Assembly: GCA_021734475.1 (NCBI GenBank)
Contig: JAIPIU010000006.1
Coordinates: forward strand, 1-64,000
Direction of reading: 5' to 3'
DNA from: Candidatus Altimarinota bacterium
GTDB lineage: Bacteria > Patescibacteriota > Gracilibacteria > Absconditabacterales > Absconditicoccaceae
DNA: 64,000 bases
Below, piece by piece: positions 1 through 64,000 of the stretch. Positions within the stretch are counted from its first letter, which is position 1, and every line of letters begins with the position of its first letter. The notes under the pieces were generated by a model. The model did no database searches and was not told where the DNA came from. It saw only the letters and a program-made list of their open reading frames with translations. Made by a program: the position numbers and the translations under genes.

Positions 1-1776
1 CATTGATAAATAGTGGGAGCAGAAGCTAATACTTCTATCAGTCAACTAGATATAGAATAATTTCATATAATTAAATCAGTAGCTGATATTTGCATTGTTC
101 GAGGAGCTTTTCAAGCTGAATCATTACAAGACCGTTTAGCTCCAGCAGAAGTATTCAAGAAATTACCTGTCATTGTAAAAGCAGAATAAGTTTGAGCATG
201 ATTTCAAAGATCAAGATTATCACCATATATACAAGATCCTGTTGTTGCTGTTATTTCTAAATAAAGACAAGCTATTCATACTCATCATACACAATTATTA
301 CCTGAAACAACATAACTAATACTATCGCTTTCTTGTAAATCGCTCTGTTGATCTCCATCTTCATCAAATTGAACATAAACAGTTTTGGTTCAAGTTCATG
401 CAGATAGCGTTCGTCATGTACTAGTTGCATAAGTCATCCAAGAAGACCAAGATCAAGTAGTAACATCATTCTGAAATCTCATATAAGTAGCAGCAGGAGT
501 GGTAGACATATTTAATGTTACAGATTGAGATGTAGTTGTCGCAGCATTATTATTAATCACAAATGTTCATGTAAAAGAACCTCATTGTCATCATGGAGTA
601 TATGTTCACATAAGTCTTGCTATTCAACGTGAAGGATCTCAGTCATAAGTTGTAAACGATCATCAAACAAGTATTTTTTCATCGCTTTGCAAAGTTAAAT
701 AATTCACATAATTACTAAATCAGTTTCAAACAGAAAAATTAGAATCATAAGATCAATCATTTTCTATTGATACTATATTATTAGATGAATTTCAGTCATA
801 AGAAGAAAAATATCAACCAACTAAAATTTTTCAATTATATTGATTAAATAAAACAGAATTAACAAAATCAGATCATCAGTTAAAAGCATTTCAAAAATTA
901 TTAAATCAAGGATCTGCAAGTCAATCTGATTGAAGACGAGTTATACGATTAAAATGATCTCAACTATATAAAGTAAAAGCTCATCATACCAATATCTTAT
1001 TTGTAGGATCAATATCTATACTATATACAGAACCATTAAATCATCCTCAAACCATAAAAGTATTATCAATATGTCAATCTGAAGCCAAACGAACTATATT
1101 ATTATATGAACTTGAATTAAATTGAGAAAAAGCTCAACCAACAAGAATTTTTCAATCACTTTGTACATCAATGGTTTTTACTGGTCAATTAAATCAATTT
1201 CATATTGAATTATAAAAAGTTGATTCAATGGCTCAATCAGATCTTAGACGAACTATATAATTACATCAGCTTCATTTATAACTTGTAAAATTTCATCATA
1301 CAAGAATTTCTCAATTATTTTGTATATAAATAGCATATACATCATTATTAAATCAGTTTCAAACATTAAAGTTAGTATCGACTGTTCAATCTGGTCTCAG
1401 ACGAACTATATTATTGTAAGTTGTAACTATATGAATTAAATTTTCATCAAACAAGAATATTTCAGTTACCATCTATAGCTATAGCATAAACCTCTCAACC
1501 AAATCAAGCTCAAACATTAAAAGAAGTATCTACACTTCAATTGGCGTCTACTCTAATAATTCTATTATATGAACTTGAGCTATATTGAGTAAAATCTCAT
1601 CATAAAATCATCTTTCAATTACTTTGAACAGCAACAGCTCTTACTCAGCCATTTAAGCTATTTCAAATATTAAAAGTCGAATCCAAATCTGCATCTGCAG
1701 CAAACACATTAGCACCCAACATAATAACTGTCATTGATGCTATTGCAGTTATAATTTTTAATAAAAATCTTTTCAT
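1..1776 (-). CDS. Delta-60 repeat (DUF5122-like) beta-propeller surface protein, interrupted by a frameshift, 3' end outside window
   Basis: The start at 1776 gives a signal peptide (MKRFLLKIITAIASM, then AxA-like VFAADA). Repeated units of about 55 residues follow, each with a core like 'ILVGG-F-Y-IVRL..DG.D..FNVG'. This is the pattern of delta-60/DUF5122 seven-bladed-propeller repeats in secreted proteins. After the repeats, a Ser/Thr-rich region with a few Cys runs off the left edge. Near 1411-1425 the frame breaks: reading from the start meets TAA at 1411-1413. Shifting by one base restores the repeat motif (TYNNIVRL) and the frame then stays open to base 1. This is a real mutation or a sequencing/assembly indel; I cannot tell which. 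Role is inferred only: cell-surface adhesion or scaffold. Confidence 0.7.
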
Positions 1777-1923
1777 TTAATTTTTAAAAAAATAAATAAT
1801 TAATATCATATTATATTTCATTTTATTTACTTGTCAAATTTTTTGATAGATTTTTATAGAAAGCTTGAATATTGGTTTATTAAATTTATATACAGATAGT
1901 CTTTAACCACAAAACAATAAACT

Positions 1924-3159
1924 ATGATCATAATGTTTTGAAAATGAAAAGTCTGAAACTGAATAAAAAATCTATTAGATAATTTATCAATAGATAATAT
2001 ACTCATGGACGATGAAGATCGAAATGATAAGTTATTAGATAAATCAAAAAAAATAATTATAACACCTTGAATAAAACAATCTCACAAAATATACCAAAAA
2101 TATTGAACAAAAATCCAATCAGAATTAAATTTTTTATGAGAATTAATAAAACAATTAAGTTTAGATATAGACATAATATGAATAACAGGGACAAATTGAA
2201 AATCTACAACAACATGGGTTTTATACTATTTATTCAAGTGATTGAAAATACCTCAAACTAATATTTATTTATCTTGAAATTTCGATACTCCTCTATCTGA
2301 AACTATATTAAAAATACTAAAATCCAAAGATAAAATTTCCAAAAATATAATAATATTGGAAGCGTCATCATTTATGTTGTACAAAATAAAAAACTTCAAA
2401 TTCGATTATAGTATACTTACAAATATATCTACAGATCATTTAGATCGACACAAAAGTTTCAAAGAATATTCAGATTGTAAAATAAATATATTAAAAAATA
2501 CAAAAAAAATCTGATTTACAAATACAGAAATTTATAAAGGATTAAGTGAAAATTTACAAAAAAAAGTAAAAACATTCAACGATAATTTTGATATTTCCAA
2601 AAGTAATTTTTTAGGAAAACACAATCAATCTAATCTAAAATCATGCTATTTACTAGCAAAACAATATTTACAAGATAATAAGATGAAACAATATATAAAC
2701 AAAATAATTCCAACAATAAACAAAATATCTCCATTAGCTCATCGTCTACAACTAATAAAAACTATTAATTGAATAAAGATATATGACGACTGAATCTGCA
2801 CATCCTCACATGCTCTCAATGCAGCACTCTCAGGATTTGATAAAAAAGTAATATTAATTGCATGAGGTTATGACAAATGAGATGATTATATCCGATTATC
2901 AAAAGAATTAGAAAAAACTGTTTGATTTGCTTGTTTGATATGACAAACATCGTCTAAATTAAAATCAATATTCAATAAATTAAATATAGAAAATCATAAA
3001 TACAAAACTCTAAAATCTGCTATAAATTGAGCAATTGAACAAGCAAATAAAAAATGAATTAAAATTATACTATTTAGTCCATGATCAGCTAGTTTTGATA
3101 TGTTCAAAAATGTTTATGACAGAGTTGATAAATTTAATAAGCTAATAAATAAATTATAA
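1924..3159 (+). CDS. murD: UDP-N-acetylmuramoyl-L-alanine--D-glutamate ligase
   Basis: Adds D-Glu to UDP-MurNAc-L-Ala in cytoplasmic peptidoglycan precursor synthesis. The 411-residue product has the Mur-ligase order: a short Rossmann-like N-terminus (MIIMFGKGKVGNGI), the ATP loop GITGTNGKSTTTWV near residue 95, ILEASSF, a TDHLDxH block, and a C-terminal domain with AHRLQ and a GGYDKGDDY signature. The length is a little short for MurD (usually about 440), with the reduction in the N-terminal domain. ATG 1924 is preferred over the in-frame ATG 1933 because it completes the first beta strand. A conserved Arg (AHRL) is CGT, while the variable W/R position in DHLDxH is CGA. A cell wall is therefore being made. 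Confidence 0.88.
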
Positions 3160-3238
3160 ATTAAGCTTGACTTTGGTGCTAAAATAATTATTGCTAAGTC
3201 CCATATTGGGAATATCACACTAAAATTTTTTTAAACTT

Positions 3239-3508
3239 ATGAATGATGCTTTAATTTCCGGTTTCGTAACTGTGCCTGTTGATCAGGCAATATTGGGAGA
3301 TTTTATCTCCACAACCAGATGTTTTCCTAGAAAAATCTTACAAGAAAAATTAAAAGGAAAAAATTTAAACGGCAATTTCCGTGTAATACAAATAATGGTA
3401 GAACCAACTGAGTGTAAAAAAACAGAAGAAGTTGTCACAATTCCATTAGGTTCATCTGGTCAAATTGTAAATTGTTACGAAATAAAGGAATTTATTGATC
3501 AGAATTAA
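3239..3508 (+). CDS. Small TGA-free protein of unknown function, 89 aa
   Basis: I do not recognise this protein. It is 89 residues, soluble, beta-rich in appearance, with three Cys and no Trp. All six glycines are GGT, GGA or GGC and none is TGA, unlike the neighbours, where TGA is a main glycine codon. The sequence is also less AT-biased (TTC, CTG, GTG, AAC and GGC are used). It stands alone: a possible promoter (TTGACT near 3168) and a small inverted repeat (TCCCATATTGGGA) lie upstream, and its own GC-rich terminator follows directly. The ORF with flanking signals looks like a single-gene cassette. It may be a recent arrival from a standard-code organism, or simply a gene that avoids TGA. 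Confidence 0.6.
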   Translation: MNDALISGFVTVPVDQAILGDFISTTRCFPRKILQEKLKGKNLNGNFRVIQIMVEPTECKKTEEVVTIPLGSSGQIVNCYEIKEFIDQN

Positions 3509-3512
3509 TTTA

Positions 3513-3538
3513 GGAGGGCGAATTTGCCCTCCTTTTTC
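3513..3538 (+). terminator. Intrinsic terminator of the 3239-3508 gene
   Basis: A perfect GC-rich stem (GGAGGGC ... GCCCTCC, loop GAATTT) starts 4 bases after the stop codon and is followed by TTTTTC. It is much stronger than most gene ends in this window, many of which show no hairpin. Confidence 0.85.
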
Positions 3539-3599
3539 TTTTGAAAAAACATAACAAATAACTACTATACTGACTAAGCATTTAAATTAACCATATCAT

Positions 3600-5039
3600 A
3601 TGAAATTCTATAAAATATTAATAATAATCTGACTTTTTATATTTAGTATAGCTGCAAGCAAAGCTGAACATTTTCTAAATTTTTGAGAATTTATAACTAT
3701 ATATTTCAATACAATATGATCTCAAATTCCTCAATCTTATAAATACATAAAACTAAACTTCAAAAACATAGATCCAAATTCTGAAGTATATAGTGCATTA
3801 CAAAAATGAGTTTATATGGATATGTTTCCAAATAAAAAAATAGACCTTCATTTGGATAATAAAGTAAGTCAAAAACAAGTAGTATCATTAGTTAAAAAAA
3901 ACTTCTGAATTAACTTCTATTATAATACTTGATTGGTCACAACATCATTATTGAAAGAAATATTATTTACATTACAAAATTCTGATTTAGAAAAAATATC
4001 TACACAAGATGAAGTAATGCTGGATGTATACGATATTCTATCAAACGATTATTTTTTCCAAGAAAATATAGATGAAGAAAAAATGACCTATTGAGCAATC
4101 AAATGATTAGTAAATTCTCTCGAAGATCCATATACACAATATTTTGATCCAGAAGAAGCAAAACAATTTAATGATGAATTAAATTGAGATTTTGAATGAA
4201 TATGAGCCTACATAGAAAAAAATAAGAAATGAGAAACTATAATTATCAGTCCTATAAAATGATCACCAGCAGAAAAAGCCTGATTGCAGGCATGAGATAT
4301 TATAATCAGAATAAACAATAAAGACATAAATATAGATGAAAATCTAAGTAATATAGTCAAAAAGATTAAATGACCATCATGATCAGAAGTAATAATTACA
4401 GTCAAAAGGTGAAATAAAGAAATAGATTTCACAGTTATCAGAGATAAAATAAAAATAATAAATATTGAAGCAGAACAATTAGATAACAATTCCTGCTATA
4501 TATGAATACATATGTTTACCCGAGGAATAGATAAAGAATTTGATAAAATAATTAAAGAACTCAAAAACTGTAATAAATACATATTTGATGTAAGAAACAA
4601 TCCATGAGGAGGTCTTTTTGAAGTATCAGAAATTTTATGACATTTTTTACAAAAAGGAGAAATCAGCTCTGTAATAAAAAGTTTAAATACAACAGAAAAT
4701 TTAATACCAACAGACAAAACACCCAAAATAGATAAGAATATAATCATATTGATAAATAAATGATCAGCATCAGCATCAGAAATATTTGCCTGAACAATCA
4801 AAGATTACATACCATCTACCATATTGATATGAGAACAAACTTTTGGTAAATGATCAGTTCAAAGCGTTAGAAATTACAAAGACTGATCTATATTAAAATA
4901 TACACAATCAAGACGATACACTTGAAAATCACAAAGAAATATTGATAAACAATGAATATCTCCAGACATAAAAATAATAGATAATCCTGATACCCAAGTA
5001 GATGAAATATTTGAATTTATAAAAAAATTAAAATTTTAA
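3600..5039 (+). CDS. C-terminal processing peptidase (S41A family) with PDZ domain
   Basis: Exported serine protease that cleaves C-termini of envelope proteins. The 479-residue product has an N-terminal signal/anchor (FYKILIIIGLFIFSIAA). An SLH-like segment follows at about residues 50-110 (SALQKGVYMDMFPN, QVVSLVKKNF). Then come a PDZ domain at about 195-280 (GIGAYIE, SPAEKAGLQAGDII) and the S41 core: FDVRNNPGGGLFE, the catalytic Ser in KGSASASEIFAG, and the Lys in TFGKGSVQ. The SLH-like stretch suggests anchoring at the cell surface. Antisense open frames over 4208-4801 are shadows of this gene. Confidence 0.88.
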
Positions 5040-5055
5040 ATATTGCTAAATTATT

Positions 5056-5565
5056 ATGAATAAAACAGCTCTTGTCTTAATAGATTTTCAAAACGTTCGA
5101 ACAGATGAAAAATCTCCATATTATGTATGAGATATTTCAGATATAATAGCAAAAGTAAATTATCTCAAAGATTACGCTCAAAAAATGTGATACAAAACAA
5201 TCTTTACAAGACACTTAGAATCAAACTGAGATTTTTCTCAACATGAACAAAATTCAGAAATAATAACAGAAATAAGTAAAAACGAAAATGATATAATAGT
5301 TAAAAAAAATAAAATAAATCCATTCTACAAGACAGATATGGATGAACAGTTAAAATGAATAGAAAATGTTGTTGTATGTGGGATACTTACAAATCTTTGT
5401 GTAAGAAGTTTTGTAGAAGGAGCCTACGACAGAGAAATGAATATAGTAATATTAAAAGACTGCTGTAAAGCATTCGACAAAAAATCTCATGAATTTACTC
5501 TAGAAGATCTCAAAAAAACTAGAGAAGAAATAGATATATTGGATTTGCAATGATTTTTAGAATAA
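5056..5565 (+). CDS. Isochorismatase-like cysteine hydrolase (nicotinamidase-type fold)
   Basis: A 169-residue protein of the isochorismatase/nicotinamidase superfamily. The N-terminus TALVLIDFQN carries the catalytic Asp. KKNKINPFYKT supplies the Lys position, and VVCGILTNLCVRSF holds the nucleophilic Cys with its preceding cis-peptide-like segment. The substrate cannot be assigned: nicotinamide hydrolysis for NAD salvage is one option, other amides are equally possible. It lies 13 bases ahead of a methyltransferase and a NUDIX gene in the same direction, probably one transcript. Confidence 0.75.
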
Positions 5566-5578
5566 AACCAAATTACAG

Positions 5579-6109
5579 ATGGAATGAGCTAAATTAGTAA
5601 GCGATATAATTAACAACAAAAAACCAAAAAAAGTATTGGATCTTTGAGCACAAAGGTGATATTTTAGTATATTAGCTGCAAGTTACTGAGCAGAAGTAGA
5701 TGCTGTTGATCATTTTTGACCAAGTAAGTCAAACTTTCCTGAATATTTAAAATGACATCCAAATATAAGCTTTCATCAATGTGATATCAAAGATTTTAAA
5801 ATCAAAAAAAATTACGATCTAGTAATAGTAAAACACGTAATAATGTTTATGGAAAAAGATCGAACAATATGAAATTTATTACCACAAATATATGACAATC
5901 TTACAAGATGATGAGTTACTTTTTTGACATATTATCTTCCTCATTCATATTTAATGAAAAATGATGAAACTCTGACCAAATATGAAATAAATGATTTTAA
6001 AAACACATGAAAAAATTTTATATTAAAAGATTTCTGACGATACGAAAATCCAGTAAAAGAAATTAGAAATGAAACTCATTATATATGATATATAGTTTTA
6101 CAAAAATAA
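5579..6109 (+). CDS. Class I SAM-dependent methyltransferase
   Basis: A 176-residue Rossmann-fold methyltransferase. Motif I is VLDLGAQRGYFSI at about residues 19-31, the acidic end of strand 2 is VDAVDHF, and the motif IV region is YDLVIVKHVI. A GGVTFLTY strand follows. The substrate is unknown; the size and the late 'LTRGG' strand resemble small-molecule or rRNA/tRNA methyltransferases of the Methyltransf_11/23 type. It sits between the isochorismatase-like and NUDIX genes with 13- and 7-base gaps, so co-transcription is likely. Confidence 0.75.
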
Positions 6110-6116
6110 AAATTAT

Positions 6117-6551
6117 ATGAAAAAAGAATACAGCTATTGAATAATTCCAATATACAAAGATAAAAATTGAAACATAGAAATATTATTAATACAAAATAAA
6201 AATTGAAATCATCGATGATTTCCCAAGTGACACATGGAATCATGAGAAAATTGAATTGAAACAGCAGTTAGAGAATTATTAGAAGAAACCTGATTAATAG
6301 CACAAAACATACAAAAAATTGATACAAAAGAACTATACATAGATTATTCAAAACAAAAAGAGACCTGAGAACCCATAGAAAAACATGTTTGATATTTTAT
6401 ATGATATATAAACTCAAAAGATATTAAAATACAAAAAGAAGAAATAAATAATTCAATTCGATTACCATTAGATCAAATCGAATGACAAATCACACATCAA
6501 TCAGCTAAAGATATTTTAAAAGAAGTTAAAGAAATAATTCTGCATTCTTAA
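6117..6551 (+). CDS. NUDIX hydrolase
   Basis: A 144-residue protein with a full NUDIX box: GHMESGENGIETAVRELLEETG at about residues 41-62 (G-x5-E-x7-REL-x-EE-x-G). The family hydrolyses nucleoside diphosphates linked to another moiety, with Mg2+ bound by the REx2EE glutamates. The neighbouring FPKGHMESGE and the C-terminal half resemble the Ap4A / nucleotide-cleansing subgroup, but the substrate is not decidable. The gene ends in a heptad spacer (TTCTTAA units) leading into dnaA. Confidence 0.85.
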
Positions 6552-6568
6552 TTCTTAACTCTTAATTA
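6546..6568. repeat. Heptad spacer array (TTCTTAA units)
   Basis: Three 7-base units (TTCTTAA, TTCTTAA, CTCTTAA) fill the whole gap between the NUDIX gene and dnaA, overlapping the NUDIX stop codon. One of about ten such arrays in the window. Confidence 0.6.
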
Positions 6569-8053
6569 ATGTTAATAGATATAGTAGAAAATTATGATCA
6601 AGAGAAAAAAAACTTTTTGGTAGACATACGAGAAAAGGCTATATTACAGCTTTCTTCTAAATATGACCACAAAAAACTTTTTTCTTTTTTGAATAAAACA
6701 TGAATTGTAAATATAGATGAAAGTGAGAAAACAGTATATATTTGAGTACCAAACGAATTTGTACTTAGTCAGATTAAAAAATTTTTAGCAAAATGAATAA
6801 AAGAATCTATACATACAGTTTACAATCCACAATTTGAGGTTAAATTTTCTATATATCCACCATTTAGCAATTGAAGTGATTTATTAATCAATCTAAAAAA
6901 ATTATTAAAAATAACCGAAACTAATAAATCTGATTCTCATCAAATACAAGAAAATGTAAAAAATGATTTCAAAGAATATATATGAATATTATTTGATCCA
7001 AATTTTAGTTTCGATAATTTCATCATTTGATCAAATAATAATTTTGCATTTTCTGCAGCCAAAGCAGTATCCGAAAATCCAGGTATAACATACAATCCTC
7101 TATTTATCTATTGAAATGTATGATTGGGTAAAACACATTTGATGCAAGCTATAGGTAATGAAATTATTCAAAGTTTCCCAGAAAAAGTAGCAGTATATCT
7201 ACCATGTACAAAATTAATAGACGAAATTATAGAATGAATCAAAAAAAACAAACTATCTAATATGATGAAAAAATTTGACGATGTTGATGTTTTATTAATA
7301 GATGATGTTCAATTTTTAGCTTGAAAAGACAAAACACAAGAAATATTTTACAATATATTCAACGATTTTCATAGCAAGAAAAAACAGGTTATTCTAACTT
7401 CTGATCGTCCACCAAAAGAATTAACTCAAATCGAACCCAGATTAAAAAGCCGTTTTGGATTTGGTTTGGTAGCAGATATTCAGTCTCCAGATTTTGAAAC
7501 TAGAATAGCTATACTACAAGCAAAACTAGACATCAAACAAGAATATATAGATTTCGAATTATTATCCTTGATAGCAAAATATATCAAAACAAATGTAAGA
7601 GAACTAGAATGAGCTCTAAATATTTTGATAACTAGAAAAAAACTTTCTTGAAATGGAGAACTTACAGAAAACGATGTTCTAGCATGTCTAAAAACCCTAT
7701 GATATTCTACACAAGAATGAATAGAACAAGATAAACAAGAAATAAGTGATTCTAATGTCAAATGAGTTGATAGTTTTGGAAAACTAGTAGAAATGGTAGC
7801 TCAATATTACAATATATGAGTAAATGAGATCAAATCTGATTCTAGAAGAAAAGAAATCACAAACGCAAGACAGATACTTATGCTAATATGAAAAAAACAC
7901 TTTTGATGGACATTAGAAAAAATATGAGATTTCTTATGATGAAAAAATCACGCCTCTGTAATTTATGCAATCACAAATATAGAAAAAAAACTAAAATCTG
8001 ACTGAGATATATCACATGATTATAATATTTTTATGGATTGGATTGAGAAGTAA
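6569..8053 (+). CDS. dnaA: Chromosomal replication initiator DnaA
   Basis: The initiator ATPase that binds DnaA boxes and opens oriC. At 494 residues it has all four domains. Domain I (residues about 15-90) begins DIWEKAI when CGA at 6629 is read as Trp, the conserved aromatic position. The AAA+ core carries Walker A GNVGLGKTHLM (near residue 183, with two of its glycines coded by TGA), Walker B LLIDDVQFL, and sensor motifs TSDRPP and EPRLKSRFG. Domain IV has the DNA-binding signature RKEITNARQI and KNHASVIYAI. No DnaA-box cluster is evident in the adjacent spacers, and rpmH lies about 57 kb away instead of next door. Confidence 0.95.
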
Positions 8054-8074
8054 TTTAATTTATAATATTTTAAA

Positions 8075-8809
8075 ATGAAAAAAAAACGAATATTTATTAT
8101 TATAATTTTTGCTGTAGTCTTTATTATACTAGCCGGGTTAACTAAATCAGGTTATATACCAAATTTTTTAAACTTAGAAATATTATATTCAGAAGACAAA
8201 AGTGATTTAAATTCTCCATATTTTCAATATAATTGAGAAGATGAAACATTTGATAAGCCAGTAATTTATTTATATCCTACTCACAAACAAGATATTGAAG
8301 TAAAACTTGAGTATAAATGAAAAATTATTGCAGATTATCCTGATTATAATGATCAAATAAAAGGTCGAGAAGTAACAGCATATCCTGATGGTAAAATTAT
8401 AAATAAAATAGATAAACAAGAATATAATTACATTTTCTGGGAGGGTTTAACAAAAGAAAAAATCAATCGAGATTTTTCAAAATGATTTGTAATAAAAGGA
8501 GAAGATACAAAAAAGTTTCTTCAACAAAAATTATCAGAAATAGGTCTTACACCAAGAGAATATAATGAATTTATTGTTTATTGGTATCCTCTAATGCAAA
8601 ATAATAAATACAATATAATCCATTTTGCAGACAAACAATATACAAATATAGCTCCTCTTACAATAAGTCCTAAACCAGACTCTATTCTAAGAATATTTAT
8701 GGTTTATAAACCATCTGAAGAAATAATACCTATCGAAGAACAAGAAATTAAACCTTTTCAAAGAAAATGATTTACTGTTATAGAATGGTGAGGAACAAAA
8801 ATAGAATAA
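8075..8809 (+). CDS. Conserved secreted protein of unknown function (KPVIYLYP family)
   Basis: A 244-residue protein with an N-terminal membrane segment (KRIFIIIIFAVVFIILAG). The ectodomain opens with KPVIYLYPTHKQDIEVKLEY, then TAYPDGKI, YNYIFWEG and TPREYNEFIVYWYP. This set of motifs belongs to a widespread bacterial family that I recognise only as uncharacterised. Glycine codons are a mixture of GGN and TGA. It follows dnaA by 21 bases, which may be fortuitous. Probably anchored outside the membrane by its uncleaved signal. Confidence 0.65.
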
Positions 8810-8826
8810 AAATTTAAAAGTATTTC

Positions 8827-9351
8827 TTATTTCAAAAATTTCTCTACTAATTTTCTCAATAAATCTACATCCTCATAACTATGATTATTTCACTCAATTT
8901 CCTGAAATTGAAATTTATCCGATAATCCAGAAAGTAAATTTATTATTTCTTGATAAGCGCAAGTTGGATCACTTGTTTTTTGTATAAAAAGTATAGAGAT
9001 ATTATTCTTTTTTAACCGCCTCTCGTAAGGAAATTGATTTTGCAAAACCAATCACATAGGGACACCTACAAAAATACAAGCTTTGGGCTTTAATCAGTTT
9101 TCATAAATATTTTTCATAGCCAAAATAGTTCATACAGACTTAGCAAATATCACATAATCATCAGTTTGATTTATTTTCTCTATAAACACTTTTGATTCAT
9201 ATTCTAGATCTATATTTGGTTTATTTTGCCTTCGATGATTATAATATTGAATATGTGTTTCATCAAAAAGATCAGAAAGCTTATTCTCTACTTCCTTTAT
9301 CCAATTTTCATTAGATTGCTTATTATTTCATGCGAGAAGAATTAGTTTCAT
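8827..9351 (-). CDS. Alpha/beta-hydrolase-like protein
   Basis: A 174-residue protein. It begins MKLILLAGNN; mid-protein is VIFAKSVGTILAM, a nucleophile-elbow-like turn (Ser near residue 72). KACIFVGVPMG, ILFIQKTSDP (candidate Asp) and GNNHSYED (candidate His) follow in alpha/beta-hydrolase order. It resembles small predicted esterase/dienelactone-hydrolase-like proteins, but the elbow is KSVGT instead of GxSxG. The substrate is unknown. It is convergent with the 8075-8809 gene (17-base gap) and downstream of trpS on the same strand. Confidence 0.6.
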
Positions 9352-9414
9352 TTTCTATTAATTATTTTAAATTTTTTGACCCACAACAATACTTACATTT
9401 TTATTACTGAAAAG

Positions 9415-9540
9415 ATTACATAGACTAAGCAAACTCGTCGCACAACGAGTGGGTTTGTGCGACTTGATTTTTTTATCCAATTTTTTTGGCTTGATCCAAA
9501 AATATTGGTCCTGGGGTTTGGGGCGGGAAAAGCCCCATAA
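9415..9540. repeat. Block of consecutive palindromes
   Basis: A GC-richer patch in the trpS-hydrolase spacer. It holds GTCGCACAA paired with TTGTGCGAC (with a nested ACTCG/CGAGT alternative), then CCAATTTTTTTGG paired with CCAAAAATATTGG, then GGGGC/GCCCC. The first palindrome is followed by a T-run on the + strand. It could be tandem mobile palindromic elements or a structured RNA. Nothing else is seen in this 249-base spacer apart from the repeat at 9551. Confidence 0.6.
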
Positions 9541-9550
9541 TAAATATTAA

Positions 9551-9580
9551 ACAAGATTGCTTCGTCCCTCGCAATGACAA
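9551..9580 (+). repeat. Dispersed repeat A (GATTGCTTCGTC...CGCAATGAC)
   Basis: Short element reading GATTGCTTCGTC, then CTCGCAATGACAA. A reverse-complement relative lies at 32337-32399, and its GTCATTGCGAG end starts the in-frame insert of gatB at 21841. A partial tandem echo (AATGACAATACAA) follows. Confidence 0.65.
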
Positions 9581-9600
9581 TACAATCAATGACAATACAA

Positions 9601-10584
9601 TTAAAGTTTAAATCCTATTTTTTTATATATTTCCTCTATTTTTTTATTCGAAATTTCATTTACAATTTTAGCATTTTTTTCTAATAGATCCAAAACTTCT
9701 TTATCAGAAATTTGATTATATTTTTCTTGTATAGGCTTCAAAAAAGTTATTATTTTCTCATATAGATAATCTTTTACTTCTTTGTAACTAAGTCATCCTG
9801 TCTCATATCTATTTCTAATTTCTTGATTTTCTTTATCATTCAAAAATAATTTTAGTATTTTGTAAACATTACATTCGTCAGGATTTTTGGATTCTTCAAC
9901 TGTCTGAGTACTAGTAGGAATCTGTTTTACTCTTTTCAAAACAGTTTTTTCATCATCCAATAATCAAATATAATTATTATAAGATTTACTCATTTTACGA
10001 CCGTCTGTTCATGGAACAACCGAAACCTCATCTCTAATATAAACACCTGGAACCTTAAAAGTTTCTCAATATTGATTATTAAACTTTTGAGCGATATCTC
10101 TAGCATATTCTACATGTTGTTTTTGATCTCTTCATACAGGCACAAGATCAGCATCATAAAGTAATATATCACTAGCCATCAATATTGGATAACAAAATGT
10201 TCCTACTCAAATCTCTCATGCCTTTCATTTTGTTAAAGCATCTTTATAACTATGCATTCTTTCCATAGTTCACATAATAGTCAAACATGTAAGTACCCAA
10301 GTCAATTGTGCATGACCAGCTATATCAGCTGGATTATATATAATAAATTTATTTGGATCTGCTCCACAGGCAAGGAAAAGTTTCAAAGAGTTCATTACGT
10401 TTGTTTTCAAAACATTTCAATCATGTATTCATGTATAGGTATGCATTATAGCTGTAAATAAAAATATTTCTGCATCCTCAAATTCATTAGACAAATCCAA
10501 CATAGATTTGATAGATCCAAAATAATTACCAATATGCAATTGATCACTCGTAGCTTGCAATCAAGTTAAAATTCTTTTTTTCAT
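9601..10584 (-). CDS. trpS: Tryptophanyl-tRNA synthetase
   Basis: Charges tRNA-Trp. The 327-residue class I synthetase opens KKRILTGLQATSDQLHIGNYFG (HIGN form of HIGH at about residue 17). [32 protein letters not shown] follows, then GRKMSKS near residue 190. The length is typical. It matters here because CGA appears to be a Trp codon: this enzyme would have to charge a tRNA-Trp reading CGA as well as the usual tRNA-Trp(CCA). The bacterial enzyme normally reads anticodon bases. No tRNA-Trp gene is in the window. Confidence 0.93.
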
Positions 10585-10794
10585 AATAAAATATCTATTT
10601 ATAAAATACTTTCGAACGCCAATTTCGTAATACTACGAAATAGATGAGAGAAATATACCGATGATTTGAGAAAATATAATCATAAATAAAATGAAGTAAT
10701 TATATATTTCGAAAACAATCGTGTACAGTTAATTATTAAGCTTTCATTAATATAATTCAAGAAATTTTTTAGCAAACTTTTACGTCTATTATCT

Positions 10795-10834
10795 TGTCAT
10801 TCCGGTCTTAGGTTTTGCAGCCGGAATCTTAGAC
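10795..10834. repeat. Dispersed repeat B, copy 1 (CATTCCGG...GCAGCCGGAAT)
   Basis: Reads TGTCATTCCGG, TCTTAGGTTTTGCAG, CCGGAATCTTA, with ATTCCGG/CCGGAAT as inverted ends. A near-identical copy is at 20745-20782. The rest of the 348-base spacer 10585-10932 is AT-rich; I see no gene or terminator in it. Confidence 0.7.
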
Positions 10835-10932
10835 GAGTATAAACTTTTTACTTTCAGACTTTCATCTTTCTTCTTGAAATATAATCAACCTTATTTATAA
10901 GATATAGTTAATTTAACTAATAAATAATATTA

Positions 10933-12765
10933 ATGAAAAATTCTATAAAAATCTGACTTTTAATCTTCTTTGTATCTTGACTCTCTTATCTTATACCACA
11001 GCAAGTTTCCTGACAAGAAATCATTATAGATCCAGTTACAAAAACTATATACATATCATGAGACAATCAATCATGAGCTAATATAGACAATTTTTTGGAT
11101 TCATATATAGAATCAAATAACACATGAGCAACTAATTCATGACTTAACAATACATGAAATACACAAAGCAACGAGAACGCAAACACTACAGAATTAATTC
11201 AAAACACCACAATAAATAATACATGATGAAATGAATTTGATTTAGCTCTTGCTTGGATGTTTGGAAATTGACTAACTAGATACAACAATAAAACAGAATA
11301 CAGACCATACGATTTTATAACCAGAGAAGAAGCAGCTAAAATGATATGACAAGCTTATATTATTTTTGGATATTCACAAGAAGCCAAAAATCTTGCATGT
11401 ACTTTCCAAGATTCCAATATAATGAATCCTGAATTAATACCATATATAAACAATACGTGTCAACGATGAATATTGAAATGAGCGAACTGAATATTTATGC
11501 CACAAGACACTATGACAAAACCACAGATAATGGCTGTATTACTTAGAATGTTTGAACAAAAATCTTCAAATGAAAGTCAAATTCCTCGACGAAATGAATA
11601 TTATGTAAAATGAAAAGCTATATGACTAACCAAAGAATCAGATATAAATAATTTCGATAAACCAGTAAATAGATATGAAGTAGCATTACTTATCTACAGA
11701 TTACAAAACATAGTATCCAATGACCAACTCAAAGCTATGACATTAAATACTTTGAATTGAATTAATGCAAACACAAATACCAATACTTCATGACAAATAA
11801 ATCAAAATCAAACAGAACAAATAATAGATAATTTATCAAGTCTTTTTGTAGGAATAAATGTAAATGAAGATCCCGAACTTATAGAAGCTATACATCGAAT
11901 GTACGATAACTGACTAACCCAATATGATTCACCATCAACATATAACCCATTTGGAAGTTTAACTAGAGAAGCTTCAGCAAAAATATTAGATATATTTTCA
12001 GATTTATTATGATATTCAAATATAAGTTCATGATATTCTCCTAGTCAATGTACATTTACAGATTTAGAATATACAAATGATAGCTTAAAAACCCATATAG
12101 AAAATGCCTGTAAAAAATGACTAATGCAATGAGGAAACTGACTTTTTAATCCATGAGCAATAGTAAACAAAGCTCAGTTTGTTACATCTTTGATTAGAAT
12201 GTTTGAATGAAAAAAACTTGATGAAAATATAAGTCCTCGATGGAAAAATTATTTTGATAAAGCTCAAGAAATATGAATAGTATCTGCATTAGATGACATC
12301 ACTTTTGAAAATCCAATCTCCAGATATGAAGTAGCGTTGTTTATTTATAGATTCAAAGTAAAATTTTTGATTTTAAATAATTTAAATCAATCTAAAATCC
12401 AAGATGAAATAATATCTACAGTTCCATGATCTATTTCTTCTTGAACAAATTGAAAACTACAAGCAAACGTATACGTAGACACAAACCTATTAAACAATGG
12501 AAACTTCAATCTATGATATGTAGAAATACTATGAAACAGATATAAGATAGTAAAAAACACTACATCTAAATACAATATAGGAGAAAATAGTTTTGTACGA
12601 TATTGAGATATTTTTGATCTAGAATCTGATAATAAAATTTGAACAACTAGCTTTATAGTGGGTAATTGATACATCATAGAAGCAACTGTCAGAATAAATA
12701 ATAATAATTACAAAATACAAGCGTCCAACGAAACAAATGCTTATTACAAAATAAATGAAATTTAA
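10933..12765 (+). CDS. Secreted S-layer homology (SLH) domain protein
   Basis: A 610-residue exported protein. The signal sequence (SIKIGLLIFFVSGLSYLIP) is followed by a Gly/Thr/Asn-rich linker. Two long repeats of the same architecture follow, at about residues 100-270 and 310-480. Each has SLH-type halves: YDFITREEAAKMIGQAY / GILKGANGIFMPQ.TMTKPQIMAVLLRMFE, and LTREASAKILDIF / GLMQGGNGLFNPGAIVNKAQFVTSLIRMFE. A C-terminal beta-rich domain ends it. SLH domains usually bind secondary wall polymer, so attachment to the cell wall is inferred. Confidence 0.82.
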
Positions 12766-12807
12766 AAAACCAATCATTAGAACAAATAATTTATCCAAAA
12801 AATTATC

Positions 12808-13779
12808 ATGGAAATTAAAAAAATTAGCACAGAAAAGCTACTAGATTTAAACAAACATCCTAGACCAAATAATTTCGAAGATTTTATATGACAAGAGCAT
12901 ATAAAATGAGTTCTAAAAACAGCAATCCAAAGTGCAAAAAAAAGAGAAAGTCATATGGGACATATACTATTTTCATGACCAAGTGGTTTTGGTAAAACTA
13001 CTATAGCTCACATAATATCTAAACAATGAAATATTTGAATAAAGGCTGTTACGTGATATGCTATATCAAAACCAGCCGAAATAGTCAGTATTTTAAATAG
13101 TTTAGAATCTTGAGATATCTTATTTATAGATGAAATACATAGACTCAAACCAAACATAGAAGAAGTGCTTTATATAGCTATGGAAGATTTTGTGATTGAC
13201 ATGGTGATGCCAGAATGATGAAATGTCAGAATCCCCATCAATCCATTTACATTAATATGAGCAACTACTAAATCAGAAAGTCTGAGTCAACCAATAAAAA
13301 ACAGATTCATATATAATTTTCATTTTATGGATTATTCTTTGGATGAAAAAAAAATACTAATAAAAAAATATCTAACAGAATATAAAGTTAAATTTGAAGA
13401 TAAAATATTAAATCAAATAAGCTCAAAAGTAGATTCAGTACCTAGAGAAATTCACAATATGTGTATCAAAATAAGAGATTTTATTGTAGCTAAAATGTCC
13501 TCCTTTGGAAAAGGAGGTGCCTGAAAGGCGGAGGATTTAATACTGGATGAAAATCTACGAAATCAATTTATACTACATTCCAAAATCGATGACGGTGGTT
13601 TGACTCCCCTTCATAATAAATACTTAGAAATACTTAAAAAAGCAGATAGACCAATGTGAGTAAAAGCAATTGCAGTGCAATTGGGAATCAATGAAAAAGC
13701 AGTAGAAGAAGATGTTGAACCTTTGTTATTAAAATTATGAAAAATCGAAAAAACCGCTTGATGAAGAGTATTTATTTAA
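12808..13779 (+). CDS. ruvB: Holliday junction branch-migration ATPase RuvB
   Basis: Hexameric motor that drives branch migration with RuvA. The 323-residue product has [22 protein letters not shown], Walker [10 protein letters not shown] near residue 57, Walker [29 protein letters not shown] (sensor/Arg finger region), then VPREIHN and the C-terminal winged helix with GIEKTAGGRVFI-like end. Between the small AAA+ lid (IRDFIVAK) and the wing is an extra [13 protein letters not shown] stretch encoded by a palindromic element (13498-13536). It is absent from normal RuvB and keeps the frame. Confidence 0.93.
13498..13536. repeat. Palindromic element D inserted in frame in ruvB
   Basis: TCCTCC TTTGGAAAA GGAGG, then TGCCTGAAAGGCGGAGGA: two overlapping palindromes in the middle of ruvB. 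The GC content is far above the flanking sequence. Translated, it gives [12 protein letters not shown]; a TGA inside it is read as Gly. See the gatB case at 21841-21905. Confidence 0.75.
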
Positions 13780-13880
13780 AACATTAAATTCATTTAAGCT
13801 TAATTTAAGATAAAAGAATATAATACTCAAAATCTTTTAATTTTTCAATTTGTAATTTGTTAATACGAAAATTTAAAGAG

Positions 13881-15113
13881 TTGAAAACATCTACGCAAAT
13901 AAGTATCAAATTTACTTTGTTTACAATAGTTTTGGTATTTCTTTTTGGAATAGTAGCAAATATCATGTTCTTCAGATCTCGATATAGCAAAGAAGCATTA
14001 AAATTAACAATATGACCACCTCCTATATGATGAAACTGATGAATAAAAATAGTCTTATGAAGAAATAGAATGCCAGATACTGAAATATTTGATATAAATA
14101 GTTTTGAATGAAAAGCTATATTAGCATCTCCAGAACGAAAATCTATTATAGAAATAGAAGATTATTACTTCATATACAAAGTCATAAATAACAAAGTTTG
14201 CATAAGTAATATCACTCCACATATAAACGTACAAAAAAATCTGATTTACACCAGTATTTATTTAACATTTTTATTTTGAGTTATATCATACATTATATCA
14301 CTCTTTTTTGTTGAAACCTCTCTCAAAAAATTAAATAAATTACTTTGATTTTTAAATCAGATAGACATAGACAATCTAGATACAAAAATAGAAATTAAAT
14401 GACACATCAAAGATGAAATAAATATGTTAAGCTACAAGTTCAACGAAACTTTAGATAAAGTTCACAAACAAACATTAAGTTTAAAAGATTTTGTATCAAA
14501 TGCATCTCATGAGCTTAAAACACCCTTGATGGCGATTAGTACAGAAATAGATTACATAAAAAAGTCTAAAAAATATAACAAATGATTGGAAAATATCAAA
14601 ACTCAAATTCACAATATAGATAATTTATTAAATGCTCTAACTATAATTACCAAAATAGAAAATAAAAGTAAATTAGAAACAAAAAAAGAAGATATAAGTC
14701 AAATAATAAAAAATATAATAGATACAATATCTAAACTAAATCAAGATAAAAAGCTTGAAATAAACACAAAGATATCAGATAAAATAGAAAAAAAAATAAA
14801 TAAAGAATGATTTAATATTATAGTAAAAAACATATTAGAAAACGCATTCAAATTCACTCCTAATGGTTGAAAAATTAGTATAATTTTGGATAAAAATAAG
14901 CTAGAAATAAAAGACAATTGAATCTGAATATCAGATAAAGATATAAATTTTATTCGAGAAAGATTTCGACAAGCAGATCGTAGTAAAACAGATACAAAAA
15001 GTTTTGGTTTAGGTTTATATCTTACAAAACTATTAACTGAAAAACACTGACGAAATATAGATATCCAAAGTAAAAATAAAAAAGGAACAACATGTACAAT
15101 AAAATTTTCATAA
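13881..15113 (+). CDS. Sensor histidine kinase (two-component)
   Basis: A 410-residue membrane kinase. TM1 is near residues 6-30 (ISIKFTLFTIVLVFLFGIVANIMFF), a small extracytoplasmic domain follows (about 30-130), and TM2 is near 135-158. A HAMP-like linker follows, then the H-box FVSNASHELKTPLMA (phospho-acceptor His), N-box NILENAFKFTPNGG, G1 DNGIGISDKD and G2 SFGLGLYL. No ATG precedes TM1, so a TTG start is taken; TTG 13857 is an alternative. It is paired with the response regulator 14 bases downstream. The signal is unknown. Confidence 0.88.
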
Positions 15114-15127
15114 TATAAACAATAAAA

Positions 15128-15778
15128 ATGAATATTCTACTAGTAGAAGACAACAAAACTATAGCAAACAATATCAAAAAATATTTAGAATTGGATTGAA
15201 ATAAAATAACTCTAGCAGAAAATTGATTATATGCTTTGGAAGTATTCAAGCATCAAATTTTTGATATTGTTATATTAGATATAATGTTACCTTGAATGGA
15301 CTGAATACAATTATGTAAAAAATTCAAAGAATCTCAAAATGATATACCAATTATTATGACTACAGCCAAATGACAAATAGAAGATAAATTAGAATGATTC
15401 AATTGTGGAACAGACGATTATTTAGTTAAACCATTTGATTTAACAGAATTAGATGCTAGAATCAAAGCTATCATGAAAAGATCACCTAATAAAGATTTTT
15501 TGGAGTACAAAGATATTCGTTTAGATAAAGATCAAAAAAAAGTATTCAAAAAAAATAAAGAAATTAAATTTACTATAAAAGAGTTTATGATATTAGAACT
15601 TCTATTGGATAATAAATGAAGAAGCACTTCTAGAACAAACATAATAGAAGAAATACGATGAAATGAACATATATTTGAAGAAGATTCAAAACTTGATGTA
15701 TATATTTCTAATATTAGAAAAAAATTATGAAAAAGTTTGATAGAAACAATTAAATGATATGGTTATCAAATCTGATAA
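15128..15778 (+). CDS. OmpR-family response regulator
   Basis: A 216-residue transcription factor. The receiver domain starts MNILLVEDNK; the phospho-acceptor Asp is in DIVILDIMLPGMDG (about residue 51), followed by IIMTTAK and DYLVKPFD. A winged-helix DNA-binding domain follows (FTIKEFMILELLL, then LDVYISNIRKKLG and IETIKGYGYQIG). It is co-transcribed with the kinase. A possible regulated gene is the secreted protein at 15926, which has its own -10-like element (AATATAATAC) in the spacer. Confidence 0.92.
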
Positions 15779-15800
15779 TAATTACTTAACTTTTGAAACC

Positions 15801-15845
15801 TAGTATCTAACTAAGTTCTAAGAGCTAAAAGCTAAGAGCTAGAAG
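15801..15845 (+). repeat. Heptad spacer array (TAAGNNC units)
   Basis: TAA or TAG recurs every seven bases (CTAAGTT, CTAAGAG, CTAAAAG, CTAAGAG, CTAGAAG) just after the response-regulator gene. This puts stops in all three frames on the coding strand. Confidence 0.55.
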
Positions 15846-15925
15846 TTTAAGTTTAGTTTAAGGTAAATGAATATAATACTCGCGTCAAATTATAAATGAC
15901 ATTTTATATTCTTACCACAACACAA

Positions 15926-16555
15926 ATGAAAAAAAAATCTATTATTTTACCAGCAATCGCATGATTAGTTGTATTAACTAGTGCATGAGCTATTACATTT
16001 GCATCTAATTATCAATCCTACCAATGAACAAGACAATGAAATATGTGAATTAGAGATTGATGAGCTAAATGATGAATGCAATGAAATTTAAGTGAAACGG
16101 ATCGTGAAACATTGAAAAATTTAAGTGAAACAGATCGTAAAGCAATGATGGAAGCTATTCAAAAGACTATCGATACAAAAGATTATGAAGCATTCAAAAA
16201 CACTCATACAAAGTATTGAATTACAGTTAATATAACTGAAGATCAATTCAACGATATGATCACAAAAAGAGCCGACATGGAGACTAGAAGAGCAGAAAAA
16301 GAAGCTGAAAAAGCTAAAATTCAAGAAGCAATCAAAAACTGAGATTTTGAGACACGAAAAGAATTAAGTGCAGATAAGCCCATTTCAAAATACATAGATA
16401 CACAAGAAAAATTCAATAAATTACAAGAAATGGAAAGTTATAGAGAAAAAGCACAATCTATAGCAGAAAGTTTATGATTACCTCAATGAGAATGAAGATG
16501 AATGGGTATGAAAATGTGATGAAAAAAATGAATAGGTATGGGTTTTAATAAATAA
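15926..16555 (+). CDS. Secreted charged helical protein next to the two-component system
   Basis: A 209-residue protein with a clear signal peptide (MKKKSIILPAIAGLVVLTSAGAITFA). The mature part contains a near-duplicated LSETDRETLKNLSETDRKAM, an Asp/Glu/Lys-rich helical region (MITKRADMETRRAEKEAEKAKIQEAI), and a Gly/Met/Lys-rich tail (GRGMGMKMGGKKGMGMGF). The general style recalls periplasmic stress proteins of the Spy/CpxP kind or metal-binding Met-rich proteins, but I see no family signature. Its position after a kinase/regulator pair and its own terminator suggest it may be the regulated output. Confidence 0.6.
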
Positions 16556-16572
16556 TAAAGATAATATAATAA

Positions 16573-16608
16573 AAACTTAGTCCAATCACCACGGACTAAG
16601 TTTTTTTA
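16573..16608 (+). terminator. Intrinsic terminator
   Basis: AAACTTAGTCC pairs with GGACTAAGTTT around a nine-base loop and runs into seven T, 18 bases after the stop of the secreted protein gene. Confidence 0.85.
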
Positions 16609-16668
16609 TTTACAAAGCTATATAAATCATTATATATAAATTAATAATTTATTTTTATAAAAAATATA

Positions 16669-16896
16669 ATGCCAGAACCAACCTTATACGCAAATTTAGC
16701 TGCTCCAACAATGGCATCACGAATTATTCCTTTAATGGTAATACTTGCTATACGAGATACTATACGAAAAGGTATAGCATTACGAAGAGCATGAAAATCA
16801 AAACAATTAACACGATTTGTTTTCTTATTTATATTCAATACTGCATGAATATTACCAATCTTATATTTAATATTTCGACAAAAAAAATCTAAATAA
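16669..16896 (+). CDS. Small two-helix membrane protein (DUF5652-like)
   Basis: A 75-residue protein with two hydrophobic segments (ASRIIPLMVILAI and FVFLFIFNTAGILPILYLIF) separated by a basic loop (RKGIALRRAGKSKQLT). The layout and the 'NTxGILPILYL' motif resemble DUF5652 proteins common in Patescibacteria; this is from memory, not a search. The function is unknown. Its stop overlaps the ATG of the phosphoesterase gene (TAATG), so the two are translationally coupled. Confidence 0.6.
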
Positions 16897-17630
16897 TGAA
16901 ATTTAACACAATAATAATGTCAGATATACATCTATGAACTCCTGATAGCAAATATCAGCAAGTTTTAGATTTTCTAAAAAAAAATACTTTCAAAAATCTA
17001 ATTTTAAACTGAGATATAATAGATTGATGGCATATCAAAATATTCTGAAAATTACCAATAGAACACAGAAAATTATTACATTATATATTCTGACTAGCTA
17101 AAAACAGTAAAGTAAACGTATACTACATAAAATGAAATCATGATGAGTTTCTAAAACGAATATTACCATTAGAAGCTTGAAATTTTAAACTATTAAAAGA
17201 TCTAGTTTATACAGGTTTAAATTGAAAAAAATATTATATATGTCATTGAGATCAGTTTGATAAAGTAGAATGAAAGTTATTTATATTATCATTAATTTCA
17301 TTTTTGTGATGATGTTTTTTGTATCGATTAAATAGAATATACAATAAACGAAGATTAAAAAAATGACGAAAATATTTATCTTTAGTAAAACAAATAAAAT
17401 CAATAGCAAAAGTAATGATGGTATGATGAAATAATAAATTTTATCCAAAATTAGAATCGACAGCAAAAAAACAAAATTGCCAATGAATAATTTGCTGACA
17501 TATACACAAAGCTGAGAATCTAAAAATATGAAACATACATTATTTAAATTCTTGAGATCGGGTTGAATCTATGACTGCTATTACAGAAGATCTGAAATGA
17601 AATCGAGAAATATTAAATTACAATAAATAG
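16896..17630 (+). CDS. LpxH-like calcineurin-type metallophosphoesterase (COG2908)
   Basis: A 244-residue phosphoesterase. The five metal-binding blocks are present: SDIHLGTPDS (D-x-H), ILNGDIIDGW, YIKGNHDEF, CHGDQFD and ICGHIHKAEN. The order and spacing match the UDP-2,3-diacylglucosamine pyrophosphatase-like group, which lacks lipid A context in organisms such as this and so acts on an unknown phosphoester. A hydrophobic stretch LFILSLISFLWGCFLY in the cap suggests membrane contact. It is coupled to the small membrane protein gene upstream by a TAATG overlap. Confidence 0.8.
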
Positions 17631-17631
17631 A

Positions 17632-17668
17632 TTGACTTATTGTAAAATATCTATAATCTAACTTAAAA
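17632..17668 (+). promoter_or_regulatory. Possible promoter of the 17717 gene
   Basis: TTGACT at about 17633 and TATAAT at about 17653 precede the small gene; the 14-base spacing is short, so the exact elements are uncertain. A similar TTGACTT...TAAAATA pattern lies ahead of the other TGA-free gene (near 3168). Confidence 0.35.
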
Positions 17669-17702
17669 TAAAAATAAAATATTTGTCTAACAATTAAACA
17701 AG

Positions 17703-17713
17703 AAAAGGAGGTT
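17703..17713 (+). promoter_or_regulatory. Consensus Shine-Dalgarno site
   Basis: AAAAGGAGG upstream of GTG 17717. It is unusual here: the starts of dnaA, metG, rpoB, rpoC, fusA, rbcL and the others I examined lack a recognisable anti-SD match. Confidence 0.75.
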
Positions 17714-17716
17714 ACC

Positions 17717-18085
17717 GTGAAATTTTTATTAAAACAAAAGGGTAAAAACAAAATCAAAAATTACCCCAAGACAAGATCTGAAATAATCGAATATGTAAAA
17801 AAGATTTTCGGATCCCAGGTAGATGATCTACCTGTAGAAAAAAGGAACTCAACATTTTTTCTTCGAAACACTAACTTAAGCAATGAAATCAAAGAGAAAT
17901 TAATGAAAAAACTCAAAACAGGTACCTATGTAGTAGATATCATTGAAACTACAGAACAAAAATTTTACCTGTTTGTGAATCTAGAAAGTCCTATTTCTAT
18001 TAGGACAACATCTAAAGGATATAAGAAACATATATATCCTGGTAATAATATTTTGATTTATGTTTTCACAGAAAATAAAGTTTAA
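17717..18085 (+). CDS. TGA-free protein of unknown function with strong Shine-Dalgarno, 122 aa
   Basis: I do not recognise this protein. It is 122 residues, basic and soluble, with an N-terminal KFLLKQKGKNKIKN and a beta-rich C-terminal half. The GTG start is fixed by a near-consensus ribosome-binding site (AAAAGGAGG, six bases upstream), while the other starts I examined have none. All five glycines are GGN and none is TGA. A strong terminator follows 27 bases after the stop. It shares these traits with the 3239-3508 gene. One CGA codon (in FFLxNTN) could mean Arg or Trp depending on which code applies. Possibly acquired as a cassette. Confidence 0.65.
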   Translation: MKFLLKQKGKNKIKNYPKTRSEIIEYVKKIFGSQVDDLPVEKRNSTFFLRNTNLSNEIKEKLMKKLKTGTYVVDIIETTEQKFYLFVNLESPISIRTTSKGYKKHIYPGNNILIYVFTENKV

Positions 18086-18112
18086 GCTATGTATCGAGAA
18101 AAAAAGTATTAG

Positions 18113-18148
18113 ACCACCTGCTTTATATAAGTTCAAGGTGGTTTTTTT
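18113..18148. terminator. Intrinsic terminator between convergent genes
   Basis: ACCACCT pairs with AGGTGGT around a 16-base loop and is followed by seven T on the + strand. The last codons of the convergent minus-strand gene (stop at 18147-18149) abut it. Confidence 0.85.
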
Positions 18149-18755
18149 ATATTTTAAATTCAAGTTTATCAAATAAATCTATTACAAAAGAAAAATTAAA
18201 TTTCATATGATCAAAAAATATTTCTTTATTTTTAATTTTATCAAGATTTAAATCAGATTTTATATCAAGTTTTTCTTTTAACATAAAATAAAACATCAAA
18301 GTTCTAATATCAATATTTCACATTTCTATTTGAATTTTATATTGATTAAATCTAGTTTGCATCCAATCAATATATAAAGATTTTTCTCATTCAGTATAAA
18401 TAGTATCTTCTTCTGATTCCAAAGTATACTTTAATATTTCTTCTCTTATATTTTTATAAATATCAAATAAAGCATTTAAAAACAATACATACTCTTTCAA
18501 CGAAAATCAAACATTTACATCAAATTTAGCAAAAACATCATAATTAGGTATCCTTTTATTATATTTAGAGTATACTTTAAATATTTCATTTATTTTATCC
18601 TTATCAAAATATTGTCAATCCTCTTTAATGAAAAGATTTAATAATTCTCTTTTTTTTGATTTCAATTCTTTATTTAATTTCAAATCTCTCTCAGGATGAG
18701 AAAGCATCCAAAGTTTCATATCTCTATAGAGTTTTTTATTGTCAGATGAATTCAT
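18147..18755 (-). CDS. Hypothetical protein, 202 aa
   Basis: I do not recognise this protein. It is 202 residues, soluble, highly charged and Lys/Glu/Asp/Phe-rich, predicted mostly helical, without signal or membrane segment. Blocks include LYRDMKLWMLSHPERDLKLNKEL and EYVLFLNALFDIYKNIREEIL. TGA is used as Gly five times, in keeping with native genes. It is convergent with the 17717 gene and divergent from tRNA-Arg. Confidence 0.6.
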
Positions 18756-18904
18756 TTTATTTTATTCTATTCTATTAAAAAATAAAACAACAAGATTATA
18801 TAAATAGATATATTCATATCAACTATAATTTTTTAAAAAAGAGAATACTTAGAAAATCAGATTATCATTTGAGATTTCTTTACTTTTAATTATACTAGAT
18901 TATC

Positions 18905-18940
18905 TAATTTAGGCTTTATACTTTAGGCTTTAAGCTTTAA
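18905..18940. repeat. Heptad spacer array (TTTANNC units)
   Basis: TTTAGGC, TTTATAC, TTTAGGC, TTTAAGC, TTTAA immediately before the tRNA gene. TAA or TAG recurs in the same seven-base rhythm on both strands. Confidence 0.55.
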
Positions 18941-18941
18941 T

Positions 18942-19013
18942 GGTCCGGTCGTTTAGTGGATAGGACACAATCCTGCGAAGATTGTAACCCCGGTTCGACT
19001 CCGGGTCGGGCCA
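18942..19013 (+). tRNA. tRNA-Arg, anticodon GCG
   Basis: A full cloverleaf folds by eye. The acceptor GGTCCGG pairs with TCGGGCC (two G-T pairs) and the D-stem GTTT with GGAC. The anticodon stem is CAATC/GATTG with loop CTGCGAA, giving anticodon GCG at 34-36. The variable loop is TAAC, the T-stem CCCGG/CCGGG with loop TTCGACT, and the discriminator A. CCA is not encoded. Most bacteria decode CGN with tRNA-Arg(ACG), whose A34 becomes inosine and reads CGU/CGC/CGA. A G34 tRNA reads only CGU and CGC, which agrees with CGA having left the arginine set here. Confidence 0.93.
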
Positions 19014-19103
19014 AATTAATAAAATTTTAAGTCCAAAAATTTGCAATATTTCTAAAAAGAATTATAATTTCGAATGTATATTTTAAAAAATAAAACCAAA
19101 TAA

Positions 19104-19778
19104 ATGGCTGAAACAAAAAAAACACAAACAAAAAAAACAGAAGAAAAAAAACCTACAACAAAAACTACAAAAGCTGTAGTTTCAAAATGATTGAATAAAA
19201 CTGAACTTTTTGAGAAATATCAAAAAATGGTTCAATTTGTTCAAAATACTATAAATTGAATGGAAACTGATTTAAAAAGAATCAAATTAATCCTAAATCA
19301 ATTATTGAAGTTTGATCCTGAAAATACAAATTCTTTGGAAGAAATAGACAATAAGATACAAGAAACAATATGAAATATAGAACTTAAAAAATACGAAGAA
19401 GAAGATTTGGAAATCGTAGAATGAAAATTTGATTGATATTTTATGATAGGTGCTGATCAAAAAAAATACCCAGTACCATTAAATTATTCAAGTAAAACTA
19501 AATTAATACCTTGAGACATATTAAAATTAAAAATAATGCCTGATTGAAAATTTGTTTATAAATTGATACGCCCAGCTGAAAGAAAACATTTGAAAGCTAC
19601 TCTATCAAAAACAGATGATAATAAATTTACAGCAGTTACCGAAGATGGAAAAGTTTATTTTTTAAATCAAGCTGCAGTAACTTTTTTCAAAGGTAAGCCA
19701 TGAGATGAATTATATATATTAACTAATGATAAAGAAGATTGATGATTTGCTGCTATAGAAGCAATTATAAAAAAATAA
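19104..19778 (+). CDS. Hypothetical protein, 224 aa, with Lys/Thr-rich N-terminus
   Basis: I do not recognise a characterised family. Residues 1-35 are a disordered basic tail (AETKKTQTKKTEEKK...). Residues about 35-110 are a coiled-coil-like helical region (LFEKYQKMVQFVQNTINGMETDLKRIKLILNQLL). The C-terminal half is a beta-rich domain (EGKFDGYFMIGADQKKYPVPLNY, IPGDILKLKIMPDGKFVYKLI, DDNKFTAVTEDGKVYFLN). Similar proteins seem common in Patescibacteria genomes. The basic tail could bind nucleic acid. A good terminator follows. Confidence 0.65.
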
Positions 19779-19795
19779 TTTAACTAAAAATAGAA

Positions 19796-19824
19796 AAATC
19801 CAGTAATACTACTGGATTTTTTTT
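19796..19824. terminator. Bidirectional terminator, partly coding
   Basis: AAATCCAGTA pairs with TACTGGATTT around ATAC and is followed by T8 on the + strand and A-rich sequence on the other side. The convergent methyltransferase gene ends inside it: its last codons and TAG (19809-19811) form one arm. Confidence 0.85.
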
Positions 19825-20645
19825 ATTTTACAAATAACTTTATGTCATTTCTCTTCTCGTTCTACTCATAATTTTTTCAATATTTTTCTTATATCATCAT
19901 CAGCATCTTCTACTATCAAAATTTCTCAATCTGATTTTAAAATTCTTGATGCTTCAGCTATTATTCATAAATAATTAACATAAGATTTATCCAATATATG
20001 ACAAATCAAAACTATATCTTGAGAAGTATTTTCTACTCATTTAATATTTTCTCCTTTTGATGGATTTATTATTATTTTTGGATGCTTCTCTTGATTAAAA
20101 TTTTTCCACATATCTATATAATCTAAAATTTTTTGTTTTTTATCCAATATAGCTGAAAGATTATTACTTCTATCAAGTAATTCATTATATTTATACATTC
20201 AATTCCTTTCGTCAAAATCAAAATCAACCAACTCTTTATTAATTAAAGATAATTTTTCCTGGTCTCAAGCAACAAAAAATTCTTGAGCAATAATATTTTT
20301 ATTTAAAGCGTTTTCTTTTATATTTTCCATAAAAGAAGGATCACAAACAATATATTGGTTAACCATATCTTCTAATAGAAAAGGCATTCATCAAAATCAT
20401 CATCATAAATCTAATACTTTTTTTCATTCAAAATAGTTTATATCCAATCATAAAACACTCAAAATAGTTTCTGGTGGTGTCTGAGGTGCTGCAAATAATT
20501 TTATATCATTTAGATCAGAATTACTATAGTCCAAAACAGAAAAAATATAATCACCAACATCTTTAGTAATCTTTCCAATATCTACTCCTATCTGTTCTAG
20601 ATATTTTTTTCATTCTTCATAAGTGTTCATAAAAACAGTTGACAT
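19809..20645 (-). CDS. SAM-dependent methyltransferase-like protein
   Basis: A 278-residue protein with motif I VLDLGGGFGGMPF at about residue 75, an acidic strand-2 end (QYIVCDPSF), then QDIVLICHILDKSYV and AEASRILKSDGEILIVE, the order of a class I methyltransferase. N-terminal residues 1-70 are an unassigned helical region. The substrate is unknown. The C-terminal codons run into the terminator of the convergent gene. Confidence 0.7.
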
Positions 20646-20744
20646 AATAAAATTATATTATGTATAATAATTAGAATAATTTTTGCAAACAAAAAATCAT
20701 TGAAAACTCAGTTAAATTAACTATCAATCTTGTATCATTCATTT

Positions 20745-20782
20745 TGTCATTCCGGCGTTAAGTTTTGCAGCCGAAATCTTAA
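20745..20782. repeat. Dispersed repeat B, copy 2
   Basis: TGTCATTCCGG, CGTTAAGTTTTGCAG, CCGAAATCTTA: the same element as at 10795-10834 with a few differences, in the spacer before gatB. Confidence 0.7.
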
Positions 20783-20795
20783 AGTTTATTTTAGT

Positions 20796-20832
20796 TAATT
20801 CTAAATTTTTAATTCTTAATTCTTAATTTAAG
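20796..20832. repeat. Heptad spacer array (TAATTCT units)
   Basis: TAATTCT, AAATTTT, TAATTCT, TAATTCT, TAATTTAAG directly before the gatB start codon. Confidence 0.55.
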
Positions 20833-20834
20833 AA

Positions 20835-22322
20835 ATGTTATTAACCATCTGACTTGAAATACATATCAAACTAAAATCTGAAAACAAAATGTTTTGCCAA
20901 TGCAAAAATGAACAAAATTTTGAAAATTTACAAGCAAATACAAATATATGTCCTGTATGTACCTGACAACCATGAGCTTTACCAACACTTAGTGAAGAAG
21001 TTTTACGAAAAGCTCTAATTTTATGAAAAGCTCTCAACTGTGAAATAAATAATCCATCTCAATTTGATAGAAAATCATATTTCTATCCAGATTTACCTAT
21101 GTGATACCAAATAACTCAATTATATAAACCTACTAATGTAAAAGGTAAAGTTTCTTTTTTTGTAGACAATGAATATTCCCAAGAAAGAACCATTCATATA
21201 CAAGACGCTCACATGGAATCTGATACTGGTAAAATGATCCATCAATGATGAGAAGCTCTCTTAGATTTCAATCGCGCATGAACTCCACTGGTCGAAATAG
21301 TAACTTTACCTGACTTTACTAGTGCAGATGAAGTTGTAGAATTTTTAAAAGAGTTACAAAGAATAGTAAGATACAATAATATAGCGGATGCAGACATGGA
21401 AAAATGACAGATGAGATGTGATGTTAATATATCAATAAGAGAAAAAGAATCTGATCCTTATGGTACTAGAGTAGAAGTAAAAAATATGAATTCATTTGCT
21501 GCTATCAAAAGAGCAATCCAATACGAATACGATAGACAATCAGATTTATATAATAAATGAGAAAAATTTGATCAACAAACTAGAGGTCGAGATGATACTA
21601 AATGAGAATCTTATCTTATGAGATCAAAAGAAGACGCTCTTGATTATAGATATTTCCCAGAACCAGATCTCCCACCTTTACTTCTAGACGATTCAACGCT
21701 TCAACATTTAAGCGCTTCAATCTTAGAGATTCCCTATCGAATAATCAAAAAATTTAAACAAGAATTCTGATTTCATAAAGAATATATCAATGCTATCATC
21801 TCCGACAAAGAAACGCTAGATTACTTCTTGGATATACTAAGTCATTGCGAGAAGTGAAACGAAAAAACTAATGCCCCCTTAATAAAGGGGGATTTAGGGG
21901 GATTTGCAAAACTCATAGCAAAACGAATATCATGACCAATATCAGCACGAATGAAAGAAAATTTTAAATCTATAAATGAATTAAATTTTACTAAAGATAA
22001 ATTTCAACAGTTTCTAAAAATAGCTCAAGAATGAAAAATATTAGATAATCAATTAAAAATAGTAATGGATGAAATGATCAAAACATGAAAAAATCCAGAA
22101 GAAATAATAAAAGAAAAAGGATTTGATAAACCAGCAATAGATAATAATGAATTAGAAAACATAGTTAAGCTCGTACTCCAAGAAAATCCAGCAATCGTAG
22201 AACAATACAAATGATGAAAAACAACTACTCTGTGATTTTTTGTATGACAAGTAATGAAAAAAACTTGATGAAAAGTAGATCCTAAAACTGTATGAGATAA
22301 AATAATAAAAGAATTATCATAA
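20835..22322 (+). CDS. gatB: Aspartyl/glutamyl-tRNA amidotransferase subunit B
   Basis: Forms Gln-tRNA (and Asn-tRNA) by amidating mischarged tRNA, together with GatA and GatC (gatC is at 46286). The 495-residue protein has [71 protein letters not shown] and the Yqey-like C-terminal domain (GGKTTTLGFFVGQVMKKTGGKVDP). CGC codes the conserved Arg of NRAGTPL, while CGA codes positions that are Trp in homologues (TRGWD, and AKWI just after the insert). An in-frame palindromic insert (21841-21905) adds about 22 residues between the cradle and tail domains. Confidence 0.95.
21841..21905. repeat. Palindromic repeats (A end + C) inserted in frame in gatB
   Basis: Two units lie side by side. The first, GTCATTGCGAGAAGTGAAACGAA, resembles one end of repeat A. 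The second, CCCCCTTAATAAAGGGGG followed by ATTTAGGGGGATTTG, resembles the 33253-33282 element. They encode [20 protein letters not shown] and similar, with a TGA read as Gly. They interrupt the region where other GatB proteins have a short loop before the conserved ANWI-like helix. Confidence 0.8.
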
Positions 22323-22425
22323 AGCTTATAAAATATAATAGATAACTATAATTTATCTTTAATTTTAATTAAATTACTTTTTACGAAACAACAATTTTAA
22401 GAGAAAAAATCTAATAAAAAAAATA

Positions 22426-23370
22426 TTATTTGTTATTTTCAAAAGCTACAAAACCATTACTTTCATTAGATAAATAATCTACATTTTTAGGCCAAAGAGT
22501 TGTTCAATATCAAAAAATCAATCATTTATTTTTTACAACCCTCTTAACTTCGCTTCGAAAAGATTCGATATATAAAACATCACTAACTATTTCTAAATCA
22601 ACATTATTTATCATAATAGCATCAAGCGAATTGTCAGGCATCACCTTCAAACAATCTTTACTATCAAATTTAATATTAAATATATCAAACTTTGGGAAAG
22701 CTACTTCACAACCACCATTATTGATAGTTTGTATTTTAAGAACTTCTCAAGGTAAAGATTCTCTACTGTTTAATTTTGGGAAAAAACAAGGATATCAATA
22801 ATTCCAATCTGGTATATTATGTTGTATTTCATTATCTTGATTAAAAAGATCAACAGCTAATATTTTATCTACACCCAAAAGACTAAATATCAAAACAGTA
22901 CCATGAATGGAAGAATAGTTTGTATGTCTCTCTCAGCAAAATAAATCAGCACATTTAGAATCTTTTCATATATATTTTTCCAAAATATTATAATAATTAT
23001 AATTTGATGAAATTGTTTGACCCTCTAATATACGATCCTTCTGTTCACGAAGTATCTCCGAAAAAGTATAAGTTAAATTACAATCTTCTGATCAGAATTC
23101 TTTATTATTCCAAATTCTATATTCTTTTTCATCATTATATTTCGATAAATGTTCACATATAATTTCCATTATATCTAGATCTTTAACGTCCAGTGGTTTA
23201 GCCAAAAATTTTCATATAATTTCTAAAGATTGCAAAGCAGATTCTACTATTTCTTTTCAATATTTTTGTATCAAAAAATCATATCACTTCAAAACAGATC
23301 ATAATTCATTGTTTGATTGTTGATTTGAAGAAATAGGATTTTCTAAGGAATTATTTAATCATGATTTCAT
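22426..23370 (-). CDS. Hypothetical protein, possible divergent methyltransferase, 314 aa
   Basis: A 314-residue soluble protein. The last 130 residues show a weak methyltransferase-like succession: KILAVDLFNQDNEI (acidic strand end), FDSKDCLKVMPDNSLDAIMINNVD and EVKRVVKNKGLIFGYG. These resemble motifs II, IV and the post-IV 'RVLKPGG' strand; a clear GxGxG motif I is not visible (GTVLIFSLLGVDKI is the nearest). The N-terminal half is helical and unassigned. TGA is used throughout, so it is a native gene. Function is not assigned. Confidence 0.5.
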
Positions 23371-23479
23371 AATAAAATAAAATGAAATAAAATAAATTTT
23401 TACATTTTAATTATATATAAATATAAATTTTTACGCAAATTTAGCATAAGATAGAATACATTATCATAAATTAAAAAAT

Positions 23480-23506
23480 AAGCTGGGGAAAATCCACCAG
23501 CTTTTT
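23480..23506. terminator. Terminator of the small Cys-rich gene
   Basis: AAGCTGG pairs with CCAGCTT, flanked by A-rich sequence on one side and T6 on the other, so it can work in both directions. It lies 10 bases past the minus-strand stop at 23516. Confidence 0.8.
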
Positions 23507-23515
23507 TCATATAAT

Positions 23516-23653
23516 TTAAACTCTTTTACAAGGATGTCCATTTGGACACATATTTCTTTTTCTTCGAACTGAACATTTAGTTCCATCTACTTTACCTTTT
23601 CCATGACTACATGTAAAAGCTTTTCCTTTATTATTTTTACTACCGTTCGCCAT
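23516..23653 (-). CDS. 45-residue Cys/His-rich basic protein
   Basis: A very small protein, MANGSKNNKGKAF then TCSHGKGKVDGTKC, ending MCPNGHPCKRV. Four Cys and two His are arranged C-x-H...C...C-x3-H-x-C, plausible for one zinc site, in a strongly basic chain (about a third Lys/Arg). All six glycines are GGN. It has its own spacer and terminator, which supports expression. It could be a nucleic-acid-binding or ribosome-associated peptide; I know no family. Confidence 0.6.
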   Translation of the reverse strand: MANGSKNNKGKAFTCSHGKGKVDGTKCSVRRKRNMCPNGHPCKRV

Positions 23654-23725
23654 ATAGAAACATTTTTGTTATTATTTTTTTACTAAAAATATATTTAATA
23701 AATTAAAAGTCAAGTTTAATGTCTT

Positions 23726-24871
23726 TTACATAGTCAACAATACGTAAATTCATAATCACAACATAATAAATCATACTATCAAATGAATCAGTTTTGTATT
23801 TTTCTTTTTTATAGCTGCCAATTCCTCTGCTGATTTAAATCCAAGTCAAACCAACAAAGCTATAATAATCATAGGTAAAATAAATATAGTATTGTATACC
23901 AACAAATAAATATATCACCATGTATTAATATTCTGACTCTCAGAAGCTAAATAACCAAGTATTGTAAAATAGGGACCAGAAGTACAAGGCAATAAAAATA
24001 GACTAACAATAAATCAAACAATAAATGCACCCCAAGGAGAAGTTACTTTTTCAAGTAAGCTAGCCATTTTTGGTCTCCAAGCAAAAGGAACTTCCATTAC
24101 AAATCATTTTCAATACCAAAAAAAGTCTTTTAAATTTGCCAATCAAACCACTATTCACAATATTCATACAATCAATTTAATTACATAAGTATTTGTTGAT
24201 GTTGCCAAAGCAGTAAACAATCACAATCCCATACTAAAATAACTTATAAATACAGCTAACACAAACAATCATCATGCAAATAAAGCTTTTCTTTTATTCT
24301 TTGTTTTTACTAATATACTAGATATCAAAAGAAGCATTACAGCAAAAGCACAAGGATTGATACTATCAGATAATGCAGCAGGTAACATCACACCAAAAAA
24401 CTTCCATCTACTAACATCAGATATATCTGGTTTATTTTCAGTATCAGCTAATGTAGTAGATTCACATTTCAATCATGGACAAGATTCTTGATTACATTGT
24501 CATTGACAACCAGAATGTGAACAAGATAATTTTAATTTTTCATCAAAAAAATCTATTATAGCTCCATCTCAGTTTATATAACTACATTCATTTTCACTAT
24601 TTATAACCAAAAAAGGAACTCAAATCTGATTGGAATCAAGATTAAGTTTTTCAAGATATCATTGTAATTCTACAAGATTATTTTTATTGAAATAAATTTC
24701 TTTTGAAACAAGATCAAATTTTTCAGAGACTTTATTATCATCAAAAAAATTTTCTACTTTAGCACAATGAGGACATCCATTACCATAAAACAGTATATAA
24801 TCTTGAGCAAAAGCTCCCAATCCAGAATATAAAAATAAAGTCAAAAAAACAAATAAAACAATTTTCCTCAT
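23726..24871 (-). CDS. Thioredoxin-like / CcdA (DsbD-type) fusion membrane protein
   Basis: A 381-residue envelope redox protein. A signal peptide (RKIVLFVFLTLFLYSGLGAFA) precedes a thioredoxin-fold domain with the active site GNGCPHCAKV (CPHC) at about residue 32. A Cys-rich linker follows (CSHSGCQGQCNQESCPGLKC), then a CcdA/DsbD transmembrane core with INPCAFAVMLLLISS and FLLPCTSGPYF, the paired Cys that pass electrons across the membrane, and about six to seven TM helices. It would carry reducing power from the cytoplasm to extracytoplasmic disulphides. This fits the many Cys in the exported proteins here. Confidence 0.85.
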
Positions 24872-24900
24872 TAAATCACAATAAATATTTAAAAGATATA

Positions 24901-24944
24901 TTCTTAATTCTTAATTCTTAATTCTTAATTCTTAATTCTTAATT
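24901..24944. repeat. Heptad array (TTCTTAA)6
   Basis: Six perfect tandem copies of TTCTTAA, the cleanest of the heptad arrays, overlapping the last codons and stop of the lipoprotein gene at 24932. Confidence 0.85.
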
Positions 24945-25612
24945 AGTTCTTGCATCTGTTTATAATTAGAAGCGTCTATAACCAAAGTTCACTCTCAATC
25001 AACAGATATACTTATCAAATATTCTATATTTGTTTGTATCAAATCATAATTTGAATATACAATTCACTTCATACTATCTTTAAATTCATCTGACATTTGA
25101 TTAATAATATCCGGAGATTTTTCTTCTATTTCTTTTGCCTTTTGAAAATCTTTATTTAACGGAATATTTGCTTCCAAAGCTATATTACTAGCTTCATCAA
25201 GAGCTTTTTGATAATCTCATTTATATACCAATATAACAGAATCAAATCATTCATCAGGATTATCTTTTGAACTTATTCTAGATGCACTTTGATCCAAGAC
25301 TAATCATTCTGCTTCCCTAAGTCACAATTTCTTAGCTCGCTCTGGAAGTCACAAAACATTTATTTCATCTTCCAATACATTTTCAATTTCCATAAATTCA
25401 GCATTTTCTATCTGTTTAATAGTATAATTTGAAACATTTTGTATCATTTCTTGAGCTTGATCTTTACTTATATTTCAGTTAACAAGTTTTTGTTGTATCA
25501 ACATAATTTTTTCATTTATATCTTGGTTTTGATCTACAGGCAGCTTTTGACTTCCACATCAGATTAAAACAAAAGAAAATACAACAAGTGATAATAAAAT
25601 AATTTTTTTCAT
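24932..25612 (-). CDS. Predicted lipoprotein, 226 aa
   Basis: The signal KKIILLSLVVFSFVLIGCGSQ ends in a lipobox (LIGC), so it should be lipid-anchored after export. The mature part is charged and mostly helical (EKIMLIQQKLVNGNISKDQAQEMIQ), with a mixed alpha/beta middle (GFDSVILVYKGDYQKALDEASN) and a C-terminal SISVDGEGTLVIDASNYKQMQ. No family recognised. The stop codon lies within the (TTCTTAA)6 array. Confidence 0.7.
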
Positions 25613-25740
25613 TTTTATTTTTCAAATCTAATAAAAAACAAACAATATATTACTATTTCGACAAAATATTCAACCTAAAATAAGCTTTATTTAAAGCTTC
25701 AAAATTTGCAAAATAAAATTTTCCATATATAATTATACAG

Positions 25741-25780
25741 CTAATTCTTAATTCTCTATTTTTAAATCATTAATTCTCAA
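25741..25780. repeat. Heptad spacer array
   Basis: CTAATTC, TTAATTC, TCTATTT, TTAAATC, ATTAATTC just ahead of the pyk start, in the divergent spacer with the lipoprotein gene. Confidence 0.5.
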
Positions 25781-25783
25781 AAA

Positions 25784-26791
25784 GTGACTTGAATAATAGT
25801 AAGTGTATGACCGACAACAAACAACAAAGACAAACTATTAAAACTCTACGAAAATTGAGTCAGAATTTTAAGATTCAATTTTTCTCATCGAAAACACGAA
25901 GATACAAAAAAACTTATAGATGAAATAAGGGAACTAGAAAAAGAACTTGCATGAAATTTTTGTCTTTTAGGAGACTTGAGATGACCATGAATAAGAACTG
26001 GTGATCTAAAAGAACCAGTAACATACAAATATGATGAAACATTTAAAATAGTAAATAAAAAAAAATTAGTAGATAATCCCAAGACTATATATTGTGACTA
26101 TATAAGATTAATAAGAGATATTGAAGTAAACAACAAAATAGTAATAGACTCATGACTTTTTGAAGTAAAAGTCATAGAAAAACATAAAAATCATATAATT
26201 GTCAAAGCGCTAAATTCCGCCACTATCACGTCCAAAAGACATATAAACTTACCAGGATTATCAATAAAACTACCAAGTTTAACTGACAAAGATAAAGAAG
26301 ATATAGTATTTTGTATCAAAAATCATTTTGATTATATGGCATTAAGCTTTGTTAGAAAAAAAGAAGATATAATTGAATTAAAAAAATATCTAAACAGCAA
26401 TAAAAGTTTTAGCATGAAAATTATAGCAAAAATAGAAAATCAAGAATGAATAAACAATATTTCTGATATAATAAATGTTTCTGATTCCATAATGATTGCA
26501 AGATGAGATTTATGAGCAGAATTACCTATAGAAAATATACCTGATCATCAAATGAGAATAATTAAAAAAACAAAATCTAAATCAAAAAAAGTAATAGTGG
26601 CTACTCAAATGCTAGAAAGCATGATATCAAATCCAATTCCAACCAGAGCAGAAATAAGTGATATATTTTATGCTGTTTTACAATGAGCAGATTATTTGAT
26701 GTTATCATGAGAAACTTCTATATGAAAACATCCCGTAAAGTGTGTTAAGATAATGAACAAAGTTATTGCTGAGGCACAAAAATACATTTAA
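25784..26791 (+). CDS. pyk: Pyruvate kinase, short form lacking the C-terminal domain
   Basis: Transfers phosphate from phosphoenolpyruvate to ADP. The 335-residue protein starts at GTG (MTGIIVSVGPTTNNKDKLL). It carries RFNFSH, GDLRGPGIRTG, the B-domain end TITSKRHINLPG, the catalytic Lys/Glu in IAKIENQEG, Mg site IARGDLGAELP, VATQMLESM..PTRAE and GETSIGKHPVK. It stops where the (beta/alpha)8 barrel ends; the usual allosteric C-terminal domain (about 130 residues) is missing, so regulation by sugar phosphates is not expected. It heads the block with the AMP/RuBisCO genes. Confidence 0.92.
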
Positions 26792-26807
26792 ACACTAAAA
26801 TAAAAAA

Positions 26808-27674
26808 ATGATTCATACTGTAAGTAAAGAAAATTCTGATTATTTATTACAAGATCAAAATCTACAAAGCTGAGATAACCATATAAGCTGAGAACTTTTT
26901 GATAATCTTGATCGAAAAGAAAAAATGGAGTTAGAAAAAAAACAATGAGATATACATAAATTACGAGAAGTTTTTTCATATTTCTTTGAAACAGATGGTT
27001 TATGAAATTATTGTTGTTATACAAAAAATCCAAAACAATGCAGTGATTGATCAGATTTATATAGCATTATAAAACACAACTGACAAGATATGATAATCAA
27101 AGTATGAGCATGAGAATTCAATACAGACGTATTCAATACATGATGAGTAAAAGAATTAAAATGATTTTATAACACACCTATACCATTATTTGTAGTAAAT
27201 CAATCAGATTGATATCTTGCTGATGAACATACTAAACAACTAAGAGATAATGATCCAAAAGAATATTTAAATGAACATGCAGTTATAATAATCCCCAAAT
27301 GATGAAAAGCCTATATTCGTTGATATAAAGATAGAAAAAATCAAATAAATTTTGGTGATATAAACATTAAAGATTATGAAAACACTATTGCTGAATGAAG
27401 ACTAGCAATACTTCAAAAAGAATTTCCAAATTGACAATTCCAAGAATGTTTAAAAATTATAGAAAAATTTCAAGAAATGGATTTCGAAAAATTTTATAAT
27501 ACAGTACGAAAAAATAATCAATATCTAGATGAAAGTCAAAATAAATTATTATGATGTTTTCGAAATATGTGAGTTTATAGAGTCTGAAGCTGAGTATGAG
27601 ACACAAAAGCATATCAATCTCTATACGATTTAATACAAAGCTTCAATCTAGCAAATCAAACATTTATAAAATAA
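26808..27674 (+). CDS. Hypothetical protein in the pyk-RuBisCO block, 288 aa
   Basis: I do not recognise this 288-residue protein. It is cytoplasmic in appearance. An N-terminal charged helix (FDNLDRKEKMELEKKQGDIHKLREVF) precedes a mixed domain with GLGNYCCYTKNPKQCSDGSDLYSIIK (four Cys, possibly metal-binding), IIIPKGGKAYIRGYKD, and a C-terminal helical part (FPNGQFQECLKIIEKFQEMDFEKFY). It lies 16 bases after pyk and 7 bases before the R15P isomerase gene, so it is very likely co-transcribed. Any link to nucleotide carbon flow is guilt by association only. Confidence 0.65.
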
Positions 27675-27681
27675 AAACAAA

Positions 27682-28695
27682 ATGGCTAAATATCAAAACA
27701 TTACAAAAAACATAAACGATGATTTATTAAAACTAAATAATGTTTTTGAAATAGCCAAAGATATCAAATCAATCAGTATCCAATGAGCAACTAATATTGC
27801 TAGAGAATGAATAAAAATATTATGAATAGAAATATCTAAACAAAAATTCTGATCATTAAAAGAATTAGAAAAATTTCTTTTTACAGCAAGTAGTATGCTA
27901 TCACAAGCCAGAGAAACCGAACCAATGCTATTTAATTGATTAACATACTGTAAACAAAAATATTATGAGAGATTAAAAAAAACAAATAATATAAAAACAT
28001 TACAAGATACAATAAGTAAAGCAGCAAAAGATTATGTAGAAGAAATACAAAAAGAAGAAAAAATTAGACCAATTATTTGAGAAAAAACTATAAAATCAAA
28101 ATATAATATAATGACTCACTGTCATTCATGATCAGTAATAAAAATACTAACAACAGCATGGAGTAATTGAAAAGAAATACACGTATACAATACAGAGACA
28201 AGGCCTCTCTATCAGTGAAGAAAAACATCTAATGATTTGGTAAATGCATGAGTTCCAAATACTATGATTACAGATTCTTCTGCACCATTTTTTACAGACA
28301 ATATACATGAATCACATGTAAATATAGATATGGTAATCATATGATCTGATGCAATCAAATTAAATGGAAGTGTGTATAATAAAATCTGAAGTTTTTCAAT
28401 AGCTTTAGCAGCCCGACACAGCAAAATACCTGTTTATATTGTATGATCATTACTAAAAATAGATACAGAAAATACAGTAAAAATAGAAGTTAGAGATGGT
28501 AAAGAACTTCGACCCGATAGACCACAATGATTAGAAATCATAAATTATGCTTTTGATATGGTACCAGCAAAGTTTATTACATGAATAATTACAGAATTTG
28601 GTATAATTAAACCAAAAGATTTAAAAAAAGCCATCAAAAAACACTATCCACGAATGTTAACAAAATCAAAAAATTGACAAAAAAATAGAAACTAA
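27682..28695 (+). CDS. Ribose-1,5-bisphosphate isomerase (eIF-2B alpha-like family)
   Basis: Converts ribose-1,5-bisphosphate to ribulose-1,5-bisphosphate in the archaeal-type AMP pathway. The 337-residue protein has an N-terminal helical domain and the eIF2B-like catalytic core: IMTHCHSGSVIKIL (catalytic Cys), ETRPLYQGRKTS, MVIIGSDAIKLNG (catalytic Asp), RPQGLEIINYAFDMVPAKFI and GIITEFGI. These distinguish it within the eIF2B/MtnA family, and the neighbours (RuBisCO, AMP phosphorylase) complete the pathway. CGA in GKELxPD is consistent with Trp. Confidence 0.88.
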
Positions 28696-28734
28696 TTAAA
28701 CTTAAATATAACTTTATAATTAAAATATTACAAA

Positions 28735-29166
28735 ATGTTAAAACCAGATACAAAAGAATTCCTTTGAGAAGTTAAATCAGATATAAAAGAATTTTGAAGA
28801 AAATTCTTAGACAAATTAACAGGAAAAGAAAAAGCTGAAAAAGAAAAATATAGAGAAGAGTTTTACCAAGATTTAAAATCGTTGTCATATGAACAAAAGG
28901 AGTTTTTTATTTGAGTAATAAATTATGCCAAAGAAGATTGACGAGATTTTTCAATAACTACTACTGTAAATGAAAATCGACCCGAAGATTATAATAAAAT
29001 TATGAAAATTTTTTGATGATTATCACAATCATTTTTATTAGATTATAATAAGGTAATAGAAATATTAAATAAAGAAAAATATAATAAGCCAAGTGAAGAT
29101 GAAATAAACTACGAAAATTTAAAAAAACAGAATGAATTAGAAAATTTAAAAAATAAATTAAACTAA
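28735..29166 (+). CDS. Hypothetical protein in the RuBisCO block, 143 aa
   Basis: I do not recognise this protein. It is 143 residues, highly charged and predicted all-helical, with an N-terminal amphipathic stretch (LGEVKSDIKEFGRKFLDKLTGKEKAEKEKYREEFY) and a C-terminal Lys/Asn/Glu coiled-coil-like tail. No signal or membrane segment. It sits between the R15P isomerase (39-base gap) and rbcL (41-base gap), so it may be an accessory of that pathway or a passenger. Confidence 0.6.
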
Positions 29167-29207
29167 AATAAATTACAAATCTTTTAAATCTTTAAAATTA
29201 AAACAAA

Positions 29208-30668
29208 ATGACAATTCAAGAACTTATCCAAACTTTAAATCCGCATCAAGCGGCTTATATCAATATGGATCTCAAAGATCCAAAAAATTGAGATTATATG
29301 CTAGCTTGTTTTCATCTTATTCCTGGTTGAAAATTAAACATTTTACAGGCTGCATGTGAAGCATCTGCAGAATCTAGTACATGAACAAATTTTCTTGTAC
29401 AAACAGAAACTACATATTCCAAACTTTTAAATGCACTAGTTTACAAACTTGATTTAGAAAAAAATCTAGTATGGATTGCATATCCACGAAGATTATTCGA
29501 TAGATGATGAAATGTTCAGAATATTTTAACATATATAGCTGGTAATGTTTTTTGAATGAAAGAAGTTAGTGCTCTTAAACTAATAGATGTGCGATTTCCA
29601 CCAGCAATGTTGGAACAATATGATTGACCAAGTTATACTCTAGATGATATGAGAAAATATTTAAACGTATACGACAGACCAATATTGGGAACAATAGTAA
29701 AACCAAAAATGTGATTAACTTCTGCAGAATATGCAGAGGTAGCATATGATTTCCGAGTATGAGGTTGAGATTTTGTAAAAAACGACGAACCACAAGCTGA
29801 TCAAGATTTCTGTCCTTATGATAAAATGGTAAACCATATCAAAGAAGCTATGGAAAAAGCAGTCAAAGAAACATGAAACAAAAAAGTTCATTCATTTAAT
29901 GTATCAGCTCCAGATTATGATACAATGATTTCTAGATGTGAAATGATAGTAAATTCATGAATGGAAAAATGATCATATGCTTTTCTAATCGATTGAACAA
30001 CAGCTTGATGGATGGCAGTACAGACACTTAGAAGAAAATATCCTGACGTATTTATACATTTTCATAGAGCATGACATGGCGCTTTCACAAGACCAGAAAA
30101 TCCAATATGATACTCAGTATTAGTGTTGTCCAAATTTGCAAGATTAGCTGGAGCATCAGGCATACATACATGAACAGCTTGAGTAGGTAAAATGGCTTGA
30201 ACACCTCAAGAAGATGTAACAGCTGCTCATAATATATTTTGATTACAAGAACCATGACATATTTTTGAACAATCACGATGAACAATACCTGAAAATGATA
30301 AAGATCGAATAAAAAACGTACAAGAAGATCATCATCAACATGTAACTCTAGATGATGATTCTCGAAGATGATTAAAAAAATGCTGTCCCATAATATCATG
30401 AGGACTAAATCCTACATTACTCAAACCATTTATGGATATAATGTGAAATTCAGACTTTATCACAACAATGTGAGCTGGTTGTCATGCTCATCCATGATGA
30501 ACAAAAAGATGAGCTACTGCTCTAGTGCAATCATGTGAAGCACATAAACAATGAATAGATATTCACGAATATGCAAAAGATCATCCAGAATTAGCTGAAG
30601 CTATCGAATTTTTTGAAAAAAAAGAAAATAAAGAAGTCAGACATGCGGCTAGAAGAGAATCTAACTAA
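29208..30668 (+). CDS. rbcL: Ribulose-1,5-bisphosphate carboxylase, form II/III type
   Basis: Adds CO2 to ribulose-1,5-bisphosphate, giving two 3-phosphoglycerates. The 486-residue subunit has the catalytic Lys in GTIVKPKMGL, the carbamylation triad GGDFVKNDEPQ (K, D, E), HFHRAGHGAFTR, loop 6 GVGKMAGTPQ and PIISGGLNP. An extra stretch of about 30 residues before PIISGG (IPENDKDRIKNVQEDHHQH) is as expected for form II/III enzymes. With CGA read as Trp, form II tryptophans line up (DFWVGGGDF at 29754, QSWG at 30276). No phosphoribulokinase or small subunit is near, so it serves nucleotide salvage, not the Calvin cycle. Confidence 0.95.
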
Positions 30669-30717
30669 TCTTTACTTTAATATAACATTGAAACATTTTA
30701 ACATTTAAACAATATTT

Positions 30718-32223
30718 ATGTCCGAAGTATTTCACGCAAAAACAAAATTAATCGACATCAAAGATTGAGAAGAATTGATAGTAATTCTAAACGAACAAGA
30801 AGCTCGAGAATATGGTATCAGTTCTACAGACAAAGTATCTATATTTTATAAATGAAAAGAAATAGTACTAAATGCCGATCTTTCAAAGAATCTTGTTAAA
30901 CCAAGAGAAATTTGACTATTCAAGGATGTTTCTGAAAAATATAAAATCAAAGCAAATGAAATAGTTTGAATATCATTCACCAAAACAGATTGAGACGCAT
31001 TAGATGCACTAAAAAAATGAATAAAAGGAGGAAAATTAAATCAAAAAGATATTCATTCTATTATGAAAGATATTTCAGATAATCGTTTTACAGATACTCT
31101 ATTAACCTATTTTTCTGCTCTATGATTTTTCAAAAAAACTCCTGATAAAGAATTATATCGAATGACCAAGGCTATGGCAGAAACATGAGAAATGCTACAT
31201 TTTGATTGAATAGTAGCCGATAAACATTGTATGTGATGAGTACCAGGAAATGAAACAACTATGATCATGATTCCTCTACTTGCATCTCTATGAATCAAAA
31301 TGCCAAAAACATTTTCCAAATCTATAACTACTCCAGCAGCTACCGGTGAATGTGTAGATGTTTTAATGGATATATCATTTAGCAAAAAAGAAATTGAAAA
31401 TTTAGTTAAAAAAGAAAACTGTTGTTTAGTTCGATGATGATGATTGGATTTGGCACCAGCTGATGAAAAGCTTATCAAAGTTGCATATCCTTTATCCATG
31501 CAATCATTTTCAAGAACAGTTATTAGTATCATGGCAAAGAAGTACGCTATTGGAATAAATCATTCTCTAATAGATATCCCAGTATGACCAACAGCCAAAG
31601 TGGTAGATAGAAAAACCGCATTACGATTAAAAAAGAAATATGAATATGTATGAAAAAAACTCTGAATGAAAATGATAGTTGAGATTACTGACGCACAAGA
31701 ACCTATCTGAGCATGAATTTGACCTCATCTTCAAGTTAGAGAAGTACTTAGAGTTCTTCAACAACATGAGCTTAGACCTATGGATCTTCAAAACAAAGCA
31801 ATTCATTTATGTTCAAAAGTTATAGAACTTGTTTGAATGGCAAAATGAAAAAAAGCATATGAAATGGCTTATGCTCAATTAAAATCTTGAGCAGCTTGGA
31901 AAAAAATGCAAAGAATTATCAAAGCACAAAGATGAAAAAACCCAAATATTAAATCTGAAGATCTACAATTATGAAAATTTAAAAAAGAAGTAAAAGCAGA
32001 AAAAGCTTGAACAATAAAAAAAATAGATCTGAAATTAATAAACAGCACAACTAGAACATTATGATCTCCTATCGATGAAAAAGCATGACTTTATCTTCAC
32101 AAAAAACTTTGAGATAAGGTAAAAGAAAACGATATTATATATACAATGTATGCTAGTGAAAAATCAAAAATTGATATGGCACTAGATGGATTAAAATGAA
32201 AAAAAATGTACGAAATTAAATAA
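30718..32223 (+). CDS. AMP phosphorylase (archaeal-type thymidine phosphorylase family)
   Basis: Phosphorolyses AMP (or other NMPs) to the base and ribose-1,5-bisphosphate. The 501-residue length and the extra N-terminal domain of about 80 residues (FHAKTKLIDIKDGEELIVILNEQEA) mark the AMP phosphorylase subgroup, not ordinary thymidine phosphorylase. Motifs: DGDALDALKKGIKGGKL, GGVPGNETTMIMIPL, SKSITTPAATGECVDVL, and a CLVWGGGLDLAPADEK block in which Trp is coded by CGA (31432). It follows rbcL by 49 bases. A terminator-like hairpin pair follows. Confidence 0.93.
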
Positions 32224-32236
32224 ACTTTAACACTTG

Positions 32237-32275
32237 CACCGGGGTTAATATACAAACAAAATCAAACCCCGGGTG
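32237..32275. repeat. GC-rich inverted repeat
   Basis: CACC-GGGGTT pairs with AACCCC-GGGTG (one bulged G) just after the AMP phosphorylase stop. It is either a first terminator stem without a T-run or another palindromic element. Confidence 0.55.
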
Positions 32276-32292
32276 ATACAAAAGAAAACAAA

Positions 32293-32330
32293 AAATCCCG
32301 CCAAAATTTCACACGCGGGATTTTTTTTAT
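32293..32330 (+). terminator. Intrinsic terminator of the pyk-AMP phosphorylase block
   Basis: AAATCCCGC pairs with GCGGGATTT around a 13-base loop and ends in T8. Confidence 0.85.
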
Positions 32331-32336
32331 AAATAG

Positions 32337-32399
32337 TGTCATTGCGAGGAATAAAATGACGAAGCAATCTTAAGATCGCCACGCTACACTAGCGATGAC
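32337..32399 (-). repeat. Dispersed repeat A, copy 2 (inverse orientation)
   Basis: GTCATTGCGAGGA, AAAATGACGAAGCAATCTTA, then GATCGCCACGCTACACTAGCGATGAC. It contains the reverse complement of the 9551-9580 element and is longer, ending in a second CGCTA/TAGCG palindrome. Confidence 0.65.
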
Positions 32400-32417
32400 A
32401 AAAATTTAGAAGTAAAT

Positions 32418-33203
32418 TTATCAACCATTTATTTCTAATCTTCTAACTGCCCTATTATACATAAATAATATCACTCCAAATATTATAATCAATCGTCAAA
32501 CTTGAATAGGAAAATAATTCCAGAAAAAATTTATATCTCATGTACTAAAAAACTTTGCTGGTGCATACAGATAATATTTGAAAGGAAAAAATTCTGCAAT
32601 TACTCTCAACCAATGAGGATATATATCCAATGGGAAAAATAATCATCCAAATATAAAATATAATTTATTTATAAATAACTTTACAAAAGTACTATCTTCA
32701 AGCATAAACGCAAACATAGCTATCAAAAGTGACATCAATGACAAAAGTCATATTCAAACCAAAAATGATATTAAAAACAAAACTAAATTATTTATTCCAA
32801 ACCATGGGAATGCTCATAAAAACAAGAATATTATTATTCAACAAAATATTCATACAATGAATATATTAATCAAGTTTTTGAAAAAAGTTTGAGAAAAATA
32901 TAATCACACAAAATGAACTGGTTTATTTAGATACATTATTATTGATCAGCTTTTTACATCATCTATAAGAGTTTGATCTCTCCAGTTTGTCATTACTATT
33001 TCTGTAATGAAAACATACCAAGCATATAATCAGATTGATATACCAGCTATATTGTCTACTCATTTTGCATTAGCTCCAAAATACGCAAGATTAGTCAATA
33101 CAAATATCAAAAACAATAGATGGATATTAGATAATATCAACATATATGAATAATAAAATATTTCTTTCACAAAATAAAATCAGATTTTTATATATTTCAA
33201 CAT
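32418..33203 (-). CDS. ABC-2 type transporter permease 1
   Basis: A 261-residue integral membrane protein with about six hydrophobic segments (for example MLILSNIHLLFLIFVLTNLAYF, IFIVGIFVGIIIFLFLGAF, LVLFLISFLVGIGLLSLMSLLIAMFAF) and the ABC-2 family feature FINKLYFIFGGLFFPLDIYPHWL. It resembles the DUF990/ABC-2 pair of multidrug or polysaccharide exporters (EcsB/NatB-like style). It follows permease 2 and the ATPase on the same strand, so one exporter is encoded. Confidence 0.82.
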
Positions 33204-33223
33204 TTTAGCTAGTTATTTATTAA

Positions 33224-33376
33224 ATGATCCTCTTTGTAAGAGGACTTAGTTTTATCCCCCTAAAAAGGGGAACTAAGGGGGTTCTTTTTTTTCGTAATTT
33301 ACTCAACCTCCCCAACCCCTCCTTACAAAGGAGGGTAATCAAAACCACCCAGTCCCTCCTTATTAGGATGGTTTTA
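33224..33376. repeat. Cluster of palindromic elements between the permease genes
   Basis: Three successive palindromes: CCTCTTTGTAAGAGG; CCCCCTAAAAAGGGG with a trailing AAGGGGG (related to the gatB insert); and CCCCTCCTTACAAAGGAGGG followed by AACCACC...GGATGGTT. They separate two genes that are normally adjacent. The spurious open frame across here (33224-33493) is repeat-derived. Confidence 0.7.
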
Positions 33377-33379
33377 GTA

Positions 33380-34168
33380 TTACATCTGCACTACAAGATT
33401 TCCACTACTATATCTTCCAAGTCACCTTCTAAATATTCATATCCCTATCAAAAACATCAATACACTAGATCATATCAATATAATCCAATTTAATAAACTA
33501 GACTCACCTACTATCATTTGATATGGTAAATATACTCATGGATAAAGTCATATCACAGATATAAGAACAAACAAAAGTTTATCTGATTGAAATATTGTGG
33601 GTGGATAACTACCAAACACCAAGAAAAAACTTTGAAAAAGATCTCTTACCTTTGATCATTTTTGAAGCCAAAAAGATATAGATCATATCATAATAAATAG
33701 TCCAGTAGCAAATATCAAAGTTATAGAAACTATAATAAGCCACTTTAAAGCAAATATATACCAAATTCCTTCATAAAAATATATTGCATAGACAAACATA
33801 GCTATAAAAGAAAATAATACATCACCCAAGTTATGAACTTTTATTTTTGATAAAATTATAAATTTCAATGTATCTAATGGAAATGACAAATAATAATCCA
33901 GTTTTCACTCTTCTATAATATTTGGCAAATCTCATATATTTGAGAATATTCAGTTAACTATTGCATATTGAAAAGCTATAATCGAATGTATCAAAAGAAA
34001 ATTACCAAAAGTTAATCAAGTTCAAGTAAAATATCCTAGAAATATTATAAAGACAGATAAAAAGATAAAATCATTTATCACCATAGTTATCATACCTAGA
34101 ATAAAATTTAACCTATATTCTAGCTGCTCTCTAAAAGCAAATTTTAAAATATTTAAGCTTTTTTTCAT
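33380..34168 (-). CDS. ABC-2 type transporter permease 2
   Basis: A 262-residue membrane protein with an N-terminal cytoplasmic LNILKFAFREQLEYRLNFILGM and six hydrophobic segments. Family-type motifs are NIGDLPNIIEEGKLDYYLSFPLD and KGSKVRDLFQSFF, as in DUF990-like (ABC-2) permeases that act as a pair with a second permease. It is transcribed between the ATPase and permease 1. The C-terminus (GRYSSGNLVVQM) ends at the palindrome cluster, which may have altered the tail. Confidence 0.82.
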
Positions 34169-34206
34169 TATTAATTATTTAATTTAAAACCTTATATCTT
34201 TCGTAA

Positions 34207-34227
34207 GGAACGGTTTGAAACCGTTCC
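34207..34227. repeat. Perfect 10-bp palindrome
   Basis: GGAACGGTTT-G-AAACCGTTCC in the 87-base gap between permease 2 and the ATPase gene. Another member of the GC-rich palindrome set. Confidence 0.75.
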
Positions 34228-34255
34228 CTACAATTTTTATCGTAAGCGTAGCGAA

Positions 34256-35173
34256 CTATTTATAAAATTGTTCAATAATTTCTTCCAAAGGTACGTTCTG
34301 TATTTCCAAATCTTTTATCTTCTTGTTTTCATATAATTCTTTGATAGCCATCTCTACAAATTTTGCTTCATTTGGTACTTCTATATCATTTCGTTCCAGA
34401 CTTCATTTTTCTTTATAACTTATAAATTTTTTATTAGCATATTTTTTCATAAGATCTTCAATCTGACCATCATATAGTACTTCTCATCTATTTATAATAA
34501 TAGCTCTATCACATAAATTCTCTACATCTTTAAGATCATGCGAAGTAAGAAAAATTGTAATATTTTCTTCTTTATGAATTTCATTTAATATCTCATACAA
34601 AACTTTCTTTGCGATTATATCTAATCCGACAGTAGGCTCATCTAGAAATATTGCTTTAGGATTATGAAGAAGTGATGCTACTATTTCTCATTTCATTCTC
34701 TGTCCCAAACTAAGTTTTCTAACTGGTTGATTGATAAACTCATCGATTCAGAATCTTTTTACAAATCTATCTAATCTCTTCTCAAAAACATCTTGCGGTA
34801 TATCATAGATAATTTTAAAAAAGTTAAAACTATCCATCAAAGGCAAATGATAAAGAAGCTGACTCCTCTGACCAAAAACTGAAGAAGTAAATTTTGATAT
34901 TTCTTTTCTTTGTTTTTTTGGATCTTTATCAAAAATACTAATTTCTCCTTTATCATAATGTAATATACCAAGCATAGCTTTGATAGTAGTAGATTTTCCT
35001 GCTCCATTTGGTCATATAAAAGCTACTTTTTCTCATTGATCAATCTCAAAATTAATTCATTTCAAAGCTTGAAAATCTTCATACTTTGGGATAAATAAAT
35101 TTTTAAACCAAGATCAGTTTTTGATTCTTTTCTTAAATATTTTTTCTACATTTTTTACAACCAACATACGCAT
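34256..35173 (-). CDS. ABC transporter ATP-binding protein
   Basis: A 305-residue ATPase with Walker A FIGPNGAGKSTT (about residue 53), Q-loop SSVFGQRSQL, signature LSLGQRMKGE, Walker B PKAIFLDEPTVGLD and the switch His in FLTSHDL. The N-terminal extension (KIFKKRIKNGSWFKNLF) and 'GQRSQLLYHLP' are typical of ATPases paired with DUF990-type ABC-2 permeases. The C-terminal 80 residues form the accessory domain common in exporters. First gene of the three-gene exporter. The substrate is unknown. Confidence 0.92.
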
Positions 35174-35268
35174 TTTTTTATAATTTAAACAAATAAATCT
35201 CTAAACATTTATAAACTCTTTTCAATCTGCAATTTTTTAATTTTTAATTTTTCATTTTTCATTAAATA

Positions 35269-35498
35269 AAACCCCCTAGTAATCACACATAGAGAGGTTT
35301 TAAATAGACGTAATTCTTTTATATACTGTAAATTCTTAATTTTTAATTCTACATTCTTAATTTAAGTAAACTCTCTATTGTTGATCGATAATTTCTCATT
35401 CAATCACAAAACACTGACACGTTTAACGGTGTTTCAATTGCAAGAATTGATGTGTGTTTGAAATTAAAATTATTCATAATTACTAGAAAGGGGGTTAA
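35269..35498. other. Nested inverted-repeat element: structured RNA or MITE-like insertion
   Basis: The 467-base spacer 35174-35640 contains collinear inverted arms. AACCCCC-TAGTAAT-CACACAT at the left pairs with ATGTGTG ... ATTACTA-(GAAA)-GGGGGTT at the right. Immediately inside on the left, TAGAGAGGTTT pairs with AAACTCTCTA at about 35368. Smaller hairpins (AAACAC/GTGTTT, CAATT/AATTG) sit near 35408-35448. The inner loop holds heptad units (TAATTCT). The nested arms are too extensive for chance, but no family match can be made by eye. The remaining spacer is AT-rich, with a possible promoter (TTGACT/TATAAT near 35583) for the gene at 35641. Confidence 0.5.
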
Positions 35499-35640
35499 AC
35501 TTTTCGTTGCTACGTTTTTACATTTTTACGTTGCTACATTAGTAAATACGAAATAAATCAGTTTCTGTGACAAAAATCTTTATTGACTTTATAATAGACT
35601 TAAATAAATTCTGATCGATTTATTACATAATTATTTTTAA

Positions 35641-36897
35641 ATGGTAAAAAAAATATTACTTTCTATTACTTTATTATCTTTGATATTTCTAGTTTGATGT
35701 CGAGATCCAGATCCATGTGAAGATTCACCAGATAGTAAACATTGTTATCAAAATAAAGCTGTAGAAGCATGAGATGCATCTCTTTGTAAAAAAATAGACT
35801 GAAAAGAATTTAAACAATACTGATCTAACCCACCTAGAGATAAATGTTACATGATGGTAGCCGCACAAAATAACGATTATAGCTTGTGTAGCAAAATCAA
35901 ATGATGAGAAATGTCATATACAAAAGAAGATTGTGTTTTCGAAGTAATCAATGAAAATAATGATCCTCAATGATGTGATCGTCTAAAATGAGATGATAGG
36001 TATGAAGAATGTAACGAAACTTTCCGTTCAGCAAATTCACTGGTTATGAAAGATCAAATAATAGATGATTTAACTCAACAAATAAAAGACGATCCAGAAA
36101 ATGAAGAACTAAAAGCCCAACTTCAAAAAGAAATGGATGCTAAAAAGAAATTATTTCCATTTTTATCATCAGAAGAACAATCAAATTATATAAAAGAACA
36201 TAGAGAAAAAATAATGGAAGATGTAGACGATAGTGACGTACAATCATCAATAGCAAAAGAATTTAATCAGTTTAAAAAAGATAATCCTGATACTGATGTT
36301 ATAACAATGTTAGATAAAATGAAAGATATAGCAGATAAACAAAAATTAATGAAAAGAATTGATGAAGATGCAAATGCACTCGTAGATACAGTCAAAGAAC
36401 AAATGACAGATCTTGCTCAACAATGACAAGATGCAATCACGGATGCTATGAAAGAAAAAGCAAGTGAACGAATTAAGGAAAATTGATGAGATAACTTAAA
36501 ACGAAGTTTAAAAAATTTAGAATGGATGAAAGATAAATATGACAAAGCATCAGAAGAATATGCAGCAATACAAGAAAAATATAATAAATTAAAAGAAACC
36601 TATGATAAAATAAATAATATTTACAACAAAATGGATAGTTTCGATACTCTAGTTGCTCAATGAAAAATTACAGCAGATAAAGCAAAAGTATTAAAATGAG
36701 CAGTACTTTTACAAAACTGATTAACAACAGTAACTGAATATGTACCAGTATTTGGAAGTACTATATCCAAAATCACAGACGCTACATTTGAAGCTACAAT
36801 GAAATTTGCACAAAAAAGAGCCGAAAGAGCAACTGCATTAGATAAATGTATTGATGACCCACTAAATTGTGATACCGATAGTATAAGTGGATATTAA
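35641..36897 (+). CDS. Large predicted lipoprotein with Cys-rich N-terminus and coiled coil, 418 aa
   Basis: Signal VKKILLSITLLSLIFLVGC ends in a lipobox. Residues about 20-135 are Cys-rich with repeated short modules (CEDSPDSKHCYQNKAVEAGDASLCKKI, CYMMVAAQNNDYSLCSKI, CVFEVINENNDPQGCDRL) that look like degenerate 30-residue repeats. Residues about 135-370 are long, charged, coiled-coil-like helix (DEDANALVDTVKEQMTD..., EEYAAIQEKYNKLKETYDKI). The end has a hydrophobic helix region and two Cys. Function unknown: probably a surface-anchored spacer or scaffold. Confidence 0.72.
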
Positions 36898-36963
36898 TAT
36901 ACTTGCAAAACAACAATTAAATCAATATTAATAAACTCCAATTTAAAATCTGAATAAAAATAA

Positions 36964-38538
36964 ATGACGAAAAAATTCTTAGTAACTACACCTATTTACT
37001 ATCCCAATGGATATCCGCATATTTGACATGCTTATGCAAGTTTTATAGCTGATTTTTATGCAAGATACAAAAGGGTTTTATGATATGATGTAAAATTTTC
37101 TACTTGAAACGATGAAAATAGTCAAAAAATAGTACAACAAGCAGAAACTGAGTGAAAAGATATAATGCAATATTTGGATGAAATGGGTTCAAAACGAGAA
37201 CAAGTTTGGACAGATCTACAAATAACTTACACTGATTTTATCAGAACTACACAATCTAATCATAAATCACTTGTACAAAAAATGCTACAAAAGTCTTTTG
37301 ATAAATGAGACATATATGAATGAGAATATAAATGATACTATTGTATATGATGTGAATGATTCAAAACAGAAAAAGATTTGATAGAAAAAGATGGTGAAAT
37401 AGTATGTCCAGATCATCTAAAAAAGCCTGACTTAATAACAGAGAAAAATCGATTTTTTAAATTAAAAAATTATTCAGATAGGCTCAAAAAATTTTATGAA
37501 GATAATCCTAATTTTGTAGTACCAAATTATAGATTCAATGAAGTAAAATCATTTGTAAATTGATGATTGGAAGATTTTTCTGTATCTAGAGAAACAAACA
37601 AATTCTGAATACCATTACCATTTGATGATAAACAAGTAACATATGTACGATATGATGCCCTATTCAACTATGTAACTGTCTGCGAAAAAGATTGATTCCG
37701 AAATAATGACACAGAAGTAGTACATATACTTGGTAAAGATATAAGTAGATTTCATGCAATATTTTGGCCAGCAATGCTTATGAGCACAGAAATTAAATTA
37801 CCAAATAAAGAATATATTACATGATGGTTTACTGTCGATGGACAAAAAATGAGTAAATCATTGTGAAATGTCGTAGACCCAGTAGAAGTAGTAAATAAAT
37901 ATGATAGAGATGCTGTTATTTTCAATCTTTTATATGACGTACCTATTTGATCAGATTGAGATTTTTCAGAAGAAAGACTAAAAAATGTTTATGAAAGTAT
38001 GCTCATCTGAGGACGATGAAATCTTGTGAATAGAGTTACAAGCTTATGTGCTAAATATTGAATCAAAGAATGAAAAATGAATAAATCAAATTTAGAAGAA
38101 TTCAAAGATGAAGATAATAAATTAATAAACCTTTTTGAAACAGGATTTGACTGACATTACATAGAAAAAAATTATTTAGAAAAATCTGATATTCAATGAT
38201 ATTTACAAGATCGATATAGTTTAGTCCAAAATTCAAATGAATTTATAACAAAATCTGAGCCACGAAAAAAATATAAAGATGAAAATACAAAAGATGAAGC
38301 TATTTCAGATTTACAATTTCTTTTGTATATAGTTAAACAATTAGCACTATTATCAGCTCCAATACTAGTAAATTGATTCAAATGAATACAAGAAATCTTT
38401 GGTAATGAAGAATTAAATAAAATTGATACATCAAAAAATATTGATAATCCTTATCTATTCAAAGAGATATTTGATTTAGATACTTTCTCTGTAAACCTAA
38501 ATCCACAAATAATATATATTCAAACGCCAAAAAAATAA
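36964..38538 (+). CDS. metG: Methionyl-tRNA synthetase
   Basis: The 524-residue class I synthetase has [15 protein letters not shown], the zinc knuckle CIGCEGF...CPDH, and [21 protein letters not shown] is in [16 protein letters not shown] near residue 300. The C-terminal anticodon-binding helices follow, with no C-terminal tRNA-binding domain. It is the clearest witness for CGA=Trp: the invariant YVWxDAL is written YV-CGA-YDAL (37648), and CGA also falls at aromatic positions in EKNxFFKL and KxEQVW. TGG is used for Trp at IFWPAM, so both codons coexist. Confidence 0.95.
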
Positions 38539-38562
38539 GTGAAACGTAATTTTTTTGGATGA

Positions 38563-38636
38563 TTGAATTATACCGGTGATTTTAGATACACAAACTTTAA
38601 GTAAAACGAAAAAGTTTGTGATATTTAAAACAATCG
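38563..38636. terminator. Bidirectional terminator between metG and holB
   Basis: Two nested stems lie between convergent genes: outer TATACCG/CGGTATA and inner CACAAACTTT/AAAGTTTGTG. A perfect 10-bp inner stem with A/T-rich flanks suits termination in both directions, though a long T-run is missing. Confidence 0.55.
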
Positions 38637-38669
38637 GTATATCAAAAGAAAGAATAAATTTAATAATTT

Positions 38670-39581
38670 TTATTTATTCAATAAACCATACAAAAGTAAG
38701 TTTTCAATATTAACATTGGACTTCATCATCTTTTTGACTTTCATCCAAGAATCAGATTGTTCAATCATATTATTTTCTACACAATACGATATCCATCAAT
38801 CTAAAAATTGATCTAAATATCAGTCAGCACTTATACTATTTAGAATTTTATGACTATGAAATATAGGTCAATCATTAGATAAAATATCTACCAAATTTTT
38901 AAAATCTGATTTTAAATCATTATTTTTTTCAAATATTTCATGTAATTTCACAACCACTCCTGGCCTACCCATAGCCATATTACAAACAAATTTTTTTAGT
39001 TTCTCATCATCAGAAAAATATCAGTTCTGTTGTACAAATTCCAAAACTTCTTCATAAGAAAGTTCTTGAAATCTAAGTGATATAGATCTAGATCTAATCG
39101 TATCAAGTAATTGAGATTGATTGGAAGTACTAGCTATTATAATTCTTCATGGTAAAGGTTCTTCACACGTCTTCAAAAAAGCATTAGCTGCCTCATTTGT
39201 CATCCTTTCAATATTTTCTATGAAAATCATTTTGGTTTTTCATATTGAAGATTGCTGAAACCAAGAATTAATCTCTCTAACTCATATATCTTCATAAACA
39301 TTATTATCATCAATCTGAACAAAACGTTTATCATTATCTTTTGGCGTAGCTACTTTTATACTATGTTTTCATAATTTATCAGACAAATCTCTAATATATA
39401 AAAAATCTTGCACAAAAAACTGACCCAAATACTGCTTTACAAGTTCCAAAATAATAGTTGATTTTCATATATTTTGTGGTCCAGATATTATAAAAAAAGG
39501 TACAGATTTATTTTCCGATTCCAAAAAATTATCAATATATCTTTTCAAAACATCAGTTCATTGCTGATTTCATACAATCAT
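38670..39581 (-). CDS. holB: DNA polymerase III delta' subunit (clamp loader)
   Basis: A 303-residue AAA+ family protein. The N-terminal NQQGTDVLKRYIDN and PFFIISGPQNIGKSTIILEL (Walker A) are followed by IGVREINSWFQQSSIGKTKMIFIENIERMTNEAANAFLKTCEEPLPGRIIIASTSNQSQLLDTIRSRS. This is the delta'/tau-type core with the SRC-like motif region (TIRSRS) and without the zinc-finger Cys set of tau/gamma. It loads the sliding clamp. The gene stands alone, convergent with metG. Confidence 0.83.
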
Positions 39582-39730
39582 AATAAAAATTACATTCTAA
39601 ATACAACAATAAAGTATTAAATATAATCTTCTAATTTTCAACAACTAATATAATACTAATTAACCCTTTACTTGAATTTTTAAGTCAAATAGATAAATTA
39701 TATCAGCTTTATTTTTTTATATTGAAAAAT

Positions 39731-39955
39731 ATGAGAACCTTTTTGATTATAGTGATGGTAGTAAGCTGAATAATTTTTATATGATCAGTACTTTTGATGT
39801 CTCCTAAATGATGATTAGGAATGTGAATTTGATGAATATCTTGATCAAACGAATTTTGAAGTAAAAAAGCTATGGAATGAAAATTAAAACAAGTAGCGGT
39901 AGCATCTGGATTAGTTTTTGCAATTGTATCACTTATTTTACCTTATATGAAATAA
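39731..39955 (+). CDS. secG: Preprotein translocase subunit SecG
   Basis: A 74-residue membrane protein with two TM helices (TFLIIVMVVSGIIFIGSVLLM and VAVASGLVFAIVSLILPYM). Between them is the characteristic loop SPKGGLGMGIGGISGSNEFGSKKAMEG, which matches SecG's KGGLG...GSNEFG pattern. It assists SecYE at the membrane. Under the standard code this gene would be unreadable: most loop glycines are TGA. It is followed two bases later by the solute-binding protein gene. Confidence 0.85.
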
Positions 39956-39957
39956 AA

Positions 39958-41937
39958 ATGTTTCATTTTAAGGAAGAAAAAACAATTAAAAGAGTCATAA
40001 AATATTTTTTTTCTGTATCATTAATTTTATGGATATTATTAAGTATATATGTCCTCTACCAATATGTTCGATCATCATCCAAAGAAGTAACAACAAAATG
40101 ATGAACTTTTGTAGAATGAATATTCAATACAACTTCATATTTACCATACTTAAAAAATGATCGACAAAGTTTATTTTTCCAAAGATTTCTATTTAATAGC
40201 TGTTTAGATTACGAAATAGATAACAATTGAAATATTAATTTTACAGATGATTTATGTGAAGTAAAAACAAGTGATTATAAAACATATTATGTATCTTTAT
40301 CTTGAGATCATAAACGATCAGATTGAGTTCCATTGAGTTTAGAAGATCTAACTTTCACATACAACGAAATAATTAAAAAAAATATATGGAATATAAAACA
40401 ACTAAACACATATAGTGATATAATAATACTAAACGAAAATGAGCAAATGAAAATAATTTTTCCACAAAGCTCAATAGATAATACCCTATTTTTCACAAAT
40501 TATATATTACCTAAACATGCACTCATAGATGATAGTTTAGAAAATTATCAACAAAATTTTTCAATAGAACCTGTATATTCAAGTTGTGGTAAAATAATGC
40601 CACAAACAACAGATCCATATAGTTTAATCTTTGATTTATGAACTTGTAAAGATACAAATTTATGATTTTATCAAGTAAAAAATCTTGAATCTTTTGATAA
40701 ATTTGAAAATATAATGGAAGAAAAAAAATCTTCGATTGTAGATGCTTATGTATACACAGATCAAATAAATCCTTACATTACAAAAAATCTATTAAGTACA
40801 AAGATTATGACTATATTTTTTAATACAAAATCAAAAAAAACACGTATAAGACTTAGAAGGGCTTTATGATGATTGATACGAGAAAATTTTTTCGACTGAA
40901 ATCATATGAATTATCTAAAGAAAAATGAAAACGAGATATTTAACTATTTCCTTAGTAAATGAGAAAATATAAAAAGTTTTATAAATCGTATATCATTATC
41001 AGAAGAAATAACCAAAGAAGATCTAATAGATATATGAATAAAACAAATTGAAAATTCTATTAGAATAAACTGAACAAACAATAGATTAACTTATTATATA
41101 GAAAATTTATCGTGAAATAAACAGATAAACATAGCTATAGATAAATCATATGAAAAAATTAGTTTAAATTACAATACATGAAAAGAAACATCTCCAAGTA
41201 AATATTCAGCAAAAGATAAAATAATACAAATAAGTTTGGAAAAAGAAAATATAGATAAATGATTAAATAAAATAAGTATATATTGAACATTAAAAGGCAA
41301 AAAAGAAACTATATTAAACCTAGATATATATGATTTAAGAGAAGAAAATATAGATCAAAACATACCAGAACCAAAATTAGTTGTAATTTATTTCAAAGAG
41401 CCAAATTCTATATTTGTAGTAAATCAATTAAAAGAAATTTTCAGTAAGTTTGATATAATCGAAAATTTTATATTTGAATGATTTGATGATCCAAACGAAT
41501 TGGAATGAAAATTAACAGTTTGAAACTATGATATTGTTATAAGTAATGTAGATATATGACTAAAAAATAATATAATAAAATTATTTAGTATAGATAAACC
41601 AAATATAAATCCATCTCAATACACAAACAGTAAATTAATAAAACTTTTTGAAGAATACACACAATGAAACGATAAATCAAAAGCACTCTGAGAAATTAAC
41701 GATATATACGCTCAAGATATGCCATTTATTTTACTATGAAATACCTTTACAAAACTTCAAATCAAAAGCGATATAGCAAAACAATTATTCAAAACATGAT
41801 ACGATAGTATATATGAATACAATCGAAGAAAAAGAATTTACAAAAATCTGAATCTTACTCACAATATAAAAATTGACTGAGAAAGACTATGGAAGATATG
41901 AAATTTCATAGACTTTATAAATACAAATTTAAAATAA
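39958..41937 (+). CDS. Extracellular solute-binding protein, family 5-like (peptide/nickel type)
   Basis: A 659-residue protein with an N-terminal signal anchor (VIKYFFSVSLILWILLSIYVLY). The ectodomain opens GGTFVEGIFNTTSYLPYL. The typical family 5 step DGVPLSLEDLTFTYNEII follows at about residue 120, then TKIMTIFFNTKSKKTRIRLRRAL and late INDIYAQDMPFILLG. These match substrate-binding proteins of oligopeptide ABC systems. No permease or ATPase partner is in the window, and the anchor is an uncleaved helix with no lipobox, so it may act as a surface peptide binder. It overlaps the next gene by one base. Confidence 0.75.
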
Positions 41938-42593
41938 TGGGAATTGATTTTTTGGAAATAATACAACTTGCCATAATATTATTGGTATCAATTTGATTAC
42001 ATGAATATGCACATGCATATGTTTCTTATAAACTTTGAGATCCAACACCAAAACTACAAAATAGATTAACTCCCAATCCTCTAAAGCATTTGGATCCTAT
42101 ATGATTTTTAATGATATTTTTAATCAATTTTGGACGATGAAAACCAGTTCAAGTAAATCCTATGTATTATAAAAATCCACTAAAATGAGAATTAATGGTA
42201 GCTTTGGCATGACCAGCAACTAATCTTATATTATCAACTATATGAATTATAATAATTTTGATATATTCTAAAATACTTGGATATTCTATCACATCTATAT
42301 TACAAACAAATACAGATATAGTTAATATCTTTCGACTAAAATTTAGTATAATAAATATAGCATTAGCAATATTTAATATGATTCCAATTCCACCATTAGA
42401 TGGATTTAGAATTATAAAAATGCTACGATTCAAAGCTTCACAAATAATAGAAAAATATACTATTTATATTTCTATAGCATTTCTATTGATCATATTATGA
42501 CCAGGGCAAAGCATAGTGTGAAATTTTTTATCAAAGACTAGTTTTTTTATTTTTAATATATTATTTACTATTTTTTGAAATATTTTTTATTAA
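41937..42593 (+). CDS. M50 family site-2-like zinc metalloprotease
   Basis: A 218-residue multi-pass membrane protease. The zinc site HEYAHAY lies in TM1 (near residue 24), and the third ligand is in FNMIPIPPLDGFRI. Between them is the cytoplasmic-face motif FGxGKPVQVNPMYYKNP, whose x is CGA (42135), Trp in homologues (GWAKPVPV). It belongs to the compact Rip2/YwhC-like subgroup without a PDZ domain. The start overlaps the stop of the upstream gene (TAATG), indicating coupled translation. Confidence 0.9.
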
Positions 42594-42600
42594 CGAATCT

Positions 42601-42634
42601 GTAATTTCTTAATCTTTTAATTCGTTAATTTAGA
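42601..42634. repeat. Degenerate heptad spacer before prfA
   Basis: TAATTTC, TTAATCT, TTTAATTCG, TTAATTTAG: an irregular version of the heptad arrays filling the gap before the prfA start. Confidence 0.4.
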
Positions 42635-42637
42635 AAA

Positions 42638-43708
42638 ATGTTAGATAAATTACAATCAATTATAAAAAAATATGAATCTTTGAAAGAACAAATGATGGAT
42701 AATGAAATAGCTTCTGATCAACAAAGAATTATGAATATTTCAAAAGAAATGTCTCAGTTAGAAGATTCATATAATCTTTCTATAGAATATAAAAAATATG
42801 ACAGTCAATTAAAAGAAGCTCAAGAAATTTTGGAAACAGAATCTGATTCTGATATTTTGGATATGGCTCAACAACAATTAGAAGAAGCAAAAGAAAAACT
42901 AGAAGATCTAGATCAAAAAATAAAATTTGCTTTATTACCCAAAGATCCAAACGATGATAAAGACATTTATTTAGAGATCAGACCAGCAGCATGATGAGAT
43001 GAAGCTTGATTATTTTGAACAGAACTACTAAAAATGTATCTAATGTATGCTCAAAAAAAATGACGAAAAACAGAAATAGTAGAAGAACAAATGTCTGATA
43101 TATGATGAGTAAAATTGGTAATAGTTAGAATAGCAGGAGAAAGTGTATATTCTATAATGAAATTTGAAAGTGGTGTTCATAGAGTTCAAAGAATACCAGA
43201 GACTGAATCACAATGAAGAGTACATACATCTACAGTTACAGTAGCAATTATGCCAGAAGCCAAAGATGTAGATATAAAAATAGATCCCAAAGATATTCAA
43301 ATGGATACATACGCAGGATCCTCTGCTTGATGACAAAACGCTAACAAGAACCAAACATGAGTAAGACTACATCATTTACCAAGCTGACTTATAGTAGACA
43401 TCTGAGATAGTAAATCGCAAATGCACAATAAAGAAAAAGCTTTCGCAGTCTTAAAATCTAGATTATATCAAATAGAATTAGATAAAAAAATTCAAGAAGA
43501 AAAGTCTCTTAGATGAAATCAAATATGAAGTGGAGATAGATCAGAAAAAATTAGAACATATAATTATCCTCAAGATAGAGTAACAGATCATAGAATTCAT
43601 GAATCACGATCAAATTTACCATCAATATTGATGTGAAATATAGAAGATATCTTACAAAAATTGACACTAGAAAATCAGACTAAACTATTAGAAGCTAGCC
43701 AATGATAA
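42638..43708 (+). CDS. prfA: Peptide chain release factor 1
   Basis: Recognises UAA/UAG and releases the peptide. The 356-residue protein has the N-terminal helical domain, [32 protein letters not shown] (PxT-type codon-recognition motif, here PET) and the catalytic SAGGQNANK. Both GGQ glycines are TGA (43328-43333), so the termination factor cannot be made without the reassignment. CGA supplies tryptophans expected from homologues (KKGWKTE at 43064; a SWxNL motif at 43607). No RF2 gene is in the window, as expected when UGA is sense. Confidence 0.95.
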
Positions 43709-43724
43709 AAAACATTAATAATTT

Positions 43725-43913
43725 TTAGTCTTTTAAGTTAATGATCAATGATCGTATTGCAGCTACTCAAACAATAACATATATTACACGAGCTACTACA
43801 GACATTGGACCAAAAATAAAAGCTACCAAGTCAAAATCAAATAATCAAACCAAACCTCGGTTCAATCATCATATAACCAACAAGATTAAAAATATCCAAT
43901 TTAATGCTTTCAT
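43725..43913 (-). CDS. Small DUF378-like membrane protein
   Basis: A 62-residue protein with two membrane helices. It matches the DUF378 (YuzA-like) pattern: ALNWIFLILLVIGGLNRGLVGLFDFDLVAFIFGPMSVVARVIYVIVGVAAI. Three TGA codons fall on glycines. The plus-strand open frame across the same bases (43741-43971) lacks such a signature and is taken as a shadow. Function of the family is unknown. It is convergent with prfA with a 16-base gap. Confidence 0.78.
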
Positions 43914-43984
43914 GGTAGAAAAAAATATAAAACAATATATAAACAACTATCTAATAACATTAACACAATAAAAATCAAGAAAAA

Positions 43985-44017
43985 AAATCTGACCTAGCTT
44001 AAAGTCAGATTTTTTAT
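43985..44017. terminator. Intrinsic terminator downstream of fusA
   Basis: AAATCTGAC pairs with GTCAGATTT, A-rich before and T6 after, about 60 bases beyond the minus-strand fusA stop. It can work for either strand. Confidence 0.75.
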
Positions 44018-44073
44018 ATCTATTTATCTAAAGTTTTTGTAATTACTAATTACAAATAAACTAATTACTAATA

Positions 44074-46176
44074 TTATTCTTCATCCATTTTTTTAACTTT
44101 ACCTGATCTTTCTTCTATAATCTTTTTAGATACATTCTCAGGAACTTTCTCATAACTAGCAAATTGCATAGTATAATTGGCTCTTCACTGTGTGTTTGAT
44201 CTCAAATCAGTAGCATAACCAAACATTTCTGATAAAGGTACCTTAGCATCAATTACTGTAGCATTTCATCTTTTATCTTGTCATTGTATCATACCTCTTC
44301 TACCACTCAAATCACCCATAACAGTTCAAACATAATCTTCTGGAGTAACTACCTCTACATCCATAATAGGTTCTAATATAACTGGATTAGCTTTCATGAA
44401 AGCATCCTTAAATGCTCTATATGTAGCTATTTTAAATGCTATTTCAGAAGAATCAACATCATGATAACTTCAATCATACGGAATAACTTTAATATTTATT
44501 ACAGGATATCAAGCCAAAACTCATTGAGCCATAGTTTCTTTTGCTCATTTATCAATAGCAGGAATAAATTCATTTGGAATAGATCATCATTTAATTTGTG
44601 GTTCAAATTCATAGTTTTTATCTTCCAATTTTTCAAGTCTCAAAAGAACATGTCCAAATTGTCATCTTCCTCATGTTTGTCTTTTAAATACTCATTCTCA
44701 TTCAGAATTAACTGTAATAGCTTCTCTATATGCAACTTGTGGTTTACCTGTATCAACTGCTACTTTATGTTCTCTTTTTAATCTATCAGCAATAATATCC
44801 AAATGCAATTCACCCATACCAGCTATAATAGTTTGACCACTTTCTTCATCAGAATAATATTTAAAAGAAGGATCTTCGTAAGCTAATTTAGATAAAGCTA
44901 TTCACATTCTTTCTTGATCAGCTTTTGATCTTGGTTCAACAGCCATTGATATAACTGGCTCTGGGAATTCCATTTTTTCTAATATAATAGGCTTTTTCAT
45001 ATCACACAAAGTATTTCAAGTTCTAGTATCTTTTAATCAAAGAAAAGCACATATATGACCAGCATGTACTGATTCTATTTCTTCTCTTTTATTTGCATGC
45101 ATAAGTAAAAGTCTTCATACTCTTTCTCTTTGTCCAGTAATAGGATTCAAAAGAGCGTCTCATGATTTTATAACTCCAGAATATACTCTTACAAATGTAA
45201 GTATTCAAACAAAAGGATCTGTCATTATTTTAAATGCTATAGCAGAAACCGCTTCATTATCATCAGGCTTTCTTTCAAGAATTTTTGTTTCATCATCTGG
45301 ATCTAATCATTTCATAGTTCATCTATCCAAAGGTGTTGGTAAATAATCTATTACAGCATCCAAAACAAGTTGAACTCATTTATTTCCAAGAGCAGATCAA
45401 CAAAGAATTGGATATAATTCATTATTAATTGTTCAATTTCTTATAGCTCTTTTAATAAGTTCAATCGATATTTCTTCTCATCACAAAAATTTTTCAGCTA
45501 ATTCATCATCAAACATGCTAACTTTATCTATCAATATTTCTCTATATTCATTTACCTTTGCTAACATATTTTCAGGTATTTCATTTTCTATTTCTTTTTC
45601 TCATTTTTCACCTTCAAAGCTATACATTTTCATTTTCAAGATATCTATTATTGCAGAAAATTCATCAGCTTGTCAAACAGGTAATTGTATTACAACTCAT
45701 TTATCTGTAATTCTAGATTTTATAGATTCAACTGACATATAAAAATCAGCTCACAACTTATCCATTTTATTTACAAAAATTATTCTAGGTACTCAGTATT
45801 TATCTGCCTGTCTCCAAACAGTTTCAGTTTGAGGTTCAACTCATTGAGAACCATCAAGCAAAGTAACAGCTCAATCCAAAACTCTAAGAGATCTTTCTAC
45901 TTCTACAGTAAAATCAACGTGTCCTGGGGTATCTATTATATTAATATGATGATCTCACCAAAAACAAGTAGTAGCAGCAGATGTAATAGTTATTCATCTT
46001 TCTTTTTCTTGTTCCATCCAATCCATTTCAGCAGCTCAATCATGAACTTCTCAAATTTTATGTTTTTTTCAAGTATAGTACAAAACTCTCTCAGTACATG
46101 TAGTTTTTCACGCATCAATATGAGCCATAATACCAATATTTCTCACTTTATCCAAAGTTTTTCTTTCGTTTGCCAT
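44074..46176 (-). CDS. fusA: Translation elongation factor G
   Basis: A 700-residue GTPase that drives ribosomal translocation. G1 is AHIDAGKTT (residue about 18), switch [16 protein letters not shown]3 DTPGHVDF, G4 VNKMDK, and GSALGNKGVQ the G5 region. Domains II-V are all present: [40 protein letters not shown], and a C-terminal [27 protein letters not shown]. Length and order are normal. The monocistronic unit runs from 46176 with a terminator at about 44000. Confidence 0.96.
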
Positions 46177-46285
46177 CTTTAAAAAATTATACTTTAAAAA
46201 TAAAAAAAAATCGCTTTGCTACAATATACAAAACGACCCGCTTTTTTCAAGTAAATCTTATACTTTCTACTTTTATATTTATATA

Positions 46286-46564
46286 TTAATCTAATACTGA
46301 TTTTATAACTATAGTATTGTTTATTTTTTTATGTTTCACATTATTCAATAATCATTCTTTATTTTCAAAGTTATTACTTCAAGATATGGTCCTCAAATTA
46401 TTTTCTTGTTTTATATTTATATTATTTTCCAAATTTAAATCATTTAGTTTATCCAAAAACATTACTATATTTCATATTTGATTAAATAGTTTGTTTTTTT
46501 CTTCTTCTTCTAATTTTATACAAGCTAATTTCTGTAAACGTTCAAATTCTTTTTCGTTTAACAT
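46286..46564 (-). CDS. gatC: Aspartyl/glutamyl-tRNA amidotransferase subunit C
   Basis: A 92-residue partner of GatB (20835) and GatA. The N-terminus EKEFERLQKLACIKLEEEEKNKLFNQIGNIVMFLDKLNDLN matches GatC's 'LARLxLxxEE...L..Il.yvd.L' helix pair. The C-terminal half is more divergent than usual (normally LREDxV is found; here NLRTISGSNNF). It is 26 bases upstream of the PKD protein gene end region, on the same strand. Confidence 0.75.
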
Positions 46565-46590
46565 ATTTTTAAACTATAAATTATAAACTA

Positions 46591-49077
46591 TTATTGTACT
46601 TTCAAATTAATATTTCATTCTAGATCAGGTTTATTATCAAATGTAATAAACACTTTTATATTATATATTCCAGGTGTATCAAATATTTTAGAAGTTTCTA
46701 TACATTCTCTAGCCTTACACTCCAAAAAGTTTTGATTACCAAAATCTCGTTTAACTGTTGTTGGAAGTCAGCTTAGCTCCAAAGAAAAATCAACTTTATC
46801 TCAAGGTTTAGCAATTTGAGCAGGATGAGAATCAATATTTATTTTTAGATTAGTTAGAGCTTTTTTTACTATTATACGAGTTCCAGAACCTATTATCAAT
46901 TCACGTCATTTTTTAGTCTTTATAGTCAGAAAAGGGAAATATTCTCAATTTTCTTTTTCATTATCATAGATATAAGTATGAGATACTACTGATTGAGAAA
47001 AATTCTTTTTAATATCTCAATCTCCAAAATCTCGAGTAAAATAGACTATTTCATCTGTTGGATCGTTTACAGTAGTAGTAGACGCATCAAATTGAACAGT
47101 AAAAGGATCCATTCAAACAGTATCAGGAGTCACCAATAGTTTTCAAATTATATCATCTCTTTTTATTTTTACATTTATAATTTCTTCACTACTAACGTCA
47201 CGATTTACATCTTCTACTACAATCTTTATTTCATAATCTTTATTTTCATCCAAACTAATTTCAAAAATTTTAGAATTTGAAGATAAAACTGGCTTGGAAT
47301 TAATCAAAACTTTTTTAACTAAACCAGGAAAATCAGGTACAACACTAGTTATATCTATTTTTAATACCGTTGGTATTTCAGATATAAATAAATTTCAATC
47401 CTGATACATATTAGAGTTAGTTTTATCTATCTTTTTAAAATTTGGTGATTGTGGTGATTTATAATAAACATCATAAAGAATATCAAAATTCATACTTCCT
47501 ATCTCCAAATCATCACTTTCACATTCTCATTGTTTTCATTCATCAGTTACAAACTTCACTATAAATGAATAAACTCATTTTGATGGTAAGATATAATCTA
47601 TATATCAGTTTTTGTTTTTTATAGTATCTATTACTTTTGATTTTTGAGAATCATATATATCAAATTGATAATCAGTAATAACAGCACTTTTATCCAAAAA
47701 GTTTGCTTTTATATTATATTCTGTTCATTTAATCTCATTTAAAGCAATTTCACAAATTGGAACATCCGACTGTTCTACTCTAACAGGGAAAGTATACAGA
47801 TAATCATTCAAAGTTGGAAATCTAACTCATATATGATAAACCTTAGCTTCCTTGTATACATAAGTAAATGTAACATCATCAGATTTATCAGCATTTCCAT
47901 CTCAATCAGCATCCCAAACTATTTTATAATCACTCAAACTAAAGTCCTTGAATACTTCAGATGCATCAAAACTAACTTTGGATGGTACTCTTCAAACAAT
48001 AACATCAAGTGGAATGTTTTTTACAGAATTATCTTTATTACTAACTTTTATAACTGAACCAAAAACTAATGTTCACGCATCAAAACTTTTTACTAAATTT
48101 TCAGAGGTTTGAGAATTTATATAAGAAACATTAAGTTTTAAAGGATAGTTTCACTTATCATAATACATACATCATCAATTAAAGTTAGTTGTCTTCATAT
48201 CAATATTAAGTTTTTGACCATTGGAACAATCAAGTTCTATATTTTGAAGAGTTATTTGTCCAAGTTTAGGCAATATTTCACTATCAAACAAACTAGCATT
48301 TAAACCAAAATTAATAATTCCTGGAGCTATTAATCTCAAATTAGGATTGCTTCATACAAGTACAGAAGTATCTTTTAGATTATAATAAACTTTCAATAAT
48401 TGATTTGGATTAGTTAGATCATCTGCAGATATATTATTAACCTTACTCATAAAACTTGATCCAAATGCTATAGAAAAAACAAAAACTATAAATCAAAGAA
48501 TTAATCAAAATATATATCAAGTTTTAGATTTATTTTTTACTGTTATAAGCCTGTATGCATTTACGATAACTAAAGCAAAACCAAGTAAAAACAAAAATCA
48601 AAAGAATATAACTACAAATGTTTGTAATAGTGTTTTAGCGGTTTGTGGCGTAATTCACACACTACTAAGCTGATTTGGATTACCCATCAAATAATAGAAA
48701 ATAGCAGCCAATCATCAAATCAGCAAAAATAACAAAATACCACATCAAATCAAAAATTGTTTTATAGATATTTTAGATCAAGATTTTGTCGTAGAAGTAT
48801 TGCTAGTTTTAACAGAAGATTGTCATACTCACAAACTTTTCAAAGAACTAATATTCTGTTTATATTGAAAATCTAATTGTTGCATTTTTTTTTGAACCTC
48901 AATTTTTTGTTCATTAGTAATTCATTGAGTTTTTAGATAATTATTTAATTTCAAAAACTCATCTTCTAATTTTTTTTGATCTGCCAAAATAGCTTCTATT
49001 TTTGCCTTATTTACGTCTTTATTAGCCGAATTGTTTGTCTGTCAAACGTTTCAAGTACTAAAAAATGGATCTGCCAT
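46591..49077 (-). CDS. Membrane-anchored PKD/Ig-like surface protein, 828 aa
   Basis: Architecture seen from the translation: an N-terminal cytoplasmic coiled coil (residues about 20-90, KIEAILADQKKLEDEFLKL); three TM helices (about 105-215: FLIGCGILLFLLIGGLAAIFYYL, TFVVIFFGFLFLLGFALVIV, YIFGLILGFIVFVFSIAF); then a long ectodomain. A DADGDGNADKSDDVTFTYVY block is typical of a Ca-binding PKD-type module. Further Ig-like repeats include a true PKD signature (GMDPFTVQFDAS...YFTRDFGDG). Several Cys pairs are present. A surface sensor or adhesin role is inferred only. Confidence 0.75.
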
Positions 49078-49315
49078 ACTAAGATTTTATATAATAAATC
49101 ATCAACAATTTAACAAAATCATAGTTATTTTCAACTAAATTAAAATTCAGAATTACATTTTATATAAAATAATTAAATATATAGTATGTCAATATAAGTA
49201 ATAAAATAATATCTAAATAACAATAAATTAAGCATATAATCACTAATAAAATTTTGATAAGAATATTTTTGAGACTATAATCTATATAAACTAATTTTAC
49301 AACAACTATATAAAA

Positions 49316-52300
49316 ATGAATATCAGAACATTATCTAAACTAAGTGACATCAAAATGATTATGAAAATCTGACTTTTCGTAATTTCACTTATGTTTTATA
49401 TTATATCATCTCAAACACACTGAAATAGTGTAGAATTTGACGATAGTATATTAAATCAATTTCCATGAATTACATGATATATAAATCACGCTAATTTCCA
49501 ATACTGATGAAATAATTTTTATTGAACTTTTTTCTTATTAGAACCATGATATTCAACAGAAACAATCACTATGTGATGAGACACCAAAACATGTACAAAA
49601 CAAATAAGATGATTGTATTATAACAATCAAAGATGAAATAGATTACGACCATTAGACATAGATACACTAAACACTTTAAAGATTGCAGAAACATTATGAA
49701 TACTATGAAATTCTACATGATATAGTAATCTTACAATAACAGGCTGACGATACACTTTATGTAGTGGTTGAAATCCTGATGAAATATACTGAGAAATAAC
49801 ACACGATCGATACACATGAACAATATATAAAATGATAGCTTGAGTAAATTATAATACTACTACCAATAGCTATACTTGATGATTATCATGAACTCTTAAA
49901 TTTTTCAATAATACAACTTGAAAATTTTGGGATCAACGATGATGAGTAGCAGATTTTTGGTGAACATGAGTACCATCTCTCACTCAAACATGAGTTTGTA
50001 CATGAGTAGTTACAAGCTGAGTTTACTACAATTGAACAACATCATATAGTATAAATCAAATTCGAAATTGAACATCTCGACTACCAAGCAACATAGGTCA
50101 TTATGAAGCTACACCTAATTCAACTTGATGTGATTTTAATTGTATGGCATGATACGAACGATCATGATCAATCAGTCAATGTACCTTAGTAATATGAACA
50201 TATTGTTGAGATTGAATTATACAAACACCAAATAGTTGAGCAGTAATGGAACAATGTGATGATTGAAATACAACAGCATGAGACGGTTGTAGTTCTACTT
50301 GCACACTAGAAACTCCTACTTGTACATTAGTAAATGATTCTCCTAAATATACATGACAAAATGTTACATTTACATGAACAGCATTATCTCGATCAAAAAT
50401 TACAGAAATAAGTTTTGGAGATACAAATTGAGCTTCTATAGTTTGAAATCAAACAACATATACAACAACACATTCTTATACAAATACTTGAACATATACA
50501 TGATTTATAATAATTCAAAGCAATATAACTTGAACAATAATTAAAACTGGTATATGCAATACCAACGTAATCATATTATGATTAACATGAACTCTTACAC
50601 AAACTTGAACATGTTCAGGTTCTTTAGTATCAAATGCGACAAACAATAGTACTTCAACTTGATATTTACAAACACGAGTTTGATGAGAACGAACACCTAT
50701 ATATTCACGAACATATAATACAACACCTTGAATATGTACATTTGCTTGTAATACTAATTATTCACGAACATGATGAGCTTGTATAGCAAATTGTTGAAAC
50801 TGAATATTAAACACTTGAGAACAATGTGATGATTGAAATACAACAGCATGAGATGGTTGTAGTTCTGCTTGTACACTAGAGACTCCTACTTGTAATTGAT
50901 TAACAGTTTCAAACAATAGTTGATATGCTCCCCTATCTGTAATATATTCATGAACAAAAAATTCACGAACAAATTATACATTAAATTTTGGAGACTGATC
51001 TAGTACATGAACATTTACACTTCCATTAACACATATTTATTCAAACACATGAACATACACTTATTCACTTACTTGAGTTCATCCTTCTTCTGGAAGTCTA
51101 ACTTGTATCCAAACATGAACTATTACATCTATATATAGTTGAGTAGTATGTCGAAATTGACGAACAAATATAAGCTGAACATGTGTTTTGATATCGACAT
51201 GAAATACATCAATAACATGAACAGTTGGTTCTTGATCAACATTTACTATACCATGAAATATAACAATATATAGTAGCTGATCTAATACTGGTTGATATTT
51301 ACAGATTTCATGAATTAATTCTGTTTGAATATCTTACTGAAATCGAGATTGAATATTAATTCCACCTACAATATTATCGGCATGATCTTGTTCTGCACCA
51401 GCAAATACTCTGACAAGTATTTCTTCATGACTAACAAATCCTAGTATATTATTAGAATTTCAAGCATGAGCAAGTTGATCAACAATTACATCAAATATAA
51501 CTTGATCTTATTTCAAAATCAAAGTTAAAGTAAATTCTTGAACAATTTGAAACACTTATCGTATATTTAGATCAGTAGAATGCTGAACCTGACGAGAAAA
51601 AGTATATTCTGATGAACTATGTATATTAGATTCAAACAAAATGTGCGAATTTAATACAAATAAACTATCATACTTCAATATAGTTTCCAATAGTTCTTTG
51701 GGATGATGATGAACTCCAATGATAGTTTGAACTATCCCTTGGATTAGAAAAGCATATGTAGACAAAGCGTATATGTCAGATCCATTTACTATAGCAAATT
51801 TCAACGATGTAACCTTAGCATCAGTTTCCAAATGAATGCTATATGTAAATTGAGATCCTATAGGAGAATCTTGATATGTTTACAATTGAGATGAATTAAA
51901 TATTGAACTATATTCAAGTAAAAAATACGATACAACAGTAAGTTCTACAATCACAATTTGATCAGTAGCTACTACATTCTACATTACAACAATGGAAGAA
52001 TGAGATGATAATAGTTCTAGTCTAAGTACAATACAAAAAATCAGAATAATGAGTATATTTAATTTAATAAAAGATATATATTCAGATAATCCTACTAAAG
52101 AACAAGAATTTTTGTACACACTTAGAAGTATGGTAGAAGATAAATTAGATATTTTAGATGAAGATGATGAAGCATATCCAGCATTCGAATATTTATTATG
52201 ACTGATAGAATCACATTTAATAATAAGCTGAATAGATGAAAGTGACCATATAGCTCCAAACTGTAAGGAATATGAAATAAGTTATGACGACGATGAAGGC

Positions 52301-52771
52301 GCATATTATTCTCCAGACTTTAAAAAAGTTCAATATTTTTCAACTCGTGAAACATTAATAAGATACATAGATTCCAAAAATCCATGAGATTGTAGAATCA
52401 ACACATATTGAACAGACTATGTAAATACAAACAATACAGATCCTGAAAAACATATAGCTCCAAATGGTAAAGTTTACAAAATAGAAAGTACTAGTAATTG
52501 ATATACTTCATCTGATTTTACATACACAAAATATTTTGATACCATAGAAGCTATTCGTTCTTATATCAATGTAAATAATCCTGCTATAACTATTTGGGAT
52601 CATACAATAGATAATTCATTTGATGCAATAAATCACATAGCTCCAAATGGTAAGGTTTACAAAGTATACAAAACAGATAAATGATATATGTCTTATAAAT
52701 TAATCAAAGTAAGATATTTCAGCACATTAGAATCAATCAAATCTTTTATAGATCAAAATAATAAAATATAA
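49316..52771 (+). CDS. Giant Cys-rich surface protein with DUF4215/PKD modules and C-terminal HIAPNGK repeats, 1151 aa
   Basis: Signal-like N-terminus (KIGLFVISLMFYIISSQTH). Two copies of the Myxococcus-type Cys-rich repeat EQCDDGNTTAGDGCSS.CTLETPTC lie at about residues 312-336 and 502-526. Between and after them are PKD-like blocks (ISFGDTNG..., LNFGDGSS) and many Thr/Ser/Gly residues. The C-terminus (about residues 980-1151) has three 60-70-residue repeats built on HIAPNGKVYKI...GY.S..F...KYF.T.E.IRSYI..NNP. TGA is exceptionally frequent. It is probably a stalked surface adhesin; the terminal repeats may bind a ligand or wall component. Confidence 0.75.
50249..50324 (+). repeat. Direct repeat encoding the Cys-rich module, copy 1
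   Basis: 76 bases beginning GAACAATGTGATGATTG, repeated with only a few changes at 50819-50894. It codes for the DUF4215-like module and suggests recent internal duplication or gene conversion. Confidence 0.85.
50819..50894 (+). repeat. Direct repeat encoding the Cys-rich module, copy 2
   Basis: Second copy of the 76-base repeat at 50249-50324. The differences are single-base changes such as GAC/GAT and TCTACT/TCTGCT. Confidence 0.85.
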
Positions 52772-52792
52772 AAGTATGGTCTTAAACATAAA

Positions 52793-52822
52793 GAAAAGAG
52801 AGGTTTCAATAACCTCTTTTTT
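52793..52822. terminator. Intrinsic terminator between convergent genes
   Basis: AGAGGTT pairs with AACCTCT around TCAAT, with A-rich sequence before and T6 after, between the giant surface protein gene and elp3. Confidence 0.8.
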
Positions 52823-52828
52823 CTTTAT

Positions 52829-54703
52829 TTATAATTTCTTTACCATATATGTACCTTCAAGTTTATATCAAAGTTTTCTATAATACTCTCTGACTCAGAT
52901 ACCTGAAATAACAGATAATTTTTTATATCAAAAGATTTTAGATATAATTTCTGCCACTTCCATCAACTGTTTACCAAATCATTTATGTTGAAATTTAATA
53001 TCTCATTTTTCCATTGTAACATTATCTCATTGAAGCATTGCAACATTACCATATACATGTAATTCTCTAATCATTGAAGTATTCTCTCATAATCATTTCC
53101 ATTCAACGGTATTTTTATTTTGAGCCAATAACAACCTAGTAAATCAATATAAATATCATAAACTATCTTCAAAAGAAATAAATAATTCTGTTCACACACT
53201 ACTTTTATATTTTCTTATAACTAAGTTCACAATATTCTCTGACATTCTCTGCCTTTTATTCTCAGATATTCTCTGTCTTATCTCTCTACTTCTAGTATCC
53301 AAACTAACAAAATTTCTAAAACTTTTTAAATCTGGTTTTTTTCAAACAATCAATGTTTCATCTTTTCATTCAATAAAATCTTTCAAATATTTTCAATCTT
53401 TCAGATCTTTGATTACTTTAAAATTGGGATACAATCTAGTATAAAATCTTTTTAATATTTCAATACTTCAATGTTTCAATTTATCTTTCAAAAAAGTATG
53501 CATCAATTGTGCTAAATTTGTAACATTACTTCATGCTTCTATTTCTGGTGCAGGAATATCACGAATAAGCCTCTTTATCCTAGTATATGGAGGAATAATT
53601 TCCAAAAAAGTTTGGCTTATTAATTTTTTTATATGATCTGTAGATATAGCTTTATATTTTCATTGTTTATAAAGATTATAAAGCTCTGTATTTGGTATAA
53701 CAGATGTTGGATAAAATTTTATTTCATCTGGTTTTATATAAATATCAGAATATATTTTTTTAAAAGTTCATAGGTCTTTTATATAATTTGATCCATAAAG
53801 TCCAGGCATTATATGAACAGAAAATTTGAATGCATATTGCCTAAGTTTATGTATCGCATCACGAAATTCTTGTACTGTATGTCCTCTTTTATTTTTATTC
53901 AAAACATCATCATACATTGATTGAAGTCATATTTCTAGTCTTGTCACTCACATTTCACGCCACAGTTTACAGTTTTCATCAATCACATATTCTGGTCTAG
54001 TTTCGATAGTCAAACCTATAATTCTATGTTCAGATTTTTCATTTTTTTTGATTGATTCTTCTAAAGTTTTGGGATGTTTTATTTTATTCAATCATTCCAA
54101 AGTATATTTAAATCTCTTTTCACTTTTATCTTCAATTTTAGGATTTTCACTCTTAATTTTTAATTTAGCAAAACTATTAGCCGAATCATATAGTCACTTA
54201 ATAAAGTCTTTTTTATATTTAATTGGATATACATCCCAAGTTCAACCAAGAACAATCATCTCAATTTTATCAGTCGGATGACCAGCCAAAGTAAGAGAAG
54301 TTAATCTATTATAAACTTGTTTAAGTGGATCAAATTTATTTAACAAAGCTCTCATTGCTCCAGGTTCAGATTTTATATAGCTCTTTGGCATAGTAGAATC
54401 ATTGGGACAGAATATACATTCACCAGGACATCGAAATGGCTTAGTTAAAACCTGAATAGCAACTATACCAGAAGCTGATCTAATTTTTCTTTTTTTTAAG
54501 AATTGTTCAAGTTCAGTGTTTTTTTCAATAATATTTTCATTCAACATTTCACGATATGTTTTTAGAATAGCTATATTACTAGGTAAATCTTTTAATTTAT
54601 ATTTCCTAGAAAAACTTCTTTTGTAATCAACAAAAAGTTCAAGATTCAATTTATCTTTGGGAGTATCTATAAGTTTTTGTATAAGTTCTTTATAGTTTTG
54701 CAT
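52829..54703 (-). CDS. Elp3-like radical SAM / acetyltransferase tRNA-modifying enzyme
   Basis: A 624-residue protein of the Elp3 family, which makes the cm5U-type modification at wobble U34. The N-terminal part (GIVAIQVLTKPFRCPGECIFCPND, with the radical-SAM Cys cluster at about residue 92) is followed by EPGAMRALLNKFDPLKQVYNRL, a KIEMIVLGGTW barrel strand, LTIETRPEYV and LGLQSMYDDVL-type motifs. A C-terminal GNAT acetyltransferase domain ends it (HKGFGKQLMEVAEIISK, GIGVREYYRKLGY). Elp3 stands alone here, as in other bacteria and archaea that have it. Confidence 0.88.
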
Positions 54704-54790
54704 ATATCGTTTTTTATTAAATTTAATTACTTATAAAATTATGACTATCTTTATCAAAGGAAAATAAAAAACTGACCACAGCCAGCTTTC

Positions 54791-54827
54791 AAATCTAAAA
54801 TCTAAATACTAATAGCTAAGTGCTAAG
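54791..54827 (-). repeat. Heptad spacer array (xxxxTAG units)
   Basis: Read on the minus strand, the nusB stop is followed by TACTTAG, CACTTAG, CTATTAG, TATTTAG, ATTTTAG: TAG every seven bases, hence in all three frames. Confidence 0.6.
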
Positions 54828-55371
54828 TACTAGTTTCAGCTATTATATTGTGCATTATACCATTAATCAATTTAGGAGATCATTCATCAGAATATCTCTT
54901 TGCTAATTCAACTAATTCATTCAATAAAATTTCTTTTGGAGTTTCTAGTTCTTTTCGTTCCACATATCACAATATAAACAAAGCCTGATCAATTACATCC
55001 ATTTGACTATAAGAGAAATTTTGTGTGTAGCTATCAACTTTTTTAATCAATTCTTTACTATATTTATTGAAGTTATTTCAAACTTTTAAAATATAATCTA
55101 TATCTACATCTTCTTTTTTCCATTCATCAAAAAAACAATTCAATACATACATCAAATCAGTTTCACTATCTTCATCTAGATATTCTTTTACCATACCTAA
55201 AAAAGTTTCCTTCTCTTGAGAAAACTTTTCAGTTTGAGTTTTAAATATATTATCTATAAACAAAGCTTCTTGAATAGCGGCGTCTTCACCAGATAAATTA
55301 TAAAAAAAACAAATTTGATAGAAATATGACAAAACTATTTTTCTAGCATTTATTCTATGGTGAACATTCAT
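54823..55371 (-). CDS. nusB: Transcription antitermination factor NusB
   Basis: A 182-residue helical protein. RINARKIVLSYFYQICF at the N-terminus and the C-terminal half (VDVIDQALFILGYVERKELETPKEILLNELVELAKRYSDEGSPKLINGIMHNI) fit NusB, which joins NusE in rRNA antitermination complexes. It is longer than the usual 140 residues because of a central charged insertion (SQEKETFLGMVKEYLDEDSETDL). It lies downstream of rpmF on the same strand. Confidence 0.83.
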
Positions 55372-55398
55372 GACCTACTTTTTTTTAACAAATAAATT

Positions 55399-55436
55399 AA
55401 ATTCTGCATTCTTAATTCTGCATTTTTAATTTAAGT
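55399..55436. repeat. Heptad spacer array
   Basis: AAATTCT, GCATTCT, TAATTCT, GCATTTT, TAATTTAAG fill the gap between rpmF and nusB, up to the rpmF stop. Confidence 0.55.
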
Positions 55437-55667
55437 TTATGCATCTACAATTTTATCCTTTGATTTAGATTTAATAGTCAAAACTTGCTTTCATTTATAA
55501 TAACCACAAGCTGGACACACTCTATAAGAAAGTTTTACAGCTCAACAATTTTTACATTTAGCAGTTTTATATTTATCTGAAAGTTTTTTTAAATTTATCT
55601 TTAACCAAGTCGAATGTCTACTAGCTCATTTAGATTTGGATATCTTTTTCTTTGGACCTATTGTCAT
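55437..55667 (-). CDS. rpmF: Ribosomal protein L32
   Basis: A 76-residue large-subunit protein with basic KKKISKSKGASRHSTWLKI and the zinc-binding CKNCGAVKLSYRVCPACGYY (four Cys). The N-terminal MTIGPKKK and the C-terminal tail match L32 in length and order. It lies 43 bases after rpmA on the minus strand. Confidence 0.9.
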
Positions 55668-55709
55668 CTTGATTTATTAAAATTTATAAAGATTATTTAA
55701 TAATAATTA

Positions 55710-56198
55710 TTATGCTTTTTTAGCTGGTGCTTTTTTCTCTACTGCTTTTTTAGCTGGTGCTTTCTTTACAGTTTCTTTTTTCTCTACTGCTTTTTTAGCT
55801 GGCGTTTTCTTTACAGTTTCTTTTTTCTCTACTGCTTTTTTAGCTGGCGCTTTTTTTACAGTTTCTTTTTTCTCTACTGCTTTTTTAGCTGGCGCTTTTT
55901 TTACAGTTTCTACAGTAGCTGTAGATGGGAACACTTCCACAACAGTTTTAAGATAAATTCTACCATCAAATCTTTTGAATTTCTTTTTTTTGAAAGAAAC
56001 AATTCAATCTATTTTAGCAAGAATAGTAAAATCTCTTCACATATAAACATTTTTTCAGCATTCAAATTTATTTCATTTTTGTCTAATTATAATATTTCAA
56101 GCAACAGCAGTTTGTCAGCCAAATATCTTAACTCCCCTGTACTTTGGTTTTGAATCCTTTAAATTTTTCGTAGATCACGCTGCTTTTTTATGAGCCAT
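55710..56198 (-). CDS. rpmA: Ribosomal protein L27 with a repeated Lys/Ala/Pro tail
   Basis: Residues 1-90 are L27 (MAHKKAAGSTKNLKDS, GVKIFGGQTAVAGNIIIRQKGNKF, NVYMGRDFTILAKIDGIV). An additional tail of about 70 residues follows, not present in ordinary L27 (about 85-95 residues). It is made of near-perfect 15-residue repeats KKAPAKKAVEKKETV, coded by 45-base tandem DNA repeats at about 55715-55910. The repeats resemble histone H1/AlgP-type basic tails. The N-terminus starts directly with MAHKK. Confidence 0.88.
55715..55910 (-). repeat. 45-base tandem repeats in the rpmA tail
   Basis: About four near-identical 45-base units (minus-strand repeat KKAPAKKAVEKKETV). Variation is limited to single bases such as GGC/GGT in the AGCTGGCGC block. 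Confidence 0.85.
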
Positions 56199-56292
56199 TT
56201 TTTTATGTCAATAATTAAATATAACGAAAACTATATATACAAATCCTGACTATTTTTTCAAGCTAATATATCAAGATTTTATAAATTACAAA

Positions 56293-60123
<3,831 letters not shown>

Positions 60124-60161
60124 GAATAACAAAGATTAAATTATAAATATTTTATGAAATT

Positions 60162-63866
<3,705 letters not shown>

Positions 63867-63921
63867 GGGTACAAAAATTAGTTTAGAAAATTAAAAATAT
63901 AAGATTATTTAGAATCCCATA

Positions 63922-64000
63922 TTACTTTTTTCTCTGAACAACTAATCTAGCTCTTCATTTTCTTCTTCTTCTAGCCAAAACTCTCCTTCAAGTCCAAGTT
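63922..64000 (-). CDS. rpmH: Ribosomal protein L34, 3' end only
   Basis: The last 26 codons before TAA read TWTGRRVLARRRRKGRARLVVQRKK, fitting the L34 C-terminus (GRKVLxRRRxKGRxxL). The gene continues beyond the right edge. It precedes rpoB on the same strand, away from dnaA, its usual neighbour. Confidence 0.75.

Follow-up and report, generated by a model that had tools for sequence, protein, structure and literature searches.

The 64,000-nucleotide stretch of DNA analyzed here (the window) contains a tRNA-Arg gene whose anticodon is GCG rather than ACG, and the same genome appears to have moved CGA away from arginine. An earlier note on this DNA took the GCG anticodon to be the change required to end the insertion of arginine at CGA, and hence to be independent support for the reassignment and an account of how the codon was freed. 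The locus therefore raises the question of whether tRNA-Arg(GCG) caused the codon change or was there before it.

An arginine tRNA with GCG and the tRNA set around it

18942..19013, plus strand: tRNA-Arg(GCG), the sole tRNA for CGU/CGC in the genome (ARAGORN; Rfam RF00005, 51 bits; A20 and A73 read from the sequence)
18975..18977, plus strand: anticodon GCG (G34 C35 G36) in the loop CTGCGAA (ARAGORN and direct reading)
9601..10584, minus strand: trpS, the only tryptophanyl-tRNA synthetase gene found in the genome (TIGR00233, Pfam PF00579)
G000:C1:81926-81996: tRNA(UCG) (Rfam and ARAGORN)
G000:C4:111115-111186: tRNA(CCG) (Rfam and ARAGORN)

ARAGORN called tRNA-Arg(gcg) at 18941-19014 on the plus strand, and Rfam RF00005 matched 18942-19013 at 51 bits against a gathering score of 29 (E 3e-10), both in agreement with the earlier note's reading of a GCG anticodon in place of ACG. 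Direct reading of the gene showed a paired acceptor stem, a 7-base loop CTGCGAA on a 5-bp anticodon stem (CAATC/GATTG), A20 at position 18960, and A73. Both A20 and A73 belong to the arginine identity elements, which allow either A or G at position 73. The gene is intact, and its product is a canonical tRNA above the Rfam cut-off that carries arginine identity elements. The statement that this tRNA folds well held for the covariance model and not for folding energy, which was unremarkable for the composition (z -0.76); the good fold therefore rests on the covariance model. Together these features point to a normal arginine tRNA that would read CGU by G:U wobble and CGC by Watson-Crick pairing, with no need for TadA.

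The assembly comprises 1.17 Mb in 8 contigs, with 41 tRNAs above the Rfam cut-off, and the regions around these were run through ARAGORN. No A34 tRNA of any kind, including tRNA-Arg(ACG), was found among the 41 tRNAs of the whole assembly, which is 96.7% complete and so leaves a small chance that a tRNA-Arg(ACG) or a tadA gene lies outside it. The CGN box is served by three tRNAs, one each with GCG, UCG, and CCG. Both a lack of tRNA-Arg(ACG) and the presence of a tRNA(UCG) had been anticipated. The search for a second tRNA-Arg with ACG or UCG returned no ACG, and the sole UCG tRNA is of the tryptophan type: tRNA(UCG) has G1:U72 and tRNA(CCG) has A1:U72, both have G73 by computation, as does tRNA-Trp(CCA), and in both D-loops, read by eye, no A follows the GG (no A20 seen). 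With G73, a weak 1:72 pair, and no A20, both tRNAs classify as tryptophan-type by published identity rules (Shulgina and Eddy, 2021; PMC8629427), and from these elements they would be expected to be charged with tryptophan.

The trpS product matched TIGR00233 with 272 bits (cut-off 176.75; C5:9610-10584), the single match in the genome. Its nearest relatives are UBA6263 (85%), followed by candidate division SR1 records including RAAC1_SR1_1, and the organism is therefore an Absconditabacteria/SR1 bacterium. This single TrpRS would have to accept three anticodons (CCA, UCG, and CCG) with nothing in common but C35.

The expectation that tadA would be lacking was likewise borne out. A profile search of the genome for TadA gave only a below-cut-off match, C4:170834-171142, rejected as TadA at 176 bits to guanine deaminase 1tiy (B. 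subtilis-type) versus 80 bits to TadA 1wwr. This guanine deaminase gene (L042 1489-1959), the genome's best TadA look-alike, has CGA where AIYWA has its conserved Trp. TadA scored above cut-off in three of 30 genomes tested (G043, G073, and G092), which had been chosen for the test because they carry tRNA-Arg(ACG) with the loop CTACGAA; its presence matched that of tRNA-Arg(ACG) exactly, in the three ACG bearers and in none of the rest. Hence ACG and TadA go together, and both are absent in the SR1 genome studied. Like the bacterial tRNA-Arg(ICG)/TadA system, the SR1 genome serves CGU and CGC. Unlike that system, which is recognized by A34 in the tRNA gene and the TadA enzyme, it has neither, and its tRNA-Arg(GCG) is not a predicted reader of CGA.

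Meaning of CGA and CGU

29208..30668, plus strand: Rubisco gene with 6 CGA codons (alignment to the three best PDB homologues)
30718..32223, plus strand: thymidine/AMP phosphorylase gene, with CGA as the codon at the CLVWGG tryptophan
36964..38538, plus strand: MetRS gene, with CGA at two motif tryptophans, those of YVW(Y/F/I)DAL and (S/Q/T)-x-P-W
60162..63866, minus strand: rpoB, CGT columns aligned to homologues

Proteins encoded in the window were aligned with solved homologues with CGA masked. In Rubisco, each of the three best PDB homologues has Trp at the same four of the six CGA columns; of the other two columns, one is Trp/Trp/Tyr and one is variable, and none of the six is Arg. Conserved Trp columns also receive CGA in MetRS, thymidine phosphorylase, and guanine deaminase, while the remaining MetRS CGA codons fall in variable or unaligned columns. 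Counting CGA as Trp yields a tryptophan content of approximately 1.1%, a normal level. The claim in the earlier note that CGA has been reassigned is thus upheld, with tryptophan as the new meaning. One might argue instead that CGA is still arginine and that tRNA(UCG) is tryptophan-like only in its looks, and one GatB column, among CGA columns in that protein that are mostly variable, does lie at Arg/Thr/Trp-variable positions. The Rubisco columns, the motif tryptophans of the other three proteins, and the normal tryptophan content all speak against this, and we give it virtually no credence.

For CGU, four of six CGT codons in the aligned stretch of RpoB lie at Arg in both homologues shown, and CGU is therefore still arginine; this agrees with the predicted charging of tRNA-Arg(GCG) with arginine. 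The alignments indicate that CGA specifies tryptophan and CGU arginine in this genome, and CGG would also be read as tryptophan. rpoB and rpoC contain no CGA codon at all. The Rubisco gene is part of an AMP-salvage Rubisco pathway cluster on the plus strand (window 26808-32223), with ribose 1,5-bisphosphate isomerase-like and AMP/thymidine phosphorylase genes.

Both the reassignment of CGA/CGG to Trp in Absconditabacteria (SR1) and the CPR-wide use of GCG in place of ACG have already been reported (Shulgina and Eddy, eLife 2021; PMC8629427). The genome studied here resembles the published SR1 code (UGA as Gly, CGA/CGG as Trp) in its use of UGA as a sense codon throughout, its CGA codons at Trp columns, its tryptophan-type tRNA(UCG) and tRNA(CCG), and its SR1 lineage by TrpRS (PMC8629427).

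GCG among relatives with an ordinary CGA

CPR bacteria appear to be without tRNA-Arg(ACG), using tRNA-Arg(GCG) for CGU/CGC and tRNA(UCG) with tRNA(CCG) for CGA and CGG (PMC8629427). Among 117 sampled Patescibacteria/CPR genomes, an anticodon-loop pattern for GCG had matches in 71 and one for ACG in 7, the patterns being strict enough to leave at least 39 of the 117 unclassified. Of the seven ACG-pattern genomes, G113 and G126 match the GCG pattern as well and yielded no tRNA-Arg(ACG) with ARAGORN, which brings the real ACG count closer to five than to seven. Within the SR1 genome's own family, most genomes gave GCG and not one gave ACG when a second pattern was applied. GCG instead of ACG is hence the usual state of Patescibacteria/CPR, with or without a genetic-code change.

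Relatives in the same class also have GCG, and their UCG tRNAs, with A73 and a GGATAG D-loop, are arginine-type. The two tRNAs were seen together directly in one case (L067), and combining two separate tRNA surveys placed them together in five further genomes (G036, G042, G051, G052, and G054). Since GCG is shared with relatives that have an arginine-type tRNA(UCG), it is older than the CGA change and independent of it. A genome of the SR1 genome's family (G029) was considered as an intermediate with an arginine-type tRNA(UCG) (L074, contig C58) and set aside as a likely contaminant; the same contig holds a second tRNA-Arg(UCU) dissimilar to the one that G029 shares with its congener G021, which suggested the contamination. 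In G021 (L061, L269), sampled ORFs with 1210 codons contained no CGN codon and used UGA 64 times.

These comparisons bear directly on the proposal that a change from ACG to GCG in the SR1 lineage ended the insertion of arginine at CGA and so freed the codon. It is true that G34 cannot pair with A3 and that the genome has neither an ACG tRNA nor TadA. GCG is, however, common in relatives without the reassignment, where an arginine-type tRNA(UCG) serves CGA; ACG was therefore lost long before the reassignment and CGA was not left unread, and we regard the proposal as highly improbable. For the same reason GCG can be neither the change that was needed to stop arginine at CGA nor independent support for its reassignment, and it does not show how the codon was freed. 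All of the predictions that had been tied to GCG came true, but for other reasons.

The family's GCG tRNA could conceivably have been rebuilt from another tRNA, such as the UCU isoacceptor or tRNA-Glu, near the time of the reassignment. The tRNA-Arg(GCG) genes of the family and of other CPR are alike in anticodon, arginine identity elements, the lack of ACG and TadA, and CGU/CGC use (PMC8629427). They differ in that the family copies (L044-L063) carry CTGCGAA as the anticodon loop and mostly four bases in the variable loop, where the rest of the phylum has TTGCGGA and five bases; these differences would fit a rebuilt gene, as would the 65% identity of the window's tRNA-Arg(GCG) to tRNA-Glu(UUC). 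On the other hand, the mean identity between GCG and UCU tRNAs in the family (0.63) is not above that between the GCG tRNAs of other CPR and the UCU tRNAs of the class (0.67), and 72 bases carry little signal. Derivation from tRNA-Glu or tRNA-Arg(UCU) found no support, and we consider rebuilding unlikely.

Codon choice and the order of events

A codon count over 596 ORFs, drawn from 864 kb of genome sequence (L211-L250), gave 1199 CGA, 1190 UGG, 646 CGU, 131 CGC, and 96 CGG; two CGG codons occur in the window's ORFs. The ratio of CGA to UGG was 691:358 in genes with a C-rich coding strand and 508:832 in those with a G-rich one, a contrast (Fisher p ~2e-42) to be read as a strong trend given that genes are not independent. 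In the window alone, the ratios for the two strand classes were 96:25 and 10:43. With two G in UGG against a single G and a single C in CGA, synonymous Trp codons may follow the mutation bias of the strand. CGA makes up 54 per 10,000 ORF codons here, compared with fewer than 37 per 10,000 in Pfam columns in the published SR1 survey, two figures with different denominators (PMC8629427). The change of CGA to Trp is probably more advanced than in that survey, with CGA a co-dominant Trp codon genome-wide and the choice between CGA and UGG set largely by strand mutational bias. Two small points are additions to the published account: CGA and UGG are equally common in this SR1 genome, and the choice between them tracks strand GC skew.

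We consider it very likely (probability about 0.95) that tRNA-Arg(GCG) is a standard CPR inheritance from ancestors with an ordinary CGA and not the cause of the reassignment, and that CGA and CGG became tryptophan codons via the tryptophan-type tRNA(UCG) and tRNA(CCG). The order of events would thus place GCG before the code change. In an ancestor without inosine decoding, CGA and CGG would have depended on tRNA(UCG) and tRNA(CCG), and low GC content may have made both codons rare. Both tRNAs could then have become tryptophan-type, shifting the two codons together, with tRNA-Arg(GCG) kept as the arginine tRNA for CGU/CGC and the single TrpRS presumably charging tRNA(CCA), tRNA(UCG), and tRNA(CCG). 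Because CGA was earlier read by tRNA-Arg(UCG), the decisive change would be that of UCG/CCG from arginine-type to tryptophan-type. GCG was permissive at most, in that with an ICG tRNA reading CGA, an altered tRNA(UCG) would not by itself have been enough to move that codon.

tRNA-Arg(GCG) is hence an ordinary feature whose context is already published. A causal step that did not hold thereby drops out: inosine decoding was already lost in the ancestry of the phylum, and its loss cannot serve as independent evidence for the code change. Without ICG, both CGA and CGG depend on tRNA(UCG), which helps to explain why the two codons moved jointly, an argument already made in the earlier survey (PMC8629427).
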